Assembly: GCA_018402455.1 (NCBI GenBank)
Contig: JAGYIG010000002.1
Span: 62,001 to 126,000 of the forward strand
Length of the DNA stretch: 64,000 bases
Reading direction: 5' to 3'
Origin: Opitutaceae bacterium
GTDB taxonomy: Bacteria > Verrucomicrobiota > Verrucomicrobiia > Opitutales > Opitutaceae
Shown: positions 1-64,000 of the stretch, in pieces
Numbering within the stretch: the first letter of the stretch is position 1
Layout: every line of letters begins with the position of its first letter
The notes under the pieces: generated by a model
The model's database searches: none
Told to the model about the DNA's origin: nothing
What the model saw: only the letters and a program-made list of their open reading frames with translations
Program-made: the position numbers and the translations under genes

Positions 1-752
1 TCGCGTTCGGCCTTGCTGCCATCGAGGGTAATGAGCTGCCCGGTGGTCGGATCAAAGGCGGTAAAGCGTTCGCCCCGGGGCAGCTCGCGCTCCCACGGAT
101 CATCGATCCGAAAACCCATGGTTTGATACCGCCGCGCCAGCACGGACCAGCCGTCCGGTTGCGGGCGGGGCGGGTGGTCGCCGAGCCAAATCAGGATCGA
201 ATGCTTTGGCGCCGCTTTGGCCAGGAGACGCCAGGGAATCTCGACCTCATTCGGCCCGGTCAGGTCGGGCGGTGCGCTGCCCACGAGGTTGGCGGCGGTG
301 TGCATGATCGCCCCCCGGCCGCGCATCGGCTCGTGGAAATGATAACCAGTAGGTGTTGCTTGGATACATCCGACGCGGTCACGGTTGATGGCCCCGAGCA
401 TCATGACCAGTCCGGCCAGTTCGAGGAGAGCTTCCCGCTTGGATTGCGCCCCGGAGCCGAATTGCAGGCTGGGCGAATCCTCGAACATCACCAGAAAAGT
501 GATCTCCCGCTCCTCGACGAATTTCTTGCGGTAAGGCTCGCCGAGCCGGGCGGTCACGTTCCAGTCGATGTCCCGCACGTCGTCCCCGAATTCGTACCGG
601 ACCACTTGGTCAAACTCCATGCCCCGTCCCCGAAAGGCGGAGCGGTATTCCCCACTCAACACGGTTTCGACCGCATGACGCACGCGCCACTCCAGCCGTC
701 GCAGGAGCGCGAGGGCAGAGGTCGAAACGAGCTCGGAGGGATCCGTCGCCAT
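1..752 (-). CDS. DUF58 domain-containing protein (3' end outside window)
   Basis: Reading the minus strand from the ATG at 752 gives an open frame that runs off the left edge, about 250 residues. It begins MATDPSELVSTSALALLRRL and carries the DUF58 hallmark around residues 39-68: FRGRGMEFDQ, then GDDVRDIDWN and a following TAR. Later segments (VEEREITFLVMFEDSPSL) match the start of the vWA-like fold of this family. The gene lies 28 bp downstream of a MoxR ATPase on the same strand, the standard MoxR-DUF58 arrangement in which the AAA+ protein is thought to act as a chaperone for envelope or metalloprotein maturation together with vWA proteins. The precise substrate is unknown. The identification is confident; the role is family-level inference. 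Confidence 0.88.
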   Translation of the reverse strand, partial: MATDPSELVSTSALALLRRLEWRVRHAVETVLSGEYRSAFRGRGMEFDQVVRYEFGDDVRDIDWNVTARLGEPYRKKFVEEREITFLVMFEDSPSLQFGSGAQSKREALLELAGLVMMLGAINRDRVGCIQATPTGYHFHEPMRGRGAIMHTAANLVGSAPPDLTGPNEVEIPWRLLAKAAPKHSILIWLGDHPPRPQPDGWSVLARRYQTMGFRIDDPWERELPRGERFTAFDPTTGQLITLDGSKAER

Positions 753-780
753 GGGTCAGCAGCTGATGGTCCGAGTGGAC

Positions 781-1746
781 TTACTCCGACGCCGGCACCG
801 GAGTTTTGTCCAGCAGTTCAGTAATGATTTGATCGGAGGTCTTGTCGGCCGCCTCCGCTTCGTAGGTCAACCCGACGCGGTGCCGCAGGACGTCATGCGC
901 CACGTCTTGGATCAGACTCGGGGAAACAAAGTCCTCTCCGCGGAGCCACGCGAGGGCCCGGGAGGCCTGATAGAGCGCCAATGAGGCGCGCGGCGAGGCG
1001 CCGAAGCTCAGCAGCCGATAGCCCTTGGCATCGGGGACGGTGAGCGCCCGGGTGCCGCGCACCAGCGCGAGGATGTAACCCTGAATGGCCTCGGAAACAT
1101 GCACCTCGTCGACGGCGGTGCGCAGTCCCAACAGCTCTTCGCCAGAAGATGCCGCCTTAAGTTCAGGGGCTTTGGTGACTTGTCCCCAGCGTCTCATCAT
1201 TTCGGCCTCTTCGGCGTGGTCGGGGTAGTCGACGATCAGTTTAAAAAGGAACCGGTCGACTTGAGCCTCGGGGAGGGGATAGGTGCCCTCCTGCTCCACC
1301 GGATTTTGGGTCGCCATGACAAAGAACGGTTTGGGCAGTGGATGAGTTTGTCCACCGATGGTGACTTGGTGCTCCTGCATGGCTTCCAACAGCGCACTCT
1401 GCACCTTGGCCGGAGCCCGGTTGATTTCATCGGCCAAGACCAAATTGGCGAAGATGGGACCGCGGTGAGCGGAGAACTCCCCGGTCTTGGGCTGAAAGAT
1501 CATGGTTCCCACCACGTCACTGGGCAGCAGGTCCGGGGTGAACTGAATGCGTTCGAACTGCACCCCAAGAGCCGTCCCTAAAGATTTTACCAGCAGAGTT
1601 TTCGCCAATCCGGGCATGCCCTCGAGGAGCACGTGGCCATTGGCGAGAAGCGCGACGAGGAGCCGTTCAATCACGGCCTCTTGGCCGATGACGGCCTTGC
1701 CGATTTCGGAGCGAATGTTTTGAGACCAATTGGAACCGTTAGACAT
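781..1746 (-). CDS. MoxR family AAA+ ATPase
   Basis: A 321-residue single-domain AAA+ protein, normal length for MoxR. The Walker A motif GMPGLAKT is near residues 44-51, the Walker B and following helix read LVLADEINRAPAKVQSALLE, and sensor-1 reads FVMATQNPVEQEGTYPLPEA; the latter two are MoxR signatures. The C-terminal lid contains SFGASPRASLAL, also typical. It is the first gene of the pair with the DUF58 gene and probably assists folding or cofactor loading of an envelope or vWA-containing partner. No membrane segment is visible, so it is expected to be cytoplasmic. The start at 1746 is preceded on the minus strand by a purine-poor leader; no strong Shine-Dalgarno is seen. Confidence 0.93.
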   Translation of the reverse strand: MSNGSNWSQNIRSEIGKAVIGQEAVIERLLVALLANGHVLLEGMPGLAKTLLVKSLGTALGVQFERIQFTPDLLPSDVVGTMIFQPKTGEFSAHRGPIFANLVLADEINRAPAKVQSALLEAMQEHQVTIGGQTHPLPKPFFVMATQNPVEQEGTYPLPEAQVDRFLFKLIVDYPDHAEEAEMMRRWGQVTKAPELKAASSGEELLGLRTAVDEVHVSEAIQGYILALVRGTRALTVPDAKGYRLLSFGASPRASLALYQASRALAWLRGEDFVSPSLIQDVAHDVLRHRVGLTYEAEAADKTSDQIITELLDKTPVPASE

Positions 1747-1827
1747 GGGAGGAGAATTGCGTTGGTGCGAATCAAGGGTTTTGACTCATGAAACTTAATC
1801 AGGTTCGCGCAGAAAAAGGATCACACC

Positions 1828-2220
1828 GTGGATTTACCAACTCAAATCGAGCAACGGCTCACCAAGCTGGGAGTGCGGGCCACCGATGTGGAGGAACGGT
1901 TCGTGCTCGGAAAGGGGCCTGGCGGACAAAAAATCAACAAAACATCGTCCACGGTTTGGCTGCGACACGGGGCCTCCAGCACCGAGGTCCGCTGCCAGGA
2001 GGGACGATCACGGGAAGCCAATCGCCTCAGAGCATGGGAGCTGTTGTGCCAAAAGATCGAAAATGCCCGCGCCTGCGTTCACGCGCAGGCCCGGCAGGAC
2101 CGGGAGAAGGCCCGTCGCCGTAACCGCCCGAAATCCCTTGGACAAAAACGACGCATGCTGGCGGACAAGCGCCACCGGAGCACCGTGAAGTCCAACCGCA
2201 ACCGCGTCCAACCCGACTGA
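1828..2220 (+). CDS. Small GGQ-containing peptide-chain-release-factor-like protein
   Basis: A 130-residue protein with the RF-1 catalytic signature GKGPGGQKINKTSS at about residues 28-41, in which GGQ positions water for peptidyl-tRNA hydrolysis. It has no codon-recognition domain and ends in a highly basic tail (repeated K/R, including RRRNRPKSLGQKRRM). This is the architecture of codon-independent ribosome rescue factors (ArfB/YaeJ, and more closely the mitochondrial C12orf65/MTRFR type), which free stalled ribosomes. It stands alone between the MoxR operon, divergently transcribed, and a repeat region. Which subfamily it belongs to, and whether it rescues non-stop complexes or split 50S peptidyl-tRNA, cannot be decided from sequence alone. 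Confidence 0.82.
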   Translation: MDLPTQIEQRLTKLGVRATDVEERFVLGKGPGGQKINKTSSTVWLRHGASSTEVRCQEGRSREANRLRAWELLCQKIENARACVHAQARQDREKARRRNRPKSLGQKRRMLADKRHRSTVKSNRNRVQPD

Positions 2221-2238
2221 TCCCCCCCCTAGCACGTA

Positions 2239-2257
2239 TGTCATCTAGGAGATGACA
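2239..2257. repeat. 19-bp palindromic repeat, copy 1
   Basis: The sequence TGTCATCTAGGAGATGACA is a perfect 8+8 inverted repeat around AGG. This copy is followed by AAACGGCCGGGC and lies 18 bp after the stop of the release-factor-like gene. Three identical copies in the same orientation occur at 2371, 2791 and 42407. Confidence 0.95.
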
Positions 2258-2370
2258 AACGGCCGGGCGGCCGGGAGGGGGGCGAGCTGCACCGCCCCAA
2301 AGGGGCGACGGGCCGACTCGATGCGCCGTTGCTCGTCGAGTAGTCGCAGTCGAGAGAGGGCTGAGGCAGT

Positions 2371-2389
2371 TGTCATCTAGGAGATGACA
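2371..2389. repeat. 19-bp palindromic repeat, copy 2
   Basis: Identical to copy 1 over all 19 bases and followed by AAACGGCTTGGGC, the same flank as copy 3. It lies just beyond the 3' end of the small HTH gene (stop at 2410 on the minus strand), so copies 2 and 3 bracket that gene in direct orientation. Confidence 0.95.
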
Positions 2390-2409
2390 AACGGCTTGGG
2401 CGGGAGCGT

Positions 2410-2796
2410 TCAGAGGGGGATTTCGCGACCTTGTTCTTTCGCTGACACCCAAGTGAGCAGCCACAGGGTGCGTTCGGCATCAGGCATGGCGGATCCCTCC
2501 CGCAGAAATTTATGCACGCGTTGCCGAGGCAGTCCCATTTGACGGGCGAGCAAAGTCTTTTGCCCGCGTGGCTCGGTCAATTTGACGATCCGGGTCCTCA
2601 GTTCGTTCCACAGCGGGGTTTCTTCGCTGGGCCGCAAGGTGGAGCGGGCGGCAAAACCGGTAGCAGGGGGGCGCTGAGCTTTTTTTTGACGGGCCTCCCG
2701 GGCCGTAATGACCGCCACCGCCACCAGATCATGGAGGGTCTCCGCTAAGGGTGAAATACTGTAGTGAAGGTGACCGCCGCTCATTCCGCTTGTCAT
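2410..2796 (-). CDS. Small putative HTH protein bracketed by palindromic repeats
   Basis: A 128-residue reading frame not assigned to a named family. Residues roughly 60-125 (WNELRTRIVKLTEPRGQ, KTLLARQMGLPRQRVHKFLR, then DAERTLWLLTWV) look like an XRE/Cro-type helix-turn-helix: a two-helix LARQMGLPRQRVHKFL core followed by a helix with WLL. The first about 55 residues are basic and unremarkable. The ATG at 2796 lies inside the palindrome at 2791-2809, and another palindrome begins past the stop, so gene plus repeats form a roughly 440-bp unit. A role as a DNA-binding regulator, possibly of the palindrome itself, is inference. A start further downstream cannot be excluded. Confidence 0.6.
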   Translation of the reverse strand: MTSGMSGGHLHYSISPLAETLHDLVAVAVITAREARQKKAQRPPATGFAARSTLRPSEETPLWNELRTRIVKLTEPRGQKTLLARQMGLPRQRVHKFLREGSAMPDAERTLWLLTWVSAKEQGREIPL

Positions 2797-2809
2797 CTAG
2801 GAGATGACA
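2791..2809. repeat. 19-bp palindromic repeat, copy 3
   Basis: Identical 19-base palindrome, overlapping the proposed start codon of the minus-strand HTH gene. The flank AAACGGCTTGGGC matches copy 2, so conservation extends about 13 bases beyond the palindrome on one side. Confidence 0.95.
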
Positions 2810-2898
2810 AACGGCTTGGGCAAGGCCCGACTGGGGGGGGCGTTTGGGTTTTTTTTGTGGGCGCGGTTGATCATCCGCGAGGGAGAGGAGGTGGTTGG

Positions 2899-3450
2899 TC
2901 AGGCGGGGAGCCTTGCGGCAATTTTTTGCAGGGTCTGCAGGTTGCGAGTGGTCCCGGAGGCAAGCAGGTGCGGGTTCTTTCGTGGGTCCTGCCACAGGGG
3001 AGATTCGCTCAATCGAGTCGCACATCGCCAGTAAAGCTCCCGCCCGATGACTTTGAGTTGATCAGTCCGGGTGCCAAGGGCCTCGAGTTCGGCGGCGATG
3101 GTCGGAGCAATTGGTTGGTTGAAAAAGGTCACTTGGGTGCTGGCGTGAGGGTGCTCGCGGAACCGTTGGCCAAGGGGGGCGTGGTGGATAATCGCGCGCA
3201 GTTCGGCGCTGGGTCCGAGGTGGGTCGGTACCGGGTAACTGATGTTTGCCGCAGCATGGCCGCGATTTCGGCTTCGATGCGGACCGCGGAGCGTCGCGGG
3301 GAGGCGAACAACACATTGCCCGAGGCGAAAGCACGGTTGAGAGATTGCTTCGAAGCCCAGTTCGGAGAAAAGGGCCGTGAGGGGTGGCCATTTTGATGCG
3401 CCGTTTCCCCGGAGATTGATTCCGCGAAGGAGCGCAACGTAGTGGGGCAT
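2899..3450 (-). pseudogene. DUF1697 family gene with two compensating frameshifts
   Basis: The minus-strand frame from the ATG at 3450 starts MPHYVALLRGINLRGN, the diagnostic N-terminus of DUF1697 proteins, and ends with LKVIGRELYWRC and a C-terminal stretch typical of the family. The middle does not: the expected segment FASGNVLFASPRRSAVRIEA is found in a different frame around 3210-3340, after which homology returns to the first frame near AELRAIIHHAPLG. The total span, 183 codons plus stop, is the normal family length. The simplest reading is an intact ancestral gene carrying two small opposing indels, through decay or sequencing error. DUF1697 has no firmly established biochemical function. 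Confidence 0.72.
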
Positions 3451-3661
3451 GCAAGGAGAGGAAGCCCGCGGGCAGGATTCGCAACCGCGGAACCCGTCCG
3501 CGAGGGTCCCACGGCCCATGGTAATTTCCCGGCAATGGTGGTTGACCCTGATGGCAGGGTTGATGACGACGCCGATGTATTCGACCCATTGATGGGTCGG
3601 ACGGATCTCTTCGCCTCGCGCCGGCTCCCCGCTCGTCTGGGGAGGCTCACTGAACGGCACG

Positions 3662-3922
3662 ATGATGGTCGAGATCGTTTCCGACCCGCATGATGGCATG
3701 GTGGTGGTGAATCGCCAAGCGGTGGGGCTGGCTCCCCGGATGGTCACGGTGTCCACCACCGACCAAGGTTTTCTGGCCGAACCGGTGACCATCGCGGTGC
3801 GGTTTGTGGCGAAGGACGTCACCGAGGCCTCGATGACGAGTTCCCTTACCCTTTACGCGACGGATCGGGTGCCCCGGCGGCTTGAATTTTCCCGGGAAGG
3901 GGTCAAACGCGTCCTGCCGTGA
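3662..3922 (+). CDS. Small hypothetical protein, PEGA-like
   Basis: An 86-residue frame with balanced composition. The segment IVSDPHDGMVVVNRQAVG followed by LAPRMVTV resembles the PEGA beta module, in which a surface-exposed Gly/Pro turn follows SDP. The frame stays open upstream to 3593 without a convincing alternative start, so the N-terminus may be incomplete or displaced by the sequence irregularities seen in the adjacent DUF1697 locus. It converges on the MOSC gene, with 14 bp between stops. No signal peptide is visible from the chosen start. Function unknown. Confidence 0.4.
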   Translation: MMVEIVSDPHDGMVVVNRQAVGLAPRMVTVSTTDQGFLAEPVTIAVRFVAKDVTEASMTSSLTLYATDRVPRRLEFSREGVKRVLP

Positions 3923-3936
3923 CCTCCGCGCCGGGG

Positions 3937-4752
3937 TTATTCCATCGGACTGACCGGCTCACCTATCGTCAACGTGCCCGCGGGAAAGAGGTGCACGAGG
4001 TTTTGACCGAAGATGACCCCGGAGCCGGATCCACCCCGGCGGTAGGTGGCCAACGTGCGCAGCGGCTCGGGTCCCAGACGTTCACCGGTGAGCGGATCCA
4101 ACGTTGTCATGATGCAGCGCTCGCAAGGTCCGGCCGCTTGGAACCGGGCATCGGCAATTTGGATTCGCTGCCATTGGTCCTCCGCAAAGGCGGCGCATGA
4201 GCCCACCACGAGGTTGGGCCGAAACCGCTCCATTGCCACGGGTTCCTCGTTCCGTTTAATCAAGTGGTCATTGAGATTGGCGAGGGAAGCCTCACTGATC
4301 ACGAGCGCGGGATAGGCATCGGCGAACCCGACCTGCGCAGACGGATGAGTTTTGACGGGACGATCGAAGGCGGCTCCCACCCGGAGCAGTCGCGCGGGGG
4401 TGCCGAGCAGGGTGCTGAACAAGTCGTCGGCTGTAGCGGTCGTGGCGTGGGCCTGCAGGCCGGTGGCACTCCACACGCTGGTGACCATGGTGGCTGCGTC
4501 GGCCCTCTCCTCATCACTCAGCGTAAATTCGCCGATGCCGGCAGCGGAGACGACGAGCTGCCCTGCGGCCAGTCGAACTTCCACTTGCGCCAACGTGGGA
4601 TGGCTGCGTTGGGTGAAGGGCTCGCCCGATGGGCGCACCACCATGTAGCGGCGGTCGCCGACCAGTCCTCGCGCATCCAATGAAGCCGTCGAAACATCGT
4701 AGCCCCGACAGCTTTTGATCGGATAAACTCTCAGTCGGGTGACGTGCGCCAT
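3937..4752 (-). CDS. MOSC domain-containing protein (YcbX/mARC-like)
   Basis: A 271-residue protein with the N-terminal MOSC beta-barrel signature (VTRLRVYPIKSCRG, then GLVGDRRYMVV) and a C-terminal MOSC domain (AGPCERCIMTTLDPLTG). The cysteines of CERC lie where related YcbX/mARC proteins bind the molybdenum cofactor. Such proteins reduce N-hydroxylated substrates or transfer sulfur, usually with a ferredoxin or flavin partner. No ferredoxin domain is fused here, so any electron partner is separate. Its start shares one base with the rmuC stop (TGATG), implying translational coupling, although no functional link between the two is known. Confidence 0.88.
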   Translation of the reverse strand: MAHVTRLRVYPIKSCRGYDVSTASLDARGLVGDRRYMVVRPSGEPFTQRSHPTLAQVEVRLAAGQLVVSAAGIGEFTLSDEERADAATMVTSVWSATGLQAHATTATADDLFSTLLGTPARLLRVGAAFDRPVKTHPSAQVGFADAYPALVISEASLANLNDHLIKRNEEPVAMERFRPNLVVGSCAAFAEDQWQRIQIADARFQAAGPCERCIMTTLDPLTGERLGPEPLRTLATYRRGGSGSGVIFGQNLVHLFPAGTLTIGEPVSPME

Positions 4753-6083
4753 CAGGCCAGTTGGTCGGGCGGATTTTCCGGGAGTTGTTTTTTGGTCTTC
4801 ACCCCGAGTTCACGAAGTTCGTCGACTTGGGTGAGCAGATTGCCCCGACCGTCGCGGAGTTTTCCGAGGGCCTGATCATAGCTCTTGCGGGTGTTATCCA
4901 AGTGTCGACCGATGTTTTCGAGATCCTGATAGAGGCCGACAAATTTATCGTAGAGGAGACCACCTCGGCTGGCAATTTCCAGGGCGTTTTTTGTCTGCCG
5001 GTCCTGTTTCCAGAGGGAGGCAACGGTCTTGAGGGTAACGAGCAAGGTGGGGGACGTGACCAAAATGACGCGGCGGTCAAAGGCCCATTCGTAAAGGGAC
5101 GGATCGGTCTCCAAAGCGGCGGCAAAGGCGGGTTCGAGGGGCACAAACATCAGCACATAATCGGGGGTGTGCAGTTGGCCGAGATCCTCGTATTGCTTGC
5201 CGGATAGCTCTTCCACGTGACGGCGAACCGCGGTGGTGTGCGCCTTGAGGGCGTTGACCCGCTCGTGGTCATCGTCGGCGTTCACGGCCTGTTCGTAGGC
5301 GACCAGGGAGACCTTCGAGTCGATGACCAGGTGACGCTGATCCGGCAGCCGAAGGATCACATCGGGTCGGACGCGTGAGCCGGCCGCGGTGGTGAACGAC
5401 TCCTGGGTCACGTAGTCCTCCCCGGCGCGGAGTCCGGAGCTCTGCAACAGGCGTTCGAGCACCAGTTCGCCCCAGGCGCCTCGCGCTTGCGACTGACCTT
5501 TGAGGGCCTTGGTCAAGCGCTGGGCTTCATCGGTGATACGGGTATTCAATAACCGCAACTGTTCGATCTGGGTTTTGAGCGAAGCGCGATCGGCAGAGTC
5601 GTCTTTGTGGACCAAGTCAACGCGTTGGCGAAAATCGGTCAGCTGTTGTTTGAGGGGCCGCAGCAGGCCATCCACCTGATCGCGATTGTGGTCGGTGAAT
5701 TTCTTGGTTTTCTCATCCAGAATTTTTCCGGCGACCGCTTGGAATTCGGTCGTCATGGTGGCGCGGAGCTTTTCGAGATCGGCGAGATATTGTTGGGATC
5801 GGGATACCTCGGCCTCCACCCGGTCCTTTTCGGCTTTAAGCTCGGCGGTGGAGGAGGCGGTGAGCGCGGCGAGTTGTTTCTCCGCCTCGCGGTAGCGTTC
5901 GCGCAGCGTGTCCCGTTCCGCCTCCGCGGCCTGGCGCTGCTCGACCTCGCGATCATAATCGCTTTGCGATTGTTGATGGCGCGACTCGGCGAGGAGTTTT
6001 TGTGCGCGCCAGTGAGCGGCCAGAATGCCTACGCCCCCTAAAAGCAGGACGAGAATGAGGACGGGTAAAGTTGTAAAATCCAT
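4752..6083 (-). CDS. rmuC: DNA recombination protein RmuC
   Basis: A 443-residue protein with the full RmuC layout: an N-terminal transmembrane helix (residues about 5-25, LPVLILVLLLGGVGILAAHW), a long charged coiled coil (about 30-200), and the C-terminal PD-(D/E)XK-like domain with SRVRPDVILRLPDQRHLV and IDSKVSLVAYEQAV, where D and K of the VIDSKVS segment match the nuclease core. RmuC limits inversions at short inverted repeats and takes part in genome maintenance; the exact reaction is not established. The ATG at 6083 is divergent from the signalling operon beginning at 6252, so the 168-bp gap must hold both promoters. Confidence 0.93.
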   Translation of the reverse strand: MDFTTLPVLILVLLLGGVGILAAHWRAQKLLAESRHQQSQSDYDREVEQRQAAEAERDTLRERYREAEKQLAALTASSTAELKAEKDRVEAEVSRSQQYLADLEKLRATMTTEFQAVAGKILDEKTKKFTDHNRDQVDGLLRPLKQQLTDFRQRVDLVHKDDSADRASLKTQIEQLRLLNTRITDEAQRLTKALKGQSQARGAWGELVLERLLQSSGLRAGEDYVTQESFTTAAGSRVRPDVILRLPDQRHLVIDSKVSLVAYEQAVNADDDHERVNALKAHTTAVRRHVEELSGKQYEDLGQLHTPDYVLMFVPLEPAFAAALETDPSLYEWAFDRRVILVTSPTLLVTLKTVASLWKQDRQTKNALEIASRGGLLYDKFVGLYQDLENIGRHLDNTRKSYDQALGKLRDGRGNLLTQVDELRELGVKTKKQLPENPPDQLA

Positions 6084-6251
6084 GTAAACCTAACGTGAAA
6101 GAGCCAGATGCAAACCAGTGCAGCTTCTGCCTTCCTTGACACGGTAGATCCGGACTCGCAAACACTTCCGCGCTCGAGCTTGTCAGCGGGAACGGTGGAT
6201 CTTCACGAGACACTGGGCTGTGCGGGAGCGAGTGACCAGCTATCCCTCATC

Positions 6252-7391
6252 ATGTCGACCATAACAGTCAGCTCACCTGCGACGAAAGTGGACCGTGCCC
6301 GGGTCTTGGTCGTTGACGATGAATACGGACCCCGAGAGTCGATCGCCTTCACGCTCGGTACCGAGTTCGCGGTGGATACGGCGGAGCGGGCGAAGGAGGC
6401 GATTGAGAAGATTGCCCGCCACACCTACGCGGTGATCATCATGGACATCCGGATGCCGGAAATGGATGGCATTGCGGCGCTGGAGTATATTCGCAAGTTG
6501 GACCCGGAGGTGGCGGTGGTCATGTTGACGGGGTACGGGACCTTGGCCACGGCGCAGCAGGCGATGTTGGGCGGAGCGAATCAATATCTGCGCAAACCGC
6601 CGGATATCGAAGAGCTGTTGGCGGCGGTGCGGAAGCAGGCGGACGAGACGGCGATGCGGCGAAAAGAGGCGGAGGCCAATTTGTCGGCCAAGCGCATGTT
6701 GGCCCAATTGAAATCCGAGATGTCGGAAGTGTCTACCAATGTTTGGCAGGGCCGGGCTTCCGTGGAGTTGGTGCACGATCTGGCGAATCCACTCACCGTG
6801 ATGATCGGCTACGCGGGACTGTTGCAGGCGGAAGCGAAGGTATTGGCGGCGGAGTCACCAGCGAAGGCGGCGAAGTTCATGGAATACGCCAAAATCGTCG
6901 AACGCTCGGCGGAGTATTGCCACCATTTGGCGGAGAACTGGCGCAAATCCACGCATCAGCCGGCGGATTTCAAGGAAGTCGATCTCGTGGAGTTGGCGCG
7001 GGAGATGCACCGGGTGATCTTTTTCAGCAACGCCTCCATCGTATTTTCGGGGGCGACCAAGTTGGTGATCAAAGGGGTGAGGTTGGAATTGGCCCGGGTG
7101 TTTCAAAATGTGTTTCGGAATGCGTTGGAAGCGGGATCCCGGAAGGTCATGGTGGGTTTTGCGCTGACGGCGCAGGGAGCCGAGGTGGTGATTGCGGATG
7201 ACGGGGAGGGAATGACTCCCGACCACATGCACCGGGCTTTAAAAGGAGGATTTACGACCAAACCGCATGGGACGGGATTGGGCCTGAGTATCTGTCGGCA
7301 CCTCTTGGGAGCCCACGGTGCCACGTTGGCCCTCGAATCGATCGAAGGTGAAGGCTCCACCCTGCACATCACCTTTCCGGCCCTGGAATGA
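6252..7391 (+). CDS. Receiver-histidine kinase hybrid (first gene of signalling operon)
   Basis: Chosen start MSTITVSSPATKVDRARVLV gives 379 residues; an upstream in-frame ATG at 6108 would add 48 residues without domain character. Residues about 15-130 are a receiver with the acidic pair VDDE, phospho-acceptor D65 (IIMDIRMPE) and conserved K115 (LRKPP). Residues about 165-379 are a kinase core: H-box VELVHDLANPLTVMIGY (H175), N-box FQNVFRNALEAG, G1 IADDGEGM and G2 GTGLGLSI. The receiver at the N-terminus suggests a relay component that takes phosphate from, or is gated by, another kinase. It is cytoplasmic with no membrane segment. Its stop overlaps the next ATG (ATGA), so it is coupled to the ketosynthase. 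Confidence 0.9.
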   Translation: MSTITVSSPATKVDRARVLVVDDEYGPRESIAFTLGTEFAVDTAERAKEAIEKIARHTYAVIIMDIRMPEMDGIAALEYIRKLDPEVAVVMLTGYGTLATAQQAMLGGANQYLRKPPDIEELLAAVRKQADETAMRRKEAEANLSAKRMLAQLKSEMSEVSTNVWQGRASVELVHDLANPLTVMIGYAGLLQAEAKVLAAESPAKAAKFMEYAKIVERSAEYCHHLAENWRKSTHQPADFKEVDLVELAREMHRVIFFSNASIVFSGATKLVIKGVRLELARVFQNVFRNALEAGSRKVMVGFALTAQGAEVVIADDGEGMTPDHMHRALKGGFTTKPHGTGLGLSICRHLLGAHGATLALESIEGEGSTLHITFPALE

Positions 7392-8593
7392 AACGCCGGC
7401 GGGTTAAAATAACCGGCCTTGGGCTGGTGACTCCCGCTGGCATCGGTCGGGATGCCTTTGCCCGCGGGATCCTGGAGCCGGTCAGCCGGGTGCGCACCGC
7501 GGTTGGTTATCCGCCCGAGGCCGGGGCCTTTGTCAGCGCGCGGGTGGAGGGGTTTGACCTCGGCGATTTTGAACCCGACGTATCCACCAAGCGGATGCCA
7601 CGTCACACTCAGTTTGCGGTGGCGGCGGCTAGCATGGCGGCGCGGGAGGCAGGATTTAATTTGCGCGAGCTTGACGGCCAGTCGGTGGTGATTGCGGTCG
7701 GCGCGTCCCTGATGGACTTCGGGGTCATCAACAAAACGGTGGACGTGATTTTGCGCCGGGGCCCCGTGTTTGGTTTGCCGTCCTCGGTTTTCTCGGCCTC
7801 GGTGAGCGCGATCGGCGGGGCGATAGGCGAGCTGTTGCAGGGGCCGGCCCGAGCGATGTCGTTTCAGAGTGCCTGTTGTTCCGGCGTGGACGCGATCGGC
7901 CATGCGGCCGGGGTGATTGAGCGGGGCGAAGCGCGCTACGCCATCTGCGGAGGGACGGAGTCACCGCTCTATTTTCATCCGATGCTGGAGCTGAAAATGG
8001 CGGGGTTGGCCCCGGGGAACCCGGTGGCTCCCGAACGGCAGTGTCGCCCCTTTGATCTTTGGCGCACGACCGGGGTGATTGGCGAAGGGGCGGGCGTTAT
8101 GATTCTGGAGCCAGAGGAAAGTCCAGCGCCGGCGCTGGGCTACGTATCAGGGTATGCCTACGCGTCTGATTCGATCGGCAAGCCGGAAGAAGGACTGGCG
8201 ATTGCGATGGAGATGGCGCTGGCGAATGCCGGACTTCACCGGCAACAAGTGGACACGATCAACGCCTGGGGGCCGGGTCACCGGGTGCTGGATGCGGCGG
8301 AGGCGCGCGCGGTGCACCACGTCTTTGGATCCCGGGCCCTCGAGATTCCGGCGTTTTCGATCAAAGGCGCGATAGGGAATCCGCTGGGGGCGGCGGGGGC
8401 GATCCAGGTGGGAGCCTCGGTGTTGGGATTTGCCGGCAATGGTCTTCCACCGACGGTGAATTGGGATCGGCCGGACCCCGCCTGCAATCTGTGTCTGAGC
8501 CGCGAGGCCCTGCCGGTGGCGAGTCAGCACGTCATGGTGAACACGCATGGACTCTCGGGCACGAATGCGTGTCTGGTGGTCAGTCGATCATGA
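7388..8593 (+). CDS. Beta-ketoacyl synthase-like protein with altered active site
   Basis: A 401-residue thiolase-fold ketosynthase, normal KAS I/II length. The nucleophile region reads FQSACCSG with C163 in the usual Cys position. The usual first catalytic His motif NAHGTGT is NAWGPGH here (W294), the second, TGHLLGAAG, is IGNPLGAAG (N331), while the Lys of that region is kept (SIKG, K326) and the terminal NSFGFGGTN motif is NTHGLSGTN (H387 at the gatekeeper Phe position). Both decarboxylation histidines are therefore missing, so ordinary malonyl-ACP condensation is doubtful; an acyl-binding, acyl-transfer or chain-length-factor-like role is possible. Four-base overlaps join it to kinases on both sides. 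Confidence 0.87.
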   Translation: MKRRRVKITGLGLVTPAGIGRDAFARGILEPVSRVRTAVGYPPEAGAFVSARVEGFDLGDFEPDVSTKRMPRHTQFAVAAASMAAREAGFNLRELDGQSVVIAVGASLMDFGVINKTVDVILRRGPVFGLPSSVFSASVSAIGGAIGELLQGPARAMSFQSACCSGVDAIGHAAGVIERGEARYAICGGTESPLYFHPMLELKMAGLAPGNPVAPERQCRPFDLWRTTGVIGEGAGVMILEPEESPAPALGYVSGYAYASDSIGKPEEGLAIAMEMALANAGLHRQQVDTINAWGPGHRVLDAAEARAVHHVFGSRALEIPAFSIKGAIGNPLGAAGAIQVGASVLGFAGNGLPPTVNWDRPDPACNLCLSREALPVASQHVMVNTHGLSGTNACLVVSRS

Positions 8594-10590
8594 ATACGGT
8601 TTCCCTTTATGTCTCAGTGGCGGCCGTGCTGGTGGGTTTGCTGGCCTTGTGGGCGAATCCGAAGCGCCGGATCAATCAGCTTTTTTTCACGGCCTCCCTC
8701 CATGTGGCGCTGTGGCTCATCTGTTCCAACGTGGCCCGGACGCTGGTTGATCCGTATTCGGGTCTGTTGTGGTTGCGGATCAGTGCGTCGGTCGGGGCCT
8801 TCATTCCCCTGCACCTCTGGTTCATCAAAGAAGCGATCATCGATAGCGAAACGCCGGAGCGCGGTTTTCCTTTGCGGTTGTCCGGTTGGGGTGTCGTCAG
8901 CGTTGCGCTCGCCTATTTACCCCTAACCTTTTGGTTCGTACCGGAGCATTCCACGCCGGAACGACCGGTTTATGGCTGGGGTTATTATGCCTATGTGGGG
9001 GGGCTCTTGCTGGCCTACGGAGTGCTTTGTCAAAACACGGTGGCGCGGATGCGCCGCCAACTGGGCGTGACCAAGATCGAACTGCAGATTGCGTTGTTGG
9101 GGGGCAGTGGTGTGGCGGTGGTGGTTTTGTTGATCATGGTCGCGCGCACGTTTTTCCCGATCCCCGATTACCTCCAACCGTTGGTGATTTTTGTGCTGTA
9201 TTCGTCCACGGCCATCGCGATCACGACCCACCGGATTTTTGACGCGCGGCACCTGTTCATGATCGCCACGCAGCGGGTGCTCCTGGTGCTGGTGGTGGCA
9301 GGCTCTTCGTATCTGCTTTGGCGCCAATTGTCCGGACTGTTGTCGGAACTGATCGCGTATACACTGTCGGTGGTCTTCGTATTATGGTTCGCCGGTTGGC
9401 TGAACCGTCGGCTTGATGCCTGGTTGCTCCGTTATCCGGAAGCGGTCCAGGCCCGGCTGGCGGCGTTTAATGCGGCCCACAGCGAGGTGCGCACGGACGA
9501 GTTGAAAAAGGCGTTTGCCAAGGTGTTGAACGGTTGGGGACAAACGGATCGGGCCTTTCTCCTGCTGGAGACGGATGACAGACTGGCGGACGAGGGGCTC
9601 CTGATCGGCAAGGACGACCCGGTCGTCCGGGCGCTGCGGGAGATTCAATGGGCCACTCCGGAGCGCCTGATGCGCGAAAGAGAAACAAAGGAGCGGAACG
9701 CGCTGGCGGATTTTATGAGCGAGCACGAGTTGGGCGTCATGGTCTGGGAGCAGGGCCCCACCATGAGTCTGATGGTGGCCTTGGGGGCCCGCCCCTCACG
9801 CCGCCCGTTCACGTTTCCCGAGGTGATGCAACTGCGGGAATTGGTCTCCATTTTCGACAGTTCACTTTCGCGCACCCAGCTCCTGGCCAAGGCGCAGCGG
9901 GCCGAACAACTTGCGACGGTTGGTTTGTTGGGGGCGGGGGTGGCCCATGAAATCCGCAACCCGCTGGTTTCGATCAAAACCTTCGCTCAACTGTTGCCGA
10001 AGCACTACGCCGACCCGACCTTTCGCGAGCGTTTCTCCCATTTGATTGGTGATGAGGTCGCGCGGATTGATCGGCTCACGGAACAGCTGCTGGATTTGGC
10101 GGCACCCCGGTCCTTTCAAAAACAGCGGGTGGACCTGCACGACTTGATCCGGATCTGCCTCGACTTGGTGGCGGCCCGGGTAGCCTCGCGCAACGTGCAT
10201 ATCCGTTCGGACCTGCAGGCGGTTCCCGATGTGGTCTGGACCGACCCGCACGGACTGAAACAAGTCATCCTGAACCTCTGCTTCAACGCCGTTCAAGCGC
10301 AGGAAAGCAGTGATCGGGATCGCCCAATCGGCTTGACCATCCGCACGGTGCGCAAGGGCAAAAAAATCTGTCTGGCGGTGGAAGATGAGGGCCCGGGGGT
10401 TCCCGATGCTGCCCGTTTGCATTTATTCGAGCCCTTCCATTCGACCAAATCAAATGGGTTTGGACTTGGCCTTACGGTCTGCACCGAAATCCTTTCTCAA
10501 CTCGACTCCAACATAACCCTCGATCCTTACGTAGAAGGTCAGGGGGCGGTGTTTCGAATTTCCCTACCGTGTCCGCCTCGTTCCTCCTAG
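8590..10590 (+). CDS. Membrane-bound sensor histidine kinase, PrsK-like layout
   Basis: Starting at the ATG overlapping the ketosynthase stop gives 666 residues. Residues about 1-275 hold a hydrophobic multi-helix region beginning VSLYVSVAAVLVGLLALWA, like the 7TM sensor of PEP-CTERM-type kinases. A GAF-like linker (about 290-440) follows, then a HisKA/HATPase core: H-box GVAHEIRNPLVSIKTFAQLL, N-box VILNLCFNAVQAQ, G1 VEDEGPGVP and G2 FGLGLTVC. All catalytic motifs are intact, so this is the most likely active autokinase of the operon. The resemblance to PrsK is by layout only; a PEP-CTERM protein does occur near 60 kb. The 3' end overlaps the next gene by 22 bp. Confidence 0.88.
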   Translation: MNTVSLYVSVAAVLVGLLALWANPKRRINQLFFTASLHVALWLICSNVARTLVDPYSGLLWLRISASVGAFIPLHLWFIKEAIIDSETPERGFPLRLSGWGVVSVALAYLPLTFWFVPEHSTPERPVYGWGYYAYVGGLLLAYGVLCQNTVARMRRQLGVTKIELQIALLGGSGVAVVVLLIMVARTFFPIPDYLQPLVIFVLYSSTAIAITTHRIFDARHLFMIATQRVLLVLVVAGSSYLLWRQLSGLLSELIAYTLSVVFVLWFAGWLNRRLDAWLLRYPEAVQARLAAFNAAHSEVRTDELKKAFAKVLNGWGQTDRAFLLLETDDRLADEGLLIGKDDPVVRALREIQWATPERLMRERETKERNALADFMSEHELGVMVWEQGPTMSLMVALGARPSRRPFTFPEVMQLRELVSIFDSSLSRTQLLAKAQRAEQLATVGLLGAGVAHEIRNPLVSIKTFAQLLPKHYADPTFRERFSHLIGDEVARIDRLTEQLLDLAAPRSFQKQRVDLHDLIRICLDLVAARVASRNVHIRSDLQAVPDVVWTDPHGLKQVILNLCFNAVQAQESSDRDRPIGLTIRTVRKGKKICLAVEDEGPGVPDAARLHLFEPFHSTKSNGFGLGLTVCTEILSQLDSNITLDPYVEGQGAVFRISLPCPPRSS

Positions 10591-12350
10591 CCACCGAAGA
10601 TACCGATCTATTCAAACGATGGGCTGCTCAGATGCCGAGTGGCGGCACCGTGCTGACGCTGGACGAGGTGGTGGCCTATCCCAGCTTGCCCCCGGGTTTA
10701 CCGATCGTGGTGGTGGCGGATACGCTGGTGCTGGATCGCGTCCCCGCCGTGTTGGAGCGGTGCCCGCTGGTGGGGGTGGGGCGCCCTCATTCCGCGACGT
10801 TTGAACACCTCAAACTTTCGGGCCGAGCGATTCGGTGCATGGACTACGATGAGAGTGGAGAGCGGCTGGGCGAATTTTTGCCCCTGTTGGCGGAGATTGC
10901 GGAGCGCCGGGCGGCCCTGGATCTGGTGGCGGAAAAGAATCAGCGAGGAAGCAATACCAACCCTCCGCTGCCGGTGCCCGCGGCCAGCGGGGCGATGGAC
11001 ATGTGGGATTTTTTGGAAGGGGCGGTGGAAAACATGGGTTCCCGGGAACGGCTGCTGGCCGAGTTTCGACGCGCGTCGAGGCACGTGTTGAACGCTTCGC
11101 ACATCGTTTTCTTTTTGCGCGAAGACGGCGAGTTTCGCGCTGATCGGGGCGCCTCGCACTGCCCCAACGATGATCCTTTGATCGTCTACCTTTCCTTTCG
11201 TCCGCTCGTGCTGGACGGGGCGGAGTGGCCGGGCCCACCGGACCCGTTGGCGGAAATGGCGGCGCGCAACCGCATGGCGCTGTGGGGCGCCCGGCTGCTG
11301 GTGCCGATGCACGACAACGGCCACTTGACCGGCGTGATCGCCTGTGGGGTGCGCAACGACGGTCAGCCCTACGACGCACAGGACAAGGCGCGCGCGGTCT
11401 CCTTTGCGCGACTCCTGCGGGAGTTTCTGCGGCAGAACAAACAGAGCAGCCGATTGCACGGTCTCTACGAACGCAGTTTGGTGGGCGACCGCTATTTTCC
11501 CCACACCCAGCTGCTCGATGCCGACGAAACGCCCTCCGTGGAGATGCCGGTGGCGGTGCGAGCGCTGGTCGGCAAAGCCCGCCGCGATCGCGCCACCTGT
11601 CGACTGCGGCCCGGTCCCGGACAACCCTTTCGTGGGGCGGCGGGCCTGGTGAGTGAAACCGGAGGGGCCTGGGTTTTTTGGGAGGAGGCGAGCAATGACG
11701 TGGCCGATTGGATGCAGGATCAGCGACAAAACCGGTTGGAGTTGTTGCGGGATCTTTCCCTCACGTTGAATCACGAACTGGGCAATGCCTTGGTCTCGTT
11801 TGCCGCGATGGGTAACCGCTCATCGCAGCTGCGCCTGCCCGCCGCCTTGCGGAAATCGATTGCCTCGGACCTCGCGCGGTTGACCCGCCTGAACAACGAC
11901 CTCGTGAAGCTGGCGGAGTTTGCGCTGATGCAGGCGGAAAAGGTGGACCTGAGGACGATCCTGCAACAGGCGGGCGAGGCGGTGGGCACCACCGTCGAGG
12001 TGCCGCCGGATCCGGTGGAAATCGAGGTGGTGGGCGAATTGGTCCGTTATGCGCTGGAAGCCCTCATCTGCACCATTGCCGAAAACCAGCCCGCCGATGC
12101 GTCCTCCCGACTCAAGGTGCAGCTGCGCTCCACCGGCGACGCTACAGCGATGACCGCCTTGATCTCGATTCAGGGAACTGGCTTGGAGTTGGAAGGGATT
12201 TTGCCGGACCCAGATCCGGATCAGATTCCCAATCAAGGTCGGCTGGCGGTTTTCATCGCCAAGGAGATCGTGCGCCTGCACGGGGGTGAAATTCACGCGG
12301 GCCCCGGCATGGAAGGCACCGAAATCCTCCTGTCACTGCGGCACTGGTAA
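10569..12350 (+). CDS. Degenerate GAF-histidine-kinase-like protein
   Basis: A 593-residue protein. Residues 1-110 look like a receiver remnant (SASFLLATEDTDLFKRWA) without the usual acidic pair or phospho-Asp. A GAF-like domain spans about 145-290 (LLAEFRRASRHVLNASHIVF, then RLLVPMHDNGHLTGVIACG). The dimerisation region keeps a His (LSLTLNHELGNALVSFA) and the C-terminus resembles HATPase, but the N-box lacks its Asn (YALEALICTIAENQ), the G1 box reads IQGTGLE instead of DxGxG, and only the last motif (GRLAVFIAKEIVRLHGGEI) is recognisable. It is probably a pseudokinase or phosphotransfer scaffold for the neighbouring kinases. The stop shares one base with the next ATG (TAATG). Confidence 0.78.
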   Translation: MSASFLLATEDTDLFKRWAAQMPSGGTVLTLDEVVAYPSLPPGLPIVVVADTLVLDRVPAVLERCPLVGVGRPHSATFEHLKLSGRAIRCMDYDESGERLGEFLPLLAEIAERRAALDLVAEKNQRGSNTNPPLPVPAASGAMDMWDFLEGAVENMGSRERLLAEFRRASRHVLNASHIVFFLREDGEFRADRGASHCPNDDPLIVYLSFRPLVLDGAEWPGPPDPLAEMAARNRMALWGARLLVPMHDNGHLTGVIACGVRNDGQPYDAQDKARAVSFARLLREFLRQNKQSSRLHGLYERSLVGDRYFPHTQLLDADETPSVEMPVAVRALVGKARRDRATCRLRPGPGQPFRGAAGLVSETGGAWVFWEEASNDVADWMQDQRQNRLELLRDLSLTLNHELGNALVSFAAMGNRSSQLRLPAALRKSIASDLARLTRLNNDLVKLAEFALMQAEKVDLRTILQQAGEAVGTTVEVPPDPVEIEVVGELVRYALEALICTIAENQPADASSRLKVQLRSTGDATAMTALISIQGTGLELEGILPDPDPDQIPNQGRLAVFIAKEIVRLHGGEIHAGPGMEGTEILLSLRHW

Positions 12351-13201
12351 TGGAATCGGTCAGTCCATGCGTTGATCGGGTGATGGCGGCGATGTTGGCC
12401 TCGCCGGACGTGTCGGCCGCAATTCTTTTTGGATCACGAGCGCGGCCGGAGGCGGACTCGCCAGCCGATGCCGGGTCGGATGTGGATTTGCAGCTCGTGG
12501 TCAAAACGCCCCGGCAGTGGGTGGACCGCCGGTGGGCGGAATCGGTGTTGCCACCGGATGCGGTGCAGGCGTGGAGTGTGCGCGATGCCTTTGGTGGGGT
12601 GAAAAAGGTCTCGGTTCTGCTGGTCGACGGGGAACTCGATATGGTGTTCGTGCCGGCGCGCCGGATGCGCTGGGCCCGCTGGGGGCTGGCGTTGGGGCTC
12701 CACCGCATCAGTCCCGCTGGGATGCGCCGAGCGGGGGATTTGAAACTGCTGGCCGGCGCGGGCTATCGCCTGCTCAAGGGCGGGAGCAAGTGGGAATCGT
12801 TTTGGCGCCGGGTGGTGGCGGAGGTGCCGGAACCCCGACTCTCGGATGCGGAGATTCGCAATCTGGCGGAAGGGGTAAAAGTGGATTTGGTTTCCATCCA
12901 GCGTAAGTTGGATCGGGGAGAACTGCGGGCGGCGCAGCGTTGGTTGCACCTCGGGATTGCCGAGGTGAATTTTAAATTGATGCACGAACTCCGCCACCGC
13001 CGTGGCCGGCGATGCTTCCACGATGCCCGGCGGGCAGAGGAGGTGTTGGACGCGGCGTCACTGGCCCAGGTCACCGTGGTAACGGACCTATCGGTCGAGG
13101 GGATCCGGGAGGCGGCGGAGACGGCGGCCCGGGTCGCCGCCCGGTTGAGCTCCGAACTGCTCGACCCAAGGGAGTTCGGCCATGAGCGATCGGCTGGCTG
13201 A
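12350..13201 (+). CDS. Nucleotidyltransferase-fold protein, last gene of signalling operon
   Basis: A 283-residue protein with the polymerase-beta-like nucleotidyltransferase signature: AILFGSRARPEADSPADAGS followed by DVDLQLVV gives the GS...DxD metal-binding pattern at about residues 25-48, and a third acidic residue may be in ELDMVFVP. The C-terminal half is helical and charged (EIRNLAEGVKVDLVSIQRKL), comparable to the helical partner domain of aminoglycoside adenylyltransferases or HEPN-like modules. It could transfer NMP to a protein or small molecule; no substrate is evident. The TAATG overlap with the preceding pseudokinase argues that it belongs to the same pathway rather than being a stand-alone resistance gene. 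Confidence 0.72.
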   Translation: MESVSPCVDRVMAAMLASPDVSAAILFGSRARPEADSPADAGSDVDLQLVVKTPRQWVDRRWAESVLPPDAVQAWSVRDAFGGVKKVSVLLVDGELDMVFVPARRMRWARWGLALGLHRISPAGMRRAGDLKLLAGAGYRLLKGGSKWESFWRRVVAEVPEPRLSDAEIRNLAEGVKVDLVSIQRKLDRGELRAAQRWLHLGIAEVNFKLMHELRHRRGRRCFHDARRAEEVLDAASLAQVTVVTDLSVEGIREAAETAARVAARLSSELLDPREFGHERSAG

Positions 13202-13533
13202 ATCCGCAGGTCGGATGAATTTCTCAACAACGGCGGCAAACGGGACGGTCTTCCTCAAGCCTGCGGCGGAGAGGCAGGTGGCGGGCGTCGCTCCTCCGGG
13301 TTACGCCACCGCACGAAGGTAGGGCGCGTCTCGCCGAGACCGCCGCTGCAGGCTGATCGCCTACCGTCCGAGGCCGCGACGATGAAGGGTGGGGCCGCCA
13401 CGGAGGTCCGGGACGGCGGGCGCGAGGGGGGCAAAACAACCGAACGGGTTTCCCGCCGAAGCCGATCATCCGCGGGAGACGATATTGAAGCCGTTGAATG
13501 CAGACTGTTCCCGGATGATTTGGAGAACCGATG
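13202..13533. other. Intergenic region with GTAGG-type palindrome
   Basis: This 332-bp gap separates the signalling operon from the convergent ABC ATPase gene and holds no recognisable gene. At 13319-13344 it carries a hairpin element GTAGGGCGCGTCTCG + CCGAGACCGCC. An element with the same frame but different stem bases occurs at 54639-54663, and a third, inverted, at 59451-59475. The rest is GC-rich with no terminator-like poly-T that I can see. Confidence 0.7.
13319..13344. repeat. GTAGG-type hairpin element, member 1
   Basis: GTAGG is followed by a stem GGCGCGTCTCG pairing with CGAGACCGCC around a very short loop, with one internal C-C mismatch. The downstream bases GCTGCAGG resemble GTTGCAAG after member 2 at 54639. 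Confidence 0.7.
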
Positions 13534-14511
13534 TCAGTGCTTCTCGAACAGATCGGCGATGACGTCTTCGAGAGGGATGTCATGGATGGTGATATCCGCG
13601 ACGGGACCGGTGGTGAGGATCTCCTGCGACACCTTCACGATCTGGTGACCGGGAGCCCGCACCTCAATCTTGCCGTTGTCGTGCCGCCGGGTGATGCCGT
13701 AGGCCGAACTCCACGCCTTTTCAAAGGAGGTGTCCTCGGGCACAAAGGTGACAATTTTTTGGCGGGTGCCGGCGGAGCCGGTCTCCAAACGGTTGAGGTC
13801 GCCGTCATAGATTTTCTGCCCCTGGTGAATGACGATCACGCGATCGCAAAGTTCCTGAATGTCGGCCATGTAGTGGCTGGTGAGCAGGATGGTGACGCGG
13901 TGGCGTTGATTGTAGGCGCGGAGAAAGCTGCGCACCGCCCGCTGCGAGACGACGTCGAGCCCGATCGTGGGTTCATCGAGAAACAGCACCTTGGGCCGGT
14001 GCAACAGAGCGGCGATGAGTTCCATCTTCATGCGCTCACCGAGCGAGAGTTCGCGCACCATCACATTAAGCTTGGCGCGCACGTCGAGCAGGTCGACGAG
14101 TTCGTCGAGGGTGGCCTGCCATTGGCCGGCGGGAATTCCGTAGATGTGCCGCAGCAGGAGAAACGATTCGATGGCTGGTAGGTCCCACCACAGTTGATTC
14201 TTTTGGCCGAGCACCAGTGCGAAGATACGCCGGTAGTCGTTTTCGCGTTTGGTGGGATCAAAACCGGCGACGGTGGCGGAGCCACTGGTCGGGTAGATCA
14301 GTCCGGCGAGCATCTTGAGGGTGGTGGTTTTGCCGGCTCCATTCGGGCCCAAAAATCCGACAAACTCGCCTTCGTTGATTTGGAAGGAAACGTCTTTGGC
14401 GGCAGCCAACTCCTCGAATTCGCGCTTGAACAGACCTTTCACACCTCCCCAGAAGCCGGGCTGTTTTTTGTAGGTGCGGAAGATGCGGGTGAGGTTTTCG
14501 GCTTCGATCAT
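13534..14511 (-). CDS. ABC transporter ATP-binding protein (ABC-2/NatA-like), no permease adjacent
   Basis: A 325-residue ATPase: Walker A GPNGAGKTTT, Q-loop VLGQKNQLWWDLPA, signature VRELSLGERMKMEL, Walker B VLFLDEPTIGLD and switch LLTSHYMADI. The long N-terminal insert (YKKQPGFWGGVKGLFKREFE) and the roughly 90-residue C-terminal extension are typical of the subfamily that pairs with ABC-2 permeases and exports undefined substrates. Normally one or two permease genes follow immediately; here the next sequence downstream on this strand is a 332-bp non-coding gap and a convergent gene, so the partner is absent or elsewhere. It lies 62 bp downstream of a methyltransferase gene and may be cotranscribed with it. 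Confidence 0.92.
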   Translation of the reverse strand: MIEAENLTRIFRTYKKQPGFWGGVKGLFKREFEELAAAKDVSFQINEGEFVGFLGPNGAGKTTTLKMLAGLIYPTSGSATVAGFDPTKRENDYRRIFALVLGQKNQLWWDLPAIESFLLLRHIYGIPAGQWQATLDELVDLLDVRAKLNVMVRELSLGERMKMELIAALLHRPKVLFLDEPTIGLDVVSQRAVRSFLRAYNQRHRVTILLTSHYMADIQELCDRVIVIHQGQKIYDGDLNRLETGSAGTRQKIVTFVPEDTSFEKAWSSAYGITRRHDNGKIEVRAPGHQIVKVSQEILTTGPVADITIHDIPLEDVIADLFEKH

Positions 14512-14573
14512 GGAGGGAGGAGATCCAACGGTGGGTTGTCCCGGGCGCCAAGCCCAAGCGGCTGACGGGGCGA

Positions 14574-15332
14574 CTATTTCCAGAGCAGGGCGATTTCCGA
14601 TTGGGCGTCCCGCCGGCTCACTTGGCGGGTGATTTGCCCGATGTGGTCGATTTTTTTGGTATCCAGATCGTCCTGATCCGTCGCGCGGTGATAGGCCGGA
14701 TGGTAGAGCTCCGCCAAGGTGTCGGCCGGATGAGGGAGTGCGAGGTGCCGACGGAATCCGGCGGCCTTGCCCAAGTCGAAGATCAAGGAAACGGGCATAT
14801 CGCGTTCATGGACGCCGAATTGCTTGATGGCGTCCTGTGAGGTCGCGGCGTCGTGGTGACCTGACCCGGGTTCAAAAGCGAAGAGCACGCCGTTGGGTTT
14901 CAGGGCGCGGTGGGCGCACTGCAGCGCTTGGGCGGGGTCCTCGGCGTGGTGCAGGGCATCGAAAAAAAGCACGACATCGAACGAACCGCCGCCGTCGAAG
15001 AGCTCGTAGTCGCTGACTTGATAGTCGAGATTGCGCAACTGCGCTTCATCCCGGCGTTGGGTGGCCGCGGCGATCGCTTCGGGTGCGATGTCGATGCCAA
15101 GGACCTCGTGATGTTGTTGCGCCAAGATGTGACTCAGCCAGCCCACTCCGCAACCGAGGTGGAGCAGTCGCTGGGGCGCCTCGGGCAACAGATGGAAGAG
15201 CGCGGCCAGATTGGACAGATTGAATTTGCAGCGGTCGTCGGAGAAAGGCTTGCCGAGGGCATGAGCAATGCCTTCGGGACCTTTGCGCGCGTAGTATTCG
15301 CGTTCGCCTTGTTTGGGATCGGATGGGTTCAA
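14574..15332 (-). CDS. Class I SAM-dependent methyltransferase, copy 1
   Basis: A 252-residue protein with motif I LLHLGCGVGWLSHILAQ, the acidic end of strand 2 (EVLGIDIAPEAI), motif II around FDVVLFFDALHHAEDP and post-II ALKPNGVLFAFEPGSG, a complete Rossmann methyltransferase core at about residues 55-165. The first residues (DPKQGEREYYARKGPEGIAH) are shared nearly word for word with the upstream paralogue, including DPKQGEREY(Y/F)A(R/K). The substrate is unknown; such pairs are common in surface-sugar or lipid modification loci. It reads into the ABC ATPase gene, so export or modification of a common product is plausible but unproven. Confidence 0.85.
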   Translation of the reverse strand: MNPSDPKQGEREYYARKGPEGIAHALGKPFSDDRCKFNLSNLAALFHLLPEAPQRLLHLGCGVGWLSHILAQQHHEVLGIDIAPEAIAAATQRRDEAQLRNLDYQVSDYELFDGGGSFDVVLFFDALHHAEDPAQALQCAHRALKPNGVLFAFEPGSGHHDAATSQDAIKQFGVHERDMPVSLIFDLGKAAGFRRHLALPHPADTLAELYHPAYHRATDQDDLDTKKIDHIGQITRQVSRRDAQSEIALLWK

Positions 15333-15374
15333 AATTGCGAATGGAGGGCGGTGGGAAAGGGGCCGGGGCCGGGT

Positions 15375-16123
15375 TTACTTCCAGAGCACCACAAAGGATT
15401 GGTCCTCCCGTTGGAAAAAGAAGCGGCGAAATGCGCGGCAGACGCCCAGACCAAATTTCTGGCGGGCCTCCCACGAGGACTTTGCGGTGCGGTAGGAAGG
15501 CCGGTAACCGTGCGCAGGAAATCCCACGGCCTGGGTAATTTGAGGGCCGGGTGAAACCCCGCCGCCCGGCCCAACGTGATGATCTTGGCGATGGCATGTC
15601 CTTTCGTGCACCCCGAATTTGCAACCGCGTGTTGCGAAGACGTGGTGCTGCCATGGCCCCCGCCAGGTTCGAAAGCGATCAGCAGGCCGTTGGGTTTTAG
15701 CATGCGGTAGGCGTTGCGAACCGCCGCGGCTTCATCTTCGGCATGATGCAGCGATGAGAAGAAGATGGCGGCATCGAAGGAGCTGTCCTCGGCGCTGAGG
15801 CTTCGTAGTCGGCCATTCGAAAGTGGAGACGCTCCAAATTCAACGCATCGCGCTGCGCCCGCGGCAATGGCGTCCGGCGATATATCCACGCCAAGCACAT
15901 CAAAGCCACGGCGAGCCAGCATGATGGACAGCCAGCCCACGCCACAGCCGAGCTCCGCAACCCGTGCGGGGCGGTTGCCCAGCAGGTGGAAGATGGCGGT
16001 GATGTTGCCCAAGTCCCACTCGCACTCCGATCGGAGATACTTGCCCAGCGCGCGTTGAATTTCCGCGGGCCCTACCTTGGCGAAGTATTCGCGTTCGCCT
16101 TGTTTGGGATCGGTGCCGGGCAT
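15375..16123 (-). pseudogene. Class I methyltransferase, copy 2, with several frameshifts
   Basis: A paralogue of the adjacent methyltransferase. From the ATG at 16123 (MPGTDPKQGEREYFAKVG) the first frame holds motif I ELGCGVGWLSIMLARRG and, later, FDAAIFFSSLHHAEDEAA and LKPNGLLIAFEPGGGH. Between these, the expected LERLHFRMADYEA lies in another frame near 15800, and the C-terminus matching the copy-1 ending (SFVVLWK against SEIALLWK) also lies in another frame, stopping at 15375. At least three small indels therefore separate it from a continuous 250-codon gene. It is either a decaying duplicate or the sequence is locally inaccurate; the neighbouring GH2 gene is disturbed in the same way. 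Confidence 0.72.
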
Positions 16124-16219
16124 AGGGCGAATTGCCCTACAGATTGGGCGCAGGGTCAATCATCCGCCCATGATACCCGGATCGGAGCCGGAGGCGTAGT
16201 GGAGGGGTAGCTGCCCCTC

Positions 16220-16565
16220 ACCCCGTGCGCAGGCCGAGGGGCTGACGGGATCGAGGCCGGGGAGTGAGCGGGAGGGGATTTCACCGGGTTGATCGGGATC
16301 CCCGGACGATCCAAGGCGAGGCCATTGAAGGCGCGGCGTTGGGTCGAGAGGGGAAGGGAGTGAAGTCAGTCGGGTCGCCGTTGTCGGTTGCGACGATCTC
16401 GCCGGGCCCTGGATTTTGAATTGTACCGCGTGAAGGGCCTTGGCACGGCGCGGCGTCGGCGTCGGTGTGATGCGGAGGGTGACAAAGAGAGGTCCGCCCA
16501 TCGGCGCGGATTGTGGCGCGATCGGCGGTAGCCGCGAGGGCGGCGGGTTCGCCGGTGGTCACGGG
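16220..16565 (-). pseudogene. Displaced C-terminal domain of the GH2 enzyme
   Basis: Past the TGA at 16566 the same frame continues with VTTGEPAALAATADRATIRA, then a second frame gives LFVTLRIT, and the first returns with GPGEIVATDNGDPTDFTPF. These are the landmarks of the C-terminal immunoglobulin-like domain (often annotated Glyco_hydro2_C5) that normally follows DUF4982-type GH2 enzymes; the consensus DGxDLxFVTV...GPGEIVATDNGDPT is easily recognised. The segment is thus the last 110-120 codons of the GH2 gene, cut off by one stop and at least two frame changes. Ordinary intergenic DNA is a much poorer explanation. Confidence 0.7.
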
Positions 16566-18917
16566 TCATGGATCCGCCCACCTCTGCCCCTGTTTGTAGG
16601 CCACCACTTTAAGCTCACCGGGTTCGTATTTCACGTCGTCCCAACGCAGGCGGATTTGATGGTCTGCCTTGGCTTGGCGCCCGAGGGACCGGCCGTTGAG
16701 GAACAGTTCCGCTTCATCGCCGGAGGAGAAGACATGCACCGGGGTGACTTCGCCGATGCGGTCCGGCCAATTCCAATGTGGTAAAATGTGGGCCATGGGG
16801 TGATCGGGCCGCCAATGGGATTGGTAGAGATAGAACCGGTCCTTGGGAAATCCCGCCAGATCGATCACGCCAAAGTAAGAGCTGCGGGCAGAGTAGTAGG
16901 GGGTGGGTTCACCGAGGTAGTCCCACCCGCTCCAGACAAATCCGCCGGCCACAAACGGGTGACGGTCGAGGGAGGCGAGCACCTTGTCGGCGGAGGAACC
17001 GAAGGGCGCGGTGTAGAGTTCGTAGGCGCTGACGTGAGCGTTGGCCGGGTCGCCCCCTTGCCCGTCTTCAACGGGGGCGCTGATCCCGGCCGTAACCGGG
17101 AAGAGGTAGGTGCCACGGGAGCTCACCGCGGCGGCATTCTCGCTGCTGATGATCATCTTGTCGGGAAACGCTGCATGAAACGCCGGGTAGAGGGGCTCGG
17201 TGCGGATGCCCTGCAGGTGGGCGTAGGCGGGGGCGTTGCGGATGCCCTCGCCCTGATAGTTGAGCGAGATCGCATCCATCTCCGCGGGCAGCGGCATGTG
17301 AGGCTTTGCGTAGTTCATCGAGACGGTCGTGGGGCGGGTGGGATCCTCCTCGCGGGTGATGCGGTGGAGGCGGCGGGCGACGGCCGCCCCGGCTTCGTCG
17401 GTGTATTGTTCGCCGACCTCATTGCCGGTGCTCCACATGATGACCGATGGGTGATTCCGGTCGCGCCGGACCAGGGCGCGCAGGTCGGGTTCGGACCAAT
17501 CCGCAAAAATGAGATGAGAATCGAGCGGAGTTTTTTTCCGGGCCCACACATCGAAGCTTTCGTTGATGACCAGCAACCCCATCCGGTCGGTCAGGTCGAG
17601 CAGTTCGGGGGCGGGCGGATTGTGGGCCATGCGAATGGCGTTGCAGCCCATGGCCTGCAGCAGTTCGAGCTGGCGCTCGGCGGCGCGCACGTTGAAAGCG
17701 GCACCCAGGGCGCCGAGATCATGGTGCTGGTTGGCCCCCTGCAGGTAGATGCGTTCGCCGTTGACGAACAGACCCTGCTGCGGATCGAAGCGGAGATGGC
17801 GGATTCCAAAGATCGTCTCGTATGCATCGACGACGCTCCCCCCTTGTTCCACGGTGGTGACGGCGACGTAGCGATGCGGAGTTTGCGTAGGGACGGGACC
17901 CCATAACCTGGGTTGGTCGAGCACGAGAGACTGCGCTAACGGCAGGCTGGCACGGGGAGGCAGCGTAACGTGCTGGGCGGGGAAAAGGGCGGCGACCTCG
18001 TTCCGCGGGTGATCGTCTGCATCCAATTCATGGATACGCGTGGTGAGGGTGACCGCGGTGGGCCGGGCTCCGTCATTGTCGAGGGTCACCGCCAAGTTGA
18101 TCGTGGCCGATTCGGAGCTGACTTCCGAGGTGGTGATGAAGGTGCCCCAGTGGGCGACATGCACCGGTGCGGTTTTGGTCAACCAGACGTGGCGGTAGAG
18201 GCCGCAGCCGGGATACCAGCGCGAGGAAAACGGAGGGTTGTCCAAACGAATGGCGAGTTGGTTGGTTTCGCCGGGTTTGGCATACGGGGTGAGATTGAGT
18301 CGGAACGAACTGTAGCCGAAAGGCCAACCGCCTACGAGGTGTCCATTGAGCCACACCATGGCGTAGGACATGGCCCCGTCGACATCGAGAAAGAAGGATT
18401 TTCCGGCGTCCTCGGCGGGGATTTCCAAAGTCCGTCGATACCATGCCACGCCGGGACTGGGCAGTCGGCCCATGCCGCCGCCGACCGCGGGTTCGTCGCC
18501 CTCGAAAAACGGTCCCGCGATGGCCCAGTCGTGTGGCAGGGTGACCGCTTGCCAGTCACTGTCATCAAAATCGCTCCGCACAAACGGGAAATCATGGCCC
18601 GGGTTGCCGGCGGGGCGGACATGCCGATCGGCCGGATCCGCGATGAACCGGTTGGCGGAGGGCAGAATCCAGGGCTTGAGGACCGGCCGATCGCGTATGA
18701 CATCGACGGCGGCGGTGGGCTCGGCGTCGGCCGGCATGCCGTATTCCATTTTTTCGACGAAGGGGCGGACGTCATAAATCAGGTCGTCGGCCTGATCGGC
18801 TGAATCGTATTTGAAAAACGTCCAGCCGTCGTTGAGGAGAATGCGTTCGCGCGCCTGCGCTTCAGGCGTGAGACCGCCGAGCAGGAGAATCAGGGCAGGG
18901 AGAAAGCGATTGAGCAT
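16566..18917 (-). CDS. Secreted glycoside hydrolase family 2 protein (beta-galactosidase-like)
   Basis: Start chosen at 18917 because MLNRFLPALILLLGGLTPEAQA is a clean signal peptide; an upstream ATG at 18974 would bury it. The 783-residue product has an N-terminal sugar-binding jelly roll with WLNGHLVGGWPFGYSSF, an immunoglobulin-like domain, and the (beta/alpha)8 barrel with the acid/base Glu in IMWSTGNEVGEQY (about residue 500) and a nucleophile candidate in MIISSENAAA (about residue 593). It hydrolyses beta-galactoside or related linkages in the periplasm or outside the cell. The family usually continues with another Ig-like domain, which is visible past the stop but out of register. Catalytic residues are intact, so partial activity is conceivable. 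Confidence 0.88.
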   Translation of the reverse strand: MLNRFLPALILLLGGLTPEAQARERILLNDGWTFFKYDSADQADDLIYDVRPFVEKMEYGMPADAEPTAAVDVIRDRPVLKPWILPSANRFIADPADRHVRPAGNPGHDFPFVRSDFDDSDWQAVTLPHDWAIAGPFFEGDEPAVGGGMGRLPSPGVAWYRRTLEIPAEDAGKSFFLDVDGAMSYAMVWLNGHLVGGWPFGYSSFRLNLTPYAKPGETNQLAIRLDNPPFSSRWYPGCGLYRHVWLTKTAPVHVAHWGTFITTSEVSSESATINLAVTLDNDGARPTAVTLTTRIHELDADDHPRNEVAALFPAQHVTLPPRASLPLAQSLVLDQPRLWGPVPTQTPHRYVAVTTVEQGGSVVDAYETIFGIRHLRFDPQQGLFVNGERIYLQGANQHHDLGALGAAFNVRAAERQLELLQAMGCNAIRMAHNPPAPELLDLTDRMGLLVINESFDVWARKKTPLDSHLIFADWSEPDLRALVRRDRNHPSVIMWSTGNEVGEQYTDEAGAAVARRLHRITREEDPTRPTTVSMNYAKPHMPLPAEMDAISLNYQGEGIRNAPAYAHLQGIRTEPLYPAFHAAFPDKMIISSENAAAVSSRGTYLFPVTAGISAPVEDGQGGDPANAHVSAYELYTAPFGSSADKVLASLDRHPFVAGGFVWSGWDYLGEPTPYYSARSSYFGVIDLAGFPKDRFYLYQSHWRPDHPMAHILPHWNWPDRIGEVTPVHVFSSGDEAELFLNGRSLGRQAKADHQIRLRWDDVKYEPGELKVVAYKQGQRWADP

Positions 18918-19423
18918 GGGAAAACGCGTGACGGGCGGTTGGGATGGTTGTGGCCGAAAAACGCATCCGTTCAACCGGAGGGTGGGTCAATCGATCGACT
19001 GGACCGAAGAGCGGAGGCAAGAGGGTCGAGACGACCAAGGTTTAGGCGATAAAGCTGCGTGAATTGAGTGGGGTTGTCCATGCCCGTCGTAGGCGTTTGG
19101 GGCGGCACCGGTGCCGTCGGGGCAGTGCGGATGGAGGGTTTTAGTCAGGCCCGTTGAACCCGGAGCAGCGGAGGGGAAAGGGCGAACGGTCGTTCGTTGA
19201 ATTCCCACCGCCAAAGCGCACGACCGGCGAGAGGCGAAGGAGAGGCGCCGCCCTGGGATTAAAATGACAAAAGTAAATTATAAACAGGATGATAAGAGAT
19301 TTCAAAACGCGCAAATTCGAGTCGATTCTTGCAGCGAGGGCTCCACTGATCTGGACAAAAAAAGGGGAAATCAGGCAGGAAAATTACGGTTGAATACCAA
19401 CAGAAGTAATATAGTAATATCGC
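18918..19423. other. Intergenic region with an AT-rich 3' half
   Basis: About 500 bp between the GH2 start and vapB. The first half is GC-rich and contains a perfect 14-bp palindrome CGGCACCGGTGCCG at 19103-19116. From about 19262 to 19423 the composition turns strikingly AT-rich compared with everything around, which suggests acquired DNA feeding into the toxin-antitoxin pair. No gene is recognised in it. Confidence 0.65.
19406..19420 (+). promoter_or_regulatory. Putative -10/operator of vapBC
   Basis: Two adjacent copies of GTAATAT (GTAATATAGTAATAT) end three bases before the vapB ATG region. A TTGAAT at 19390-19395 is 19 bp upstream of the second TAATAT, a loose sigma-70 pair. The repeat lies where autoregulatory RHH antitoxins usually bind. 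The short leader leaves no room for a strong Shine-Dalgarno. Confidence 0.4.
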
Positions 19424-19669
19424 ATGAGAACATCTATCATACTTGAGGATGAACTCGGGGAGCGTCTACGGGCCGCGGCCCGAGACCGAGGGATGAGTCT
19501 GAGCCGATTCCTAGCTGAAGCAGGCAGAGCCAAACTTGGGTCAAAACCGACGGAGACTTCTGTATTTGAGCTAATTGTGGAAGATGGCGAGGGGGTTCAC
19601 CCGGGGGTGAATCTGAATCGGACCAGTGACCTTTTGGCGGCGGAAGATCAGATCACCTACGGGTCATGA
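19424..19669 (+). CDS. Ribbon-helix-helix antitoxin (VapB-type)
   Basis: An 81-residue protein beginning MRTSIILEDELGERLRAAAR, with a beta strand followed by two helices (GMSLSRFLAEAGRAKLG), the ribbon-helix-helix pattern of CopG/VapB antitoxins. The C-terminal half (FELIVEDGEGVHPGVNLNRT, then LLAAEDQITYGS) is acidic and should wrap the toxin. Its stop overlaps the toxin ATG by four bases (ATGA), the standard toxin-antitoxin coupling. It probably represses its own promoter through the GTAATAT repeat just upstream; this is inferred from the family. Confidence 0.87.
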   Translation: MRTSIILEDELGERLRAAARDRGMSLSRFLAEAGRAKLGSKPTETSVFELIVEDGEGVHPGVNLNRTSDLLAAEDQITYGS

Positions 19670-20100
19670 ACCTTTGCGACGTGAATGTTCTGGTCTATGC
19701 GCACCGCTCCGATGCGGTTGCCGAACACGCAGACTATGCGGAATGGCTCACACGGATGGCTACGGGTCCTGAGGCCTTTGGTCTATCCGAACTGGTGTTG
19801 AGTGGATTCGTGCGCGTGGTGACCCACCCCCGTATTTTTAAAAAGCCGTCGTCACCGGAGCGGGCGCTGGCTTTTTGTGATGCTTTGCGGTCCCGACCTC
19901 AGGCCGTTCTGCTCAAGCATGGCCCCCGTAGTTGGACAATTTTCGAAAACCTATGTCGGGCGATGCCGGCGCGAGGAAAATTGGCCGCTGATGCTTGGCA
20001 CGCGGCCTTGGCCATCGAGCATGGTTGTGACTGGATCTCGACGGATGGCGATTTCGCCAGATTTCCGATTCTTAAGTGGCGCCATCCGCTACAACCGTGA
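19666..20100 (+). CDS. PIN-domain ribonuclease toxin (VapC-type)
   Basis: A 144-residue PIN domain with the acidic metal-binding set in place: D5 (NLCDVNVLVYAHR), E42 (LSELVLSGFVR), D109 (KLAADAWHAALAIEHG) and D127/D129 (STDGDFARFP). Such toxins cleave tRNA or rRNA when released from the antitoxin. The sequence VVTHPRIF and the spacing are typical of the chromosomal TA-VapC subgroup. It is followed immediately by a bidirectional terminator that separates it from pnp. Position in an AT-rich patch suggests lateral acquisition. Confidence 0.9.
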   Translation: MNLCDVNVLVYAHRSDAVAEHADYAEWLTRMATGPEAFGLSELVLSGFVRVVTHPRIFKKPSSPERALAFCDALRSRPQAVLLKHGPRSWTIFENLCRAMPARGKLAADAWHAALAIEHGCDWISTDGDFARFPILKWRHPLQP

Positions 20101-20104
20101 GCGC

Positions 20105-20137
20105 AAAAAAACCGCGGCCGGTGAGGGCCGCGGTTTT
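20105..20137. terminator. Bidirectional intrinsic terminator between vapC and pnp
   Basis: AAAACCGCGGCC at 20108-20119 pairs perfectly with GGCCGCGGTTTT at 20126-20137 across a 6-nt loop. A-rich and T-rich tracts flank both sides, so it can stop transcription from vapC (plus) and from pnp (minus). A second pair of GC-rich stems follows at about 20153-20190, nearer the pnp stop. Confidence 0.9.
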
Positions 20138-20202
20138 CAAAGCTGTAGCCGGCCTCGGTAAGGCCGGTTCCGGGGTCGGCGACCCCGGCAACAGTTGAGG
20201 GG

Positions 20203-22437
20203 TTACTCGGACTTGGGCTCTTCGCCGGTGTCGTCGTTACCTTCGGCGTCGGGGGCGGCGGGAGTCTCCTCGGCGTCGCCGCCTTGGGATTGACTCTGCT
20301 TTTGCGCTTCGAGCTCGGCCATGGCGGCTTTGCGGGACAGGCGCACCTTTTGGGAGCGCTCATCGATGCCGATGCACTTGACGGTGATGGAATCACCGAC
20401 CTTGCAGACATCCTCGGTGCGGCGGACGCGGAAGTCAGCCAACTCGGAGATGTGGCAAAGGCCTTCCTTGCCCGGCAAGCACTCGACGAAGGCACCGAAC
20501 TCCTTGGTGCCGGTCACCCGGCCCTCGTAGATCTTGCCTTCCTCGATCTGGGAACCGCCGCCGCAGAGGGCGTCGATTTCCTGGACCGCGCGGTTCATGG
20601 AGTCGGCGTTGTTCGAGTAGATGAACACCTTCCCGGAGTCGTCATCGGAGATGTCCACTTGAGCACCGGTCGTTTCCACGATGCGGCGGATGGTCTTGCC
20701 CCCGGGGCCGATGAGCAGACCGATCTTCTCGGGGTTGATCTGGATGGTTTGAATCCGCGGTGCGTAGGTGCTGAGGTCCTTGCGGGGAGCCGGGATGGAC
20801 TCGAGCATCTTCTTGAGGATGGCGATGCGGGCATCGCGGCATTGGTAGACGGCCTTTTTGGCGATCTCGTGCGGCAGACCCTTGATCTTCAGGTCGAGCT
20901 GGAAGCCCGTGATACCTTCGGTGGTGCCGGCGAGTTTGAAGTCCATATCGCCGAAGTGGTCTTCCTCCCCGAGGATGTCGGTGATGGTTTCCCACTTGCC
21001 GGAGGTCGGCGCATCCGGGTTCTCGGAGATGAGACCGCATGAGATACCGGCCACGGGTGCGATGATCGGCACGCCGGCGTCCATGAGGGACAAACAGCCG
21101 CCACAGATCGAGGCCATCGAGGTGGAGCCATTGGAGGCCATGAGCTCGGAGACGACGCGGATGGAGTAGGGGAACACGTCCTCGGCGGGGAGCACCGGCA
21201 CGAGCGAGCGCTCGGCGAGGGCGCCGTGACCGATTTCGCGACGGCTTTGACCACCGAAGCGACCGGCTTCACCAACGGTGAAGGGAGGCATGTTGTAATG
21301 GAGGATGAACGACTTGGAAGTCGCCCCACCGGTGAGGCCGTCCATGGACTGGGCTTCCTTGGTGGGACCGAGGGTGGTGATGACCAGACCCTGAGTGTCG
21401 CCGCGTTGGAAGAGGGCGGAACCGTGGACGCGGGGCAGGACGCCCACTTCACAGTCGATTTGGCGGAGGTCCTCGGATTTGCGGCCGTCGGCGCGGGAAC
21501 CGTTTTTGAGGACGGTTTCGCGGTAGGCGCGTTCTTGCAGATCTTCGAAGACGATGGAGAGATCGACATCGGTGCAGGTGCCTTCGCCGAGCTCGGCATC
21601 GACGGCGGCCTTGGCCTCGTCCTTGATGACCTTGAGGTTGGCGTTACGCACGGGACGGTCGAAGCCGAAGATGGCGGGACCGACGCGGTCGCCGGCGACC
21701 CTTTCGATGATGGCGCGGGCTTCGTCGGAAGCTTTGACCAGATCAAATTCCTTCTTCGCTTTGCCGGCCTTGGCTTGGAGTTCCTCGATGGCGGCGATGA
21801 TGGGCTGGATGGCGGCTTGGCCAAACTCGAGGGCCTCAATGAAGCGCGCCTCGGGGATCTGGTCGGCGGAACCTTCGATCATGAGCATGTCGGTCTTGGT
21901 GCCGACGTAGATCAGGTCGAGGGTGCTGGAGAACATCTGCTCGATGTTGGGATTGGCGACAAATTCGCCGTCGATCTCGGCCACCCGCACGGCGCCGATC
22001 GGACCATTCCAAGGAATGTCGGAGATGGCGAGGGCGGCGGAACAGCCGTTGAGCATCAGAATGTCGGACTCGTGAATCTGGTCAGCCGAAAGCAACAGAC
22101 CGATGAGCTGAACCTCGTTGAGGAAGCCCTGGGGAAAGAGCGGACGGCAGGGGCGGTCGCAGAGGCGGGAAGTGAGGATTTCCTTTTCTGACGGGCGACC
22201 CTCACGCTTGAAGAAACCGCCGGGAAAGCGGCCTGCCGCGGAGTATTTTTCGCGGTAATCAACGGTCAGGGGAAAGAAATCCTGACCCGGGCGCATGGTG
22301 GTGGCGGCGGTCGCGGAAACGAAGACCTTGGTTTCGCCGAGGGTTACAGTGACGGAGCCATTGGCGAATTTCGCCATGTCACCGGTGGTGAATTGAAGTC
22401 CCATATTGGCGACCTCAACGGTTTGTTTGTTATTCAT
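20203..22437 (-). CDS. pnp: Polyribonucleotide nucleotidyltransferase (PNPase)
   Basis: A 744-residue protein, normal PNPase length. Two RNase PH domains are visible ([20 protein letters not shown] with [20 protein letters not shown] in the first; SDVEVGVLPR-like [14 protein letters not shown] and [16 protein letters not shown] in the second), then a KH domain ([18 protein letters not shown]) and an S1 domain ([20 protein letters not shown]). It degrades RNA 3' to 5' by phosphorolysis and is a degradosome component in many bacteria. The C-terminal tail is acidic and rich in E, D and G. It sits downstream of rpsO, the classical arrangement, and its leader contains strong hairpins that suggest autoregulation as in enterobacteria. 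Confidence 0.97.
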
Positions 22438-22598
22438 GTATCTTTTCGAATGTGACGTGTTGCGGACAGGAGGGAACCGCGCCGCAACACGTCAGCGGTG
22501 GGGTTCCCAAGGGGACCGGAGGGTTTCGCCGAGGGGCGAAAAGGTTGCACATCAGCGGCACCGGACCGGAAGGAAAATGAGCGGTAGCCGCTCTCGCG

Positions 22599-22664
22599 AA
22601 ATCTCGAATCTGGTTCGAGAGATTTCTGGATGCCGCCCGGAAGGGAGGGGCGGCATCCAGAAAT
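22599..22664 (-). promoter_or_regulatory. Structured leader of pnp with two overlapping hairpins
   Basis: ATTTCTGGATGCCGCCC (22622-22638) pairs perfectly over 17 bp with 22648-22664 across a 9-nt loop. A second hairpin, AAATCTCGAA (22599-22608) with TTCGAGAGATTT (22614-22625), shares ATTT with the first, so the two are partly exclusive. Both lie 160-230 bases upstream of pnp in its transcript. In enterobacteria an RNase III-cut hairpin at this place mediates PNPase autoregulation. Confidence 0.65.
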
Positions 22665-22706
22665 GTCCCGATCAGAGAAAAGGCGAAAGGAGCCGGAAAA
22701 AGAATG

Positions 22707-22727
22707 GGCGACTCCGAGGGAGTCGCC
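22707..22727 (-). terminator. Probable intrinsic terminator/attenuator after rpsO
   Basis: GGCGACTCC and GGAGTCGCC form a perfect 9-bp stem with a 3-nt loop. In minus-strand orientation it is followed by CATTCTTTTT, an adequate T-rich tract. It sits 52 bases after the rpsO stop and may partly separate rpsO from pnp transcription. Confidence 0.75.
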
Positions 22728-22779
22728 GTGAAAAAGGTTACTTGCGCGCAGGTTGGGCTTTTGGAGGAGCTCCTGATAC

Positions 22780-23008
22780 TTAGCGAGGTCGGCGCTTGAC
22801 GTAGTCGAGCAGTTTACGACGGCGGGCCGCCATCTGCAGCGAACCGCGGCGACTGTGGAAGTCCTTGCGGTGGGTGCGGAGGTGCTCGGTCAAAGTGGTT
22901 GATCCGGGCGGTGGATCGCGATTTGGACTTCGGAAGATCATTATCATATCGTAGGTTTTGAATTTCTGCGATGATTTCGGGTTTAGCAGCGGTGAGCAGT
23001 GGTTTTAT
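22780..23008 (-). pseudogene. rpsO: 30S ribosomal protein S15, frame-disrupted in this sequence
   Basis: The 3' part, read in one frame to the TAA at 22780, is [17 protein letters not shown] then [17 protein letters not shown], unmistakably the C-terminal half of S15. The N-terminal piece [10 protein letters not shown] and the middle pieces SEVQIAI and TARINH lie in other frames, separated by small indels: two bases appear to be missing at GCGATCCACC and one T added at CACTTTGACC. No ATG opens the N-terminal frame; the nearest codon after the upstream stop is ATA at 23008. Because S15 is a core ribosomal protein and is followed by pnp as expected, sequence error is more likely than real loss. 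Confidence 0.82.
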
Positions 23009-23432
23009 TTAAGGTTTGCACTCGCTGTAAGGGGTCGAGACCCCCGCGATTCCCTTTCACGTCACAGCGCTAACTGCTGACGTCAGCCGGAACCACCGTT
23101 CCAATCCCGCAGGGTGCGGAACCAGTCATGAGTGGCCCCCGCAACCGGCGGAGTTCCACTAACGCAAGGGGCCAGCATCCCCAACGGAACTCGGTCGTGC
23201 AAGCGCATTTTAAGCATAGTTTTGCCCCGTGATTCAGGACGTGTTGGGGGAATCAACGGAGTGTTTAAGGGCGAAGCTGATTGGCTGCGATCACCGCGAG
23301 GAGGACCGACTGGTTGCGGCGAGCGCCAGTCCCCGGCCCCCGAAAGGCTGCCGCGCACAGGCGAGCGACGCACCAACGGGACAGGGCTTGGGATGATTTT
23401 CGATGGTTTTTACTTTCCGTCCCAATTTGCGA
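23009..23432. other. Intergenic region between rpsO and arsR
   Basis: About 420 bp between divergent genes, without a recognisable gene. It contains a perfect 12-bp palindrome GCTGACGTCAGC at 23076-23087, which could be a regulator site or simply chance in GC-rich DNA. The rpsO promoter should be at the left side and the arsR promoter at the right. Confidence 0.6.
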
Positions 23433-23470
23433 TTGACTGCATATGCAATGAATGGAATATGCAAAAATAT
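23433..23470 (+). promoter_or_regulatory. Putative arsR promoter and operator
   Basis: TTGACT (23433-23438) is 17 bp from AATATG (23456-23461). Between them lies the palindrome TGCATATGCA (23438-23447), and ATATGC recurs at the -10 region followed by AAAAATATG. A dimeric ArsR bound here would cover the promoter. If the ATG at 23469 is used, the transcript would be leaderless or nearly so. Confidence 0.42.
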
Positions 23471-23909
23471 GAAAGTGATAAAGGTCTACAAATGCCTTTG
23501 CGACGAATTGCGTTTGAGGATCATCAATCTTTTGCAGGAGGGCCCGCTGTGCGTCTGCCACTTGGTGGAGATTCTGGATTGCGACCAAGTCAGGATGTCC
23601 AAGCAGCTCCGTTACATGAAGGAGCTCGGCATGGTGGAGGGTGAGCGCCACGCCCAGTGGATCGTCTACCGGTTGGCGGATCCGAACGATCCGCTGCTGG
23701 CGGAGAATCTGAAGTGCCTGCAGGACTGTGGTCCGGAGGAATTGTGCTTGGCGGAGGATCGGCGCAAGCGGCGGGACGTGGTGGAGCGTTTGCAGGCCGA
23801 ATCCACGGCGGGAGCCCAGGCGCTGTTGGCCGGAGCGTCCTGCCGGGGACCCGAAATCTCCGTCAGCTCGGAAGCCGCCTCATTTCATTCTGTATCCGTA
23901 AAGCCATGA
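23469..23909 (+). CDS. arsR: ArsR/SmtB family transcriptional repressor
   Basis: From the ATG at 23469 the product is 146 residues, beginning MKVIKVYKCLCDELRLRIIN, the usual ArsR entry; an in-frame ATG at 23448 would add seven residues. The metal site is LCVCHLVEILD with a CxC pair in helix 3, as in arsenite-sensing ArsR, and the recognition helix is QVRMSKQLRYMKELGMV. The C-terminal tail is longer than usual (about 45 residues after the wing) and includes two or three extra cysteines (LKCLQDCG, EELCL, ASCRGP). It should repress this operon until As(III) binds. The stop overlaps the next small gene (ATGA). Confidence 0.9.
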   Translation: MKVIKVYKCLCDELRLRIINLLQEGPLCVCHLVEILDCDQVRMSKQLRYMKELGMVEGERHAQWIVYRLADPNDPLLAENLKCLQDCGPEELCLAEDRRKRRDVVERLQAESTAGAQALLAGASCRGPEISVSSEAASFHSVSVKP

Positions 23910-24082
23910 AGACCACGACCACGCCCACGACCAACCCAACGCCTAAATCAACCGACTCCTCCGGTCATCCGACTGGCTTTTTTGCGAGGATTTTTAATAA
24001 GCTCGATGCCTCGCTTAAGCAGAAAGCGGACAAAAAGCAGGCGAGCTCCTGTTGCGGGGATAAGGGTGGCAAGTGCTGTTAG
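23906..24082 (+). CDS. Cysteine-rich mini-protein in ars operon
   Basis: A 58-residue product coupled to arsR by a four-base overlap. It has a Thr/Pro/Ser-rich, probably disordered N-terminus, a short amphipathic helix (FFARIFNKLDASLKQKADKK) and a C-terminal metal-ligand cluster ASSCCGDKGGKCC with four cysteines in two CC pairs. I do not recognise the family. Placement between the repressor and two transport genes, and the vicinal cysteines that favour As(III), suggest a small soluble arsenite carrier or sensor that delivers metalloid to the pumps. That is inference; a structural or regulatory peptide is an alternative. Confidence 0.7.
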   Translation: MKTTTTPTTNPTPKSTDSSGHPTGFFARIFNKLDASLKQKADKKQASSCCGDKGGKCC

Positions 24083-24166
24083 GCCGTGGAACCCGCGGGA
24101 ACGTAGGTCCCCGGGGGTGCTGACGGCTGAGGCCACGGAGCTCCGAGGGATTCGAGGCTTTTGACC

Positions 24167-25120
24167 ATGATTCATGATTTTGCCGACCTGCTGGTTTACC
24201 GATGGCTCGGGCTCGATCCCGAGTCGGGCCTTGGTGGCGTGCTCCATTTCTTCATCTACGATTCCCTGAAGATCTTTGGCCTGCTCGCGGTCATGATCTT
24301 TCTGATTGGCTTCGTCCGGACCTGGCTGCCGCAGGACCGGCTGCAGCGTTGGATGGGGTCGGGCGGCGTCTGGGCAAATGTCATCGCCGCTGCTTTCGGC
24401 GCGATCACCCCGTTTTGTTCCTGCTCTTCGATTCCGATTTTCATCACGATGTTGAAGGCGAGGATTCCTCTCGGGGTGACCTTCTCGTTCCTCATCACTT
24501 CGCCGATTATCAACGAATACCTCGTGGTCATCATGGCGGCGGAGTTTGGGGTGCCGATCACGCTGGCCTACGTTGGCAGCGGTCTGTTGATCGGGGTGGT
24601 GGGGGGCGCCGTGATTGGGCGGATGAAACTGGAGCGTTTCCTGGAGCGGGACATCATCGATGCGGCGGTGGAGCGGGACGAAAACCGCAGGTATACTTTC
24701 GCGGCGCGGGTCCGCTTCGGGATCGACGAAGCGCTCGACGTCATCAAGGGCATCTGGCTCTGGGTGCTCGTGGGGATCGGGGTTGGCGCGGTGATTCACA
24801 ACTACGTTCCGCAAGAGACCATTCACGGTGCCATGCAGGTGACGGGCGTTTTTTCGGTGCCCATCGCGACCCTCCTGGGCGTGCCCATGTATGGCAGTTG
24901 CGCAGCGATTGTGCCGATCGCGGTGGTGCTCTTCGAGAAAGGCGTCCCCTTGGGCACCGCCCTCGCCTTCATGATGGCGATGGCCGCGCTCAGCCTCCCG
25001 GAGGCCATCATGCTCCGACGGGTCATGCGGCTTGGTCTCATCGCCATTTTTTTCGGCATAACCGCCGTGGCGATCATCGCCACGGGCTACCTGCTCAACG
25101 CCCTGGCCCCCGCCCTGTAG
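24167..25120 (+). CDS. ArsP/YraQ-type permease (UPF0718)
   Basis: A 317-residue membrane protein starting [17 protein letters not shown]; a TTG two codons earlier is also possible. Eight or so hydrophobic segments are visible, with the family signature [10 protein letters not shown] after FGAITP and a second-half repeat around [26 protein letters not shown]. Cysteines in the first signature are thought to be the metalloid/thiol site of ArsP, which exports trivalent organoarsenicals; related proteins are of unknown specificity. It lies between the Cys-rich mini-protein and the ACR3 pump, which supports a detoxification role. It could act on methylarsenite, although no arsM is present in the window. 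Confidence 0.85.
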
Positions 25121-25191
25121 CCCGCCCCCGCAATTTGATTTCTTAACCTCGTGGCTCCGCGTCCGGAGCATTCCTTCTCTGAGAATTTATT

Positions 25192-26265
25192 ATGGACCAG
25201 AAAAAACCAACCGAAGCTGGCATCAGCTTCTTTGAAAAAAACCTCACCGTGTGGGTCGCGCTGTGCATGGTCACCGGAATCGTGATCGGGAAGTTTTTGC
25301 CGATCATCCCCGAATTCCTGACCCGTTTCGAGTATGCCAAGGTCTCCATCCCCATCGCCGTTTTGATCTGGCTGATGATCTACCCGATGATGATGAAGGT
25401 GGATTTCACGAGCCTGAAAAATGTGCGGCGGGAACCTCAGGGCCTTTACGTGACGTGGGTGGTGAATTGGCTGATCAAACCGTTCAGCATGTTCGGGATC
25501 GCCTCGCTGTTTTTCTATTACATCTTCGGGGCCTTGATCGAGCCCGCCTTGGCGAAGGAGTATGTGGCGGGAGGCGTCATCCTCGGGGCCGCTCCCTGCA
25601 CGGCCATGGTCTTCGTCTGGAGTCACCTGACGCGGGGCAACCCGGCTTACACGGTGATTCAAGTCGCCACCAATGACCTTATCATCCTGGTCGCCTTTGT
25701 CCCGATTGTGGTCCTGTTGCTCGGAATCACGGGGGTGAGCATTCCTTGGGACACGCTTTTTCTCTCGGTCTTTCTTTTTGTCGTCATCCCCTTGGCGGGC
25801 GGGATCTGGACCCGACGACATGTCCTCAAGCAGTACGGCGAGGCTTACTTTCACGACCGGTTTCTGCCGAAATTCAACAACCTCACCATCGTGGGGCTGC
25901 TCCTGACGCTGGTGTTAATCTTTTCCTTTCAAGGCGGGATCATTCTGGCGAACCCGCTCCACATTCTGCTGATCGCCATTCCCTTGATCCTGCAAACGTT
26001 CCTGATCTTCTTCATTGCCTATGGGATCAGCCGCAAGCTTCGGCTCTGTCACGACGTGGCTGCTCCCGCCGGGATGATTGGGGCTTCGAATTTTTTCGAA
26101 CTGGCGGTGGCGGTTGCCATCACGATCTTCGGAGCGTCGTCCCCGGTGGTGCTTGTGACGATTGTGGGCGTTTTGGTTGAGGTGCCGGTCATGCTGGCGT
26201 TGGTCAGGTTTGCCAACAAGACGAAGCACTGGTTTCCGGCGAGGTCGCAGCCGCCGAGCGCGTGA
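25192..26265 (+). CDS. ACR3-family arsenite efflux transporter
   Basis: A 357-residue ten-helix membrane protein beginning ISFFEKNLTVWVALCMVTGI, the standard ACR3 opening. Conserved ACR3 landmarks are MMKVDFTSL, the GAAPCTAMVFVWSHLTRGNP segment holding the essential Cys and the ALVFVWSxL core, and SNFFELAVAVAITIFG near the C-terminus. It exports As(III) by proton antiport; no ArsA ATPase is needed. It follows the ArsP-like gene by 71 bp and precedes a DUF5069 gene, and is presumably under ArsR control. Confidence 0.95.
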   Translation: MDQKKPTEAGISFFEKNLTVWVALCMVTGIVIGKFLPIIPEFLTRFEYAKVSIPIAVLIWLMIYPMMMKVDFTSLKNVRREPQGLYVTWVVNWLIKPFSMFGIASLFFYYIFGALIEPALAKEYVAGGVILGAAPCTAMVFVWSHLTRGNPAYTVIQVATNDLIILVAFVPIVVLLLGITGVSIPWDTLFLSVFLFVVIPLAGGIWTRRHVLKQYGEAYFHDRFLPKFNNLTIVGLLLTLVLIFSFQGGIILANPLHILLIAIPLILQTFLIFFIAYGISRKLRLCHDVAAPAGMIGASNFFELAVAVAITIFGASSPVVLVTIVGVLVEVPVMLALVRFANKTKHWFPARSQPPSA

Positions 26266-26318
26266 TGGAGGGGCTCGGCTTCACGATCGGCCCGTAGTAA
26301 CTCTGAAACTTCAAACTG

Positions 26319-26756
26319 ATGGAAAAGATAATCCCCTTAATCAGCTCTGGCACCGCGGGTCCGCTCGGCGTCAAACACCTGCCCCGCCTATGGCTCAAAG
26401 GCCTGCTCGCCGGAGTCGGCCGACTGCCCGAAGGCTACAAGGACATTCGTCCGGGGTTCGACTTCATGGTGCTCGAAGGGTTGGGCCTCGATCCGGAAAA
26501 AGTGCGCACCTACCTCGTCACCCACCGGCCCTCCTACCTGGCCTTCGAGGCTTGGCTCCAGGCGCAGCCGGAGGCGAATCTTGCGGCCGATACGATTGCC
26601 CGGGTCAACCGCATCGTCGTTGAGCGTAAAAAGGGCGCGGATTCGCGTCGTAAAATGCTCGCGGAGAATGGCCTGCCGGAGGACGCACCGATTGAAGATT
26701 CGATCATGCTCAACAACCTCGACGATTGGCGCGCCCTCCACGAGCAGGTAAAATAG
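26319..26756 (+). CDS. DUF5069 domain protein
   Basis: A 145-residue soluble protein with the DUF5069 core GPLGVKHLPRLWLKGLL and the later YKDIRPGFDFMVLEGLGLDP and THRPSYLAFEAWL. The family is frequent in Verrucomicrobiota and Planctomycetota and has no experimentally defined function that I can cite. It is the last gene of the arsenic operon, 53 bp behind the ACR3 pump on the same strand, and a hairpin AGCGTCG/CGACGCT at 26897-26917 follows. A link to arsenic handling is suggested by position only. Confidence 0.75.
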   Translation: MEKIIPLISSGTAGPLGVKHLPRLWLKGLLAGVGRLPEGYKDIRPGFDFMVLEGLGLDPEKVRTYLVTHRPSYLAFEAWLQAQPEANLAADTIARVNRIVVERKKGADSRRKMLAENGLPEDAPIEDSIMLNNLDDWRALHEQVK

Positions 26757-26930
26757 GGGACGCTCTCGGACAGCGAGCGCACGGGGGGTATCCTCGGACG
26801 CGGGGAGCCTTGCCTGCCCCAGAGTTTAAATCTGCCGACCAACCCAAGGGAAGGGGAAAAGAGGGCTCGGGCAGAGCTCTAGCGGTTGGACGGTTAAGCG
26901 TCGCAGTTCGCGACGCTCCCCGGGCAGGCC

Positions 26931-26982
26931 GGAGGAGAGCGGGATCGGGTTTTGACGGCCCGAAGGTTTCCCGCTCTCCTCC
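26931..26982 (+). promoter_or_regulatory. Large hairpin immediately before a start codon
   Basis: GGAGGAGAGCGGGA (26931-26944) pairs perfectly with 26969-26982, and inside it TCGGG (26945-26949) pairs with CCCGA (26959-26963). The outer stem ends four bases before the ATG at 26987. The only purine-rich ribosome-binding-like sequence is in the upstream arm, so folding could hide or present it. No poly-T follows, so an intrinsic terminator is unlikely. Confidence 0.55.
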
Positions 26983-26986
26983 CGCC

Positions 26987-28579
26987 ATGGAGCGCTTTGG
27001 GTTTATTTTGGCATACAGATTCGGTTGGGGACTGATGCTAGGAGTTACGTTGGGAGCGGGGGGGCCGTTCGCCACTCCGGCGGCGGCTGAAAGCTCCCCG
27101 GTTTCGTATGAGCGGTTTGGGGCCGTGGGTGACGGCCTGACCGACGATTTGCCGGCCATCGTCGCCGCCCACGCTCACGCCAACGAGCACCGGCTGCCGG
27201 TGCGGTCGAATCCCGACGCCACTTATCATCTCGGACGACAGGCCCTGACTGCGATCATCCAAACCGATACGGATTGGAACACCTCGCGCTTCATCATCGA
27301 TGACAGCCAAGGGGTCGATGACCACCGTCGCCCCCTGTTCGAGGTGCGTTCCCGGCTGGATGCGGTGCCCTTGCCGATCGAGCGGCTGACTCGCGGACAG
27401 GAGCAGCTGGACCTGCGACCGGCCACCGATTTTCTGGTGTGGGTCGAGAACGCGAATCGGCGGATCTTTATTCGACGCGGCTTGAACCAAAACGACGGCA
27501 CCGCGCAACGCGAGGTGTTCATTCTGCGTCAGGATGGTTCGATCGAAGGAGGGATTGACTGGGATTACGACGTGATCACCGCGATCGAGGCCCGACCGAT
27601 GGACCCGGAGCCGCTGGTGGTCCGGGGCGGTCGGTTCATCAATCTGGCCAACCGCATGCGCCAGGAGGTGGGTTACAATTACTGGAGCCGCAACCTGCGT
27701 ATCAGCCGATCAAATACCGAAATCGACGGCCTGACCCTGGAGGTGGCCGGCGAGACGGATATCGGCCATCCCTACCGGGGCTTTTTGGAGGCGGAGCGGT
27801 GCGCCAACATCACCTTGCGCAATTGTGCCATTGATGGGCGCAGGACCTACCACACCATCGGGGCCGCGGGCAAACCCGTGCCGATGGGGACCTACGGCTT
27901 CCTCGCCACGGAGGTGGTGAACTTCCGCCTGATCAACTGCCGATCGGGCGATATCCACGACCGCTCCCGGTGGGGCGTGACCGCCACCAATTTCATGAAA
28001 AATATCCTGGTGGAGGACAGCACACTTTCGCGGATGGACGTGCACATGGGGGCGTCCGGAAGCTACGTCATTCGGCGTTCCACTATTGGCCACGCTGGGA
28101 TCAACGCCATTGGTCGCGGGCACCTGCTGGTCGAGGACTCGACGCTGCACGGCCGCGCCCTGATCGCCTTCCGCGCCGATTATGGGTCGACGTGGGAGGG
28201 CGATGTGACCGTGCGCAACAGCCGCTGGATTCCGCCGGCGGATCAGGGCCGCCTGATGATGTTCCAACTGGAAAATGATGGCACGCATGATTTTGGTTAT
28301 CCGTGTTTCATGCCGCGGGTGATTCGGTTGGAGGGGCTGTGGGTCGATGATTCCGGGCGCGCGGAGGACTATCGGGGTGTGTCCTACTTCAACGATCCCA
28401 TCGGCCCGCCCCGGGAGGAGCGGCCGTTTGCGTATCAATTGACGGAGCGGGTGGAGGTGAGCGGCCTGACCACTGCCAGTGGGCTGCCGCCCCGGGTGAG
28501 CGACAACGCCGCGGTGGCAGCGGCCATCGAGGTGGTGGCGACCCCGGCGGGCCTGGGATTAGGCGACGGCGAGCGATGA
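26987..28579 (+). CDS. Secreted pectate-lyase-like (right-handed beta-helix) protein
   Basis: The start at 26987 is chosen because it opens a signal peptide (residues 1 to about 34, ending ATPAAAES); the frame is open further upstream but without protein character. The mature part starts VSYERFGAVGDGLTDDLPAI, the entry motif of the pectate-lyase superfamily 3 / phage-like beta-helix fold, and continues with repeating short beta segments such as NITLRNCAIDG, ILVEDSTLSRM and VIRRSTIGHAG. 530 residues in total. It probably binds or cleaves a polyuronate or other acidic polysaccharide, with heparinase-like and GH2 enzymes elsewhere in the window. No catalytic residues can be assigned by eye, so an activity is not claimed. 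Confidence 0.8.
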   Translation: MERFGFILAYRFGWGLMLGVTLGAGGPFATPAAAESSPVSYERFGAVGDGLTDDLPAIVAAHAHANEHRLPVRSNPDATYHLGRQALTAIIQTDTDWNTSRFIIDDSQGVDDHRRPLFEVRSRLDAVPLPIERLTRGQEQLDLRPATDFLVWVENANRRIFIRRGLNQNDGTAQREVFILRQDGSIEGGIDWDYDVITAIEARPMDPEPLVVRGGRFINLANRMRQEVGYNYWSRNLRISRSNTEIDGLTLEVAGETDIGHPYRGFLEAERCANITLRNCAIDGRRTYHTIGAAGKPVPMGTYGFLATEVVNFRLINCRSGDIHDRSRWGVTATNFMKNILVEDSTLSRMDVHMGASGSYVIRRSTIGHAGINAIGRGHLLVEDSTLHGRALIAFRADYGSTWEGDVTVRNSRWIPPADQGRLMMFQLENDGTHDFGYPCFMPRVIRLEGLWVDDSGRAEDYRGVSYFNDPIGPPREERPFAYQLTERVEVSGLTTASGLPPRVSDNAAVAAAIEVVATPAGLGLGDGER

Positions 28580-28829
28580 CCCCGGAGGGGACACTGCCGA
28601 TCCCGTGCGGGGCACAAAACCCTTGCCATCGTCCGGACTTGCCCAATTGCTCCGCGCCTCGTCCAGCATCCGTCCTCGGTTCGCAACGCTCAGGCGGCCG
28701 CCTCGGTCGACCACGAGTGGGGGATTGCTGAAGTGACGTCGCCCTGATTCCGCGGGCGACTGTTGCGGTGGCCTCGGCCTCGGCGGTGAGCCCAGTTGGC
28801 GGCGCGATGTTCGCCCGCCCCCAATTTCC
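28580..28829. other. Intergenic region upstream of sulP-type gene
   Basis: 250 bp with no convincing coding frame, terminator or repeat that I recognise. It should carry the promoter for the SulP/Usp pair. Confidence 0.5.
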
Positions 28830-30335
28830 ATGACTTCGTTGTTTCAATCCCGTTACGCCCAGCAGTGGCTGGCCAATCCGCGCCGCGACATTATCGCCGG
28901 GGCGGTGGTGGCGTTGGCGCTCATCCCCGAGGCCATCGCGTTCTCCATCATTGCCGGGGTCGATCCACGGGTCGGTCTCTACGCCTCGTTCTGCATTGCG
29001 GTCGTGACAGCGGTGGTCGGAGCCCGCTCCGGCATGATCTCCGCCGCGACTGGGGCGATGGCCCTCCTCATGGTCACGTTGGTGCGCGAACACGGCTTGG
29101 AATACCTGTTGGCCGCGACGGTGTTGACCGGAGTGCTGCAGATCATCGCGGGTGTCTTTAAGCTGGGCGATTTGATGAAATTTGTGTCCCGGTCGGTGGT
29201 CACGGGATTTGTTAACGCCCTCGCGATCCTGATTTTTATGGCCCAGTTGCCGGAGTTCACCGGCCAGGGTCTGCTGATGTATGGCTTGGTCGCCGTGGGG
29301 CTGGTGATCATCTACGGGTTACCGCGACTGACGACCGCCGTGCCCTCGCCGCTGGTGTGCATCGTGGCGCTCACCGCGCTGTCCATGGCGATGGGGTGGG
29401 GCGGACCCGAGGGGGTGTTACGCACGGTGGGTTCGATGGGCGCGTTGCCCTCGACACTTCCCGTGTTCCTGTGGCCCGACATCCCCCTCAATCTCGAAAC
29501 CCTGCGCATCATCCTGCCCTACGCCGTGCCGTTGGCGGTGGTCGGGATCCTGGAGTCGCTGATGACCGCGACCATCGTCGATGACCTCACGGACACCCCG
29601 TCGGACAAGAGCCGCGAGTGTGTCGGCCAAGGGGTGGCCAATATCTCGGCGGGTTTGTTCGGCGGCATGGCCGGGTGTGCCATGATCGGGCAGACGGTCA
29701 TCAACGTGAAGTCCGGGGGCCGCGGTCGGCTTTCCTGTTTTGCCGCCGGGGTCATTCTGCTCATTCTGATCGTGGCCTTGGGTGATTTTGTGGCGCAGAT
29801 CCCGATGGCCGCGTTGGTGGCGGTGATGATTATGGTGTCGATCGGCACTTTCAGTTGGAGTTCACTCACCAACCTGCGCCTGCACCACCGCACCTCGAGT
29901 GCGGTGATGATTGTGACCGTGATCGTGACGGTTTTCACCCACAACCTGGCGGCGGGAGTGGGGGCCGGCGTGCTGCTCAGCGCGCTGTTCTTCTCCTACA
30001 AGGTTTCGCAGTTGCTCGACATCACGTCGACGCTCAGCGCCGATGGCGAACACCGCACCTACGAAGTGCGCGGGCAGCTGTTCTTTGTCTCGGCCAGCAC
30101 CTTCGCCGAGGCCTTCGACTTCCGCGAGGTCTTGAAGACCGTGCGCATCGACGTCTCACACGCCCACTTCTGGGACCTCTCGGCCGTGGCCGCCCTCGAC
30201 CGGGTGGTGCTCAAATTCCGACGGGAGGGGGCCGAGGTGGAACTCTTTGGCCTCAACGAAGCGAGCAAGACCCTCGTCCTGCGAATCGCCCGTCATGACA
30301 AACCGGGCGCGATGGAAGAACTCGACGGCCATTGA
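28830..30335 (+). CDS. SulP family anion transporter with STAS domain
   Basis: A 501-residue protein. Residues 1 to about 380 are the SulP transmembrane domain, starting [20 protein letters not shown], the first-helix motif of the family, with [19 protein letters not shown] in helix 3 and [20 protein letters not shown] after the middle. The C-terminal about 100 residues are a STAS domain ([19 protein letters not shown], then [20 protein letters not shown]). SulP proteins carry sulfate, bicarbonate or other anions. In this subgroup the STAS domain may be regulated by a partner, and a tandem Usp protein follows at 31 bp, so a bicarbonate/stress connection is possible. The substrate cannot be told from sequence. 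Confidence 0.93.
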
Positions 30336-30366
30336 TTCACCGCTGCCCATCGCCTAACTTTTCCGC

Positions 30367-31245
30367 ATGCCCCATCCCTCCACTCCCGCCATGCCCAAGA
30401 TCCTCGCCTGCACCGACGGTTCCACCTATGCCGCCAGCGTTTACGATCATGCCGCGTGGGCGGCTCGCCAACTCGAGGCGTCCGTTCATGTGCTGCACCT
30501 GATCGATCCGCACCATGAGACGGCCACCTCGGCCGATGTTTCGGGCTCCATCGGCCTCGGGGCTAAATCGGCCCTGTTGGAGGAATTGGTGCAGCTCGAA
30601 GCCACCAAGGCACGGCTGGCGCAGGCGAAAGGGCGGGCGTTACTGGAGGCGGCCCGGGCCCACCTCGCCGCCGCCGGGATTGCGCACGTCATCGCCGACC
30701 AAAAACATGGCGCGCTGGCCGATTCGATCGAGACCTACGACGCCGAGGCGGACTTGGTGGTGTTGGGCAAGCGAGGGGAAAACAACTCACTCAATTTCAA
30801 ACATCTCGGCTCCAACTTGGAACGGGTCGTGCGCACCTGTCGGCATCCGGTGTTGGCCAGTTCCCGGGCGTTCAAGCCCATCCGGCGGGCTTTGCTCGCC
30901 TACGATGCCGGTGCGACCACCGAACGGGCCGTTGACTACCTCGCCACTTCGCCGCTGCTGCGCGGGGTGTCGCTGCACCTGCTCTCCGTCGGAGCGGGCG
31001 ACGCCCGGGTCTCCGGGGGACTCACCGCAGCGCAGGCCAAGCTCGCGGCGGCCGGGCTGGAGGTGACCACGGAAATTGCGCCCGGCCATCCCGATGAGGT
31101 CATCGCGGCCACGATCAAGCGAGAAGGCTGTCACCTCCTCGTCATGGGTGCATACGGGCACACCCGCATCCGCCAGCTCATCATTGGGAGCACCACCGCC
31201 ACCCTGCTGCGCACCTGCGCGGTGCCGGCGCTGTTGTTTCGCTGA
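30367..31245 (+). CDS. Tandem universal stress protein (two UspA domains)
   Basis: A 292-residue soluble protein made of two Usp domains, about 10-155 and 160-292. The first opens PKILACTDGSTYAASVYDHA and has GKRGENNSLNFKHLGSNLER; the second opens RRALLAYDAGATTERAVDYL and has the ATP-binding pattern GAYGHTRIRQLIIGSTTATL (G-2x-G-9x-G-S/T). Translation could start at the ATG at 30367 or at 30391 (MPKILACTDGS); the second matches the family edge better. It follows the SulP transporter at 31 bp and is probably cotranscribed, which suggests a nucleotide-dependent modulation of that transporter. Confidence 0.9.
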   Translation: MPHPSTPAMPKILACTDGSTYAASVYDHAAWAARQLEASVHVLHLIDPHHETATSADVSGSIGLGAKSALLEELVQLEATKARLAQAKGRALLEAARAHLAAAGIAHVIADQKHGALADSIETYDAEADLVVLGKRGENNSLNFKHLGSNLERVVRTCRHPVLASSRAFKPIRRALLAYDAGATTERAVDYLATSPLLRGVSLHLLSVGAGDARVSGGLTAAQAKLAAAGLEVTTEIAPGHPDEVIAATIKREGCHLLVMGAYGHTRIRQLIIGSTTATLLRTCAVPALLFR

Positions 31246-31437
31246 CCCTTGCGGCTCAGGCAACGCCGTGGTCGGCGGCCGCAGGGAAGGCTGCTCCCGG
31301 ACCGGGGACGGTGTTGCTGCCGAGCCCGGCTGCCGTTCGCTTCAACGGGACCCTCGTGGTTCCCCGCCTGGCCTTCATGAACCAAAAACGGCTCGAAGAC
31401 TGGACCTTGGGCCGAAGCGTTTTTAGTTCTTCGTGCG

Positions 31438-33555
31438 ATGCATTTCCCCACCAAGTTTTCGATACGTTCTCGCGTAGGTTTAGTCGGTGCGCTGGTCGTG
31501 GCGGTCAGTGGGTGGGGGGCGACCGGCAGTTTTACTTTTAGTTCCGAGGTCAAGCGTCCCGACATGACGCAGGAGGCGAAGGACACCGCGCCCAAATACA
31601 ATCCCACGGCGCATGTGCGCACGACGACCAAGGAGGACGCCGGAAACTATCGGGAACGCGACATCCTGGGGGGGAAGTATGCACCTGATCAGATTCGGGC
31701 GGCCCTGCTGGCGGCGGGACCGTTTCGGCCTTTTCCGGCGGCAGGTGATGCGGCGTATCAGGCGCTGCCGGCGGCCGAACGCCAGGCGATCATTGCGGCC
31801 GCCGAGGGCCATCTCGGCTATGACTGGCCCACGTTGACCGCCACGTTGTTTCTGGATCACTACGAAACCGGTTCACTGCGTGATTATCAAATCGCCTACT
31901 TTAAACGGGTGAAGACGCTGGAAACCCTGCTCTACGCGGAGGTGCTGGAAGGGGAGGGGCGTTTTATTCGGGACATCGCGAACGGGGTTTGGGCCATCTG
32001 CGAACAGACCTCGTGGGCGCAGCCGGCGCACCTCAATGTGGAACTGCCGGGAGCGGGATTGCCGACGCGGGACCACCCGATCCTGGCGTTGCTGGCGACG
32101 GAGACCGCCGCCACTCTCGCGGCGGTGGAGTATTTTGTGGGCGAGGCCTTGGACGCGCTGCACCCGGAGTTTCGGTCGCGGATGCGCCAGGAGGTGAAGC
32201 ACCACATCCTGACGCCTTATCTCGAGCGCACGGACTACTGGTGGATGGCCTACGAAAAACCGTTCACCAACAATTGGAATCCGTGGGTGACTTCCAACGT
32301 GCTGTTGAGTGCGCTGGTGTTTTCCGAAACCGAAGCAGAGCGGGCGGCCTACGTGCTGAAAGCGGTTGATGTGCTCGATCATTTTCTGAACGTCTATCCG
32401 GAGGATGGCGGGTGCGAAGAAGGCCCGGCCTACTGGGATCATGCGAGCGGCCGACTGCTTGATTGTTTGCGGTTGCTCCACCAAGCGACCGGCGGACTGA
32501 TTGATATTTACGATGAACCGCTGGTGCGCGAGATGGGCAACTTCATGTGGTATGCGAGTATCCACAGTCCGTGGTATGTAAATTTCGCTGATGCCCTGGC
32601 CCGCTACACCCCGGATGCGAGCACCCTGTTTCGCTATGGCCAAGCGACGGGCAGTGAGAACCTGATGGCCTTTGCCGCGACCAAACCGCTGAAACCCTAT
32701 TTCTCCGTGCCGCGGAGTGAGTATCTGTTTCTGCGACAGTTGCCGAACCTGTTCGTGCGGGAGGAACTGGAGCACTATGATCGGGCGTTTGAGCCGCTTA
32801 CCTTTGTCACCCTGCCGGATTTGGAGACGGCCTACGTTCGGCAGAGCACGGATACGGGTCGGGGCTTCTATCTGGCGGCCAAAGGGGGCTACAATGCGGA
32901 GAGCCACAACCACAACGATGTGGGCAGTTTTATCGTGTTTCTCGATGGCGAGCCCCTGTTGATCGATGTCGGGGTGGGCACCTACACGTCCAAGACTTTC
33001 AGTGAACAGCGCTACGAGATCTGGTCCATGCAGAGTAGTTATCACAACCTGCCCGATATCAATGGGGCGGCCCAACCCCACATGATTCAGTGGCGGAGCG
33101 ATTTCTTCAACGCCACGGAGACGCCGGTCGGCGCCACGATCGCAATCGGGCTCACTTCAGCCTATCCCGCCGAGGCCAATCTGGCGGCCTACGAACGCCG
33201 CCTGCGGTTTGATCGGACGGTGGAATCCCTTCGCCTGACCGATCGGCTCAAGTTTCGGGATGACCACGCCGCGGCCGGCGGCAATCGGGTCGCCTTTCAC
33301 CTGATGACCGCACACGTGCCCTCCGCCGGGGACCGCGCCGGCACGGTGATGCTCACCGCCCCGGGAGCAGTGATCCCACGCGCCCTGGTCGAATATGCCC
33401 CGGACCTGGACGTCGTCGTCACCAAGATCGGGTTGGAGGATCCCCGGATGGCGCAAAACTGGGGCGATGAAATCTATCGTATCACATTTACAGATACGCT
33501 GGCCGCGGGGCAGCGGGAGCGAGACTACGATTTTGTCATCCAACGCTCGCCGTAA
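31438..33555 (+). CDS. Secreted heparinase II/III-like protein
   Basis: A 705-residue protein with an N-terminal signal (residues about 12-30, VGLVGALVVAVSGWGATGS). An alpha/alpha toroid domain occupies about 100-400 (for example WWMAYEKPFTNNWNPWVTS and EDGGCEEGPAYWDHASGR), followed by the heparinase II/III-like beta sheet domain with GGYNAESHNHNDVGSFIVFL, where the SHNHND His/Asn cluster matches the catalytic region of family 12/21-type polysaccharide lyases. It probably cleaves an acidic polysaccharide by beta-elimination in the periplasm or outside. The exact substrate is open. It stands alone; the DciA-like gene is convergent. Confidence 0.88.
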   Translation: MHFPTKFSIRSRVGLVGALVVAVSGWGATGSFTFSSEVKRPDMTQEAKDTAPKYNPTAHVRTTTKEDAGNYRERDILGGKYAPDQIRAALLAAGPFRPFPAAGDAAYQALPAAERQAIIAAAEGHLGYDWPTLTATLFLDHYETGSLRDYQIAYFKRVKTLETLLYAEVLEGEGRFIRDIANGVWAICEQTSWAQPAHLNVELPGAGLPTRDHPILALLATETAATLAAVEYFVGEALDALHPEFRSRMRQEVKHHILTPYLERTDYWWMAYEKPFTNNWNPWVTSNVLLSALVFSETEAERAAYVLKAVDVLDHFLNVYPEDGGCEEGPAYWDHASGRLLDCLRLLHQATGGLIDIYDEPLVREMGNFMWYASIHSPWYVNFADALARYTPDASTLFRYGQATGSENLMAFAATKPLKPYFSVPRSEYLFLRQLPNLFVREELEHYDRAFEPLTFVTLPDLETAYVRQSTDTGRGFYLAAKGGYNAESHNHNDVGSFIVFLDGEPLLIDVGVGTYTSKTFSEQRYEIWSMQSSYHNLPDINGAAQPHMIQWRSDFFNATETPVGATIAIGLTSAYPAEANLAAYERRLRFDRTVESLRLTDRLKFRDDHAAAGGNRVAFHLMTAHVPSAGDRAGTVMLTAPGAVIPRALVEYAPDLDVVVTKIGLEDPRMAQNWGDEIYRITFTDTLAAGQRERDYDFVIQRSP

Positions 33556-33591
33556 CCCGCCGGCCCACCGGCGGCGGGGGCCGCACCGCCC

Positions 33592-33993
33592 TCAACCGGC
33601 CCGGAGATTCAGCCCCTTGATGTGGGCACAGCCTGGCACGGCCTTGATTTTGGCGAGGAACATTCGGCGGTTGTTGGAGAGTTCCTGCTTCGCCACCGCG
33701 TTGGACACCATGACCATGAGCCAGCCCGATTTCGTGATTTCCACGACGTGGGAGTAGGCGGCGAGGGTGGGCGTCACCAGCTCGGGCCAGCGATCCCGAA
33801 TCGCCTGCTCGGGGGAAGCCTCATGGCCCAAGTGGTATTTGTTGACGATGGCCTCGATAATATCCGCCGCCGGCTTGGTGGGGCGCTTGAATTGCCGGCG
33901 GGGCTCGGACGTCTCGATGCCGCGGAAGTCACCGATCAGCTCTTCAGCAAGTTTGCTGAACCGGGCGGGAGAGGGTTCGGAGGAGGAGGCCAT
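33592..33993 (-). CDS. DUF721 protein (DciA-like)
   Basis: A 133-residue protein. Residues about 60-125 match DUF721: AIRDRWPELVTPTLAAYSHV followed by GWLMVMVSNAVAKQELSNN and the ending GLNLRAG. DciA is the predicted bacterial loader or operator of the replicative helicase DnaB where no DnaC is present. The N-terminal 55 residues are polar and probably flexible. It is 20 bp downstream of the DUF4838 gene on the same strand, with no obvious functional relationship. Confidence 0.78.
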   Translation of the reverse strand: MASSSEPSPARFSKLAEELIGDFRGIETSEPRRQFKRPTKPAADIIEAIVNKYHLGHEASPEQAIRDRWPELVTPTLAAYSHVVEITKSGWLMVMVSNAVAKQELSNNRRMFLAKIKAVPGCAHIKGLNLRAG

Positions 33994-34013
33994 GGGGGCA
34001 GTGCTGACCCTGG

Positions 34014-36293
34014 TTAGGGTGTCGCAGGGTTCAAGCGTTCCCCGAGGGCGATCCAGGCTTCCTCGATGCGGGTGGCATGGAGGCCGTCGTGGGCGTGGAC
34101 GTGATGATTGGTGGCGGTTTTGACCACCTCGGTTTCGGCTTTGAGGGCGCGAGCGAAGGTCAGGCTGCGCCAGAATTCGGCGCGAGCGAGGTCCAGATCC
34201 CCATCCGCCTCGGCCATCACGGCGCGCGCGACGGCATCGTAGAAAAACACGGTGTTTTCGCCGTAGCGGATTGTTTGGTCGTCGATTTCAACGCGTTGTC
34301 GGATGGGGTCAGGCAGGGAGGTAGCCAGCACCGCATCCATAACGGGCCGCAACCGTTGGAAGGCGGCCACACTCTCGGCGAGGTCGATGCCGTCGTCGAT
34401 CGCCGAGCTGGTTTGTTCGAGCTGGAAATGCTGCCGGTGGAAAAGGGGAAATTCGCGCTCGGTGATCCGCTCGGGCAGGTGATGCCAGTACCGCATTTGG
34501 CGGATGTTGGCCTGGGCGAACTCCAGTTCCCGATAGACTTCCTGCATCTGCCCGGCGACGGGGCCGTAGAGATTGGTGAAGTAGGCGTCGATTTCGGAGG
34601 TGAGGTCGGCGTGAGCGTCCCACAGCTTGCGGGCGAACAGGAAGTTGTTGATCCGTTTGACCCCCAGCAGGCGGGTGTCGGTGTGCATGTAGTGCATGTG
34701 CCGGGCGCCGCCGTCGAAATAGGTCGGGATGTCGCGCTGGATCACGCCCGGATAGATGACGGGCAGCGATTTGTTCACGGACACGTTGAAGTATTCCCCG
34801 ACAAACAACTCACCGCGGTAGTGGCGGTCGGCCCCTTGGGTCCAGCCCTGAAACGCGTCCCAGTGCTCGGTGTTGTATTCGGTACAGGACGGATCGTCGA
34901 TGTCATGAACGTAGCACCGCAAGATGGGGAAGAACGTGCCGATGTTGGCGTCGTAGTCGAAACCCTCCGGCAGGGGCCGGGTCGGGGCGGGCAGGGTCTG
35001 CTGGTAGATCGGAAAGATGATTTTGATCGGGCGCAGGAGCCGACCTTCGGTGATGGCTCGATCCACGGCTTGATCCAGCCCATGGACCATCAGGAGGAGC
35101 CGATCGGTGGGCTCCCCCAGTGCCGAGCAGGGAGCGCACTGGCACCACACGCCATTGTCGATTGACCAGAAATTCAGCGAGTCCACGTCCTGCCATTCGC
35201 CTTCGGCCAACTCGTCCACAATCCGCTCGAAGAGATACGCCATGGGGTGGGGGTTCGAGCTGCACACATTCATCCCATACATGCCCTCAAAGGGCGTGCG
35301 CACTCCAGCCTCGTCCAAACCATACCACTCCGGCCGGGCCTCAAAAAATGACAGCCGACCGTCACCATCCGTATCACCGGAAAACTCCGACTCCGCGGAG
35401 GCGAAGGGATCGGGGGGCAGGTCTTCGTCGCCCGTGAATTGAGGGTGGTCAAATGGGTAGGGCGCGTGGGGATCGAGGTAGTCTTCCCAATAATGGTGAC
35501 CGCCAAAAGTCAGGTGCATGCCGAGTTTCTGGAGAAACGCCCGGTCGGGCTCGGCGATGGACCAAAAATTCATCCGGTTGCGGGCCATCCAGCGATAGAA
35601 CGGCCGGTTGCCCTTATCCTCGCGCACCCAGAATCCCCGCGTGGTAAAATCGGGAGCGGAGAACTCCGGTTGGCTGGGCAGGGGAATCGCCGTGATCAAG
35701 GGCAAGTGGATTTCGTGTTCCTCCGGGCCATACCAACGCACCCCGAGCGACTCCAGATAGGCATAAACACCGTAAAGCACTCCAGTCCGATCAGCGCCCA
35801 CGATCAGCAGGGACTGGTGGAGGGGAATGAGGGCGAAGGCCCCCCGGTGCGTGAGTCGCGAAGCCAGTTCCTCGTGCATCGAATTCAGCTCAGACCACGT
35901 AGAATTGCCCTCGAGCTGTGCGAGGGTGAGCAGATGCAAAACCGTCGTCGCTCCGGCTTCCGGTGCTGAAGTAATGGGAAAGGAGTCGTCGGTGGCGCCG
36001 GCCACGATTTGCTGCAGGTGCTCTTGGAGCTCCACGGCGGCGTAGCCGAGGGTGCAGGCGATGGCTTCGGGGGAGTCTCGATCCTCCCATAAAAGGGTGG
36101 CTTCACCGACGGCCGCCCCCTCGGCTGAGGAGAAGGGCTTGGTATCGACGACGATCACCCCGTCGGGTGTGGCCGCGGCAGGGAGGGCGATCAGGCCGAG
36201 GATGATGCTGGCACCGGGATACTCGAGGGTAGGGTCGGGCGACACGGGAATCATAAGCGCACCCAGTCGAACGTTGCTCGCTTGATGATGCAA
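34014..36293 (-). CDS. DUF4838 protein with alpha-glucuronidase-like N-terminal domain
   Basis: A 759-residue protein, probably exported (hydrophobic SIILGLIALPAAATPDG near residues 29-45, although the N-terminus is unusual and a start near residue 14 is possible). The segment LYGVYAYLESLGVRWYGPEE is the hallmark linking a GH67-type N-terminal domain to DUF4838; later NVCSSNPHPMAYLFERIVDE and NFWSIDNGVWCQCAPCSALG are characteristic of DUF4838. Proteins of this family are common in Verrucomicrobiota and Bacteroidota polysaccharide loci and are believed to be glycosidases, but I know of no settled activity. The CQCAPCS cluster is part of the family pattern. Confidence 0.85.
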   Translation of the reverse strand: MHHQASNVRLGALMIPVSPDPTLEYPGASIILGLIALPAAATPDGVIVVDTKPFSSAEGAAVGEATLLWEDRDSPEAIACTLGYAAVELQEHLQQIVAGATDDSFPITSAPEAGATTVLHLLTLAQLEGNSTWSELNSMHEELASRLTHRGAFALIPLHQSLLIVGADRTGVLYGVYAYLESLGVRWYGPEEHEIHLPLITAIPLPSQPEFSAPDFTTRGFWVREDKGNRPFYRWMARNRMNFWSIAEPDRAFLQKLGMHLTFGGHHYWEDYLDPHAPYPFDHPQFTGDEDLPPDPFASAESEFSGDTDGDGRLSFFEARPEWYGLDEAGVRTPFEGMYGMNVCSSNPHPMAYLFERIVDELAEGEWQDVDSLNFWSIDNGVWCQCAPCSALGEPTDRLLLMVHGLDQAVDRAITEGRLLRPIKIIFPIYQQTLPAPTRPLPEGFDYDANIGTFFPILRCYVHDIDDPSCTEYNTEHWDAFQGWTQGADRHYRGELFVGEYFNVSVNKSLPVIYPGVIQRDIPTYFDGGARHMHYMHTDTRLLGVKRINNFLFARKLWDAHADLTSEIDAYFTNLYGPVAGQMQEVYRELEFAQANIRQMRYWHHLPERITEREFPLFHRQHFQLEQTSSAIDDGIDLAESVAAFQRLRPVMDAVLATSLPDPIRQRVEIDDQTIRYGENTVFFYDAVARAVMAEADGDLDLARAEFWRSLTFARALKAETEVVKTATNHHVHAHDGLHATRIEEAWIALGERLNPATP

Positions 36294-36382
36294 TCCGAGT
36301 TCGCGATTGCCGACTAGATATTACAGATTGACCCGCGATGCAGTTCGCGGGGGCATTAAGTTCAGCGCGGCCGGGCAGGTGC

Positions 36383-36485
36383 GGCCACGTTTTCACGGCG
36401 TTCAAACACGGCTACCGAGCCGGTGGCGAACCGGGCGGATCCGGCGGAGCAGCAAGGGAACCGGGTCAGCGACCCCGGCACCCGT
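36383..36485 (+). repeat. Dispersed intergenic repeat, copy A
   Basis: Two blocks, GGCCACGTTTTCACGGCGTT + CAAACACGGCTACCG (36383-36417) and CAAGGGAACCGGGTCAGCGA + CCCCGGCACCCG (about 36450-36484), reappear in inverse orientation and in the reversed order at 59289-59433. The second block differs in only one base, and the first in five of 35. It sits between the divergent DUF4838 promoter and the 3' end of the ABC exporter gene. Confidence 0.75.
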
Positions 36486-36500
36486 TTTTGCTGCGGGGGG

Positions 36501-38249
36501 CTACTCGGTCGTCGGGGCCGACTGCCGCTCGTAGAGGGTGCGGTAGAGTGGGCTGGACACGATCAATTCAAGGTGGGTCCCCTGGGCCACGATATGCCCC
36601 TGATCAAACACGAGGATCATGGAGGCGTCGCGGATGGTGCTGAACCGATGGGCGATGATCAGCACCGTTTTGCCCACGACGAGTTGGCGCAGGGCCTTCT
36701 GGATTGCCGCTTCGCTTTCGCTGTCGAGCGCACTGGTGGCTTCGTCGAGAATCAAGATGGGAGCGTCGCGCAGGAAGGCGCGGGCAAGCGCGAGACGTTG
36801 GCGCTGACCGCCGGAAAGCGAGGCGCCGCGTTCCCCCACGATGGTTTCATAACCGTGGGGCAGCGCCGTGATGAAGTCATGGGCGTAGGCGGCCTGAGCG
36901 GCGGCCTCAACCTCCTGCTTGGTGGCGCTCGGTCGACTGAGGAGCAGGTTGTGGTAGACGGTGTCGTCGAACAGCACGGACTCTTGGGAGACGATTCCGA
37001 TTTGTTGGCGCAGGTCGGCCAGCGAAACATCGCGCACATCGATATCGTCGATTTTCACCGCGCCGCTGGCAGCTTCGTAAAACCGGGGCACCAGATTCGC
37101 GAAAGTGGACTTGCCGGCTCCGCTGGGACCGACCAGTGCGCAAACGGTGCCGGCGGGGATGTGGACGTCGATGTCCTGCAGCACCGGTTCACCGGGCCGG
37201 TAAGCAAAGGAAACGTGGTCGAGCGTGATGGCGCCGCGCACGTTATCGAACGGCTGAGGCTCAGCCGGATCGGTGATGGCGATGGGTTCGTTCAGCACCA
37301 TCTCGATCCGCTCCAGGGCGGCTTGCCCTTTTTTCAGTTCGTTGTTCAGCCCTCCGAGTTTCTTGATCGGCTCGTAACTGAGGTAGAGCGCGGTGATCAA
37401 AGCCAGGAACGATTCGAGGGGAATCTGCACGCGGTAGGCGTAGATCAGGGTGATGGAGATACCGATGGCGGAGATGATTTCGATCGCGGGATTGAGGGCC
37501 TGTTGGTACTTCACCACCTTCATTTGAAAGCGAACGAGGGCGCCGCTGATGGTGCCGAATTTTTTGATTTCGCGGTCTTCCAAGCTGAAGGCGCGAACCT
37601 CGCGGGAGGCGGAGAGGTTTTCGCTGAAGCGTCCGGTGATGGAACCCAACTCGGCCTGCACCTCCTGGGCGCGACGCACGATTTTTTTGCCGATGAAGCG
37701 GATGGGTAGCACGCAGAGCGGGACCACCGCCAAACACACCAAGACCAAGGCGACGCCCTGTTCATTGAACGCCGTCCAGACCAGAAAACCCAGCGCGCCC
37801 AGCAGCGTGAACGGTTGGCGAATGATTTCGTTGGCCGCGAAGGTGAGGGTGAACTGCAGCTGATTGGTATCAGCCAGCCCCCGAGAAATCAGGTCACCAC
37901 TCGATTGGCGTTGGAGGAACGACAGGGGGAGGCGCTGCAACTTGGCAAAAAAATCCAGTCGGATCCGCTCCAGGACTTTCACGCCCGCGAGCTGCACCAG
38001 ATAAACATTGCCGTAGCCTGCGATACCCCGGACGAGAAAGATCAGGGGCAGCCACGCGGCCACCATCGCGAGCTCCCAATGACTGAGCGTGCCCGCATCG
38101 GCGGCGAAGATCTGGGGAAACACCCATTTCATCATCAGCGGGAGACCAGCCCCGTTGGCGACGCCGTAGATCAGACCGCAAAAAAGGGCGGCAATCAGCG
38201 TGCCCTTGACCGGAATGAGATAGCCGAGGAACGGACGGAAGCGGTTCAT
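36501..38249 (-). CDS. ABC exporter, fused membrane and ATPase domains (MsbA-like)
   Basis: A 582-residue half transporter. Residues 1 to about 310 are the six-helix type IV exporter domain (IPVKGTLIAALFCGLIYGVA, later LQRLPLSFLQRQSSGDLISR). The ATPase has Walker A VGPSGAGKSTFANLV, Q-loop IGIVSQESVLFDDTVYHNLL, signature LSGGQRQRLALARAF, Walker B ILILDEATSALDSE and H-switch IAHRFST. It forms a homodimer in the inner membrane and most likely flips lipid A core or another lipid. Unusually, the start codon overlaps the stop of a PIN toxin gene (ATGA), so its translation may be coupled to a toxin-antitoxin pair. Confidence 0.93.
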   Translation of the reverse strand: MNRFRPFLGYLIPVKGTLIAALFCGLIYGVANGAGLPLMMKWVFPQIFAADAGTLSHWELAMVAAWLPLIFLVRGIAGYGNVYLVQLAGVKVLERIRLDFFAKLQRLPLSFLQRQSSGDLISRGLADTNQLQFTLTFAANEIIRQPFTLLGALGFLVWTAFNEQGVALVLVCLAVVPLCVLPIRFIGKKIVRRAQEVQAELGSITGRFSENLSASREVRAFSLEDREIKKFGTISGALVRFQMKVVKYQQALNPAIEIISAIGISITLIYAYRVQIPLESFLALITALYLSYEPIKKLGGLNNELKKGQAALERIEMVLNEPIAITDPAEPQPFDNVRGAITLDHVSFAYRPGEPVLQDIDVHIPAGTVCALVGPSGAGKSTFANLVPRFYEAASGAVKIDDIDVRDVSLADLRQQIGIVSQESVLFDDTVYHNLLLSRPSATKQEVEAAAQAAYAHDFITALPHGYETIVGERGASLSGGQRQRLALARAFLRDAPILILDEATSALDSESEAAIQKALRQLVVGKTVLIIAHRFSTIRDASMILVFDQGHIVAQGTHLELIVSSPLYRTLYERQSAPTTE

Positions 38250-38671
38250 CGACGCGCCTCTGGGTAGATTAGCGGAATGACCTGACGGCCATTGCGGCGA
38301 TAGCGTAGGAAGTCTGAATCGATCGTCATCACCGTGGCTTTGTCGTAGAGTTCACTCATTCGCACCAAACAGGCATCAGCCAGAGACATGGGAGTATCCC
38401 GGTATTTGTTCAGCAGGGAAAAGACTCCCGAAAGATGAGCGGTCAGGTCGAATTTGAGTTCTACTAATTTACTTTCAACCACCTCGCCCAGCCTACGGTA
38501 ACCGGGATCGATGCCTCCCACCAAAAAGGACGCTTCCGAAAGAACCGGTTCGCAGGTGACCACTGGGCAGGCTACGCGTGATAGCTCGTCAATCGCCCAT
38601 TGATGAAACTTATCGGAGCGATTCATGACCGCGACGAGCGGTCCGGTATCAAGGATGACGAGATTCGCCAT
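38246..38671 (-). CDS. PIN-domain ribonuclease toxin (VapC-type), second pair
   Basis: A 141-residue PIN protein with D8 (VILDTGPLVAVMNRSDK), E46 (EPVLSEASFLV), D99 (MSLADACLVRMSELYDK) and D118/D120 (TIDSDFLRYRR), a complete acidic set. It overlaps the upstream antitoxin by 23 bp and the downstream ABC exporter by four. The family cleaves tRNA or other RNA; the closest-looking group includes the plasmid-type PIN toxins with a short DTGPLVA opening. It is separate in sequence from the VapC at 19.7 kb. Confidence 0.88.
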   Translation of the reverse strand: MANLVILDTGPLVAVMNRSDKFHQWAIDELSRVACPVVTCEPVLSEASFLVGGIDPGYRRLGEVVESKLVELKFDLTAHLSGVFSLLNKYRDTPMSLADACLVRMSELYDKATVMTIDSDFLRYRRNGRQVIPLIYPEARR

Positions 38672-38897
38672 ACCCCTTCATTTCTTTCGAGCGTAACGAC
38701 AGATCTCCAGGGCCATCAAGACATCCGATCAGGTGACCCGCCCGTTCCACGAAGGACATCTTGGTGGAAGCCGAGCTGTGTTCCATTTTATCAAAGGCCT
38801 CCCGCAACACCGCCGATTGGGAGGTGCTCCGTTTCTTCGCCTCACGTTTTAGCCGGGCGTGCTGGCTGGCAGACATTTTGACCGTGACCGTAGGCAT
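38649..38897 (-). CDS. Ribbon-helix-helix-like antitoxin, second pair
   Basis: From the ATG at 38897 an 82-residue product reads MPTVTVKMSASQHARLKREA followed by KKRSTSQSAVLREAFDKM: a short strand then two basic helices, the RHH pattern. The C-terminal half (SFVERAGHLIGCLDGPGDLS) resembles the toxin-binding tail found in antitoxins of this PIN group. The frame is open further upstream but that part overlaps the OppC-like gene antisense-free region and lacks protein character. It probably autoregulates the pair; the promoter lies in the 56 bp before the OppC-like stop. Confidence 0.78.
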   Translation of the reverse strand: MPTVTVKMSASQHARLKREAKKRSTSQSAVLREAFDKMEHSSASTKMSFVERAGHLIGCLDGPGDLSLRSKEMKGYGESRHP

Positions 38898-38953
38898 GAC
38901 TGAATCGGTATTACCTGAGTGGCAGACTGTCAATACACCGATTGAAGCCGTCA

Positions 38954-39868
38954 TCAATCCTTCGACGAACGCACGTCGAGCGCGTCGCGGAGTCCGTCGC
39001 CGAGGAAGTTCAGCGAGAAGAGCGTCAGGGAGAACACGACACCGGGGAACATCAGCAGCCACGGGTATTCCTCCATCTTTTCGGCGCCGTCCTTGATGAG
39101 CACTCCCCACGAGCTCAATGGCGGTTGCACCCCGAGACCAAGGAAGCTCAAGAACGCTTCCAGCAGCATCACGGCCGGAATGGTGAGGGTGGTGTAAACG
39201 ATGATCGGCCCGAGGATGTTGGGGATCATGTGGCGGAAAATGATGCGGCGCTTGCCCAGCCCGAGGGACCGGGCGGCCTCGATGAATTCCATCTTCTTGA
39301 GCGACATGATTTGACCGCGCACGATCCGCGCCATGGTCAGCCATTCGACGGCCCCGATCGCCAGAAACAACAACCAGATATCCCGACCGAAGAACACCAT
39401 CAGCAGGATGACAAAAATCGTGAACGGCAGGGCATACATGATGTCGACGATTCGCATCATGAGGGAGTCAATCTTGCCGCCGAAGAATCCCGCCACGGCC
39501 CCGTAGACCACCCCGATGGTCAGGGCGACGAAAGTCGCGCAGAGGCCCACGCCAATCGAGATGCGTCCGCCGACCAGCAAGCGCACGAGCAAATCGCGAC
39601 CGAGTTGATCCGTGCCCAACCAGTGGGCGGCGCTCGGCGGCGAGAAGGTGTTGTTGAGGTTGTTGTCCTCGTAGCCGTAGGGGCTGAGCCAAGGTCCCAC
39701 GATGCAGGCCACGGCGAGCACGATGAGCACGCTGCCCCCGAAGACGGCGAGTTTGTTTTTGGCCAGTCGGTGCCAGGCATCCTGCCACAGCGACGTGCCC
39801 TGTTCGAGGGCCGCCGCCGGCAGGCCGGCGGGCAGTTTATCAGCGGAGGGGGAGAGCGAGAAAGACAT
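38954..39868 (-). CDS. ABC transporter permease, OppC/DppC-like
   Basis: A 304-residue membrane protein with an N-terminal cytosolic stretch, a first helix at FGGSVLIVLAVACIVGPWLS, the family motif HWLGTDQLGRDLLVRLLVGG and the EAA loop EAARSLGLGKRRIIFRHMIP that contacts the ATPase. It is one of the two permeases of a peptide/nickel-type importer. The OppB-like partner gene precedes it by seven bp. Neither an ATPase nor a solute-binding protein gene is adjacent, since vapBC-like and glycosyltransferase genes flank the pair. Confidence 0.93.
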   Translation of the reverse strand: MSFSLSPSADKLPAGLPAAALEQGTSLWQDAWHRLAKNKLAVFGGSVLIVLAVACIVGPWLSPYGYEDNNLNNTFSPPSAAHWLGTDQLGRDLLVRLLVGGRISIGVGLCATFVALTIGVVYGAVAGFFGGKIDSLMMRIVDIMYALPFTIFVILLMVFFGRDIWLLFLAIGAVEWLTMARIVRGQIMSLKKMEFIEAARSLGLGKRRIIFRHMIPNILGPIIVYTTLTIPAVMLLEAFLSFLGLGVQPPLSSWGVLIKDGAEKMEEYPWLLMFPGVVFSLTLFSLNFLGDGLRDALDVRSSKD

Positions 39869-39875
39869 GGCCGGC

Positions 39876-40793
39876 TTAGTCGAATTTCAGTTTCGGGTTC
39901 AGCCATACCTGCACCACATCGACGACGAGGTTCAGGAAAATGATCAGACTTGCGTAGAGGATGACGGTGCCCAGCACCAAGGTGTAGTCGCGGTTGAAGG
40001 CGCTGTTCACAAATTCGCGGCCGAGACCGGGAATCTGGAAAATGGTTTCGATCACGAAAGAACCGGTCAAAATACCGGCGATGGCCGGTCCGAGAAACGA
40101 CACCACGGGCAGCAGGCCTCCTTTGAGGGCGTGGCGAAAAATGACCCGAAATTCGCTGGCGCCCTTGGCCCGGGCCGTGCGGATGTAGTCTTGATTGAGG
40201 ATCTCCAGCATCCCCCCCCGGGTGAGCCGCGCCACGTAGGCGGAGTAAACCAGACCCAGAGTCGCGGCCGGCAACACCCGGTCATAGCTGGTATACCATC
40301 CCGAGGCGTTGAACCAACCGAGGTGGATGGCAAAAACGAGGACCAGCAGCGGCCCGAGGACAAAGGTGGGGATGCAAATCCCGGTCATGGCGATGGCGGA
40401 TGAAAAATAGTCCAGCCAGGTGTTGCGCTTGACCGCGGCCACGACGCCGAGGGTGATGCCCACCACCAGCGCCACCACCAGCGAGGTCAGCCCCAACTCC
40501 AGCGAAACCGGCAGTTTGTCCGCGATGATCTCATTGACCGTGCGGTTGGGGTATTTGAACGAAGGGCCGAAGTCGCCCTGCAGCAAACTCCCGAGATAGT
40601 CGAAATACTGTTCGTACAGCGGCTTATCGAGACCGTAGTGCGCCTCGAGATTGGCTTTGATTTCCGGACTGACCGCTTTCTCCGACGTGAAGGGGCCGCC
40701 GGGGACGAACCGAATCATGAAGAAAGTCGCCGTGATGATGATCAGTAAAACCGGAATGGTTTCCAATAATCGGCGGGCTATAAATCGAAACAT
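39876..40793 (-). CDS. ABC transporter permease, OppB/DppB-like
   Basis: A 305-residue inner-membrane protein beginning MFRFIARRLLETIPVLLIII, the OppB opening, then FVPGGPF and LGLDKPLYEQYFDYL-like YGLDKPLYEQYFDYLGSLLQ. The EAA loop reads YIRTARAKGASEFRVIFRHA and the ending is VVDVVQVWLNPKLKF. It pairs with the adjacent OppC-like permease to import peptides or related solutes. It is 118 bp downstream of the damaged glycosyltransferase gene and may have its own promoter there. The binding protein and ATPases must be encoded elsewhere. Confidence 0.94.
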   Translation of the reverse strand: MFRFIARRLLETIPVLLIIITATFFMIRFVPGGPFTSEKAVSPEIKANLEAHYGLDKPLYEQYFDYLGSLLQGDFGPSFKYPNRTVNEIIADKLPVSLELGLTSLVVALVVGITLGVVAAVKRNTWLDYFSSAIAMTGICIPTFVLGPLLVLVFAIHLGWFNASGWYTSYDRVLPAATLGLVYSAYVARLTRGGMLEILNQDYIRTARAKGASEFRVIFRHALKGGLLPVVSFLGPAIAGILTGSFVIETIFQIPGLGREFVNSAFNRDYTLVLGTVILYASLIIFLNLVVDVVQVWLNPKLKFD

Positions 40794-40911
40794 GGGCGAA
40801 GTAAGGACGAACCCGGTTGGGGCGGAATCCCCCCGGAGAGTGGTTCAGAGGCTGGTCCGGCTTTGCTCCCACCAAAAGCACAAAAACCACCAAACGGGCT
40901 CAATATCGGAG

Positions 40912-42412
40912 TTATTTACCGCCTTTGCCCAACAGGGCCACGGGGATCGTGGCCAAGAGGATTTTGAGGTCCAGACCCAGGCTCCATTGATCGATGTAAG
41001 CCAGATCCAACCGCACCCAGTCAGCGAAATCCGCCAGATCACTCCGGCCACTGATTTGCCAAAGTCCGGTGATGCCGGGCTTGACGCTCAGGCGCCGCCG
41101 ATCGTCGCCTTCCGCGATCGCTTGAACCTCAGGCAGGGGAAGGGGGCGAGGCCCCACCAAACTCATTTCACCGCGCAAAACGTTCCACAGTTGCGGTAAC
41201 TCATCCAAGCTGTGTCGGCGCAGAAATTGGCCCAGCGGCGTCACCCGCGGGTCGTGGGACATTTTGAAGGCGGGGCCCTGCAGGTCGCCTTTTGGGCGGC
41301 GATCGGCCCGTTCCGCCCTGCCCCCAGCCATGGTGCGAATTTGAGCATGGTAAACGCCCGCCCGTTGCGCCCGCCGCGTGGCTGGCAAACAGCACCCGGT
41401 CCGCGCGATGCTGTCAGTTTGATCGCCAGCGCGATCAAGCCCATCAGGGGCAGCGTCATTCGAGCAGGACGACGGGCCTCGGCAATCACCTGTTTGATCG
41501 CGAGTCCCGGGCGGCCGCCTGAGGACGTGCACATGCAGCACGGCTCACCGCCGAAGTCGTCGACCGAGGTGCGCCACGGGACCAGCGGCACGCCCGTGCG
41601 CACCAACAGCTCCGCCCCTTTGCGTTCCACCACCTCCAGCAGCGCCGCATGCGCTCCGTTTCCTGTGCCGCGGATATCGGCAATCACCGCGTCGATCGAT
41701 TCGTGGTGTGCGCGAGGTGTTCCAGTTCCCCAGCCACCTGGCTGGATCCAGGGATGCGATGGTGGCGGAGGGATTCCCTGCCCATCCCGGTGAGCGCCGC
41801 CCGCGCCTGTTGGGTCTCCTCGGCGGTGCCGAGCCAGAGCACCCGGTGCTGCCAGCGCGTCTGGCCCCCGCACCACATCGCACGATTTCATGCCGCAGAC
41901 AGACCAAAACCGCCGAGGCAACACTAGAATGATGACCGGAACGGGCAATTCCTCCCGCAGAAAGAACATCATCAAAATCGTGCCCAAACGATGAACAGGC
42001 TGGCCCGCACCGCCACCATGACCACCCCCAGTCGGGAAGTGAGTCGGGAAGAAGATAGAATCCCTGCGCGGTCAGCACGGATCGGTGCGAAGATGGCAAT
42101 CCACGGAAACAACCACCAATAAACGGACAGGTCTTCGAGGGGTGCGCGGGTTTAGCCAACCGGCCGCTTTAATGCGATAAAATACGCCAACGCCAAAGCC
42201 AGCACGAACAAATCCACCGTCGGCCGTCCGCCGAGCAGGGTGCGTGGGTCTGCGGGATGCGTCAGCATAAGTAAGGGGGGCGTAGCAAAGGCGATGAGGA
42301 AAAATCTGCCCTGGAGCAAGGGAGTTGGCGCGGACGGGGCCGTTGATGGCCACGCGACCCGCAACCGCAGCCACCCGCGCCCGCCGGGCCAGGCCCCCCG
42401 CCAGTTTGTCAT
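40912..42412 (-). pseudogene. Exopolysaccharide polyprenyl glycosylphosphotransferase, frame-disrupted
   Basis: The C-terminal 100 residues are intact: [50 protein letters not shown] and YIDQWSLGLDLKIL, the PglC/WcaJ catalytic core that transfers a phosphosugar to undecaprenyl phosphate. Upstream parts are in other frames: PLMGLIALAIKLT with [36 protein letters not shown] and RVLWLGTAEETQQARAAL. Three or more small indels are needed to join them. Hydrophobic segments (VDLFVLALALAYFIALK near 42180-42240) suggest that the N-terminal membrane part extends to about 42412, just below a 19-bp palindrome; that part is less certain. It would initiate exopolysaccharide synthesis if intact. Confidence 0.72.
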
Positions 42413-42425
42413 CTAGGAGATGACA
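42407..42425. repeat. 19-bp palindromic repeat, copy 4
   Basis: Perfectly identical to the three copies at 2.2-2.8 kb although 40 kb away. The right flank is AAACCTGCGGG rather than AAACGGC, so the strict identity ends with AAAC. It lies in the 32-bp gap between the aldo/keto reductase stop and the glycosyltransferase remnant. Confidence 0.95.
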
Positions 42426-42444
42426 AACCTGCGGGGGGGTGGGG

Positions 42445-43434
42445 TCATTTCCCCGCATACCAGAAGGCGCGGCGCCAGTGGTGGGCGCGGAGCTTGGACA
42501 GCAGGTCGGAAGGCAGTGCGGTGAGATCGCTGACGTGGCAGTTGGCCTCGGCCTGGGCGATGCTGCGCATGCCCGGGATCACGACGGAGACGGCGGGGTG
42601 GGCGAGGACAAATTTCAAAGCGACCTGAGGCAGCGTGAACCCGCTGCCGGTCACCTCCGCTTTGATGGCGTCCACCCGTTTGACCGTTCGCTCCATCCGG
42701 TCGCCTGCGAAATATCCGGACCTGAAGTCGTCCGGCGCAAAGGTGGTTTCCGGGGTGAATTTTCCGGTCAAGGCGCCCTCGTCGAACGCGACCCGGACGA
42801 TGACGCCCACGCCGCACTCGGCCGCGACATCGAGGAGCTCGGCCGCCGGTTCCTGTTCGAAAATGTTGTAGATGACCTGCACCGAATCGATCCAACCCCC
42901 ACGCATCAGGTCGATGACCGCGTTTTGGTCATGCTCGGGGGTTGAGACTCCGATGAGCCCCACTTTCCCTTCAGCCTGCAGTTCGCGGAGAATTTTGAAT
43001 GGAACGGGATCGCGATTCCACGCCCGGGTCCAGGTGTGGAGTTGAAGGAGGTCGAGTTTGTCGGTCCCCAGACAAGCCATGCGTTCGGCGATGTTCTCCC
43101 GCAGGTAGCTTTCCGGGTAGCGCTCCGCGACTTGGCAGTAGGGGGAGGGGGGCCATTCGCCAGCGGTGGGCGGGGTCTTGGTGGCAACAAAGACGGACTC
43201 CACTTTCCCGGCGGCTTGGCGTTCGCGGAGGACCTGACCGATCAGCCGCTCGCTGTGACCGTTGCCGTAGCCGGCGGCGGTGTCGATGAAGGTGCAGCCG
43301 AGGTCGAGGGCGTGGTGAAGGGCGGCGAGGGATTCGTCGTCCTTTTGGGCTCCCCAGGAGCCGCCGATCGCCCAGGCGCCGAAGCCGATTTCAGAGGGGG
43401 TGAGGTCGTGTTGGCCGAATTTGCGATACTTCAT
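42445..43434 (-). CDS. Aldo/keto reductase
   Basis: A 329-residue single-domain (beta/alpha)8 NADPH-dependent oxidoreductase. The catalytic tetrad is recognisable: D in TFIDTAAGYGNGHSERLIG with Y shortly after, K in VFVATKTPP and H in LDLLQLHTWTRAW. The C-terminal cofactor region reads HPAVSVVIPGMRSIAQAEAN. The opening MKYRKFGQHDLTPSEIGFGA and length are typical of family-12-type sugar or aldehyde reductases. It is transcribed nine bp after the sugar-dehydrogenase gene, which suggests shared sugar metabolism. The substrate is not predictable. Confidence 0.93.
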   Translation of the reverse strand: MKYRKFGQHDLTPSEIGFGAWAIGGSWGAQKDDESLAALHHALDLGCTFIDTAAGYGNGHSERLIGQVLRERQAAGKVESVFVATKTPPTAGEWPPSPYCQVAERYPESYLRENIAERMACLGTDKLDLLQLHTWTRAWNRDPVPFKILRELQAEGKVGLIGVSTPEHDQNAVIDLMRGGWIDSVQVIYNIFEQEPAAELLDVAAECGVGVIVRVAFDEGALTGKFTPETTFAPDDFRSGYFAGDRMERTVKRVDAIKAEVTGSGFTLPQVALKFVLAHPAVSVVIPGMRSIAQAEANCHVSDLTALPSDLLSKLRAHHWRRAFWYAGK

Positions 43435-43443
43435 GGGGCAGGA

Positions 43444-44880
43444 TTAATCGATCGGCACCAAGCGCACAATCTTATCAGGGCCGTTGAGCGCGAGGTAGAT
43501 GAGCCCATCCGGGCCGGTGCTCACGTCGCGGTTGCGGCCGGCATCCTGGAGGATGATTTCCTGGTCGGTCACGACTCCGTCGGTGATGACAACGCGGCGG
43601 AGATGGCGCTGCGCGAGAGCGGTGACCAGCAGATTGCCTTTCCAGGCGGGGAAACGGTCGGCGTCGTAAAAATCGATGCCGCAAACGGCGATGGAGGGGG
43701 TCCAGTGCAGGATGGGCTGCTCCATGCCGTCGCGAGCCGTCTCGCTGGTGATGGGGGTGCCGTTGTAGTTCATTCCGTAGGTGATGACGGGCCAGCCGTA
43801 GTTGAGGCTGGGATACACCACATTCAATTCATCGCCGCCGCGGGGCCCGTGTTCGGCCGCCCAGAGCGCACCATCGTCAGGGTGAAAGGCGAGGCCCTGG
43901 GGGTTGCGATGACCATAACTCCAGATGGACGGCACGGCGCCGGGTTGATCGACGAAGGGATTGTCCGAGGGGATGCGACCGTCGTCGAATACCCGGTGCA
44001 CCTTGCCGTTGGGTAGGGTGAGGTCCTGGGCTTGTTGCTGGGCGCCGCGATCGCCGATGCTGAAAAACAGGTATCCGGCATCATCGAAGACAATCCGGCT
44101 GCCGAAGTGGTAGCCCCCGGCTTTACGGTAGTGCTCGATGGGGCCTTCGTAAATGGTCTGCTCGTCGGTCCACGTGTGGTCGGCGATGCGACCACGCACG
44201 ATTTTGGTCAGGCTCAAGCGGCTGCCGTTGAGCTTGGTTTGGAGGTCGGCGAAGGAGAGGTAGATCCAGCCGTTTTTGGCGTGCTCGGGATGGGCCACCG
44301 CGTCGAACAGACCGGCTTGGCTGAGCGCATCCACCTTCGGGGTGCCCTTGATGGGATCCGTCAGGATTCCGTCTTTCCACAGTCGCAGCCCACCGGTCTT
44401 CTCGGTGATGAGCAGGGTGCCGTCGGGGAGCCAGTTGATCCCCCAGGGTTGATCCACCGCGTCCGTCACCGTTTCGACGCGGAACCGGTGATCCGCCGTC
44501 ACGACAATCTGGTCGTCGCCGGCCGTGGGGGCGGGCGGTGGATGGGCGGCGTGTCGGGCGCGTTGCTCGCGGATGTAGACGACCAGCGAGCGCACTTCGG
44601 CGTCGGAGAGCGTCTCGCCGAATGCGGGCATCCCGGCGGTTGGATTTCCGGCGATGATTTGCTGAGTGATGGCCTCATCGGTGCCGCCGTGCGCCCATTC
44701 GTCATCGAGCATGGTGGGCGCGATGCCGCCTCGCAGGTTTTCGCCGTGGCAGCTCATGCAGAATTGCTGGTAGGTTTCTTCGGCGCTTCGCGCGGCGGCG
44801 GAATCGTTACAGCCGGACAGAAACAGGAGCGGAAAAGCGACACTGAGGACCGCGGAGGGAGCGGAGCGGAGGGAGAGCAT
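43444..44880 (-). CDS. Cytochrome c/PQQ-type sugar dehydrogenase lipoprotein
   Basis: The ATG at 44880 gives a lipoprotein signal (MLSLRSAPSAVLSVAFPLLF, lipobox LFLSGC); an ATG 11 codons earlier would weaken it. Residues about 30-110 are a small cytochrome c domain with the haem motif CMSCH and Met ligand candidate in GMPAFGETLSDAEV. The rest is a six-bladed beta-propeller of the glucose/sorbosone dehydrogenase family (WGINWLPDGTLLITEKTG, LAFHPDDGALWAAEHGPRGG, DELNVV). It probably oxidises an aldose at the outer membrane or in the periplasm with PQQ and hands electrons to the fused haem. The AKR gene follows directly. Confidence 0.88.
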   Translation of the reverse strand: MLSLRSAPSAVLSVAFPLLFLSGCNDSAAARSAEETYQQFCMSCHGENLRGGIAPTMLDDEWAHGGTDEAITQQIIAGNPTAGMPAFGETLSDAEVRSLVVYIREQRARHAAHPPPAPTAGDDQIVVTADHRFRVETVTDAVDQPWGINWLPDGTLLITEKTGGLRLWKDGILTDPIKGTPKVDALSQAGLFDAVAHPEHAKNGWIYLSFADLQTKLNGSRLSLTKIVRGRIADHTWTDEQTIYEGPIEHYRKAGGYHFGSRIVFDDAGYLFFSIGDRGAQQQAQDLTLPNGKVHRVFDDGRIPSDNPFVDQPGAVPSIWSYGHRNPQGLAFHPDDGALWAAEHGPRGGDELNVVYPSLNYGWPVITYGMNYNGTPITSETARDGMEQPILHWTPSIAVCGIDFYDADRFPAWKGNLLVTALAQRHLRRVVITDGVVTDQEIILQDAGRNRDVSTGPDGLIYLALNGPDKIVRLVPID

Positions 44881-44954
44881 GGCGGAAGGTTGTCCAAGTC
44901 CGGCTCTTCGCAAACGGTTAGGCGGAATGGTTTTGGTAAACCGTTGACCAACTC

Positions 44955-46709
44955 TCAGTAACCGGCGGGCGCGGCCAGGGGATTACGGCGATCACTCACC
45001 CCCAGCAGCAGGCCCGTGGCGGGGTCAACCATAATGCTTTGGGTGTCGCCGAAGTAGCGGGCCATGCGGTTGCTTTCGTGCGCATACAAGCGTCGGAGCG
45101 CGAACGCATGCCCCTTTTCGCGCAGTTGCTCAAGGGTATCGGGAGACGCAAAAAAGGGTTCATGCGCGATGCGGTCGGGCTGCCATTGATGGTGAAATCG
45201 GGGGGCGTCGACCGCCACGGTGAGGGGCAGCTGAAAGTCGATGACGTTCAGGATGACCTGCAGAACGGAGGTGATGATGGTGGGGCCGCCGGGCGCGCCC
45301 GTGGTGAGGAACGGTTGGCCGTCTTTGAGCACAATGGTGGGCGTCATGGACGAAAGCGGTCGTTTGCCGGGGGCGATGGCATTGGCGGCCGATTGCATGA
45401 GTCCAAACATATTCTTCACCCCGACCTTGGCGGTGAAGTCATCCATTTCGTTGTTCATCAGGAAGCCTGCTCCCTCAACGGTCACGCTGTTCCCGTAGTT
45501 GCCGTTGAGGGTGTAGGTGCTGGTGGCGATGTTGCCTTCGGCATCCATTGCGGCGAAGTGGGTGGTCTCGGTGGCTTCGGCGGGGGTGGGGGCGAGACCG
45601 GGGCGAAGCTCGGCGCTGACCGACGCCTGTTGGGGATTGAAGTCGGCCAACATTTGGGCGACGTAGGCGGGATCGGTCAGTTCGGCGGCCGGCACGTCAT
45701 AAAAATCGGGATCGCCCAAGTAGCGGGCACGATCATGGAAGGCCCGTCGCATGGCCTCGGTGACGAGGTGGATGTAGGCGGTGGAGTGCAGGCGCAGTTC
45801 CGCCAGATCGTAGGCTTCGAGCGTACCGAGGATTTGCTGCAAGGCGATGCCGCCCGAACTGGGTGGCGGCATGGTGATGAAGACGTGGCCCCGGTAGTCA
45901 CCGCGAATCGGAAGGCGCTCCACGGGTTGGTAGGCGGCAAGGTCTGCGAGGGTGATGAGACCGCCACCTTGGGCTTGATCCTCCGCGATTAGTCGGGCGG
46001 TTTCGCCGCGGTAAAAATCCGCCGCTCCATGGTTTTGGAGCCGGGTCAACGTGGCGGCGAGTTCCGGTTGGCGGAAAACTTCTCCAGCTTGATAGAGCTC
46101 GCCGTCGCGCAAAAAAATCCGGCGCGAGGCGGGGTTTGCCGACAGGCGTTCGGCGTGGGCCGAGAGGTGTTGGGCCAAGGTGGCGGAGACCGGGAAGCCC
46201 TCCGCCGCCAGCCGCCGGCTGGGCTCGATGATTTCGGACCAGGAGACGCGGCCGGAGCCATAGTTTCGGAAGGCGTGCTCAAGACCGGCCACGGTCCCCG
46301 GCACGCCGTTGGCGAGGTAGCCCTGACGGGACCGCTGGGCCACCGCGTTGCCCGCTTCGTCCAGATACATGTCGCGGGTCGCGGCGGCAGGAGCTACCTC
46401 CCGGAAATCCAACGCGGTCTCCCGCCCGTCGGCGGTGCGAATGATCATAAATCCTCCGCCGCCCAAATTGCCGGCCCGGGGGAGTACCACGGCCAAAGCA
46501 AAGCCCGTCGCCACCGCGCCATCGATCGCGTTGCCCCCTTGACGCATGATGTCTTTGCCCGCCTCGGAGGCGAGATGGTGGGCGGAAACCACCATGGCCT
46601 GGCTACCCTCGGTGGGGACTCTGGCCCCGAGGGGTGCCAGCAGCATCAGCGAAAGTCCCAGGGCCAACCCGGCGCGGATACGAGCGCTTGGCGAAGGGGC
46701 AGCGTTCAT
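44955..46709 (-). CDS. ggt: Gamma-glutamyltransferase
   Basis: A 584-residue exported Ntn-hydrolase precursor. Residues 1-30 form a signal peptide (LALGLSLMLLAPLGAR). The start of the small subunit is ETTHFAAMDAEGN, with T382 as the likely autocleavage and catalytic Thr; NYGNSVTVEGAGFLMNNEMD, PLSSMTPTIVLKDGQP and TTGAPGGPTI are standard GGT motifs. It cleaves glutathione and other gamma-glutamyl compounds in the periplasm. The stop of the upstream aldolase gene overlaps the start codon by four bases, but the two enzymes have no known pathway in common. A 74-bp gap separates it from the sugar dehydrogenase gene. Confidence 0.95.
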   Translation of the reverse strand: MNAAPSPSARIRAGLALGLSLMLLAPLGARVPTEGSQAMVVSAHHLASEAGKDIMRQGGNAIDGAVATGFALAVVLPRAGNLGGGGFMIIRTADGRETALDFREVAPAAATRDMYLDEAGNAVAQRSRQGYLANGVPGTVAGLEHAFRNYGSGRVSWSEIIEPSRRLAAEGFPVSATLAQHLSAHAERLSANPASRRIFLRDGELYQAGEVFRQPELAATLTRLQNHGAADFYRGETARLIAEDQAQGGGLITLADLAAYQPVERLPIRGDYRGHVFITMPPPSSGGIALQQILGTLEAYDLAELRLHSTAYIHLVTEAMRRAFHDRARYLGDPDFYDVPAAELTDPAYVAQMLADFNPQQASVSAELRPGLAPTPAEATETTHFAAMDAEGNIATSTYTLNGNYGNSVTVEGAGFLMNNEMDDFTAKVGVKNMFGLMQSAANAIAPGKRPLSSMTPTIVLKDGQPFLTTGAPGGPTIITSVLQVILNVIDFQLPLTVAVDAPRFHHQWQPDRIAHEPFFASPDTLEQLREKGHAFALRRLYAHESNRMARYFGDTQSIMVDPATGLLLGVSDRRNPLAAPAGY

Positions 46710-47365
46710 GCCGAAACGCTCGATTGGACGGTGAGGGCCTTGACCAAGGCCGCGGCGGCGTCGCTGATCGATGAGGGGGGTGGCAGTTTGCTCTCGGTGG
46801 GGTCGCGCAGGCAGCTGGACACGAAGGCGGCATCGGCCCCGGCCTCAAAAAAATGATGGACGTTGGTCGGAGTCACTCCGCCCACGGGGAAGAGCAGCTC
46901 GTCCGGCAGGGCGGCCCGCGTTTCTCGCATATGGGTGGGACCGAAACGGGTTTCAGAAGGGTAGAGCTTGAGGGCGTCGGCTCCGGCAATGAGGGCTGCA
47001 TCCATTTCCGCCGCGGAATGCACCCCACAAATGACCGGCACCTGATAGCGTCGGCAGAGCAAGATGACCTCTGGTCGCAGGGCGGGGGTGCTGATGAATT
47101 GGGCTCCCGCCAGGATTCCACGACGCGCGGTTTCGGTGTCCACGACCGTGCTGAGTCCAAACTGAAACTCGGGGAAGTCGGCGGAAACTTCGGCCAGAAA
47201 GTCGGGGATCGCCGGACAGATCATGGGAATCTCCCAGTTGCGGATACCGCCCGCGGCGAGGGCGCGAGCCAGGGTGCGAATTTCCTGAGCGGTGTCCGCC
47301 CTGACCATAGCGATAAGTTTATCGGAGGTGAGGCGGTCGATGACGTCGGCTTTGCTCATGCGCAT
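46706..47365 (-). CDS. eda: KDPG/KHG aldolase
   Basis: A 219-residue class I aldolase. The Schiff-base lysine is K133 in DALKLYPSE and the base E45 is in GGIRNWEIPM; the C-terminal phosphate site is FPVGGVTPTNVHHFFEAGA. The family splits 2-keto-3-deoxy-6-phosphogluconate or 4-hydroxy-2-oxoglutarate. The usual GxGTVL segment is changed to QFGLSTVVD, and TPALRPEV keeps the family's P, so a modified substrate range is possible. The gene overlaps ggt by ATGA and leads the 47.4-42.4 kb minus-strand group with sugar dehydrogenase and aldo/keto reductase, consistent with sugar-acid catabolism. Confidence 0.88.
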   Translation of the reverse strand: MRMSKADVIDRLTSDKLIAMVRADTAQEIRTLARALAAGGIRNWEIPMICPAIPDFLAEVSADFPEFQFGLSTVVDTETARRGILAGAQFISTPALRPEVILLCRRYQVPVICGVHSAAEMDAALIAGADALKLYPSETRFGPTHMRETRAALPDELLFPVGGVTPTNVHHFFEAGADAAFVSSCLRDPTESKLPPPSSISDAAAALVKALTVQSSVSA

Positions 47366-47507
47366 TTCACCATGGGGGCAGGATTCCCTCGGGCAAGTCG
47401 GCTTTGGGCGGGGAGGGTGCCGATATTTCGGGGTAAAGCCCGAGAGCGGTCAAATCAGGGCTTGCCAATGGGGTGGGGCCTCCGTGTGTTCCTCCTTCCT
47501 CCCAACA

Positions 47508-47592
47508 GCCCAGGTGGTGGAATTGGTAGACACGCAGGTCTCAGAAGCCTGTGCCGCGAGGTGTGCGGGTTCGAGTCCCGCCCTGGGCACCA
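47508..47592 (+). tRNA. tRNA-Leu (anticodon CAG)
   Basis: An 85-nt gene including the encoded CCA. Acceptor GCCCAGG pairs with CCTGGGC; the D-arm contains AATTGGTAGA; the anticodon stem CAGGT/GCCTG encloses loop CTCAGAA with anticodon CAG; a variable arm TGCCGCGAGGTG and the T-arm GCGGGTTCGAGTCCCGC complete a class II tRNA. It reads CUG leucine codons, fitting a GC-rich genome. Its 3' terminal 17 bases are repeated twice downstream. Confidence 0.96.
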
Positions 47593-48060
47593 TTCTACGC
47601 TCTCAAGTGAGAGCTACGAATGGCACGCCAACGTTGGAGAGGAGTTGCAGCCGGCGGGACGAGGACCCGCTCAGCGGGTTTGACGGAGCGGAGCGGAGAA
47701 GGGGCAACCCAACGGGTTGAGTCCGCAGGACTGGATCGTCAGATCCACCAATCCCGCCCTGGGCACCATTCTACGCTCTCAAGTGAGAGCTACGAATGGC
47801 ACGCCAACGTTGGAGAGGAGTTGCAGCCGGCGGGACGAGGACCCGCTCAGCGGGTTTGACGGAGCGGAGCGGAGAAGGGAGCAACCCAACGGGTTGAGTC
47901 CGCAGGACTGGATCGTCAGATCCACCAATCCCGCCCTGGGCACCATTCTACGCTCTCAAGTGAGAGCTACAGATAACCCCGCCAACACGTTGGAGAAGGG
48001 GTGTTGCAGCCGGCGGGACGAGGACCCGCTCAGCGGGTTTGACGGAGCCAAGCGGAAGCC
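47576..48060 (+). repeat. Tandem array carrying duplicated tRNA-Leu 3' ends
   Basis: TCCCGCCCTGGGCACCA, the last 17 bases of the tRNA, recurs at 47752-47768 and 47929-47945, so the period is 176 then 177 bp. The intervening unit is almost identical in the first two copies; the third diverges after about 40 bases. Each unit contains the hairpins CTCTCAAGTGAGAG and ACCCGCTCAGCGGGT. No protein is convincingly encoded; the open frames through it are repetitive by construction. It looks like repeated recombination or duplication at a tRNA 3' end. Confidence 0.88.
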
Positions 48061-48097
48061 CCGCGAGCCGGGCAAGCTCACGCGGCGGCAATCTGGC

Positions 48098-48370
48098 CTA
48101 CTGCACAAAGTGAGCGAGGTCGTCGCGGGCCTCCTGCATGTCGGCCAGGATGCGTTGGGCGTGGCTGTGCAACTGTCGTCCGGGCGGGGTCAGCCGGATT
48201 TTGCGACCCCGGCGGTCAACCAGTCGGACTTGCAGGTCATCTTCCAAAGACTTGATCGAGTGGCTCACGGCCGACTGGGTGACGTGTAACTCCTGGGCCG
48301 CGAGGGTGAAGCTCTCGGTGCGGACTAAGGTCACGAAGGCGAGAAGTTTTCGACTGTCCAGAATCGGCAT
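48098..48370 (-). CDS. LysR-type HTH protein lacking an effector domain
   Basis: From MPILDSRKLLAFVTLVRTES the product has 90 residues, and an upstream in-frame ATG at 48451 would add 27. It comprises the LysR winged helix (FTLAAQELHVTQSAVSHSIK, then SLEDDLQVRLVDRRGRKIRL) plus the start of the linker helix (QLHSHAQRILADMQEARDDL) and ends. The normal roughly 200-residue inducer domain is missing. It is either a true mini-LysR or a gene truncated by the adjacent tRNA-associated array, which starts about 40 bp further. It follows the molybdo-oxidoreductase gene on the same strand. Confidence 0.75.
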   Translation of the reverse strand: MPILDSRKLLAFVTLVRTESFTLAAQELHVTQSAVSHSIKSLEDDLQVRLVDRRGRKIRLTPPGRQLHSHAQRILADMQEARDDLAHFVQ

Positions 48371-48482
48371 GTTCGTGCCGTAAGCAGCTCTTAAGCCATT
48401 GGCCGTGTCTGCGGGTAAATTAGTGCCGGGTTGGACAATAATTTCATTCATTCCAGCCGTTGCTGGTCAGATTTGCGCGGGA

Positions 48483-49124
48483 TCAGGCGTAGCGCTCTTC
48501 TTTGAAGGGGTCGGCTTGGTTGGAATAGCCGCGAACTTCCCAGAAGCCCAGTTTGTCCTCGGCCAGAAAATGGATTTCTTTGACGAACTTGGCTCCTTTC
48601 CAAGCGTAGAGCTTGGGCATGATGACGCGGGCGGGGCCACCGTGCTCCCGACTGACGGGTTTGCCTTCGAACCGGGTGGCAATCAGCACATCTTCATCGA
48701 GGCACTGGGCGAGGGGCACGTTGGTGGTGTAGCCATCGTAGCCCGTGAAATAAACGAACTTGGCGGCGGCGGTGGGCTGCACGCGTTCATACAGCTCGGT
48801 GAAGGCGACGCCGCCCCACTGGCAGTCAAACTTGCTCCAAGTCGTGACGCAGTGGAAGTCGCTGACGTCCTCCACTTGCGGCAGGGCATTCAACGCGGCC
48901 CAATCCAGGGTGAGCGGTTGGGCCACTTCACCCAGCAACGCCAAGGTCCATTCCTCGAGGGGGATCTCCGGCTTGATGCCCAGATCGAGGACGGGGAAAC
49001 CGGTGGTCAATTTCTGCCCTGGGGGCAGGCGCTCGGCCGCGGCTTCGGACCGGGCGGTGACGCCTCTGGCGACTTGTTTACGAGCCCAGGCTTCTTTGGC
49101 GGCGATGTAGCGGGCTTTGGACAT
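48483..49124 (-). CDS. Molybdopterin-dependent oxidoreductase (sulfite-oxidase fold)
   Basis: A 213-residue soluble protein consisting of one Moco-binding domain. The Mo-ligating Cys is in VSDFHCVTTWSKFDCQWGGV, with YTTNVPLAQCLDEDVLIATR and PVSREHGGPARVIMPKLYAW following as in YedY/sulfite-oxidase-like proteins. No Tat signal or dimerisation domain is present, so it is a short cytoplasmic version. It ends 41 bp after the small membrane protein gene upstream, which may be its membrane partner, as YedZ is for YedY, though that protein has no haem-ligand pattern I can confirm. Confidence 0.88.
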   Translation of the reverse strand: MSKARYIAAKEAWARKQVARGVTARSEAAAERLPPGQKLTTGFPVLDLGIKPEIPLEEWTLALLGEVAQPLTLDWAALNALPQVEDVSDFHCVTTWSKFDCQWGGVAFTELYERVQPTAAAKFVYFTGYDGYTTNVPLAQCLDEDVLIATRFEGKPVSREHGGPARVIMPKLYAWKGAKFVKEIHFLAEDKLGFWEVRGYSNQADPFKEERYA

Positions 49125-49165
49125 GGTGAATAATCAGGCGTTCGCAGGCGGGGGCAGAGCCGTCC

Positions 49166-49702
49166 TCATCCGCCGAAGATGACTTGGGTGACGGCGGGGC
49201 GGGCGCGGTGGTAAAAGCGAATCATCATCCCCTGAAAGACTAGCGTGAGGGAGGCCACCAGGAGGTAGACGAGGGTGTTGAGGCCTTGATAAAACCTCGG
49301 TAAGTCGGCGCCGGAATACCCCGCCAATTCCAGCTGTTGCTCCAAATCCGCCATCACGGGGCCGGGAATTTGCGCAATAAACGTGGCGGGGTCGAAGTGG
49401 GTCAGCATCCACCCGGCATAGCAGAACACGGTGGCGAGCAGCCCCAGTTGAGCCATGATCATCGCATCCAGGCCCTTAGGATCGCCGTTTTGCAGTCGGT
49501 CGGAACCTTGCATCTCGAGCAGCCCCAATCCGGCGGCAATTACCCCGGCAATGGTGGGCGGGGCGTGGTGGTTGAGCGCGGAGATGATGGCGAAGGTGGT
49601 GGCGATGATCACCAGCATCTTGCCATCGAACCGGGATACCCGAATGACCCGTTCGAAAGTCTCGATCGGAAGGGGAGGTGGTTTCGCGTTCTTGCCAGCC
49701 AT
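49166..49702 (-). CDS. Small integral membrane protein of unknown family
   Basis: A 178-residue product from the ATG at 49702 (MAGKNAKPPPLPIETFERVI). Hydrophobic segments are visible at about 29-43 (MLVIIATTFAIISAL), 50-65 (TIAGVIAAGLGLLEM), 85-100 (MIMAQLGLLATVFCYAGW) and 148-165 (TLVYLLVASLTLVFQGMMI). I do not recognise a family. It has a soluble segment, DLEQQLELAGYSGADLPRFY, between the last two helices. It precedes the molybdopterin oxidoreductase gene by 41 bp and is divergent from hrpA. A partner role in electron transfer or membrane anchoring is speculative. Confidence 0.7.
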   Translation of the reverse strand: MAGKNAKPPPLPIETFERVIRVSRFDGKMLVIIATTFAIISALNHHAPPTIAGVIAAGLGLLEMQGSDRLQNGDPKGLDAMIMAQLGLLATVFCYAGWMLTHFDPATFIAQIPGPVMADLEQQLELAGYSGADLPRFYQGLNTLVYLLVASLTLVFQGMMIRFYHRARPAVTQVIFGG

Positions 49703-49742
49703 GTGAAGAGAAGGGTTCACTCTGCGATTCCTCGCCGTCCTC

Positions 49743-52700
49743 GTGCCAGACCAAAAGCCATTTCCTTTCCGTTTGGAGTTTCCCCCCGAGTTGCCCATCA
49801 GCGCCCGGGCGGGTGAGATCGTGGATGCCATCCAAGCCCATCCGGTGATCGTATTGGCGGGCGAGACTGGGTCAGGCAAAACCACCCAGATTCCCAAACT
49901 CTGTCTGGCCGCGGGCCGGGGCTCCCGGGGGCGCATCGCCTGCACCCAGCCCCGTCGCGTCGCGGCGTTGTCGGTCTCGCGCCGGGTGGCGGAGGAGATG
50001 AACGTGGCGTGGGGACGGGAGGTGGGCTGCAAGGTCCGGTTCGAGGACCGCACGTCGCGGGGCACCGTGGTGAAGTTTTTGACCGATGGCATGTTGCTGG
50101 CCGAGGTGCAGGGCGATCCGCAACTCCGCGAATACGATACCATCATCATCGACGAGGCGCACGAGCGGTCGCTCAACATCGATTTTTTATTGGGCCATCT
50201 TCGTCGCCTCACGGTGGCACGGCCCGACCTGCGCGTCGTGATCACCTCGGCGACAATCGACACGGCGGCGTTCAGCCAGGCGTTTGAGAATGCGCCGGTC
50301 ATCGAGGTGTCGGGGCGCACCTTTCCGGTGGAGGTGATTTACCAACCGCTCGATGCGTTCGGCGACGACCCGCCCGCCGCCTACGCGACCGACCGCTCCG
50401 ATCCGGAGTCCGCCCCTGGTCGCGACGCGCTGCACTACATCGACGGTGCGATTGAATCGGTGCGCCGCATTCTCCACTCCACCCGGCAGGGGGATGTGCT
50501 GGTGTTCATGCCCGCGGAACGAGACATCCGCGAAACCCTAGAGGGGTTGGGGGGAGCGGCCCGGGACTGCGACTTGATTCCGTTGTTTGGTCGACTGACC
50601 AATGCCGAACAACAGCGCGTGTTTGCGCCCACCGCCCGTCGCCGCGTGATCGTGGCGACCAACATCGCGGAAACGTCCCTGACCCTGCCGGGTATCCGCT
50701 ACGTGATCGACACCGGGCTGGTCCGGGTCAGCCGGTATGTGGCCCAGTCCCGGACGAGGCGACTGCCCATCGAGGCGGTGGCGCAGTCGAGTGCCAACCA
50801 ACGGGCCGGCCGGGCGGGGCGCGTGGCGGAGGGCGTGTGCATCCGCCTGTTTTCGGAAAAGGACTACTTGGAGCGCCCTCGGTTTGCGCAGCCGGAAATT
50901 CAGCGGGCCAATCTGGCGGATGTGATTCTGCGCATGAAGGCGTTTGGGCTGGGCGATATTGAACGTTTCCCGTTTCTGAACCAGCCGGCGACCAAGGCGG
51001 TGCGGGCGGGGTATGCGTTGTTGGAGGAGCTGCATGCGATCGAGCGCGACGGGCCGGGCTGGCAAGCGCTCACGGCGGTGGGGCGAACTCGCCCGGCTGC
51101 CGGTGGATCCTGCGGTGGGGCGGATGATTCTGCAGGCCCGAACGGAAAAGTCGCTGCGCGAGGTCGTCATCATTGCGGCGGGGTTGAGTGTGCAGGACCC
51201 GAGGGAGCGTCCGTTGGACCAGACGGCGGCGGCGGATGCGGCCCACCGGCGGTTCACCCATCGGGAGTCGGATTTCCTCACCCTGCTGGCCATTTGGGAA
51301 GAGCTGCATGATGAATTTGAAAGACTCTCGCAGGCCAAGATGCGGCGGTGGTGCCGGGCGCACTTCCTGAGCTATCCGCGGATGCGCGAATGGCGCGACA
51401 TTCACAGCCAGCTGCACGAGTTGCTCCGGGACCGACGGGAGTTGGGCGAGGGGTCGGTTTGGCACGGCACCGCGGCAGCGGCCAACCCCGCGCGCGCCAC
51501 CGCGGAACTGGCCGCCGATCAGCCCGCCTATCGTGCCATCCATCGGGCGGTGCTGGCGGGGCTGCTGGGCAACATTGCCGTGCGGGACGACGATACCGGG
51601 GGCTACCGGGGGGCTCACGACCGCCGGCCGGCCATTTTTCCCGGCTCCGGTTTGTTCGTGCGCGAGGCGAAGAAACCGAAACGAGGCAAGGGGGGGGCGC
51701 CGCCTCCGCCCCAGCCGGCGCGGTCACCGCGCTGGCTCATGTGTGCCGAGCTGATGGAGACCTCGCGCTTGTATGCGCGCACCTGTGCGCAGATGGATCC
51801 GCAATGGGCGCTTGATCTGGGCGAGCACCTGCTGAAACGGACCTACCGCGATCCCTTCTGGGACGAAGGCAAGGGCCGGGTGATGGTGCGGCAACGCACC
51901 TTGCTCTATGGGCTTGAACTTGAGGTGCGACCGGTCAGTTACGGCAAAATCAACTCCCGGGCGGCCACGGATATTTTTATCCGGGAAGGCCTGGTGAACG
52001 ACACCATCACGTGGCCGTTTGACTTTCTCCGGCACAACCGGGAGGTGCGGACCCGGTTGGAGAATGACCTCACGCGCACCCGTGATCGCAGCGTGCTGCA
52101 TCTGGAAGAGGCGATCTGGCGATTCTACGGTGAGCGATTGATCGATGCCGGGCACCCCGTCTCGGCGGTCGGCGATTTGATCGCCCTGGTCAAGGAACGG
52201 CGACCGCAGGAACCGCGGTTTCTCGAATTCGAGGTGGAGGATCTTGCGCTGGGCCCGACGATGGCGACCGACGCCGCTGCTTTCCCCGAGACGGTGCCGA
52301 TCCAGAACGTGGTCCTGCCGCTGGACTACCGCTACAAGCCGGGCGAAAACGATGACGGAGTGTCCCTCACGGTGTCGCCTCAGCAACTGGCTGAGCTCTC
52401 CCAGGCGGATCTGGATTGGGCGGTCCCGGGCTATCTGGCGGACAAGGTGGAACACTACCTGCGGTCGCTGCCCAAAGACCTCCGGCGCGTGGTGATGCCC
52501 CTGGCGGCCACGGCTCGGGCGCTCTTGCCGGAGCTCCGGGCCGAGGAACAGCGATCGGGTCAGCGAGCACCCTTGGTGGAGGCCCTGGCCCTGCGTTTGA
52601 GTGCGCGGCTCAAGCTCCGGATCAGTCCGGAGATTTGGGCGGATCGCCCGCTTCCCAGTCACTTGCTCGTGCGCCTCGTCGTGAGTGATTCCCGTGGTCG

Positions 52701-53800
52701 GGAATTGGCGGCGGGGCGGGATTTGGCGGAGATTCGCGCCCAAATGAACTCACAGCAGGTCGCGGTGAGTGCGGCGGCCGATCGCCAGGCGCCTCGCGTG
52801 TGGCAAGGAAGCGCGTCAGCAGTGGGAGACCCCTCCTCGAGGATTGGCCGGCGGGTTGAGCCTGCCGGAGGTGGTTGAAATCGGCGAATCCGCCGGGGTG
52901 CCGGTCACCGCCTATCCCGGCTGGTCGGTCGATGAGGCCGGGCTGCGGGTGGTGCTTTACCGCACGGCGGAAGTTGCCCGGGAAAAGGGGCAGGCGGGAT
53001 TGCGCGCCTTGTTGTCCCATGGGCTGCGGCGGGATTTGGCTTGGATGGAAAAGGATCTCAAAGCGCTCCGTCAGGTGGGGCCGCTGGCGAGCTCGTTTTA
53101 CCCGATGGAGTCCCTGCACGCGGATGCGTTGGCGCACCTCACGCAGTGGTTGTCGGACCCTGGTCGGGTGCCCGCGCGCGAGGGCTGCCGGACGGCGGAG
53201 CAGTTCGCAGCCGCCCTCGATTTGGCCCGGCGGGATTCTCGCCGCGGGGTTCCTGAGTTGGTGGACCGGCTGCGCACGGTGCTGACGCTTCGTCAGGAAT
53301 TGATGGTGCACCCGACGCCGTATCCTGGATTGGTCGATGAGGTGGATGAGCTGGTGGGGGCAGGATTTCTCCGTGCGGCCACCCCCGACCGGCTGAAGCA
53401 CTTCGAGCGCTACCTGCGAGGGCGGTTGCAGCGCGCCGAGCGGTGGCCGCAGCAGCCGGGGAAGGATGAGGAAAGGGCGCGGCTGGTCGCCCCCTTGGGG
53501 GCGGCGCTGGCGGCCGCCCCGGTGGGCCCTCGCGCCGATCGACTGCGCTGGTTGATGGAGGAATACCGCGTCAGCTTGTGGGCCCAGCGGCTGGGGACCG
53601 CGGAGCCCGTATCCGCCAAAAAGTTACAAAGGGCGGCCGAAGCCTGTCGACCGGGGAACGCGGCCGGGGCGGCCCCGCCGCCGTCCGCTCCCCGGCCCCC
53701 GCCGCCCTTGGCGGTGACCCCGGTGGTGGGTGAAACCAAGGCGAAGCCCTTGAAGAGTCTCAATGCCCTCGGCGCTCTGTTCAAATCACCCGGCCGGTGA
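49743..53800 (+). pseudogene. hrpA: ATP-dependent helicase HrpA, split over three reading frames
   Basis: About 1,350 codons in total, the normal length of HrpA. Frame one (from 49743) has Walker A LAGETGSGKTTQ, DEAH (IIIDEAHERSLNIDFLLGHL), SATID and VIVATNIAETSLTLPG, then breaks near 51085 in GCGGTGGGGCGAAC. Frame two continues LARLPVDPAVGRMILQARTE through the OB-fold and the long family-specific region and breaks near 52800. Frame three holds the DUF3418-like C-terminus (VPVTAYPGWSVDEAGLRVVL) to 53800. Two one-base events, at least one next to a homopolymer, explain the split. HrpA acts on stalled ribosomes and mRNA; whether it is truly broken or mis-sequenced is undecided. Confidence 0.87.
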
Positions 53801-53889
53801 GTCACCGCGATTGGCATGTCAGGCAGGTCCGCCGCGAGGAGTCACGAGGTAGATTGACGACCGTGGGTGCATCCTCATGGTGCCGGGGC

Positions 53890-54642
53890 ATGGGGCACCC
53901 ACGGCGGCTGGCCGGCATCTTCATTCTCCTGTCACTGACGCACTCGGGCTGCGCGTTGTATCGTGGGGCCAAGCTGGTGATGTCTCCGGAGGGGACGGCG
54001 GCCGATTTGGTGGTGGCGTCTGGCAATGTGGCGGCCTCAACCGCCGGAGCGGTCGGCAGCACGGCCGGTGGGGCGGTGGTGGGCACCAGTCGCGTGGCGA
54101 TTTCCGGGGCCGGGACGGCCACCCGGGTTTCGGCTGCCACCATGAGGGCAACGGGCACGGTGGCCGGCGCGGGGGTGGAAGGGGCGGGAGCTTTGACGGG
54201 GGGCTCGGTGCGGGCTTCAACCGCGTTGGGCAGTGCCACCGTGAGCACGAGTGGGCGGGTCGCCGCGAGCGGGGTGAGGGGAACCGGCCGCGTGGTGGTT
54301 TCCGGAATCGACACGTCGACCCAGGTGACAAGTGCCAGCGTGCGGGCGACGGGCGACCTCACCGCTCAGACCTTGCAGAACCTATCCCGGATGTCGCAGG
54401 CGGGAATGGTCACTTTCGTGGATTTCTCCACCGGCTCGGTGGTGCGGATCCCGTGGCGGGCGGGGCTCAATGTGTATGGGGGCGGGGCCTTGGCCAATGT
54501 CCGGACCGCCGACCGAGCGCTCGCCGTCGTGCGGGAAGGACGGCTGGTTTTCAACACCCTGCGGGCCCTCGCCGAAGCCCGGTCCCTGCCGCTCAAGGCA
54601 GGCGACGTGCTGCGGTTGGCCGGGACGGCGGGCGGAGGGTAG
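53890..54642 (+). CDS. Low-complexity Ala/Gly/Ser/Thr/Val-rich lipoprotein
   Basis: From the ATG at 53890 the 250-residue product begins with a lipoprotein signal (MGHPRRLAGIFILLSLTHSG, lipobox SLTHSGC). Residues about 40-160 are nearly free of bulky or charged side chains, with repeats of the type (A/S)(S/T)xxGxVxxT such as STAGAVGSTAGGAVVGTSR. The last 80 residues (VTFVDFSTGSVVRIPWRAGL, NVYGGGALANV) look like a normal compact domain. The product should be anchored in a membrane; the repeat region may form a beta-rich or flexible stalk. I do not recognise a family. The TAG stop is embedded in a GTAGG hairpin element. Confidence 0.68.
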   Translation: MGHPRRLAGIFILLSLTHSGCALYRGAKLVMSPEGTAADLVVASGNVAASTAGAVGSTAGGAVVGTSRVAISGAGTATRVSAATMRATGTVAGAGVEGAGALTGGSVRASTALGSATVSTSGRVAASGVRGTGRVVVSGIDTSTQVTSASVRATGDLTAQTLQNLSRMSQAGMVTFVDFSTGSVVRIPWRAGLNVYGGGALANVRTADRALAVVREGRLVFNTLRALAEARSLPLKAGDVLRLAGTAGGG

Positions 54643-54663
54643 GGCGGTTTGCCCCAAACCGCC
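54639..54663. repeat. GTAGG-type hairpin element, member 2
   Basis: GTAGG followed by GGCGGTTTG pairing perfectly with CAAACCGCC over a 3-nt loop. The TAG inside GTAGG is the stop codon of the lipoprotein gene. The stem sequence differs from member 1, but the frame and the following TGCA(A/G)G are shared. Confidence 0.75.
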
Positions 54664-54749
54664 GTTGCAAGGTGAGGTCGAGTAAACGGCGCTGGCGACC
54701 ACGACACCCGATCTCCAAAGTATCCAAAACACGGTTACGCGAACCAAGG

Positions 54750-55535
54750 TCAAGGTAGCTGCAGTCGCCAACCGTCGGCCTGGCGGCGCACGCGCACGGC
54801 GCGACCGAAGGTCCGGGAAAGCAACGCCGAGGTCAGCGTCTGGCGGATGGGGCCGGCCGCCACGGCGCTTCCTGCTGCGATGAGTAAGACATGATCGAAG
54901 GACGCGGTGATTTCCTCGACGTGATGGGTCACCAACACGATGGCGGGGCCGCCGGTCTGCCCGACCATGGCCTCCATGGATTCCAGAAAATCCGCCCGCG
55001 CCACCGGATCCAGGCCCGCGCAGGGTTCGTCCAGAATCAAGAGGCTGGGCGCCGCCGCGAGCGCCCGGGCAATGAGGACCCGTTGGCGTTCGCCTTGGGA
55101 AAGGTAGGCCCATTCGCGATCGATGATCTCACCGACGCCCAACTGGCGGAGCAGTTTTTTGGCCCGACGGAAATCCGCCGGGGTGGCGGCACCCCAGAAA
55201 TCAAGTTGGTCGTAGATGCCACTGATGACGGTTTCGACGGCCGGCTCTCCGCCGGGAATGTGCGGTTGCAGGGAGGCGGATACGAGGGCGATGGACCGGC
55301 GCACCTCGCGCCAGTCGGTCTCGCCGTAGGTTTTGCCGTGGAGCTGGATATCTCCGGATGACGGCGTCAGAAACCCCACCAAACTTCGCAACAGCGACGT
55401 TTTCCCGCCGCCGTTGGGACCCATGATCACCCAGTTTTCCCCGGGGAGGACGGTCCAGTTCAGCCGGCGCAGGAGGGTTTTACGGCCCCGCCGCAACGTC
55501 AGATCCGTGACGCGCAGGAGCGGGTCAGTCGGCAT
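54750..55535 (-). CDS. ABC ATPase, stand-alone
   Basis: A 261-residue ATP-binding protein: Walker A GPNGGGKTSLLR, Q-loop ALVSASLQPHIPGG, signature AYLSQGERQRVLIA, Walker B LLILDEPCAGLD and switch VTHHVEEI. The pattern NWVIMGPNGGGKTSLL with LQPHIP and VISGIYD resembles the molybdate-type ModF/YlmA or iron-type family. No permease is adjacent. It overlaps the preceding metalloprotease-like gene by 11 bp. The gene is convergent with the lipoprotein gene. Substrate unknown. Confidence 0.9.
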   Translation of the reverse strand: MPTDPLLRVTDLTLRRGRKTLLRRLNWTVLPGENWVIMGPNGGGKTSLLRSLVGFLTPSSGDIQLHGKTYGETDWREVRRSIALVSASLQPHIPGGEPAVETVISGIYDQLDFWGAATPADFRRAKKLLRQLGVGEIIDREWAYLSQGERQRVLIARALAAAPSLLILDEPCAGLDPVARADFLESMEAMVGQTGGPAIVLVTHHVEEITASFDHVLLIAAGSAVAAGPIRQTLTSALLSRTFGRAVRVRRQADGWRLQLP

Positions 55536-57255
55536 CGTAAACCTCGATCAGCCCAACCCCGGTGCCGTTGGCGACACCGGACAACTGTACCGTGTAGGTT
55601 CCGGGGGCGAGGTCGACCAGGAGCGCGGCATCGAGACTGCCTGCGCTGATCGCGAACGCCCCAACCTGCGCCGCGACGGGTGCTACCGGGCCGGCATCCC
55701 AGTCATCGTTGGTGGCGATCTGGGTGGAAACATCGTCGACCGATTGGAAGAGGGTCAGTTGCGGATCCGCCAGAGTCCCTTGCACGCCAAAGGTGGCGAG
55801 GGCGGGACCGATGCCCCGAATCAACAGCGATTTGGTGCCGGTTCCCCCGATGACAAAACCCGCCACCAGCACCTCGGCGCCGGTGCCGACTTCCGACCGC
55901 GCCGAGACATTGGTGAGTCGGGGGCCGGTGCTCGAGGAGGGCAGAGCGGTGTCGTAGATTTCGGGGAGCGAAATACCGGTGGTGCCGTTGTTGCCGGTGA
56001 TCTGCACGGTGTAAGCGTCGGGGGCCAGGGTGGCCGTAAGGGAGGCATCCAAACTCGCGGAGGGGAGCGCGAACGCGCCGACGGCGTTAAAGGTAGCGGC
56101 GTCTGAACTGTTCCAATTGTCGTTGGTTTGGATTTCCTCATCCCCGCTGAAGAGACCCAAACGTGGATCGACCAGCGCCCCGGTGACGCCGAAATCTCCC
56201 AGCGTGGGACCGATGCCGCGCATGAGGAGCGCTTTGTCGCCCCCCCCCACGGCAAATCCGGCGATGAGGGTTTGGGAGCCGCCGCCCGCCAGCGTGCGCA
56301 CCGAAATATTGGTCAAGTAGGCGAAGCCCTCCTCACTGCCGCCGCCGCCCGATTCGTTTTCAAATTCAAAACCAAGGTCCTGCAGCATGGCCCGCTCGAT
56401 GGGGCTCAGGGTGCGCACCCCAGGCCCCGTTTCGGTCGCCGCGTTCATGAGCAGGGCCGCCGAGCCGACATAAGTTGCGTCATCGGTGTGGCTGAGGCTG
56501 CTGCCGTCCTCCCACGGGTTGGGCGAGTAGATGACGACGGGGTTGCCGCCATTGGCCGCCAACGTGTTGGTGCCGTTGAAGAACACACTCGAACCTCCGG
56601 TCAGAGCATTCAGCCGGGAGGAGTCGAAGACAAAGGCGTCGCTGATCAATCGATTGCCGGACCCATCGACCAGAAAACGATCGAACGGGTGCCACGCATT
56701 GGGATCACCGATGGGCCCCTCAAACAGACCACTGCCATCCGCCGAAAGGGCTCCGGTAAAACCGATGGCGTGCAAAATCTCATGCATGGCCGTGCTGATG
56801 AAATCAAAAGCGTCGGGAGCGACATCGTCATCAAGGTCCCAGTTGTGGAAGAAATTCCATTGAATCGAGCCATCGGCGTCGCTGCCGTTGCCATCGGTTC
56901 CGTCGAGGATCTTGCGGTGGGCAATGGTGGGATAAAACCCGGGCACGTCGCCCACAAAATCGCTCCCGGCACTGGCCAGGGTAGAGTCGTTCACGTTGTT
57001 GGACGACACCTCAAAGGTCAGGGTCACCGCGGTTGCGAGGGGCAGCTGATGCGCCAAAATGGTGGCGGCGTTTTCAAGCGCGGCCCGCCGTGCGGCACCG
57101 GCCGCCGGATCGTTGAATCCCGTGTTGGTATCGGTGAAGGTAAACTCAAAGGAGAGCTGGGCGAGGGCGGGTAGCGCCAGTGCACCGAGCAAAACCAAGC
57201 CGAGAGTGAACGATTTCAAACGGCCGGGGAGGGAAGGGGGCATGGGCATCGACAC
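55525..57255 (-). CDS. Exported metalloprotease-like protein with two repeated beta modules
   Basis: A 576-residue protein with a signal peptide (LKSFTLGLVLLGALALPALAQ). Residues about 30-300 form a zinc-metallopeptidase-like domain with HEILHAIGF preceded by FDFISTAM; the extended HExxHxxG fits metzincin-like zinc binding, but a third ligand is not certain. The C-terminal half has two copies of a module of about 115 residues, each starting LTN(I/V)S(V/A)R(T/S) and containing IAGFAVGG or VAGFVIGG, then (M/I)RGIGP(T/A)L and a DPRLGLF or DPQLTLF strand. Such modules are common in large Verrucomicrobiota exported proteins. Target unknown. The end overlaps an ABC ATPase gene. Confidence 0.78.
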   Translation of the reverse strand: MSMPMPPSLPGRLKSFTLGLVLLGALALPALAQLSFEFTFTDTNTGFNDPAAGAARRAALENAATILAHQLPLATAVTLTFEVSSNNVNDSTLASAGSDFVGDVPGFYPTIAHRKILDGTDGNGSDADGSIQWNFFHNWDLDDDVAPDAFDFISTAMHEILHAIGFTGALSADGSGLFEGPIGDPNAWHPFDRFLVDGSGNRLISDAFVFDSSRLNALTGGSSVFFNGTNTLAANGGNPVVIYSPNPWEDGSSLSHTDDATYVGSAALLMNAATETGPGVRTLSPIERAMLQDLGFEFENESGGGGSEEGFAYLTNISVRTLAGGGSQTLIAGFAVGGGDKALLMRGIGPTLGDFGVTGALVDPRLGLFSGDEEIQTNDNWNSSDAATFNAVGAFALPSASLDASLTATLAPDAYTVQITGNNGTTGISLPEIYDTALPSSSTGPRLTNVSARSEVGTGAEVLVAGFVIGGTGTKSLLIRGIGPALATFGVQGTLADPQLTLFQSVDDVSTQIATNDDWDAGPVAPVAAQVGAFAISAGSLDAALLVDLAPGTYTVQLSGVANGTGVGLIEVYDAD

Positions 57256-57393
57256 AGGAATTGAAGCGGGAAGAAGCCGGGGACGTTGGTAGAATTCCCG
57301 CGGGCGGGCGAGTCGGAATCACTCCCGCTGAAGCGCCGATGAAAATTGGTTAAAACCACTGGCCCGAACCGAAGACTCGGCTACGGTGCGCTC

Positions 57394-58899
57394 ATGCTGG
57401 CCCGTTTGATTCTCTCCGGGGCGATTTTTTTCGCCGCCTCTCTTCCAATTTTTAGCGAACAGACCTTCACGGTGGTGATCTACAATGTGGAGAACCTCCA
57501 CGATGCGGATGGCGTGGCGGTTTATGACGACTATCAACCGACCCTCTACCGGCCGGCCCATGTGGCCACCAAGGCCAGGAATATCGCCCATACGTTGCAG
57601 AGGTTTCGGGGCGGGGCGGGGCCGGACCTCGTTTTGCTGCAGGAAATTGAGATCGACCAAACCCCCGCCAGCACGGTGGAGGATCCCGCTCGCTGGCTGG
57701 AGCAGTGGCGCGGCTCCTCGATTGATCAAATGCTGGCCAAGCACCCGTTGCCGGAGGCGTTGGCCGGGGTCCCGGCCGAACTGTGGCTACTCAAAGCGCT
57801 GCAGGATGTAGGCCTCACCGGTTATCACCTGGCCGTGGGCAGCGATGCACCGTCCCCCTCCACGGCCGAGTCCCGGCGCGCGATCAAATGTGTCACCCTG
57901 TCGAAGTTTCCGATCACGGCGGTGCGCAATCATCCCCTGGTCTCGGCCCGAATGATTTTGGAAACCGAGATCGAAATCGGCGGACAATCGTTGTTTGTGC
58001 TGAACACGCACTGGAAATCTGGCGCCAGTAATCCCGAGATGGAGGGGATTCGCATTCAGAACGCCGAAGTGATGCGGGCGCGGGTCGACGAGATCCTGGC
58101 CGAGGACCCGTGGGCCGACATCATCATCGGCGGGGATTTGAATTCCCACTACAATCAAAAGGCCCGCTATCCGGCGATGCCCCGCACCGGGATCGATGAC
58201 ATTTTACGCGTCGGTTATAGCGAGCGGAAGTTGGTCGCGGGGGAACATGACCTCTACAACCTCTGGTTTGAACTCGAGCCGAACCAACGCGGCAGTGACA
58301 CCTTCCGCGGGCATTGGGGCACCTTGATGCACATCATCGTATCGCGCGGACTCTACGATCAGTCCGGGGTCCAATATCAGGATAATTCGTTTAACGTCGC
58401 CCGGTTGCCGGGGCGCAATTCCGATACGGTCGGGGCACCGATCCGGTGGAGCAGTGGCGGACCCACGGGCGCGGGTTTTTCGGATCACCTTCCCCTTTAC
58501 GCGCACTTCCGAACGGTGTCCGGAGGTGGGCCCGACGAATGGATGAGTCTCGACCAACCCTCGGACCGCCCGCCGAGCGGCACGGTCTGGCCGGTGGATT
58601 ACGCCGCGGTGGATTTGAACCAAGCGATCCGCCTTGATGCGATCCCGCCGCAGACCCAACTGCGGGACGGCAGCTGGACCGGCAAACTGTTCCGGGTTTC
58701 CGGACCGGCGATTGGAACGGATCGTCCCAAGGTGCGCTTCAATGATGAAGTTTACGAAATTTACGCCCCGCAGAGCGCGACGAGGGATCGATTGGAAGCG
58801 CAGGCGGTGAAGCACCGGACGCTCGAATTTTACGGTGAATTGGGGACCTACAAAGGGAATTGGCAATTTGTCGTACGTGATGTGAGTTGGGTGCCGTGA
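57394..58899 (+). CDS. Exported endonuclease/exonuclease/phosphatase-family protein
   Basis: The ATG at 57394 opens a signal peptide (MLARLILSGAIFFAASLPIF); an in-frame start 16 codons upstream is less likely. The 501-residue product has the EEP-fold landmarks: VVIYNVENLHDADG, LVLLQEIE (catalytic Glu), VLNTHWKSG, IIIGGDLNSHYN (Asp/Asn) and FSDHLPLYAHF (Asp-His). A C-terminal part of about 120 residues beyond the catalytic fold (WSLDQPSDRP region, ending YKGNWQFVVRDVSWVP) may bind substrate. It hydrolyses phosphodiesters or phosphomonoesters of nucleic acids, lipids or sugars outside the cytoplasm. It overlaps the next gene by four bases. Confidence 0.88.
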   Translation: MLARLILSGAIFFAASLPIFSEQTFTVVIYNVENLHDADGVAVYDDYQPTLYRPAHVATKARNIAHTLQRFRGGAGPDLVLLQEIEIDQTPASTVEDPARWLEQWRGSSIDQMLAKHPLPEALAGVPAELWLLKALQDVGLTGYHLAVGSDAPSPSTAESRRAIKCVTLSKFPITAVRNHPLVSARMILETEIEIGGQSLFVLNTHWKSGASNPEMEGIRIQNAEVMRARVDEILAEDPWADIIIGGDLNSHYNQKARYPAMPRTGIDDILRVGYSERKLVAGEHDLYNLWFELEPNQRGSDTFRGHWGTLMHIIVSRGLYDQSGVQYQDNSFNVARLPGRNSDTVGAPIRWSSGGPTGAGFSDHLPLYAHFRTVSGGGPDEWMSLDQPSDRPPSGTVWPVDYAAVDLNQAIRLDAIPPQTQLRDGSWTGKLFRVSGPAIGTDRPKVRFNDEVYEIYAPQSATRDRLEAQAVKHRTLEFYGELGTYKGNWQFVVRDVSWVP

Positions 58900-59255
58900 A
58901 GCCCCTGACGATTTACACCTACGCGAAGTGTTCGACCTGCCGCCAAGCCACCAAGTGGCTGACCGCGCAGGGCATGGATTTTAAGGAAAAGCCCATTCGC
59001 GAAACCCCGCCCAGCCAAGCGGAACTCAAACGGATGCTGGCGGCCCAAAACGGAGAATTGAAAAAACTCTTCAACACCTCCGGCGGCGACTACCGCGAAC
59101 TGCAGCTGGGTCCCAAGCTGGCGACGATGCCGGAGGCCGAGGCGATTGCCCTGCTCAACGGGAACGGCAATCTGGTGAAGCGCCCCTTCCTGCTCGCGGA
59201 TGGCGTGGGCCTGGTTGGTTTCAAGGAACCGGTCTGGGCCGCCGCGCTCGCCTGA
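58896..59255 (+). CDS. ArsC/Spx-family protein
   Basis: Start GTG at 58896 overlaps the preceding stop (GTGA) and gives 119 residues. MKPLTIYTYAKCSTCRQATK shows the thioredoxin-like fold with a CSTC pair, as in Spx/MgsR and YfgD-type reductases; arsenate reductases normally carry a single CxxxxxR. FNTSGGDYRELQLG and VKRPFLLADGVGLVGF are the remaining family motifs. It might be an arsenate-reductase relative or a redox-active protein; distance from the ars operon (33 kb) gives no help. Confidence is high for the family and low for the role. Confidence 0.87.
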   Translation: MKPLTIYTYAKCSTCRQATKWLTAQGMDFKEKPIRETPPSQAELKRMLAAQNGELKKLFNTSGGDYRELQLGPKLATMPEAEAIALLNGNGNLVKRPFLLADGVGLVGFKEPVWAAALA

Positions 59256-59288
59256 ACCAAGAGGCAGGCGCACCGGTGAAGCCAGCCC

Positions 59289-59433
59289 AGCGGGTGCCGG
59301 GTTCGCTGACCCGGTTCCCTTGCCTCAACGCGGGTACTCCGCTCCACGCTTTCGCCGGCGACTCAAGCGCGGCTATCCCTCCGGCTCCTGCCCGAGACCG
59401 GTAGCTGCGTTTGCACACCGTGAAAACGGGGCC
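59289..59433 (-). repeat. Dispersed intergenic repeat, copy B (inverted)
   Basis: Reverse complement of copy A at 36383-36485: CGGGTGCCGGGTTCGCTGAC + CCGGTTCCCTTG at the left and CGGTAGCTGCGTTTGCACAC + CGTGAAAACGGGGCC at the right. The interval between the two blocks is longer here (about 80 against about 30 bases). Confidence 0.72.
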
Positions 59434-59450
59434 ACATCGGCCCCTCCGGA

Positions 59451-59475
59451 GGCTCGACGCAAGGTCGAGTCCTAC
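59451..59475 (-). repeat. GTAGG-type hairpin element, member 3
   Basis: On the minus strand GTAGGACTCGACCTTGC + GTCGAGCC: GTAGG followed by a CTCGAC/GTCGAG stem. It matches the two other members in design but not in stem sequence. Confidence 0.55.
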
Positions 59476-59519
59476 CGTGGCGCTGGGTTGGAAATGGTGG
59501 GTCGCACAACGGTTGTGAC
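59471..59519 (+). repeat. Imperfect direct repeat flanking the PEP-CTERM gene, left copy
   Basis: CCTACCGTGGCGCTGGGTTG with GGGTCGCAC and TGTGAC later resembles 60769-60815 (CTTACCGAGGCGCCGGTTTG, GGGTCGCAC, TGATGAC). Confidence 0.5.
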
Positions 59520-59568
59520 GCGATAGATTTGCGATGCCTTTGGTTACTTGGGTTGCCCGACGCCCCAG

Positions 59569-59693
59569 TCAGTTGTGCACCGTCTTTCGGTTGATATCGA
59601 GGTCCTCGCAAAGCTGCGTGACCGTGAACCGGCCGGTGGCCGCCAAACTGACGAGCTTTAGATCCAGGGAGAGCCATCTTTCCAGGCATACGC
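59569..59693 (-). pseudogene. Transposase N-terminal remnant (IS481-like)
   Basis: One minus-strand frame reads LVSLAATGRFTVTQLCEDLD then INRKTVHN before a TGA at 59569. This is the helix-turn-helix opening of IS481/IS3-type transposases (consensus (V/A)xLAxxGxxTVTELCxxFGISRKTGxKWL). Only about 40 codons remain; no DDE domain or terminal inverted repeats are seen. It indicates an old IS insertion between the two repeat elements. Confidence 0.6.
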
Positions 59694-59788
59694 CTTTTTT
59701 GGGCGCAACCTCTGTCACAAGCCGATCTGTCCCCGGGCATACCGGGTGATCGGATTTAACGGGAAATCTCCCTTTCCGCGGTGGGAAG

Positions 59789-60544
59789 TTAAGCCGAGGG
59801 GCGCTTACGACGCAACAGTGCCAGACTGAGTGCCATAAACCCGGCGATCGCTGGGTAGGCGGAAGGTTCCGGCACGGCGGTCAGACGCAGTTGATATCCC
59901 GTGAGCACCGCGCCGGCAGAGGAAGTGCTGCCCACCGTGATCACTTGCGTGGTGCTGTCGGCGGTGAAGCTGCCGACAATGAATTGTCCCGCCCCGTCCA
60001 AGCTGCCGCTGGGATTCTGCAATGCCGTCCCCGTGTTGCCGGCCGTAAAGGTGGTTCCTCGATCATTAGGGGTGCCTACCCGGGCATCGCTGGCCCAGAA
60101 CTGCAGTTGGTAGGTGTAGCCCACCGTGAGGTTTTGAATGGTGAGGTCGAAAGTCGAATCGGCCGCCCCGAAGATAGCCCGCGACGCGAAATCGCCGTAG
60201 GCCGCACTGAGGCCGCTCGGAATTCCAAAAACTCCCGAATAGGCAATGCTAGTGGCCCCGCCATTGATCGTGAGGTCTCCGGCGAGTGGTTCACCCGTTG
60301 ACCAGGTGTTTGCGGTCGTGTTCGAGCCAGGGACAGAAAAGTGTTCGAAGGAGACGCCGTCGATGACCGACGGACCGGTGGTGCTGTCGAAATTTATCGC
60401 TCGCACGAGCGTGCCCGTGTTCAAAACGTCCGAATCTTCGGAGATGTTTATGGCCGACTCCCAAATCACGATGCCGGCCGAGGCGCAAAAAGGCGCGATC
60501 AAACTAAGACCGAGAGCTCTAAGACTGGTTGATATTTTGTTCAT
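59789..60544 (-). CDS. PEP-CTERM sorting-signal protein
   Basis: From MNKISTSLRALGLSLIAPFC the product has 251 residues, with a signal peptide and a C-terminus of VPEPSAYPAIAGFMALSLAL followed by LRRKR, a textbook PEP-CTERM tripartite signal (PEP motif, helix, basic cluster). The remainder is a beta-rich, low-Cys domain (ESAINISEDSDVLNTGTLVR to VGSTSSAGAVLTGYQLRLTA). It is exported and should be processed by an EpsH/XrtA-type exosortase for attachment to surface or exopolysaccharide material. No exosortase is in the window. Flanked by imperfect repeats at 59471 and 60769. Confidence 0.88.
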   Translation of the reverse strand: MNKISTSLRALGLSLIAPFCASAGIVIWESAINISEDSDVLNTGTLVRAINFDSTTGPSVIDGVSFEHFSVPGSNTTANTWSTGEPLAGDLTINGGATSIAYSGVFGIPSGLSAAYGDFASRAIFGAADSTFDLTIQNLTVGYTYQLQFWASDARVGTPNDRGTTFTAGNTGTALQNPSGSLDGAGQFIVGSFTADSTTQVITVGSTSSAGAVLTGYQLRLTAVPEPSAYPAIAGFMALSLALLRRKRPSA

Positions 60545-60826
60545 AGCCATGACGCGTATTGCAAACGATGAGACATTCGGGGAAACGATCGTTTGGCCGT
60601 TAGCAGTCAAATGCGATTCGGGCCATGGCCGATTAGAGCCGCAAAATATCCGGATTGGACAAATTGGCAGAGCAGTGCCGGGGCCTTCACCCCAATGGAA
60701 TGTTAATTAACTGCCACCGATGGGAAATCTCGGCTCGCGGTCCTTTGTGGGGGTGAGCAGACTGCAGCCTTACCGAGGCGCCGGTTTGGGGAGGCCGGGT
60801 CGCACCTGTGATGACGGAAAATGGTT
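60545..60826. other. Intergenic region with right copy of imperfect repeat
   Basis: About 280 bp without a gene. It contains the PEP-CTERM gene promoter region and the stretch 60769-60815 that resembles 59471-59519. Confidence 0.55.
60769..60815 (+). repeat. Imperfect direct repeat flanking the PEP-CTERM gene, right copy
   Basis: Right partner of 59471-59519; roughly three quarters of aligned bases agree, with GGGTCGCAC identical. Confidence 0.5.
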
Positions 60827-61539
60827 TCAGTCTTTGCGGCCGCCGTGCAGGGCGACGATGCCGCCGGTGAGGCGTTCGACGGTGACGGCGGTAAATCCAG
60901 CGGCCTTCATTTCGGCGGAAATCGCTTCGTGAGTAGGAAAGGCGGCGATGGAGCCGCACAGGTAGTCGTAAGCGCTTTTGTCTCCCGTCACCACGGCGGC
61001 AACGCGGGGCAGAATGTAGCGCAGATACAGGTAGTAAACGGGCCGCAGCCAACCGAAGGGTTGGGAGAACTCCAGCACCCACAACCGGCCGCCGGGGCGC
61101 AGCACGCGGTGCAGCTCGCTCAGGCAGCGGTGCCTGTCCGCCATGTTGCGCAGGCCGAATGAGAGGGTCGCCGCATCAAAGGAGTGGTCGTGATCCGGCA
61201 GATTGAGCCCGTCGCCTTCGCGAAAGTCGATCTGCTCGGCCCGGGGCAGCGCTGCTTGTTTTTTCTCCGCCTCGTCCAACATCGGTCGGCAGAAGTCCAT
61301 CCCGGTGATTTTTGTGCCGGCCCGCAGATTGCGGGCAAGGGCGTAGGCCACGTCGCCACTGCCCGTGGCCAGATCGAGCACGGAGTTTTGCACGGCTAGG
61401 GCATTGCCGAGTGGCGACGTTTTGAATCAACCGCCGCCGCCACCACAGGTCGATGCCGCCGCTCAGCAGGCGATTGGCCACATCGTAGCGGCCCGCGATG
61501 CGGGCGAACATGGAGTTTACAGCGGTCGGGTCGGGCATG
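60827..61539 (-). pseudogene. ubiE: UbiE/MenG methyltransferase with a single frameshift
   Basis: The N-terminal frame starts [20 protein letters not shown] and continues [20 protein letters not shown]; after GVATR the next frame carries [40 protein letters not shown] and VLEFSQPFGWLRPVYYLYLR to the stop at 60827. The reading frame changes at about 61412 where one extra G in ACTCGGCAATGCC would restore [13 protein letters not shown]. All UbiE/MenG motifs are otherwise intact. It C-methylates demethylmenaquinone; without it respiration would be impaired, so a sequencing error is the likelier explanation. Transcribed 42 bp downstream of the ClpX-like gene. Confidence 0.85.
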
Positions 61540-61581
61540 GGAGGCAGGAGGGCGTCGAGGGTCGCAGGTCGGGAGGCGGGG

Positions 61582-63219
61582 TCAGGAGGGTTTTTCGTCG
61601 GACTCCGTCGGCTCCTCGGGGGCGGTCGTTTTGGCGACCGGAGCAGCGCGGAAGCGCTCGACCACCCAACAGGACAAGGCCTGTTCGGGATCGGCGACGA
61701 CTTGGGCATCGATGGCGAAGCTGGCCGCGGGGTCGTCCTTGGCGAGCAGCGTCAGGCCGTGGTGGAAGTCATGAAAACGTTCTTCGCACAGGGCGCGGAT
61801 GGTTTTGTCGCGCTCCAGGCTCAACTCGATGAGGGCGGTGATGGCGTCTTCGGCAAAGTCCAGTTTGAAGCCGTGGCTTTCGTGGAAGCGGGCGGCGAAG
61901 GCCTGCACCTCCGCCCGCAGGACCTCACGTTGGTCGCTGGCGTTGGCGGCGAGGAGGGCTCGCAGCGCCCGGTCGGGGTCGCCGACGGTATCCGCGTCGA
62001 TTTTGAATGAGCGGATACTGGTCGAGGGGAGTTCGAACTTAAAGTTACGAAACGTCTGTTCGAGCACGGTCATGAGCCCGCGGGCGCCGGTGTTTTCCTG
62101 TTGCGCGCGCTTGGCCACTTCGGTGACCGCCGCCGGGGAGATGTCGAAATCGATTTTGTAACCGGCGAAATCGGCGCGGTATTGCTGCAGGATGCTGCCC
62201 TCGCTGGTGGTCAGGATTTCCTGCAGGTCATCGGCGGTGAGCGACTGGCAGGCCACCCGCACCGGCAGGCGGCCGACAAATTCCGGCTCCATGCCATAGT
62301 CGATGATGTCGCGGGACTGGGCGTGCTGGAGGTAGTCGCTGTCCGGTCGGTCGTCGCCCTCGGGATTGGCCGCAAAGCCGATCGAAGCGCTTTGCACCCG
62401 CTTTTTTACGGTGGTCGCCAGACGGTCGAAGGCCCCGGAAACAATGAAGAGAATATGGCGAGTATTGACGGTGCGCTTGCGGGTTTTTCCGCCGCGTTGC
62501 AGGTCCATCATGGCCTGCATTTGCGCCGCGATGTCGGTCTGGCTGGCCAGGGCCACATCGGTTTCCTCCATCAGCTTGAGCAGATTGATTTGGACCCCCC
62601 GGCCGGAGACATCACGCCCGCCCGCGCCGTTGGCCGACTGGGCGATCTTGTCGATCTCATCAATGTAGATGATGCCATATTGCGCGAGTTCCACATCGCC
62701 ATTGGCGGCCTTGACCAGATCGCGCACCAGATCCTCCACATCGCCACCCATGTAGCCGGTCTCGGAAAATTTGGTCGCATCGGCCCGCACGAAGGGCACC
62801 CCGATCAACCGCGCGATGCACCGCATCAAGTAGGTTTTGCCGACGCCAGTGGGTCCGAGCAGAAGGATGTTTTGTTTGGCGTAATCCTGCTCGCGCAGTT
62901 CGGGGTCTTCGAGGCAGCGTCGGACGTGGTTGTAGTGGTCGCAGATCGCGACGGAGAGGACCTTTTTGGCTTCTCGCTGCTGGATCACAAAACGGTCCAG
63001 ATGGTCCCGGATCTCGCGGGGCCGCAGGTTGAAATTGCGGATCATTTCGAGGACCACCTGGTGGGCTTCGTCGTCGGAATCGGTCTTGGTTTCGCCTGTG
63101 CCGGCGCCCGCCGGGGTGGGTCCCGCCGCAAAAGCGTTGGCGAACGGCCCGGAACGCAGTAAATCTTTGAATTGTTTAGGCAGTTGATCCAGAGGATCTT
63201 GCGGAGTTTTATCACTCAT
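61582..63219 (-). CDS. ClpX-like AAA+ ATPase without zinc-binding domain
   Basis: A 545-residue protein. The AAA+ core has Walker [19 protein letters not shown] (about 121-138), a pore-loop-like [10 protein letters not shown], Walker [21 protein letters not shown] and sensor regions as in ClpX; the ClpP-contact tripeptide IGF is present in [11 protein letters not shown]. The four-Cys zinc domain that normally opens ClpX is missing, replaced by a disordered 50-residue segment, and there is a C-terminal extension of about 110 residues with [17 protein letters not shown]. It is a candidate alternative unfoldase for ClpP or a ClpP-independent remodeller. A canonical clpX could exist elsewhere. 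Confidence 0.85.
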
Positions 63220-63318
63220 GTAGTTTGAAGAAAAAGCAGCGGATTGAATTGACCAATCTGTTTTGTTGAAAATAACTTAACCCAATAACCCAACGTTATT
63301 TCGAAAGGATCGACTCAA

Positions 63319-63639
63319 ATGCCCTCGAATTTACCTAACCTAACCAAGCGCGAAATCGTGCTTCAAATCTACGAGAAATCTGGCTTTCCGCAAAAAGAGG
63401 TGGTCTCGACGGTCCAGATGACTCTGGACATCATCATGAGTGCGTTGGCTGAAGGGCGCAACGTGGAGCTCCGCAATTTTGGGGTTTTGGAAGTCCAACG
63501 CCGCAAGTCCCGCATCGGCCGCAATCCTAACAAGCCCGCGGCCGAGGTCGTGATTCCGGAACGGGCCGTCGTGAAATTCAAGTCGGGTAAGATCCTCAAG
63601 CAGAAGCTCAAGCACTTGGACATCAACACGATCAACTGA
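63319..63639 (+). CDS. HU/IHF-family DNA-binding protein
   Basis: A 106-residue protein with LTKREIVLQIYEKSGFPQKE, VELRNFGVLEVQRRKSRIGR NPN and FKSGKILKQKL: the dimerisation helices and the beta-arm RNP(N/K) signature of the IHF/HU family. The RRKSRIGRNPNK arm end is closer to IHF than to HU. The ending HLDINTIN is a short extra tail. It bends DNA in nucleoid organisation, recombination or regulation. A strong intrinsic terminator follows the gene, so it is a single-gene unit. Confidence 0.94.
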   Translation: MPSNLPNLTKREIVLQIYEKSGFPQKEVVSTVQMTLDIIMSALAEGRNVELRNFGVLEVQRRKSRIGRNPNKPAAEVVIPERAVVKFKSGKILKQKLKHLDINTIN

Positions 63640-63670
63640 CCGACGATCCGAGTCCGTTGGCCTCATGTCG

Positions 63671-63696
63671 AACCGGACCGATAGGTCCGGTTTTTT
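63671..63696 (+). terminator. Intrinsic terminator after HU/IHF-like gene
   Basis: AACCGGACC and GGTCCGGTT form a perfect 9-bp stem with a 4-nt loop GATA, followed by TTTT. It lies 32 bases behind the stop codon and 70 before hisS. Confidence 0.93.
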
Positions 63697-63766
63697 GTGT
63701 CCAGGTCAGACCGCCGGAGATTTCGCTTGGCGGTCCCGCCGCCTGCCGCCCACTTTCGCACTCCTC

Positions 63767-64000
63767 ATGGCTTCGTTTAAATCACTGCCCGGCTTCCGTG
63801 ACTTCTATCCCGAAGAACTGGCACCACGCACCCACCTGTTCCGCCAATGGCGGCGGGCCGCCCATGCCTATGGATTTCAAGAATACGATGCCCCGGTGCT
63901 CGAATCGCTCGACCTCTACAAAGCCAAATCAGGGGATGAGATCGAGGGTCAGCTTTTCAGTTTCGCCGACAAGGGGGGCCGGGACGTAGCCCTGCGGCCG
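63767..64000 (+). CDS. hisS: Histidyl-tRNA synthetase (5' part only)
   Basis: The ATG at 63767 opens a 78-codon frame reaching the right edge, beginning MASFKSLPGFRDFYPEELAP, then YGFQEYDAPVLESLDLYKAK and SFADKGGRDVALRP. These match the HisRS N-terminus with class II motif 1 and the start of motif 2 (R(D/E)xxLRP). It charges tRNA-His. The upstream stretch carries no clear Shine-Dalgarno, and the HU/IHF terminator precedes it, so it has its own promoter between 63697 and 63766. Confidence 0.93.
   Translation, partial: MASFKSLPGFRDFYPEELAPRTHLFRQWRRAAHAYGFQEYDAPVLESLDLYKAKSGDEIEGQLFSFADKGGRDVALRP

Follow-up and report, generated by a model that had tools for sequence, protein, structure and literature searches.

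What could an operon be for that joins three kinase-like proteins to an altered ketosynthase and a nucleotidyltransferase? The question is raised by five overlapping genes on the forward strand of a 64,000-nucleotide stretch of an Opitutaceae genome (the window), whose open reading frames and four junctions were all confirmed as the initial annotation had described them. Gene 1 (6252..7391, 379 aa) encodes a receiver followed by a complete histidine kinase (DHp-CA); an alternative upstream start lies at 6108, and 6252 is the start that agrees with relatives. It is followed by gene 2 (7388..8593, 401 aa), encoding a ketosynthase-like protein of FabF fold (KS), gene 3 (8590..10590, 666 aa), a membrane sensor histidine kinase, gene 4 (10569..12350, 593 aa, GTG start codon), a protein with a putatively REC-like start and GAF, DHp and CA-like domains, and gene 5 (12350..13201, 283 aa), a Pol-beta nucleotidyltransferase (NTase). 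The junctions are ATGA at 7388 and 8590, a 22-base overlap at 10569 and TAATG at 12350.

Chance assembly of these genes is ruled out by their conserved order. A scan of 150 Opitutaceae genomes for four of the proteins found any of them in 60 and all four in 47, and among relatives the gene 1/2 junction is ATGA in 9 of 15 loci, while genes 2 and 3 overlap in 13 of 14, genes 3 and 4 by 13-22 bases in all 12, and genes 4 and 5 in 9 of 12 (starts picked by homology; excluded are the degraded loci L035 and L036 and, in L028, a gene 4 that is split). Order and overlaps are thus kept across the family as in one co-inherited system, and the genes do not lie apart. In two lineages (L117; L085/L118) KS and NTase are jointly absent although genes 1, 3 and 4 are present, and extra tailoring-type genes occur within the operon, namely an FAD oxidase at five loci and a JmjC/Cupin_8 protein at two. 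Neither FadL nor NtrC was found at the Opitutaceae loci, nor was a response regulator that could act as output. A role in phage defence was rejected, as the only PADLOC matches were weak ones, to gene 1 and gene 5, of 23.5 bits at most. A plasmid or viral element was also ruled out, with no plasmid match to the gene 4 protein and no viral-contig match to the KS profile.

The claim of three kinase-like proteins holds in the sense that genes 1 and 3 retain the tested kinase residues and gene 4 retains the DHp histidine only, with no recognisable ATP-site motifs (all residue counts here exclude the degraded copies L035 and L036). In gene 1, Response_reg, HisKA and HATPase_c all exceed the Pfam cut-offs, and the phosphoacceptors Asp65 and His175 are each present in 58 of 58 copies. 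Its order of receiver and kinase is that of the LvrA/LvrB hybrid kinases, which are among its NCBIfam matches, although the LvrA match reaches 64 of 1200 bits, far under the curated cut-off. LvrB likewise has the REC-kinase domain order. Gene 3, with Pfam matches to HisKA and HATPase_c, consists of about seven transmembrane segments, a middle region and a complete DHp-CA; simple hydropathy gives seven segments in the window copy and 4-9 across 61 loci, and one relative (L221) exceeds the HisKA_7TM cut-off. With H453, N566 and D599 in all 60 copies, it carries the DHp histidine, the N, G1 and G2 boxes and the membrane sensor of a sensor histidine kinase. The sensor domain itself (7TM, residues 1-285, 8590..9444) differs between otherwise similar loci, a point that is taken up below.

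Gene 4 has been conserved in its degenerate state. The DHp histidine, His402 (11772-11774), is present in 66 of 66 copies, whereas the G1 and G2 patterns are found in none of 61, as against 17 and 18 of 19 homologues outside the Opitutaceae; strict H-box patterns occur in 51 of 61 gene 4 copies and 13 of the 19 outside homologues, and GAF in 41 of 46. The predicted structure (pLDDT 85, pTM 0.46), whose N-terminal start we read as REC-like, has histidine kinases as its Foldseek matches. A kept DHp histidine, lost ATP motifs and a histidine-kinase fold fit the ChpT/Spo0B type, and gene 4 is a probable phosphotransferase or pseudokinase on the strength of sequence and model. ChpT and Spo0B have the same DHp helices and histidine, and in ChpT these are joined by an ATPase-like domain which makes no use of ATP, as is proposed for gene 4. 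Gene 4 differs from both in adding a GAF and a REC-like domain, and its outside homologues mostly have intact ATP motifs.

By overall fold and sequence family KS belongs with KAS II (FabF): both halves of Pfam ketoacyl-synt exceed their cut-offs and FabF is matched in the PDB with an E-value of 9e-73. For each of the 25 NCBIfam families among the matches listed it scores under the cut-off, and it falls in a separate clade (in a tree without the wrong open reading frames L130, L138, L141 and L018 and the duplicate L137). The description of it as an altered ketosynthase is borne out by the active site, which lacks the Cys-His-His catalytic triad of KAS II. Cys163 (7874-7876) is kept in 61 of 61 copies; the position of the first FabF histidine (His1) is Trp294 (8267-8269) in the window, with Trp in 60 copies and Cys in one, and that of the second is Asn331, with His in none of the 61. 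Two further histidines, His298 (8279-8281) and His387 (8546-8548), are invariant. KS would probably load an acyl chain onto the cysteine and hand it on without condensation.

The NTase retains G28, D44 and D46 in 62 of 62 copies and S29 and D97 in 61 (Asp44 and Asp46 are encoded at 12479-12487). Its structural model (pLDDT 93.6) is matched by ANT(6)-Ib (E 1.2e-7) and LinB (4e-7) in Foldseek, and motif (GS-DxD-D) and predicted fold together place it with the ANT(6)/LinB enzymes; a divergent copy (L121) exceeds the Pfam Adenyl_transf cut-off, with the window copy under it. The modelled fold is the one known from nucleotidyltransferases that act on small molecules (antibiotics), and its own substrate is putatively also a small molecule. 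The whole-chain fold is shared with ANT(6)-Ib and LinB, from which the NTase differs in its low identity (11-13%) and in its place within a signalling operon. Assignment to the HalB/MNT type was rejected, as sequence matches to it were weak and N-terminal only and the fold search led to ANT(6)/LinB.

Weaker KS matches outside the Opitutaceae turned out not to be ordinary FabF, as 20 of the 21 form an atypical group; these 20 were examined and the remaining one (G546) was left out. This sister group occurs in 11 other Verrucomicrobiota families. KS adjoins gene 3 in 20 of 20 loci and both kinases follow it in 19, the twentieth locus stopping at a contig edge. Of these 20 loci, 10 have a full-length sigma-54 (NtrC-type) response regulator behind the kinases, 14 a FadL/TodX-family porin and 10 an FAD oxidase; no NTase homologue was found at any of them. 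His1 is retained in 18 of the 20 sister-group proteins, which suggests that KS was probably an enzyme first. Judged from these sequences, the operon in the window is derived: its KS kept the cysteine and lost both FabF histidines, the ATP motifs disappeared from its second kinase but the DHp histidine did not, and the NTase was added.

The relationship between the enzymes and the sensor emerges from covariation. Among 29 phylogenetically independent pairs, drawn from 61 non-identical complete loci of 98, sensor identity correlates with that of the NTase (rho 0.64, p 2e-4) and of KS (rho 0.45, p 0.015), and neighbour-gene controls are not significant (gene 4-NTase 0.26, p 0.18; gene 1-KS 0.26, p 0.18). 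The test covered ten domain pairs at three distance limits, and the sensor-NTase result (p 2e-4 to 6e-4) is strong enough to withstand a strict correction, unlike that for KS-sensor (p 0.015-0.021). Leave-one-out runs gave 0.61-0.75 for sensor-NTase and 0.39-0.58 for sensor-KS; controlling for the identity of gene 1, the gene 3 kinase and gene 4 left 0.57 (1/5000 permutations) and 0.43 (51/5000), respectively. The remainder of gene 3 also correlates with the NTase (GAF 0.43, p 0.019; kinase 0.49, p 0.0065, in independent pairs), so the effect is graded and not purely one of the sensor. KS and NTase show a correlation of 0.09 in independent pairs (all-pairs Mantel 0.165, 1/1000), which counts against a simple two-step pathway, as such a pathway predicts that the two covary. 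The all-pairs Mantel result for sensor-NTase is weak (0.195, 4/1000; 0.121, 29/1000, with KS and GAF controlled), and so is the partial correlation on log distances at 49 loci (0.19), which we put down to saturated NTase distances; the independent pairs were analysed in its place. The presumed maker genes and the receptor domain vary together, as in quorum sensing, with exceptions and with these weak all-pairs results; individual exceptions are L024/L056 (sensor 0.74, NTase 0.32) and L120/L123 (sensor 0.53, NTase 0.79).

A scan by windows along the proteins of 49 loci with all five genes, with the backbone removed, traced the KS coupling to the first 300 or so residues of gene 3 (0.43 over the whole domain, 0/2000 Mantel shuffles), with weaker coupling at NTase residues 61-150 (0.22-0.31) and none in gene 1, gene 4 or the gene 3 kinase. 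Linkage through recombination tracts could couple KS with the adjacent sensor; the coupling is not maximal at the end of KS that adjoins gene 3. Clustering of the same loci into six types gave a modest excess of KS-sensor over KS-backbone agreement (adjusted Rand 0.59 versus 0.45), and in several pairs, part of them from counts that are not independent, the NTase had switched without the sensor. Domain replacement is seen in L073/L078, whose DNA identity is mostly 0.87-0.95 over 3.5-15 kb and falls to 0.52-0.70 at the sensor and 0.53-0.61 at the NTase, with KS at 0.75-0.84 and the stretch between sensor and NTase conserved. In L046/L060 identity drops at these two places as well. Several loci come from metagenome assemblies and could be misassembled.

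Our preferred reading, to which we give a little less than an even chance, is that the operon is a phosphorelay that both makes and reads a signal. KS and the small-molecule NTase, joined in some species by the FAD oxidase or the JmjC/cupin protein, would produce or complete a small ligand that probably bears an acyl group, and the 7TM domain of gene 3 would bind it. Gene 3 would then autophosphorylate and pass phosphate to the gene 1 receiver and on to the histidine of the ATP-dead, ChpT/Spo0B-like gene 4, from which it would reach a response regulator, in relatives the adjacent sigma-54 activator. Besides covariation and domain replacement, this reading is favoured by the joint absence of KS and NTase, by the tailoring-type genes that vary among loci and by the FadL porin and NtrC-type regulator of relatives; against it stand the exceptions, the weak all-pairs results and the lack of KS-NTase correlation in independent pairs, together with the failure to find an NTase at the outside loci or FadL and NtrC at the Opitutaceae loci. 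The initial interpretation, that KS senses and the NTase is the output, is not favoured, although its single co-inherited system and its conserved degenerate kinase stand. With KS as an intracellular sensor of acyl chains or acyl-ACP in the kinase complex, possibly touching the membrane domain of gene 3, and gene 4 as scaffold, it would explain why the cysteine is kept and the condensation histidines are lost, as expected of a non-elongating acyl-binding protein, and physical contact would also be compatible with KS-sensor covariation. We nevertheless consider it improbable: an NTase output sits poorly with the absence of NTase homologues at the outside loci, half of which have the NtrC-type regulator as apparent output, with a fold of small-molecule enzymes and with an NTase that varies with the gene 3 sensor; the retained His1 of the sister group speaks for a KS that was probably an enzyme first; and the KS-sensor covariation fits more readily with a KS that takes part in making the sensed ligand.

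The same covariation would arise if the kinases sensed an outside hydrophobic compound and switched on its use, with KS, FAD oxidase and NTase acting on it, because sensor and enzymes would all bind the same molecule. Relatives whose loci include a FadL/TodX porin and an FAD oxidase agree with such a circuit, which is unlikely, if a little less so, given an enzyme set that appears too small for a catabolic route and a KS translationally coupled to the kinases and adjoining them so consistently in other families. It is more doubtful still that there is no functional pairing at all, and that sensor, KS and NTase, being under the weakest constraint, have been replaced independently by recombination and are correlated by chance or shared recombination history. 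The NTase switches without the sensor, KS and sensor are adjacent and the all-pairs sensor-NTase result is weak; against this, KS and NTase are uncorrelated in independent pairs though both are variable, and L073/L078 have kept the sequence between the two replaced parts.

No published description of such a system was found in the literature searched, the coverage of which lay outside subscription journals and preprints. The closest parallels to the preferred signalling circuit are quorum-sensing loci. In RpfF/RpfC and CqsA/CqsS the gene of an acyl-using enzyme adjoins a membrane sensor kinase, as here; the operon differs in having a KS fold in place of a crotonase or PLP enzyme, and an extra REC-kinase and ATP-dead kinase. 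Agr-type systems resemble it in the features also seen in ComQXPA, where signal-maker genes lie beside a multi-TM sensor kinase, genes overlap, allele types exist and the sensor domain is far more variable than the kinase part, as in gene 3. In the operon, unlike ComQXPA or Agr, no peptide gene was seen and the makers would be the KS-like protein and the NTase; there are three kinase-like proteins, and the variable parts are split by a conserved block. The signal derived from PqsBC is read by a cytosolic regulator rather than by kinases. For ComP, a variable N-terminal domain is contrasted with a conserved cytoplasmic part (PMC4008528). PqsBC is a ketosynthase-fold enzyme with an altered active site, as KS is, which makes a quorum signal with acylation that does not need the histidine (PMC4807248); as a FabH-type heterodimer it is unlike KS.

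A wider possibility, which we hold to be doubtful, is chemical communication across the Verrucomicrobiota, in which an atypical Cys-His-Asn enzyme of ketosynthase fold would make a hydrophobic signal that returns through the FadL porin and is read by the 7TM kinase and its partner kinase, leading to the sigma-54 regulator. The Opitutaceae would add modification by an ANT-type NTase, and exchange of sensor and enzyme alleles would generate signal types (pherotypes). FadL helps in the perception of long-chain AHLs, according to one study (PMC5977203). If true, a widespread, little-studied phylum would have a chemical signalling circuit of unusual chemistry, combining a ketosynthase fold with an antibiotic-type nucleotidyltransferase. 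Taken together, the operon and its relatives also show a ketosynthase and a kinase each at natural stages between active and dead.

The five open reading frames and all of the junctions described in the initial annotation were reproduced exactly in the window sequence. They encode a receiver joined to a complete histidine kinase (gene 1, 6252-7391), a FabF-fold ketosynthase-like protein (gene 2, KS, 7388-8593), a membrane histidine kinase (gene 3, 8590-10590), a protein with a degenerate kinase end and a GAF match just under the Pfam cut-off (22.1 versus 22.4 bits; gene 4, 10569-12350), and a Pol-beta-type nucleotidyltransferase (gene 5, NTase, 12350-13201) recognized by its motif and by sub-threshold Pfam matches. 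KS was searched for in the source genome of the window and in 56 relatives; clear orthologues (E below 1e-70) were present in 16 of the 56 other genomes. The same gene order, which that annotation had proposed seeking in related genomes, does recur: all five genes occur in 11 of the 16 fetched loci, in identical order in 11/11, and the overlaps recur as well (genes 3/4 in 12/12 relatives' loci, genes 2/3 in 13/14, genes 4/5 in 9/12), the gene 1/2 junction being ATGA in 9/15. The other five loci are truncated at contig edges (L021, L027, L028) or are degraded copies from two genomes in the same genus as the window (L035, L036), in which genes 4 and 5 were not found within the stretches fetched.

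Among 150 Opitutaceae genomes scanned, KS was found in 52, gene 1 in 54, gene 4 in 55 and gene 5 in 55, with at least one of these in 60 and all four in 47. In five of the 13 partial genomes the unit lies on short or truncated contigs (G034, G359, G363, G369, G402), in one it is degraded (G005), in two gene 1 is too divergent to pass the cut-off (G309, G391), and two have genes 1, 3 and 4 with KS and NTase absent (G011, G187); G327, G373 and G414 are the remaining three. Gene 4 occurs in 92/252 family genomes and in 15/286 genomes of the class, all 15 belonging to the family; the 64 named loci all bear Verrucomicrobiota names (Opitutaceae, Opitutae/Opitutia, Opitutus, Cephaloticoccus, Verrucomicrobia or Verrucomicrobiia). 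The order is gene 1, an inverted gene 5, then 2-3-4 in four loci of one genus (L119, L120, L121, L123) and 2-3-4-5-1 in L122; the NTase therefore remains with the unit even when it is rearranged. Loci L117 and L085/L118 keep genes 1, 3 and 4 and are missing KS and NTase, as if they were listeners no longer making the signal.

In 61 complete loci, KS Cys163 is always kept, the first FabF histidine site holds Trp (60/61) or Cys (1/61), and the second holds Asn (44), Ser (8), Thr (8) or Ala (1); two extra histidines, His298 and His387, are each present in 61/61, at positions where the one FabF aligned has no His. The kinase histidine is kept in gene 1 (58/58) and gene 3 (60/60), as are the tested N-box, G1 and G2 residues, gaps excepted. 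Gene 4 keeps its DHp histidine in 66/66, yet the G1 or G2 pattern is absent in 61/61 and no HisKA or HATPase Pfam match appears at E 0.01 in 46/46; the fold of its predicted model (pLDDT 85, pTM 0.46) matches histidine kinases. The predicted gene 5 model (pLDDT 93.6) matches ANT(6)-Ib and LinB.

A phylum-wide KS scan of 288 genomes (cut-off E 1e-85) returned 12 family orthologues and 21 weaker matches from 11 other families, 20 of which were counted for residues and loci. All 20 keep the Cys and have the second His replaced; 18 keep His1 (Tyr in 2) and 18 keep His387 (Arg in 2). In L195 and L196, both from the same class, the first site holds Tyr and the His387 position holds Arg, a further form of altered active site. 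A KS tree with 54 sequences places the window clade of 18 (support 1.0) and the outside group of 20 (support 0.89) as sisters, both apart from 16 ordinary ketosynthases (split support 0.984). Given this topology and the His1 kept in 18/20 outside proteins, the Trp most simply represents a later loss of His. KS and homologues of genes 3 and 4 are consecutive in 19/20 outside loci, the contig of the twentieth (L223) ending inside gene 3, and the outside gene 4 homologues usually have intact ATP motifs (G1 17/19, G2 18/19). A gene 1 homologue is found in 17/20, a FadL/TodX porin nearby in 14/20, and a full-length NtrC-type sigma-54 regulator, following the genes, and an FAD oxidase in 10/20 each, some of the absences reflecting the end of a contig or region. 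At the 20 outside loci the search for an NTase homologue found none, and NtrC queries against the fetched family loci matched essentially receiver domains only, chiefly that of gene 1. Five family loci (L122, L176, L178, L179, L192) have, immediately 5' of KS, an FAD oxidase of the same family as the outside ones.

The sensor of gene 3 (its 7TM domain, residues 1-285) is the central element, varying with KS as well as with NTase. With the backbone signal removed from pairwise distances among 49 complete loci, KS correlates with the sensor (partial r 0.43, 0 of 2000 shuffles) and not with gene 1, gene 4 or the part of gene 3 beyond the sensor (-0.09 to 0.10); the value for NTase is 0.12 (51 of 2000). 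In sliding windows the KS coupling fades where the gene 3 transmembrane region ends, and outside gene 3 exceeds 0.2 only in NTase 61-150 (0.22, 0.31). KS 301-390, the end adjoining gene 3, is less coupled to the sensor (0.14-0.15) than other parts of KS (up to 0.43), which argues against mere linkage. All-pairs Mantel values were 0.38 for sensor-KS (0 of 1000), 0.195 for sensor-NTase (4 of 1000) and 0.165 for KS-NTase (1 of 1000). When 61 loci were reduced to 29 phylogenetically independent pairs, the sensor correlated with NTase (rho 0.64, p 2e-4) and with KS (0.45, p 0.015), and both correlations survived leave-one-out. NTase gave 0.49 with the gene 3 kinase (p 0.0065), 0.43 with the gene 3 GAF (p 0.019), 0.26 with gene 4 (p 0.18) and 0.09 with KS; gene 1-KS was 0.26 (p 0.18) and gene 4-sensor 0.21 (p 0.27). 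Sensor and NTase types also tend to go together in 26 close, non-independent pairs (both different 13, both alike 9, one alone alike 1 and 3). The DNA of L073 and L078 shows mostly 0.87-0.95 identity across 3.5 to 15 kb, with dips 3 kb apart in the sensor domain (0.52-0.70) and the NTase (0.53-0.61), KS standing at 0.75-0.84; L046/L060, of lower overall likeness, have valleys at the same two places. L078 and L079 share both sensor and NTase (0.71, 0.72), and L073 and L079 share neither (0.42, 0.34).

The simplest reading of this covariation is that KS and NTase shape what the sensor detects. By established ketosynthase chemistry, a KS that has its Cys but lacks the decarboxylation histidines should take up an acyl chain and pass it on, with no condensation expected; in PqsBC, acylation is independent of the His (PMC4807248). 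The NTase would attach a nucleotide to some small molecule. FadL at the relatives' loci fits, by analogy, a hydrophobic molecule, S. meliloti offering a precedent in which FadL helps cells to sense long-chain AHLs (PMC5977203). Phosphate would pass from gene 3 to gene 1 to gene 4, and a response regulator would seem to be missing from the family locus. The main rival to a signal shaped by the unit's own enzymes is a circuit by which the cell would exploit a compound from outside. Every part of the unit falls in a known class; no description of the gene combination, its spread or the enzyme-sensor covariation was found in the open-access papers searched.

Several neighbours deserve mention. A second pair, made up of a gene-3-like membrane kinase and a receiver-bearing protein, adjoins the operon in L045, L054, L055, L058, L064, L067, L079 and L100 (the kinase alone in L075); the receiver protein has no further Pfam domain in L055 and L045, and the pair has the look of an ancient duplicate of genes 3 and 1. 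In two family loci, genes 4 and 5 are separated by a JmjC/Cupin_8 protein (L083:11875-12792 and L048:2228-3145; 74% identity to each other). Outside the family, one relative has a B12-binding radical SAM protein immediately 5' of KS (L221:6612-8078), and in another an O-methyltransferase separates gene 4 from the FadL porin (L233:6946-8034). Flanking the window operon are RmuC and the ATPase of an ABC transporter (13534-14511); look-alikes of this ATPase, judged by eye, adjoin the unit in L120, L176 and L179. Next to this ATPase, convergent to the operon, are two adjoining methyltransferase-like ORFs (14574-16159), the first confirmed by Pfam.
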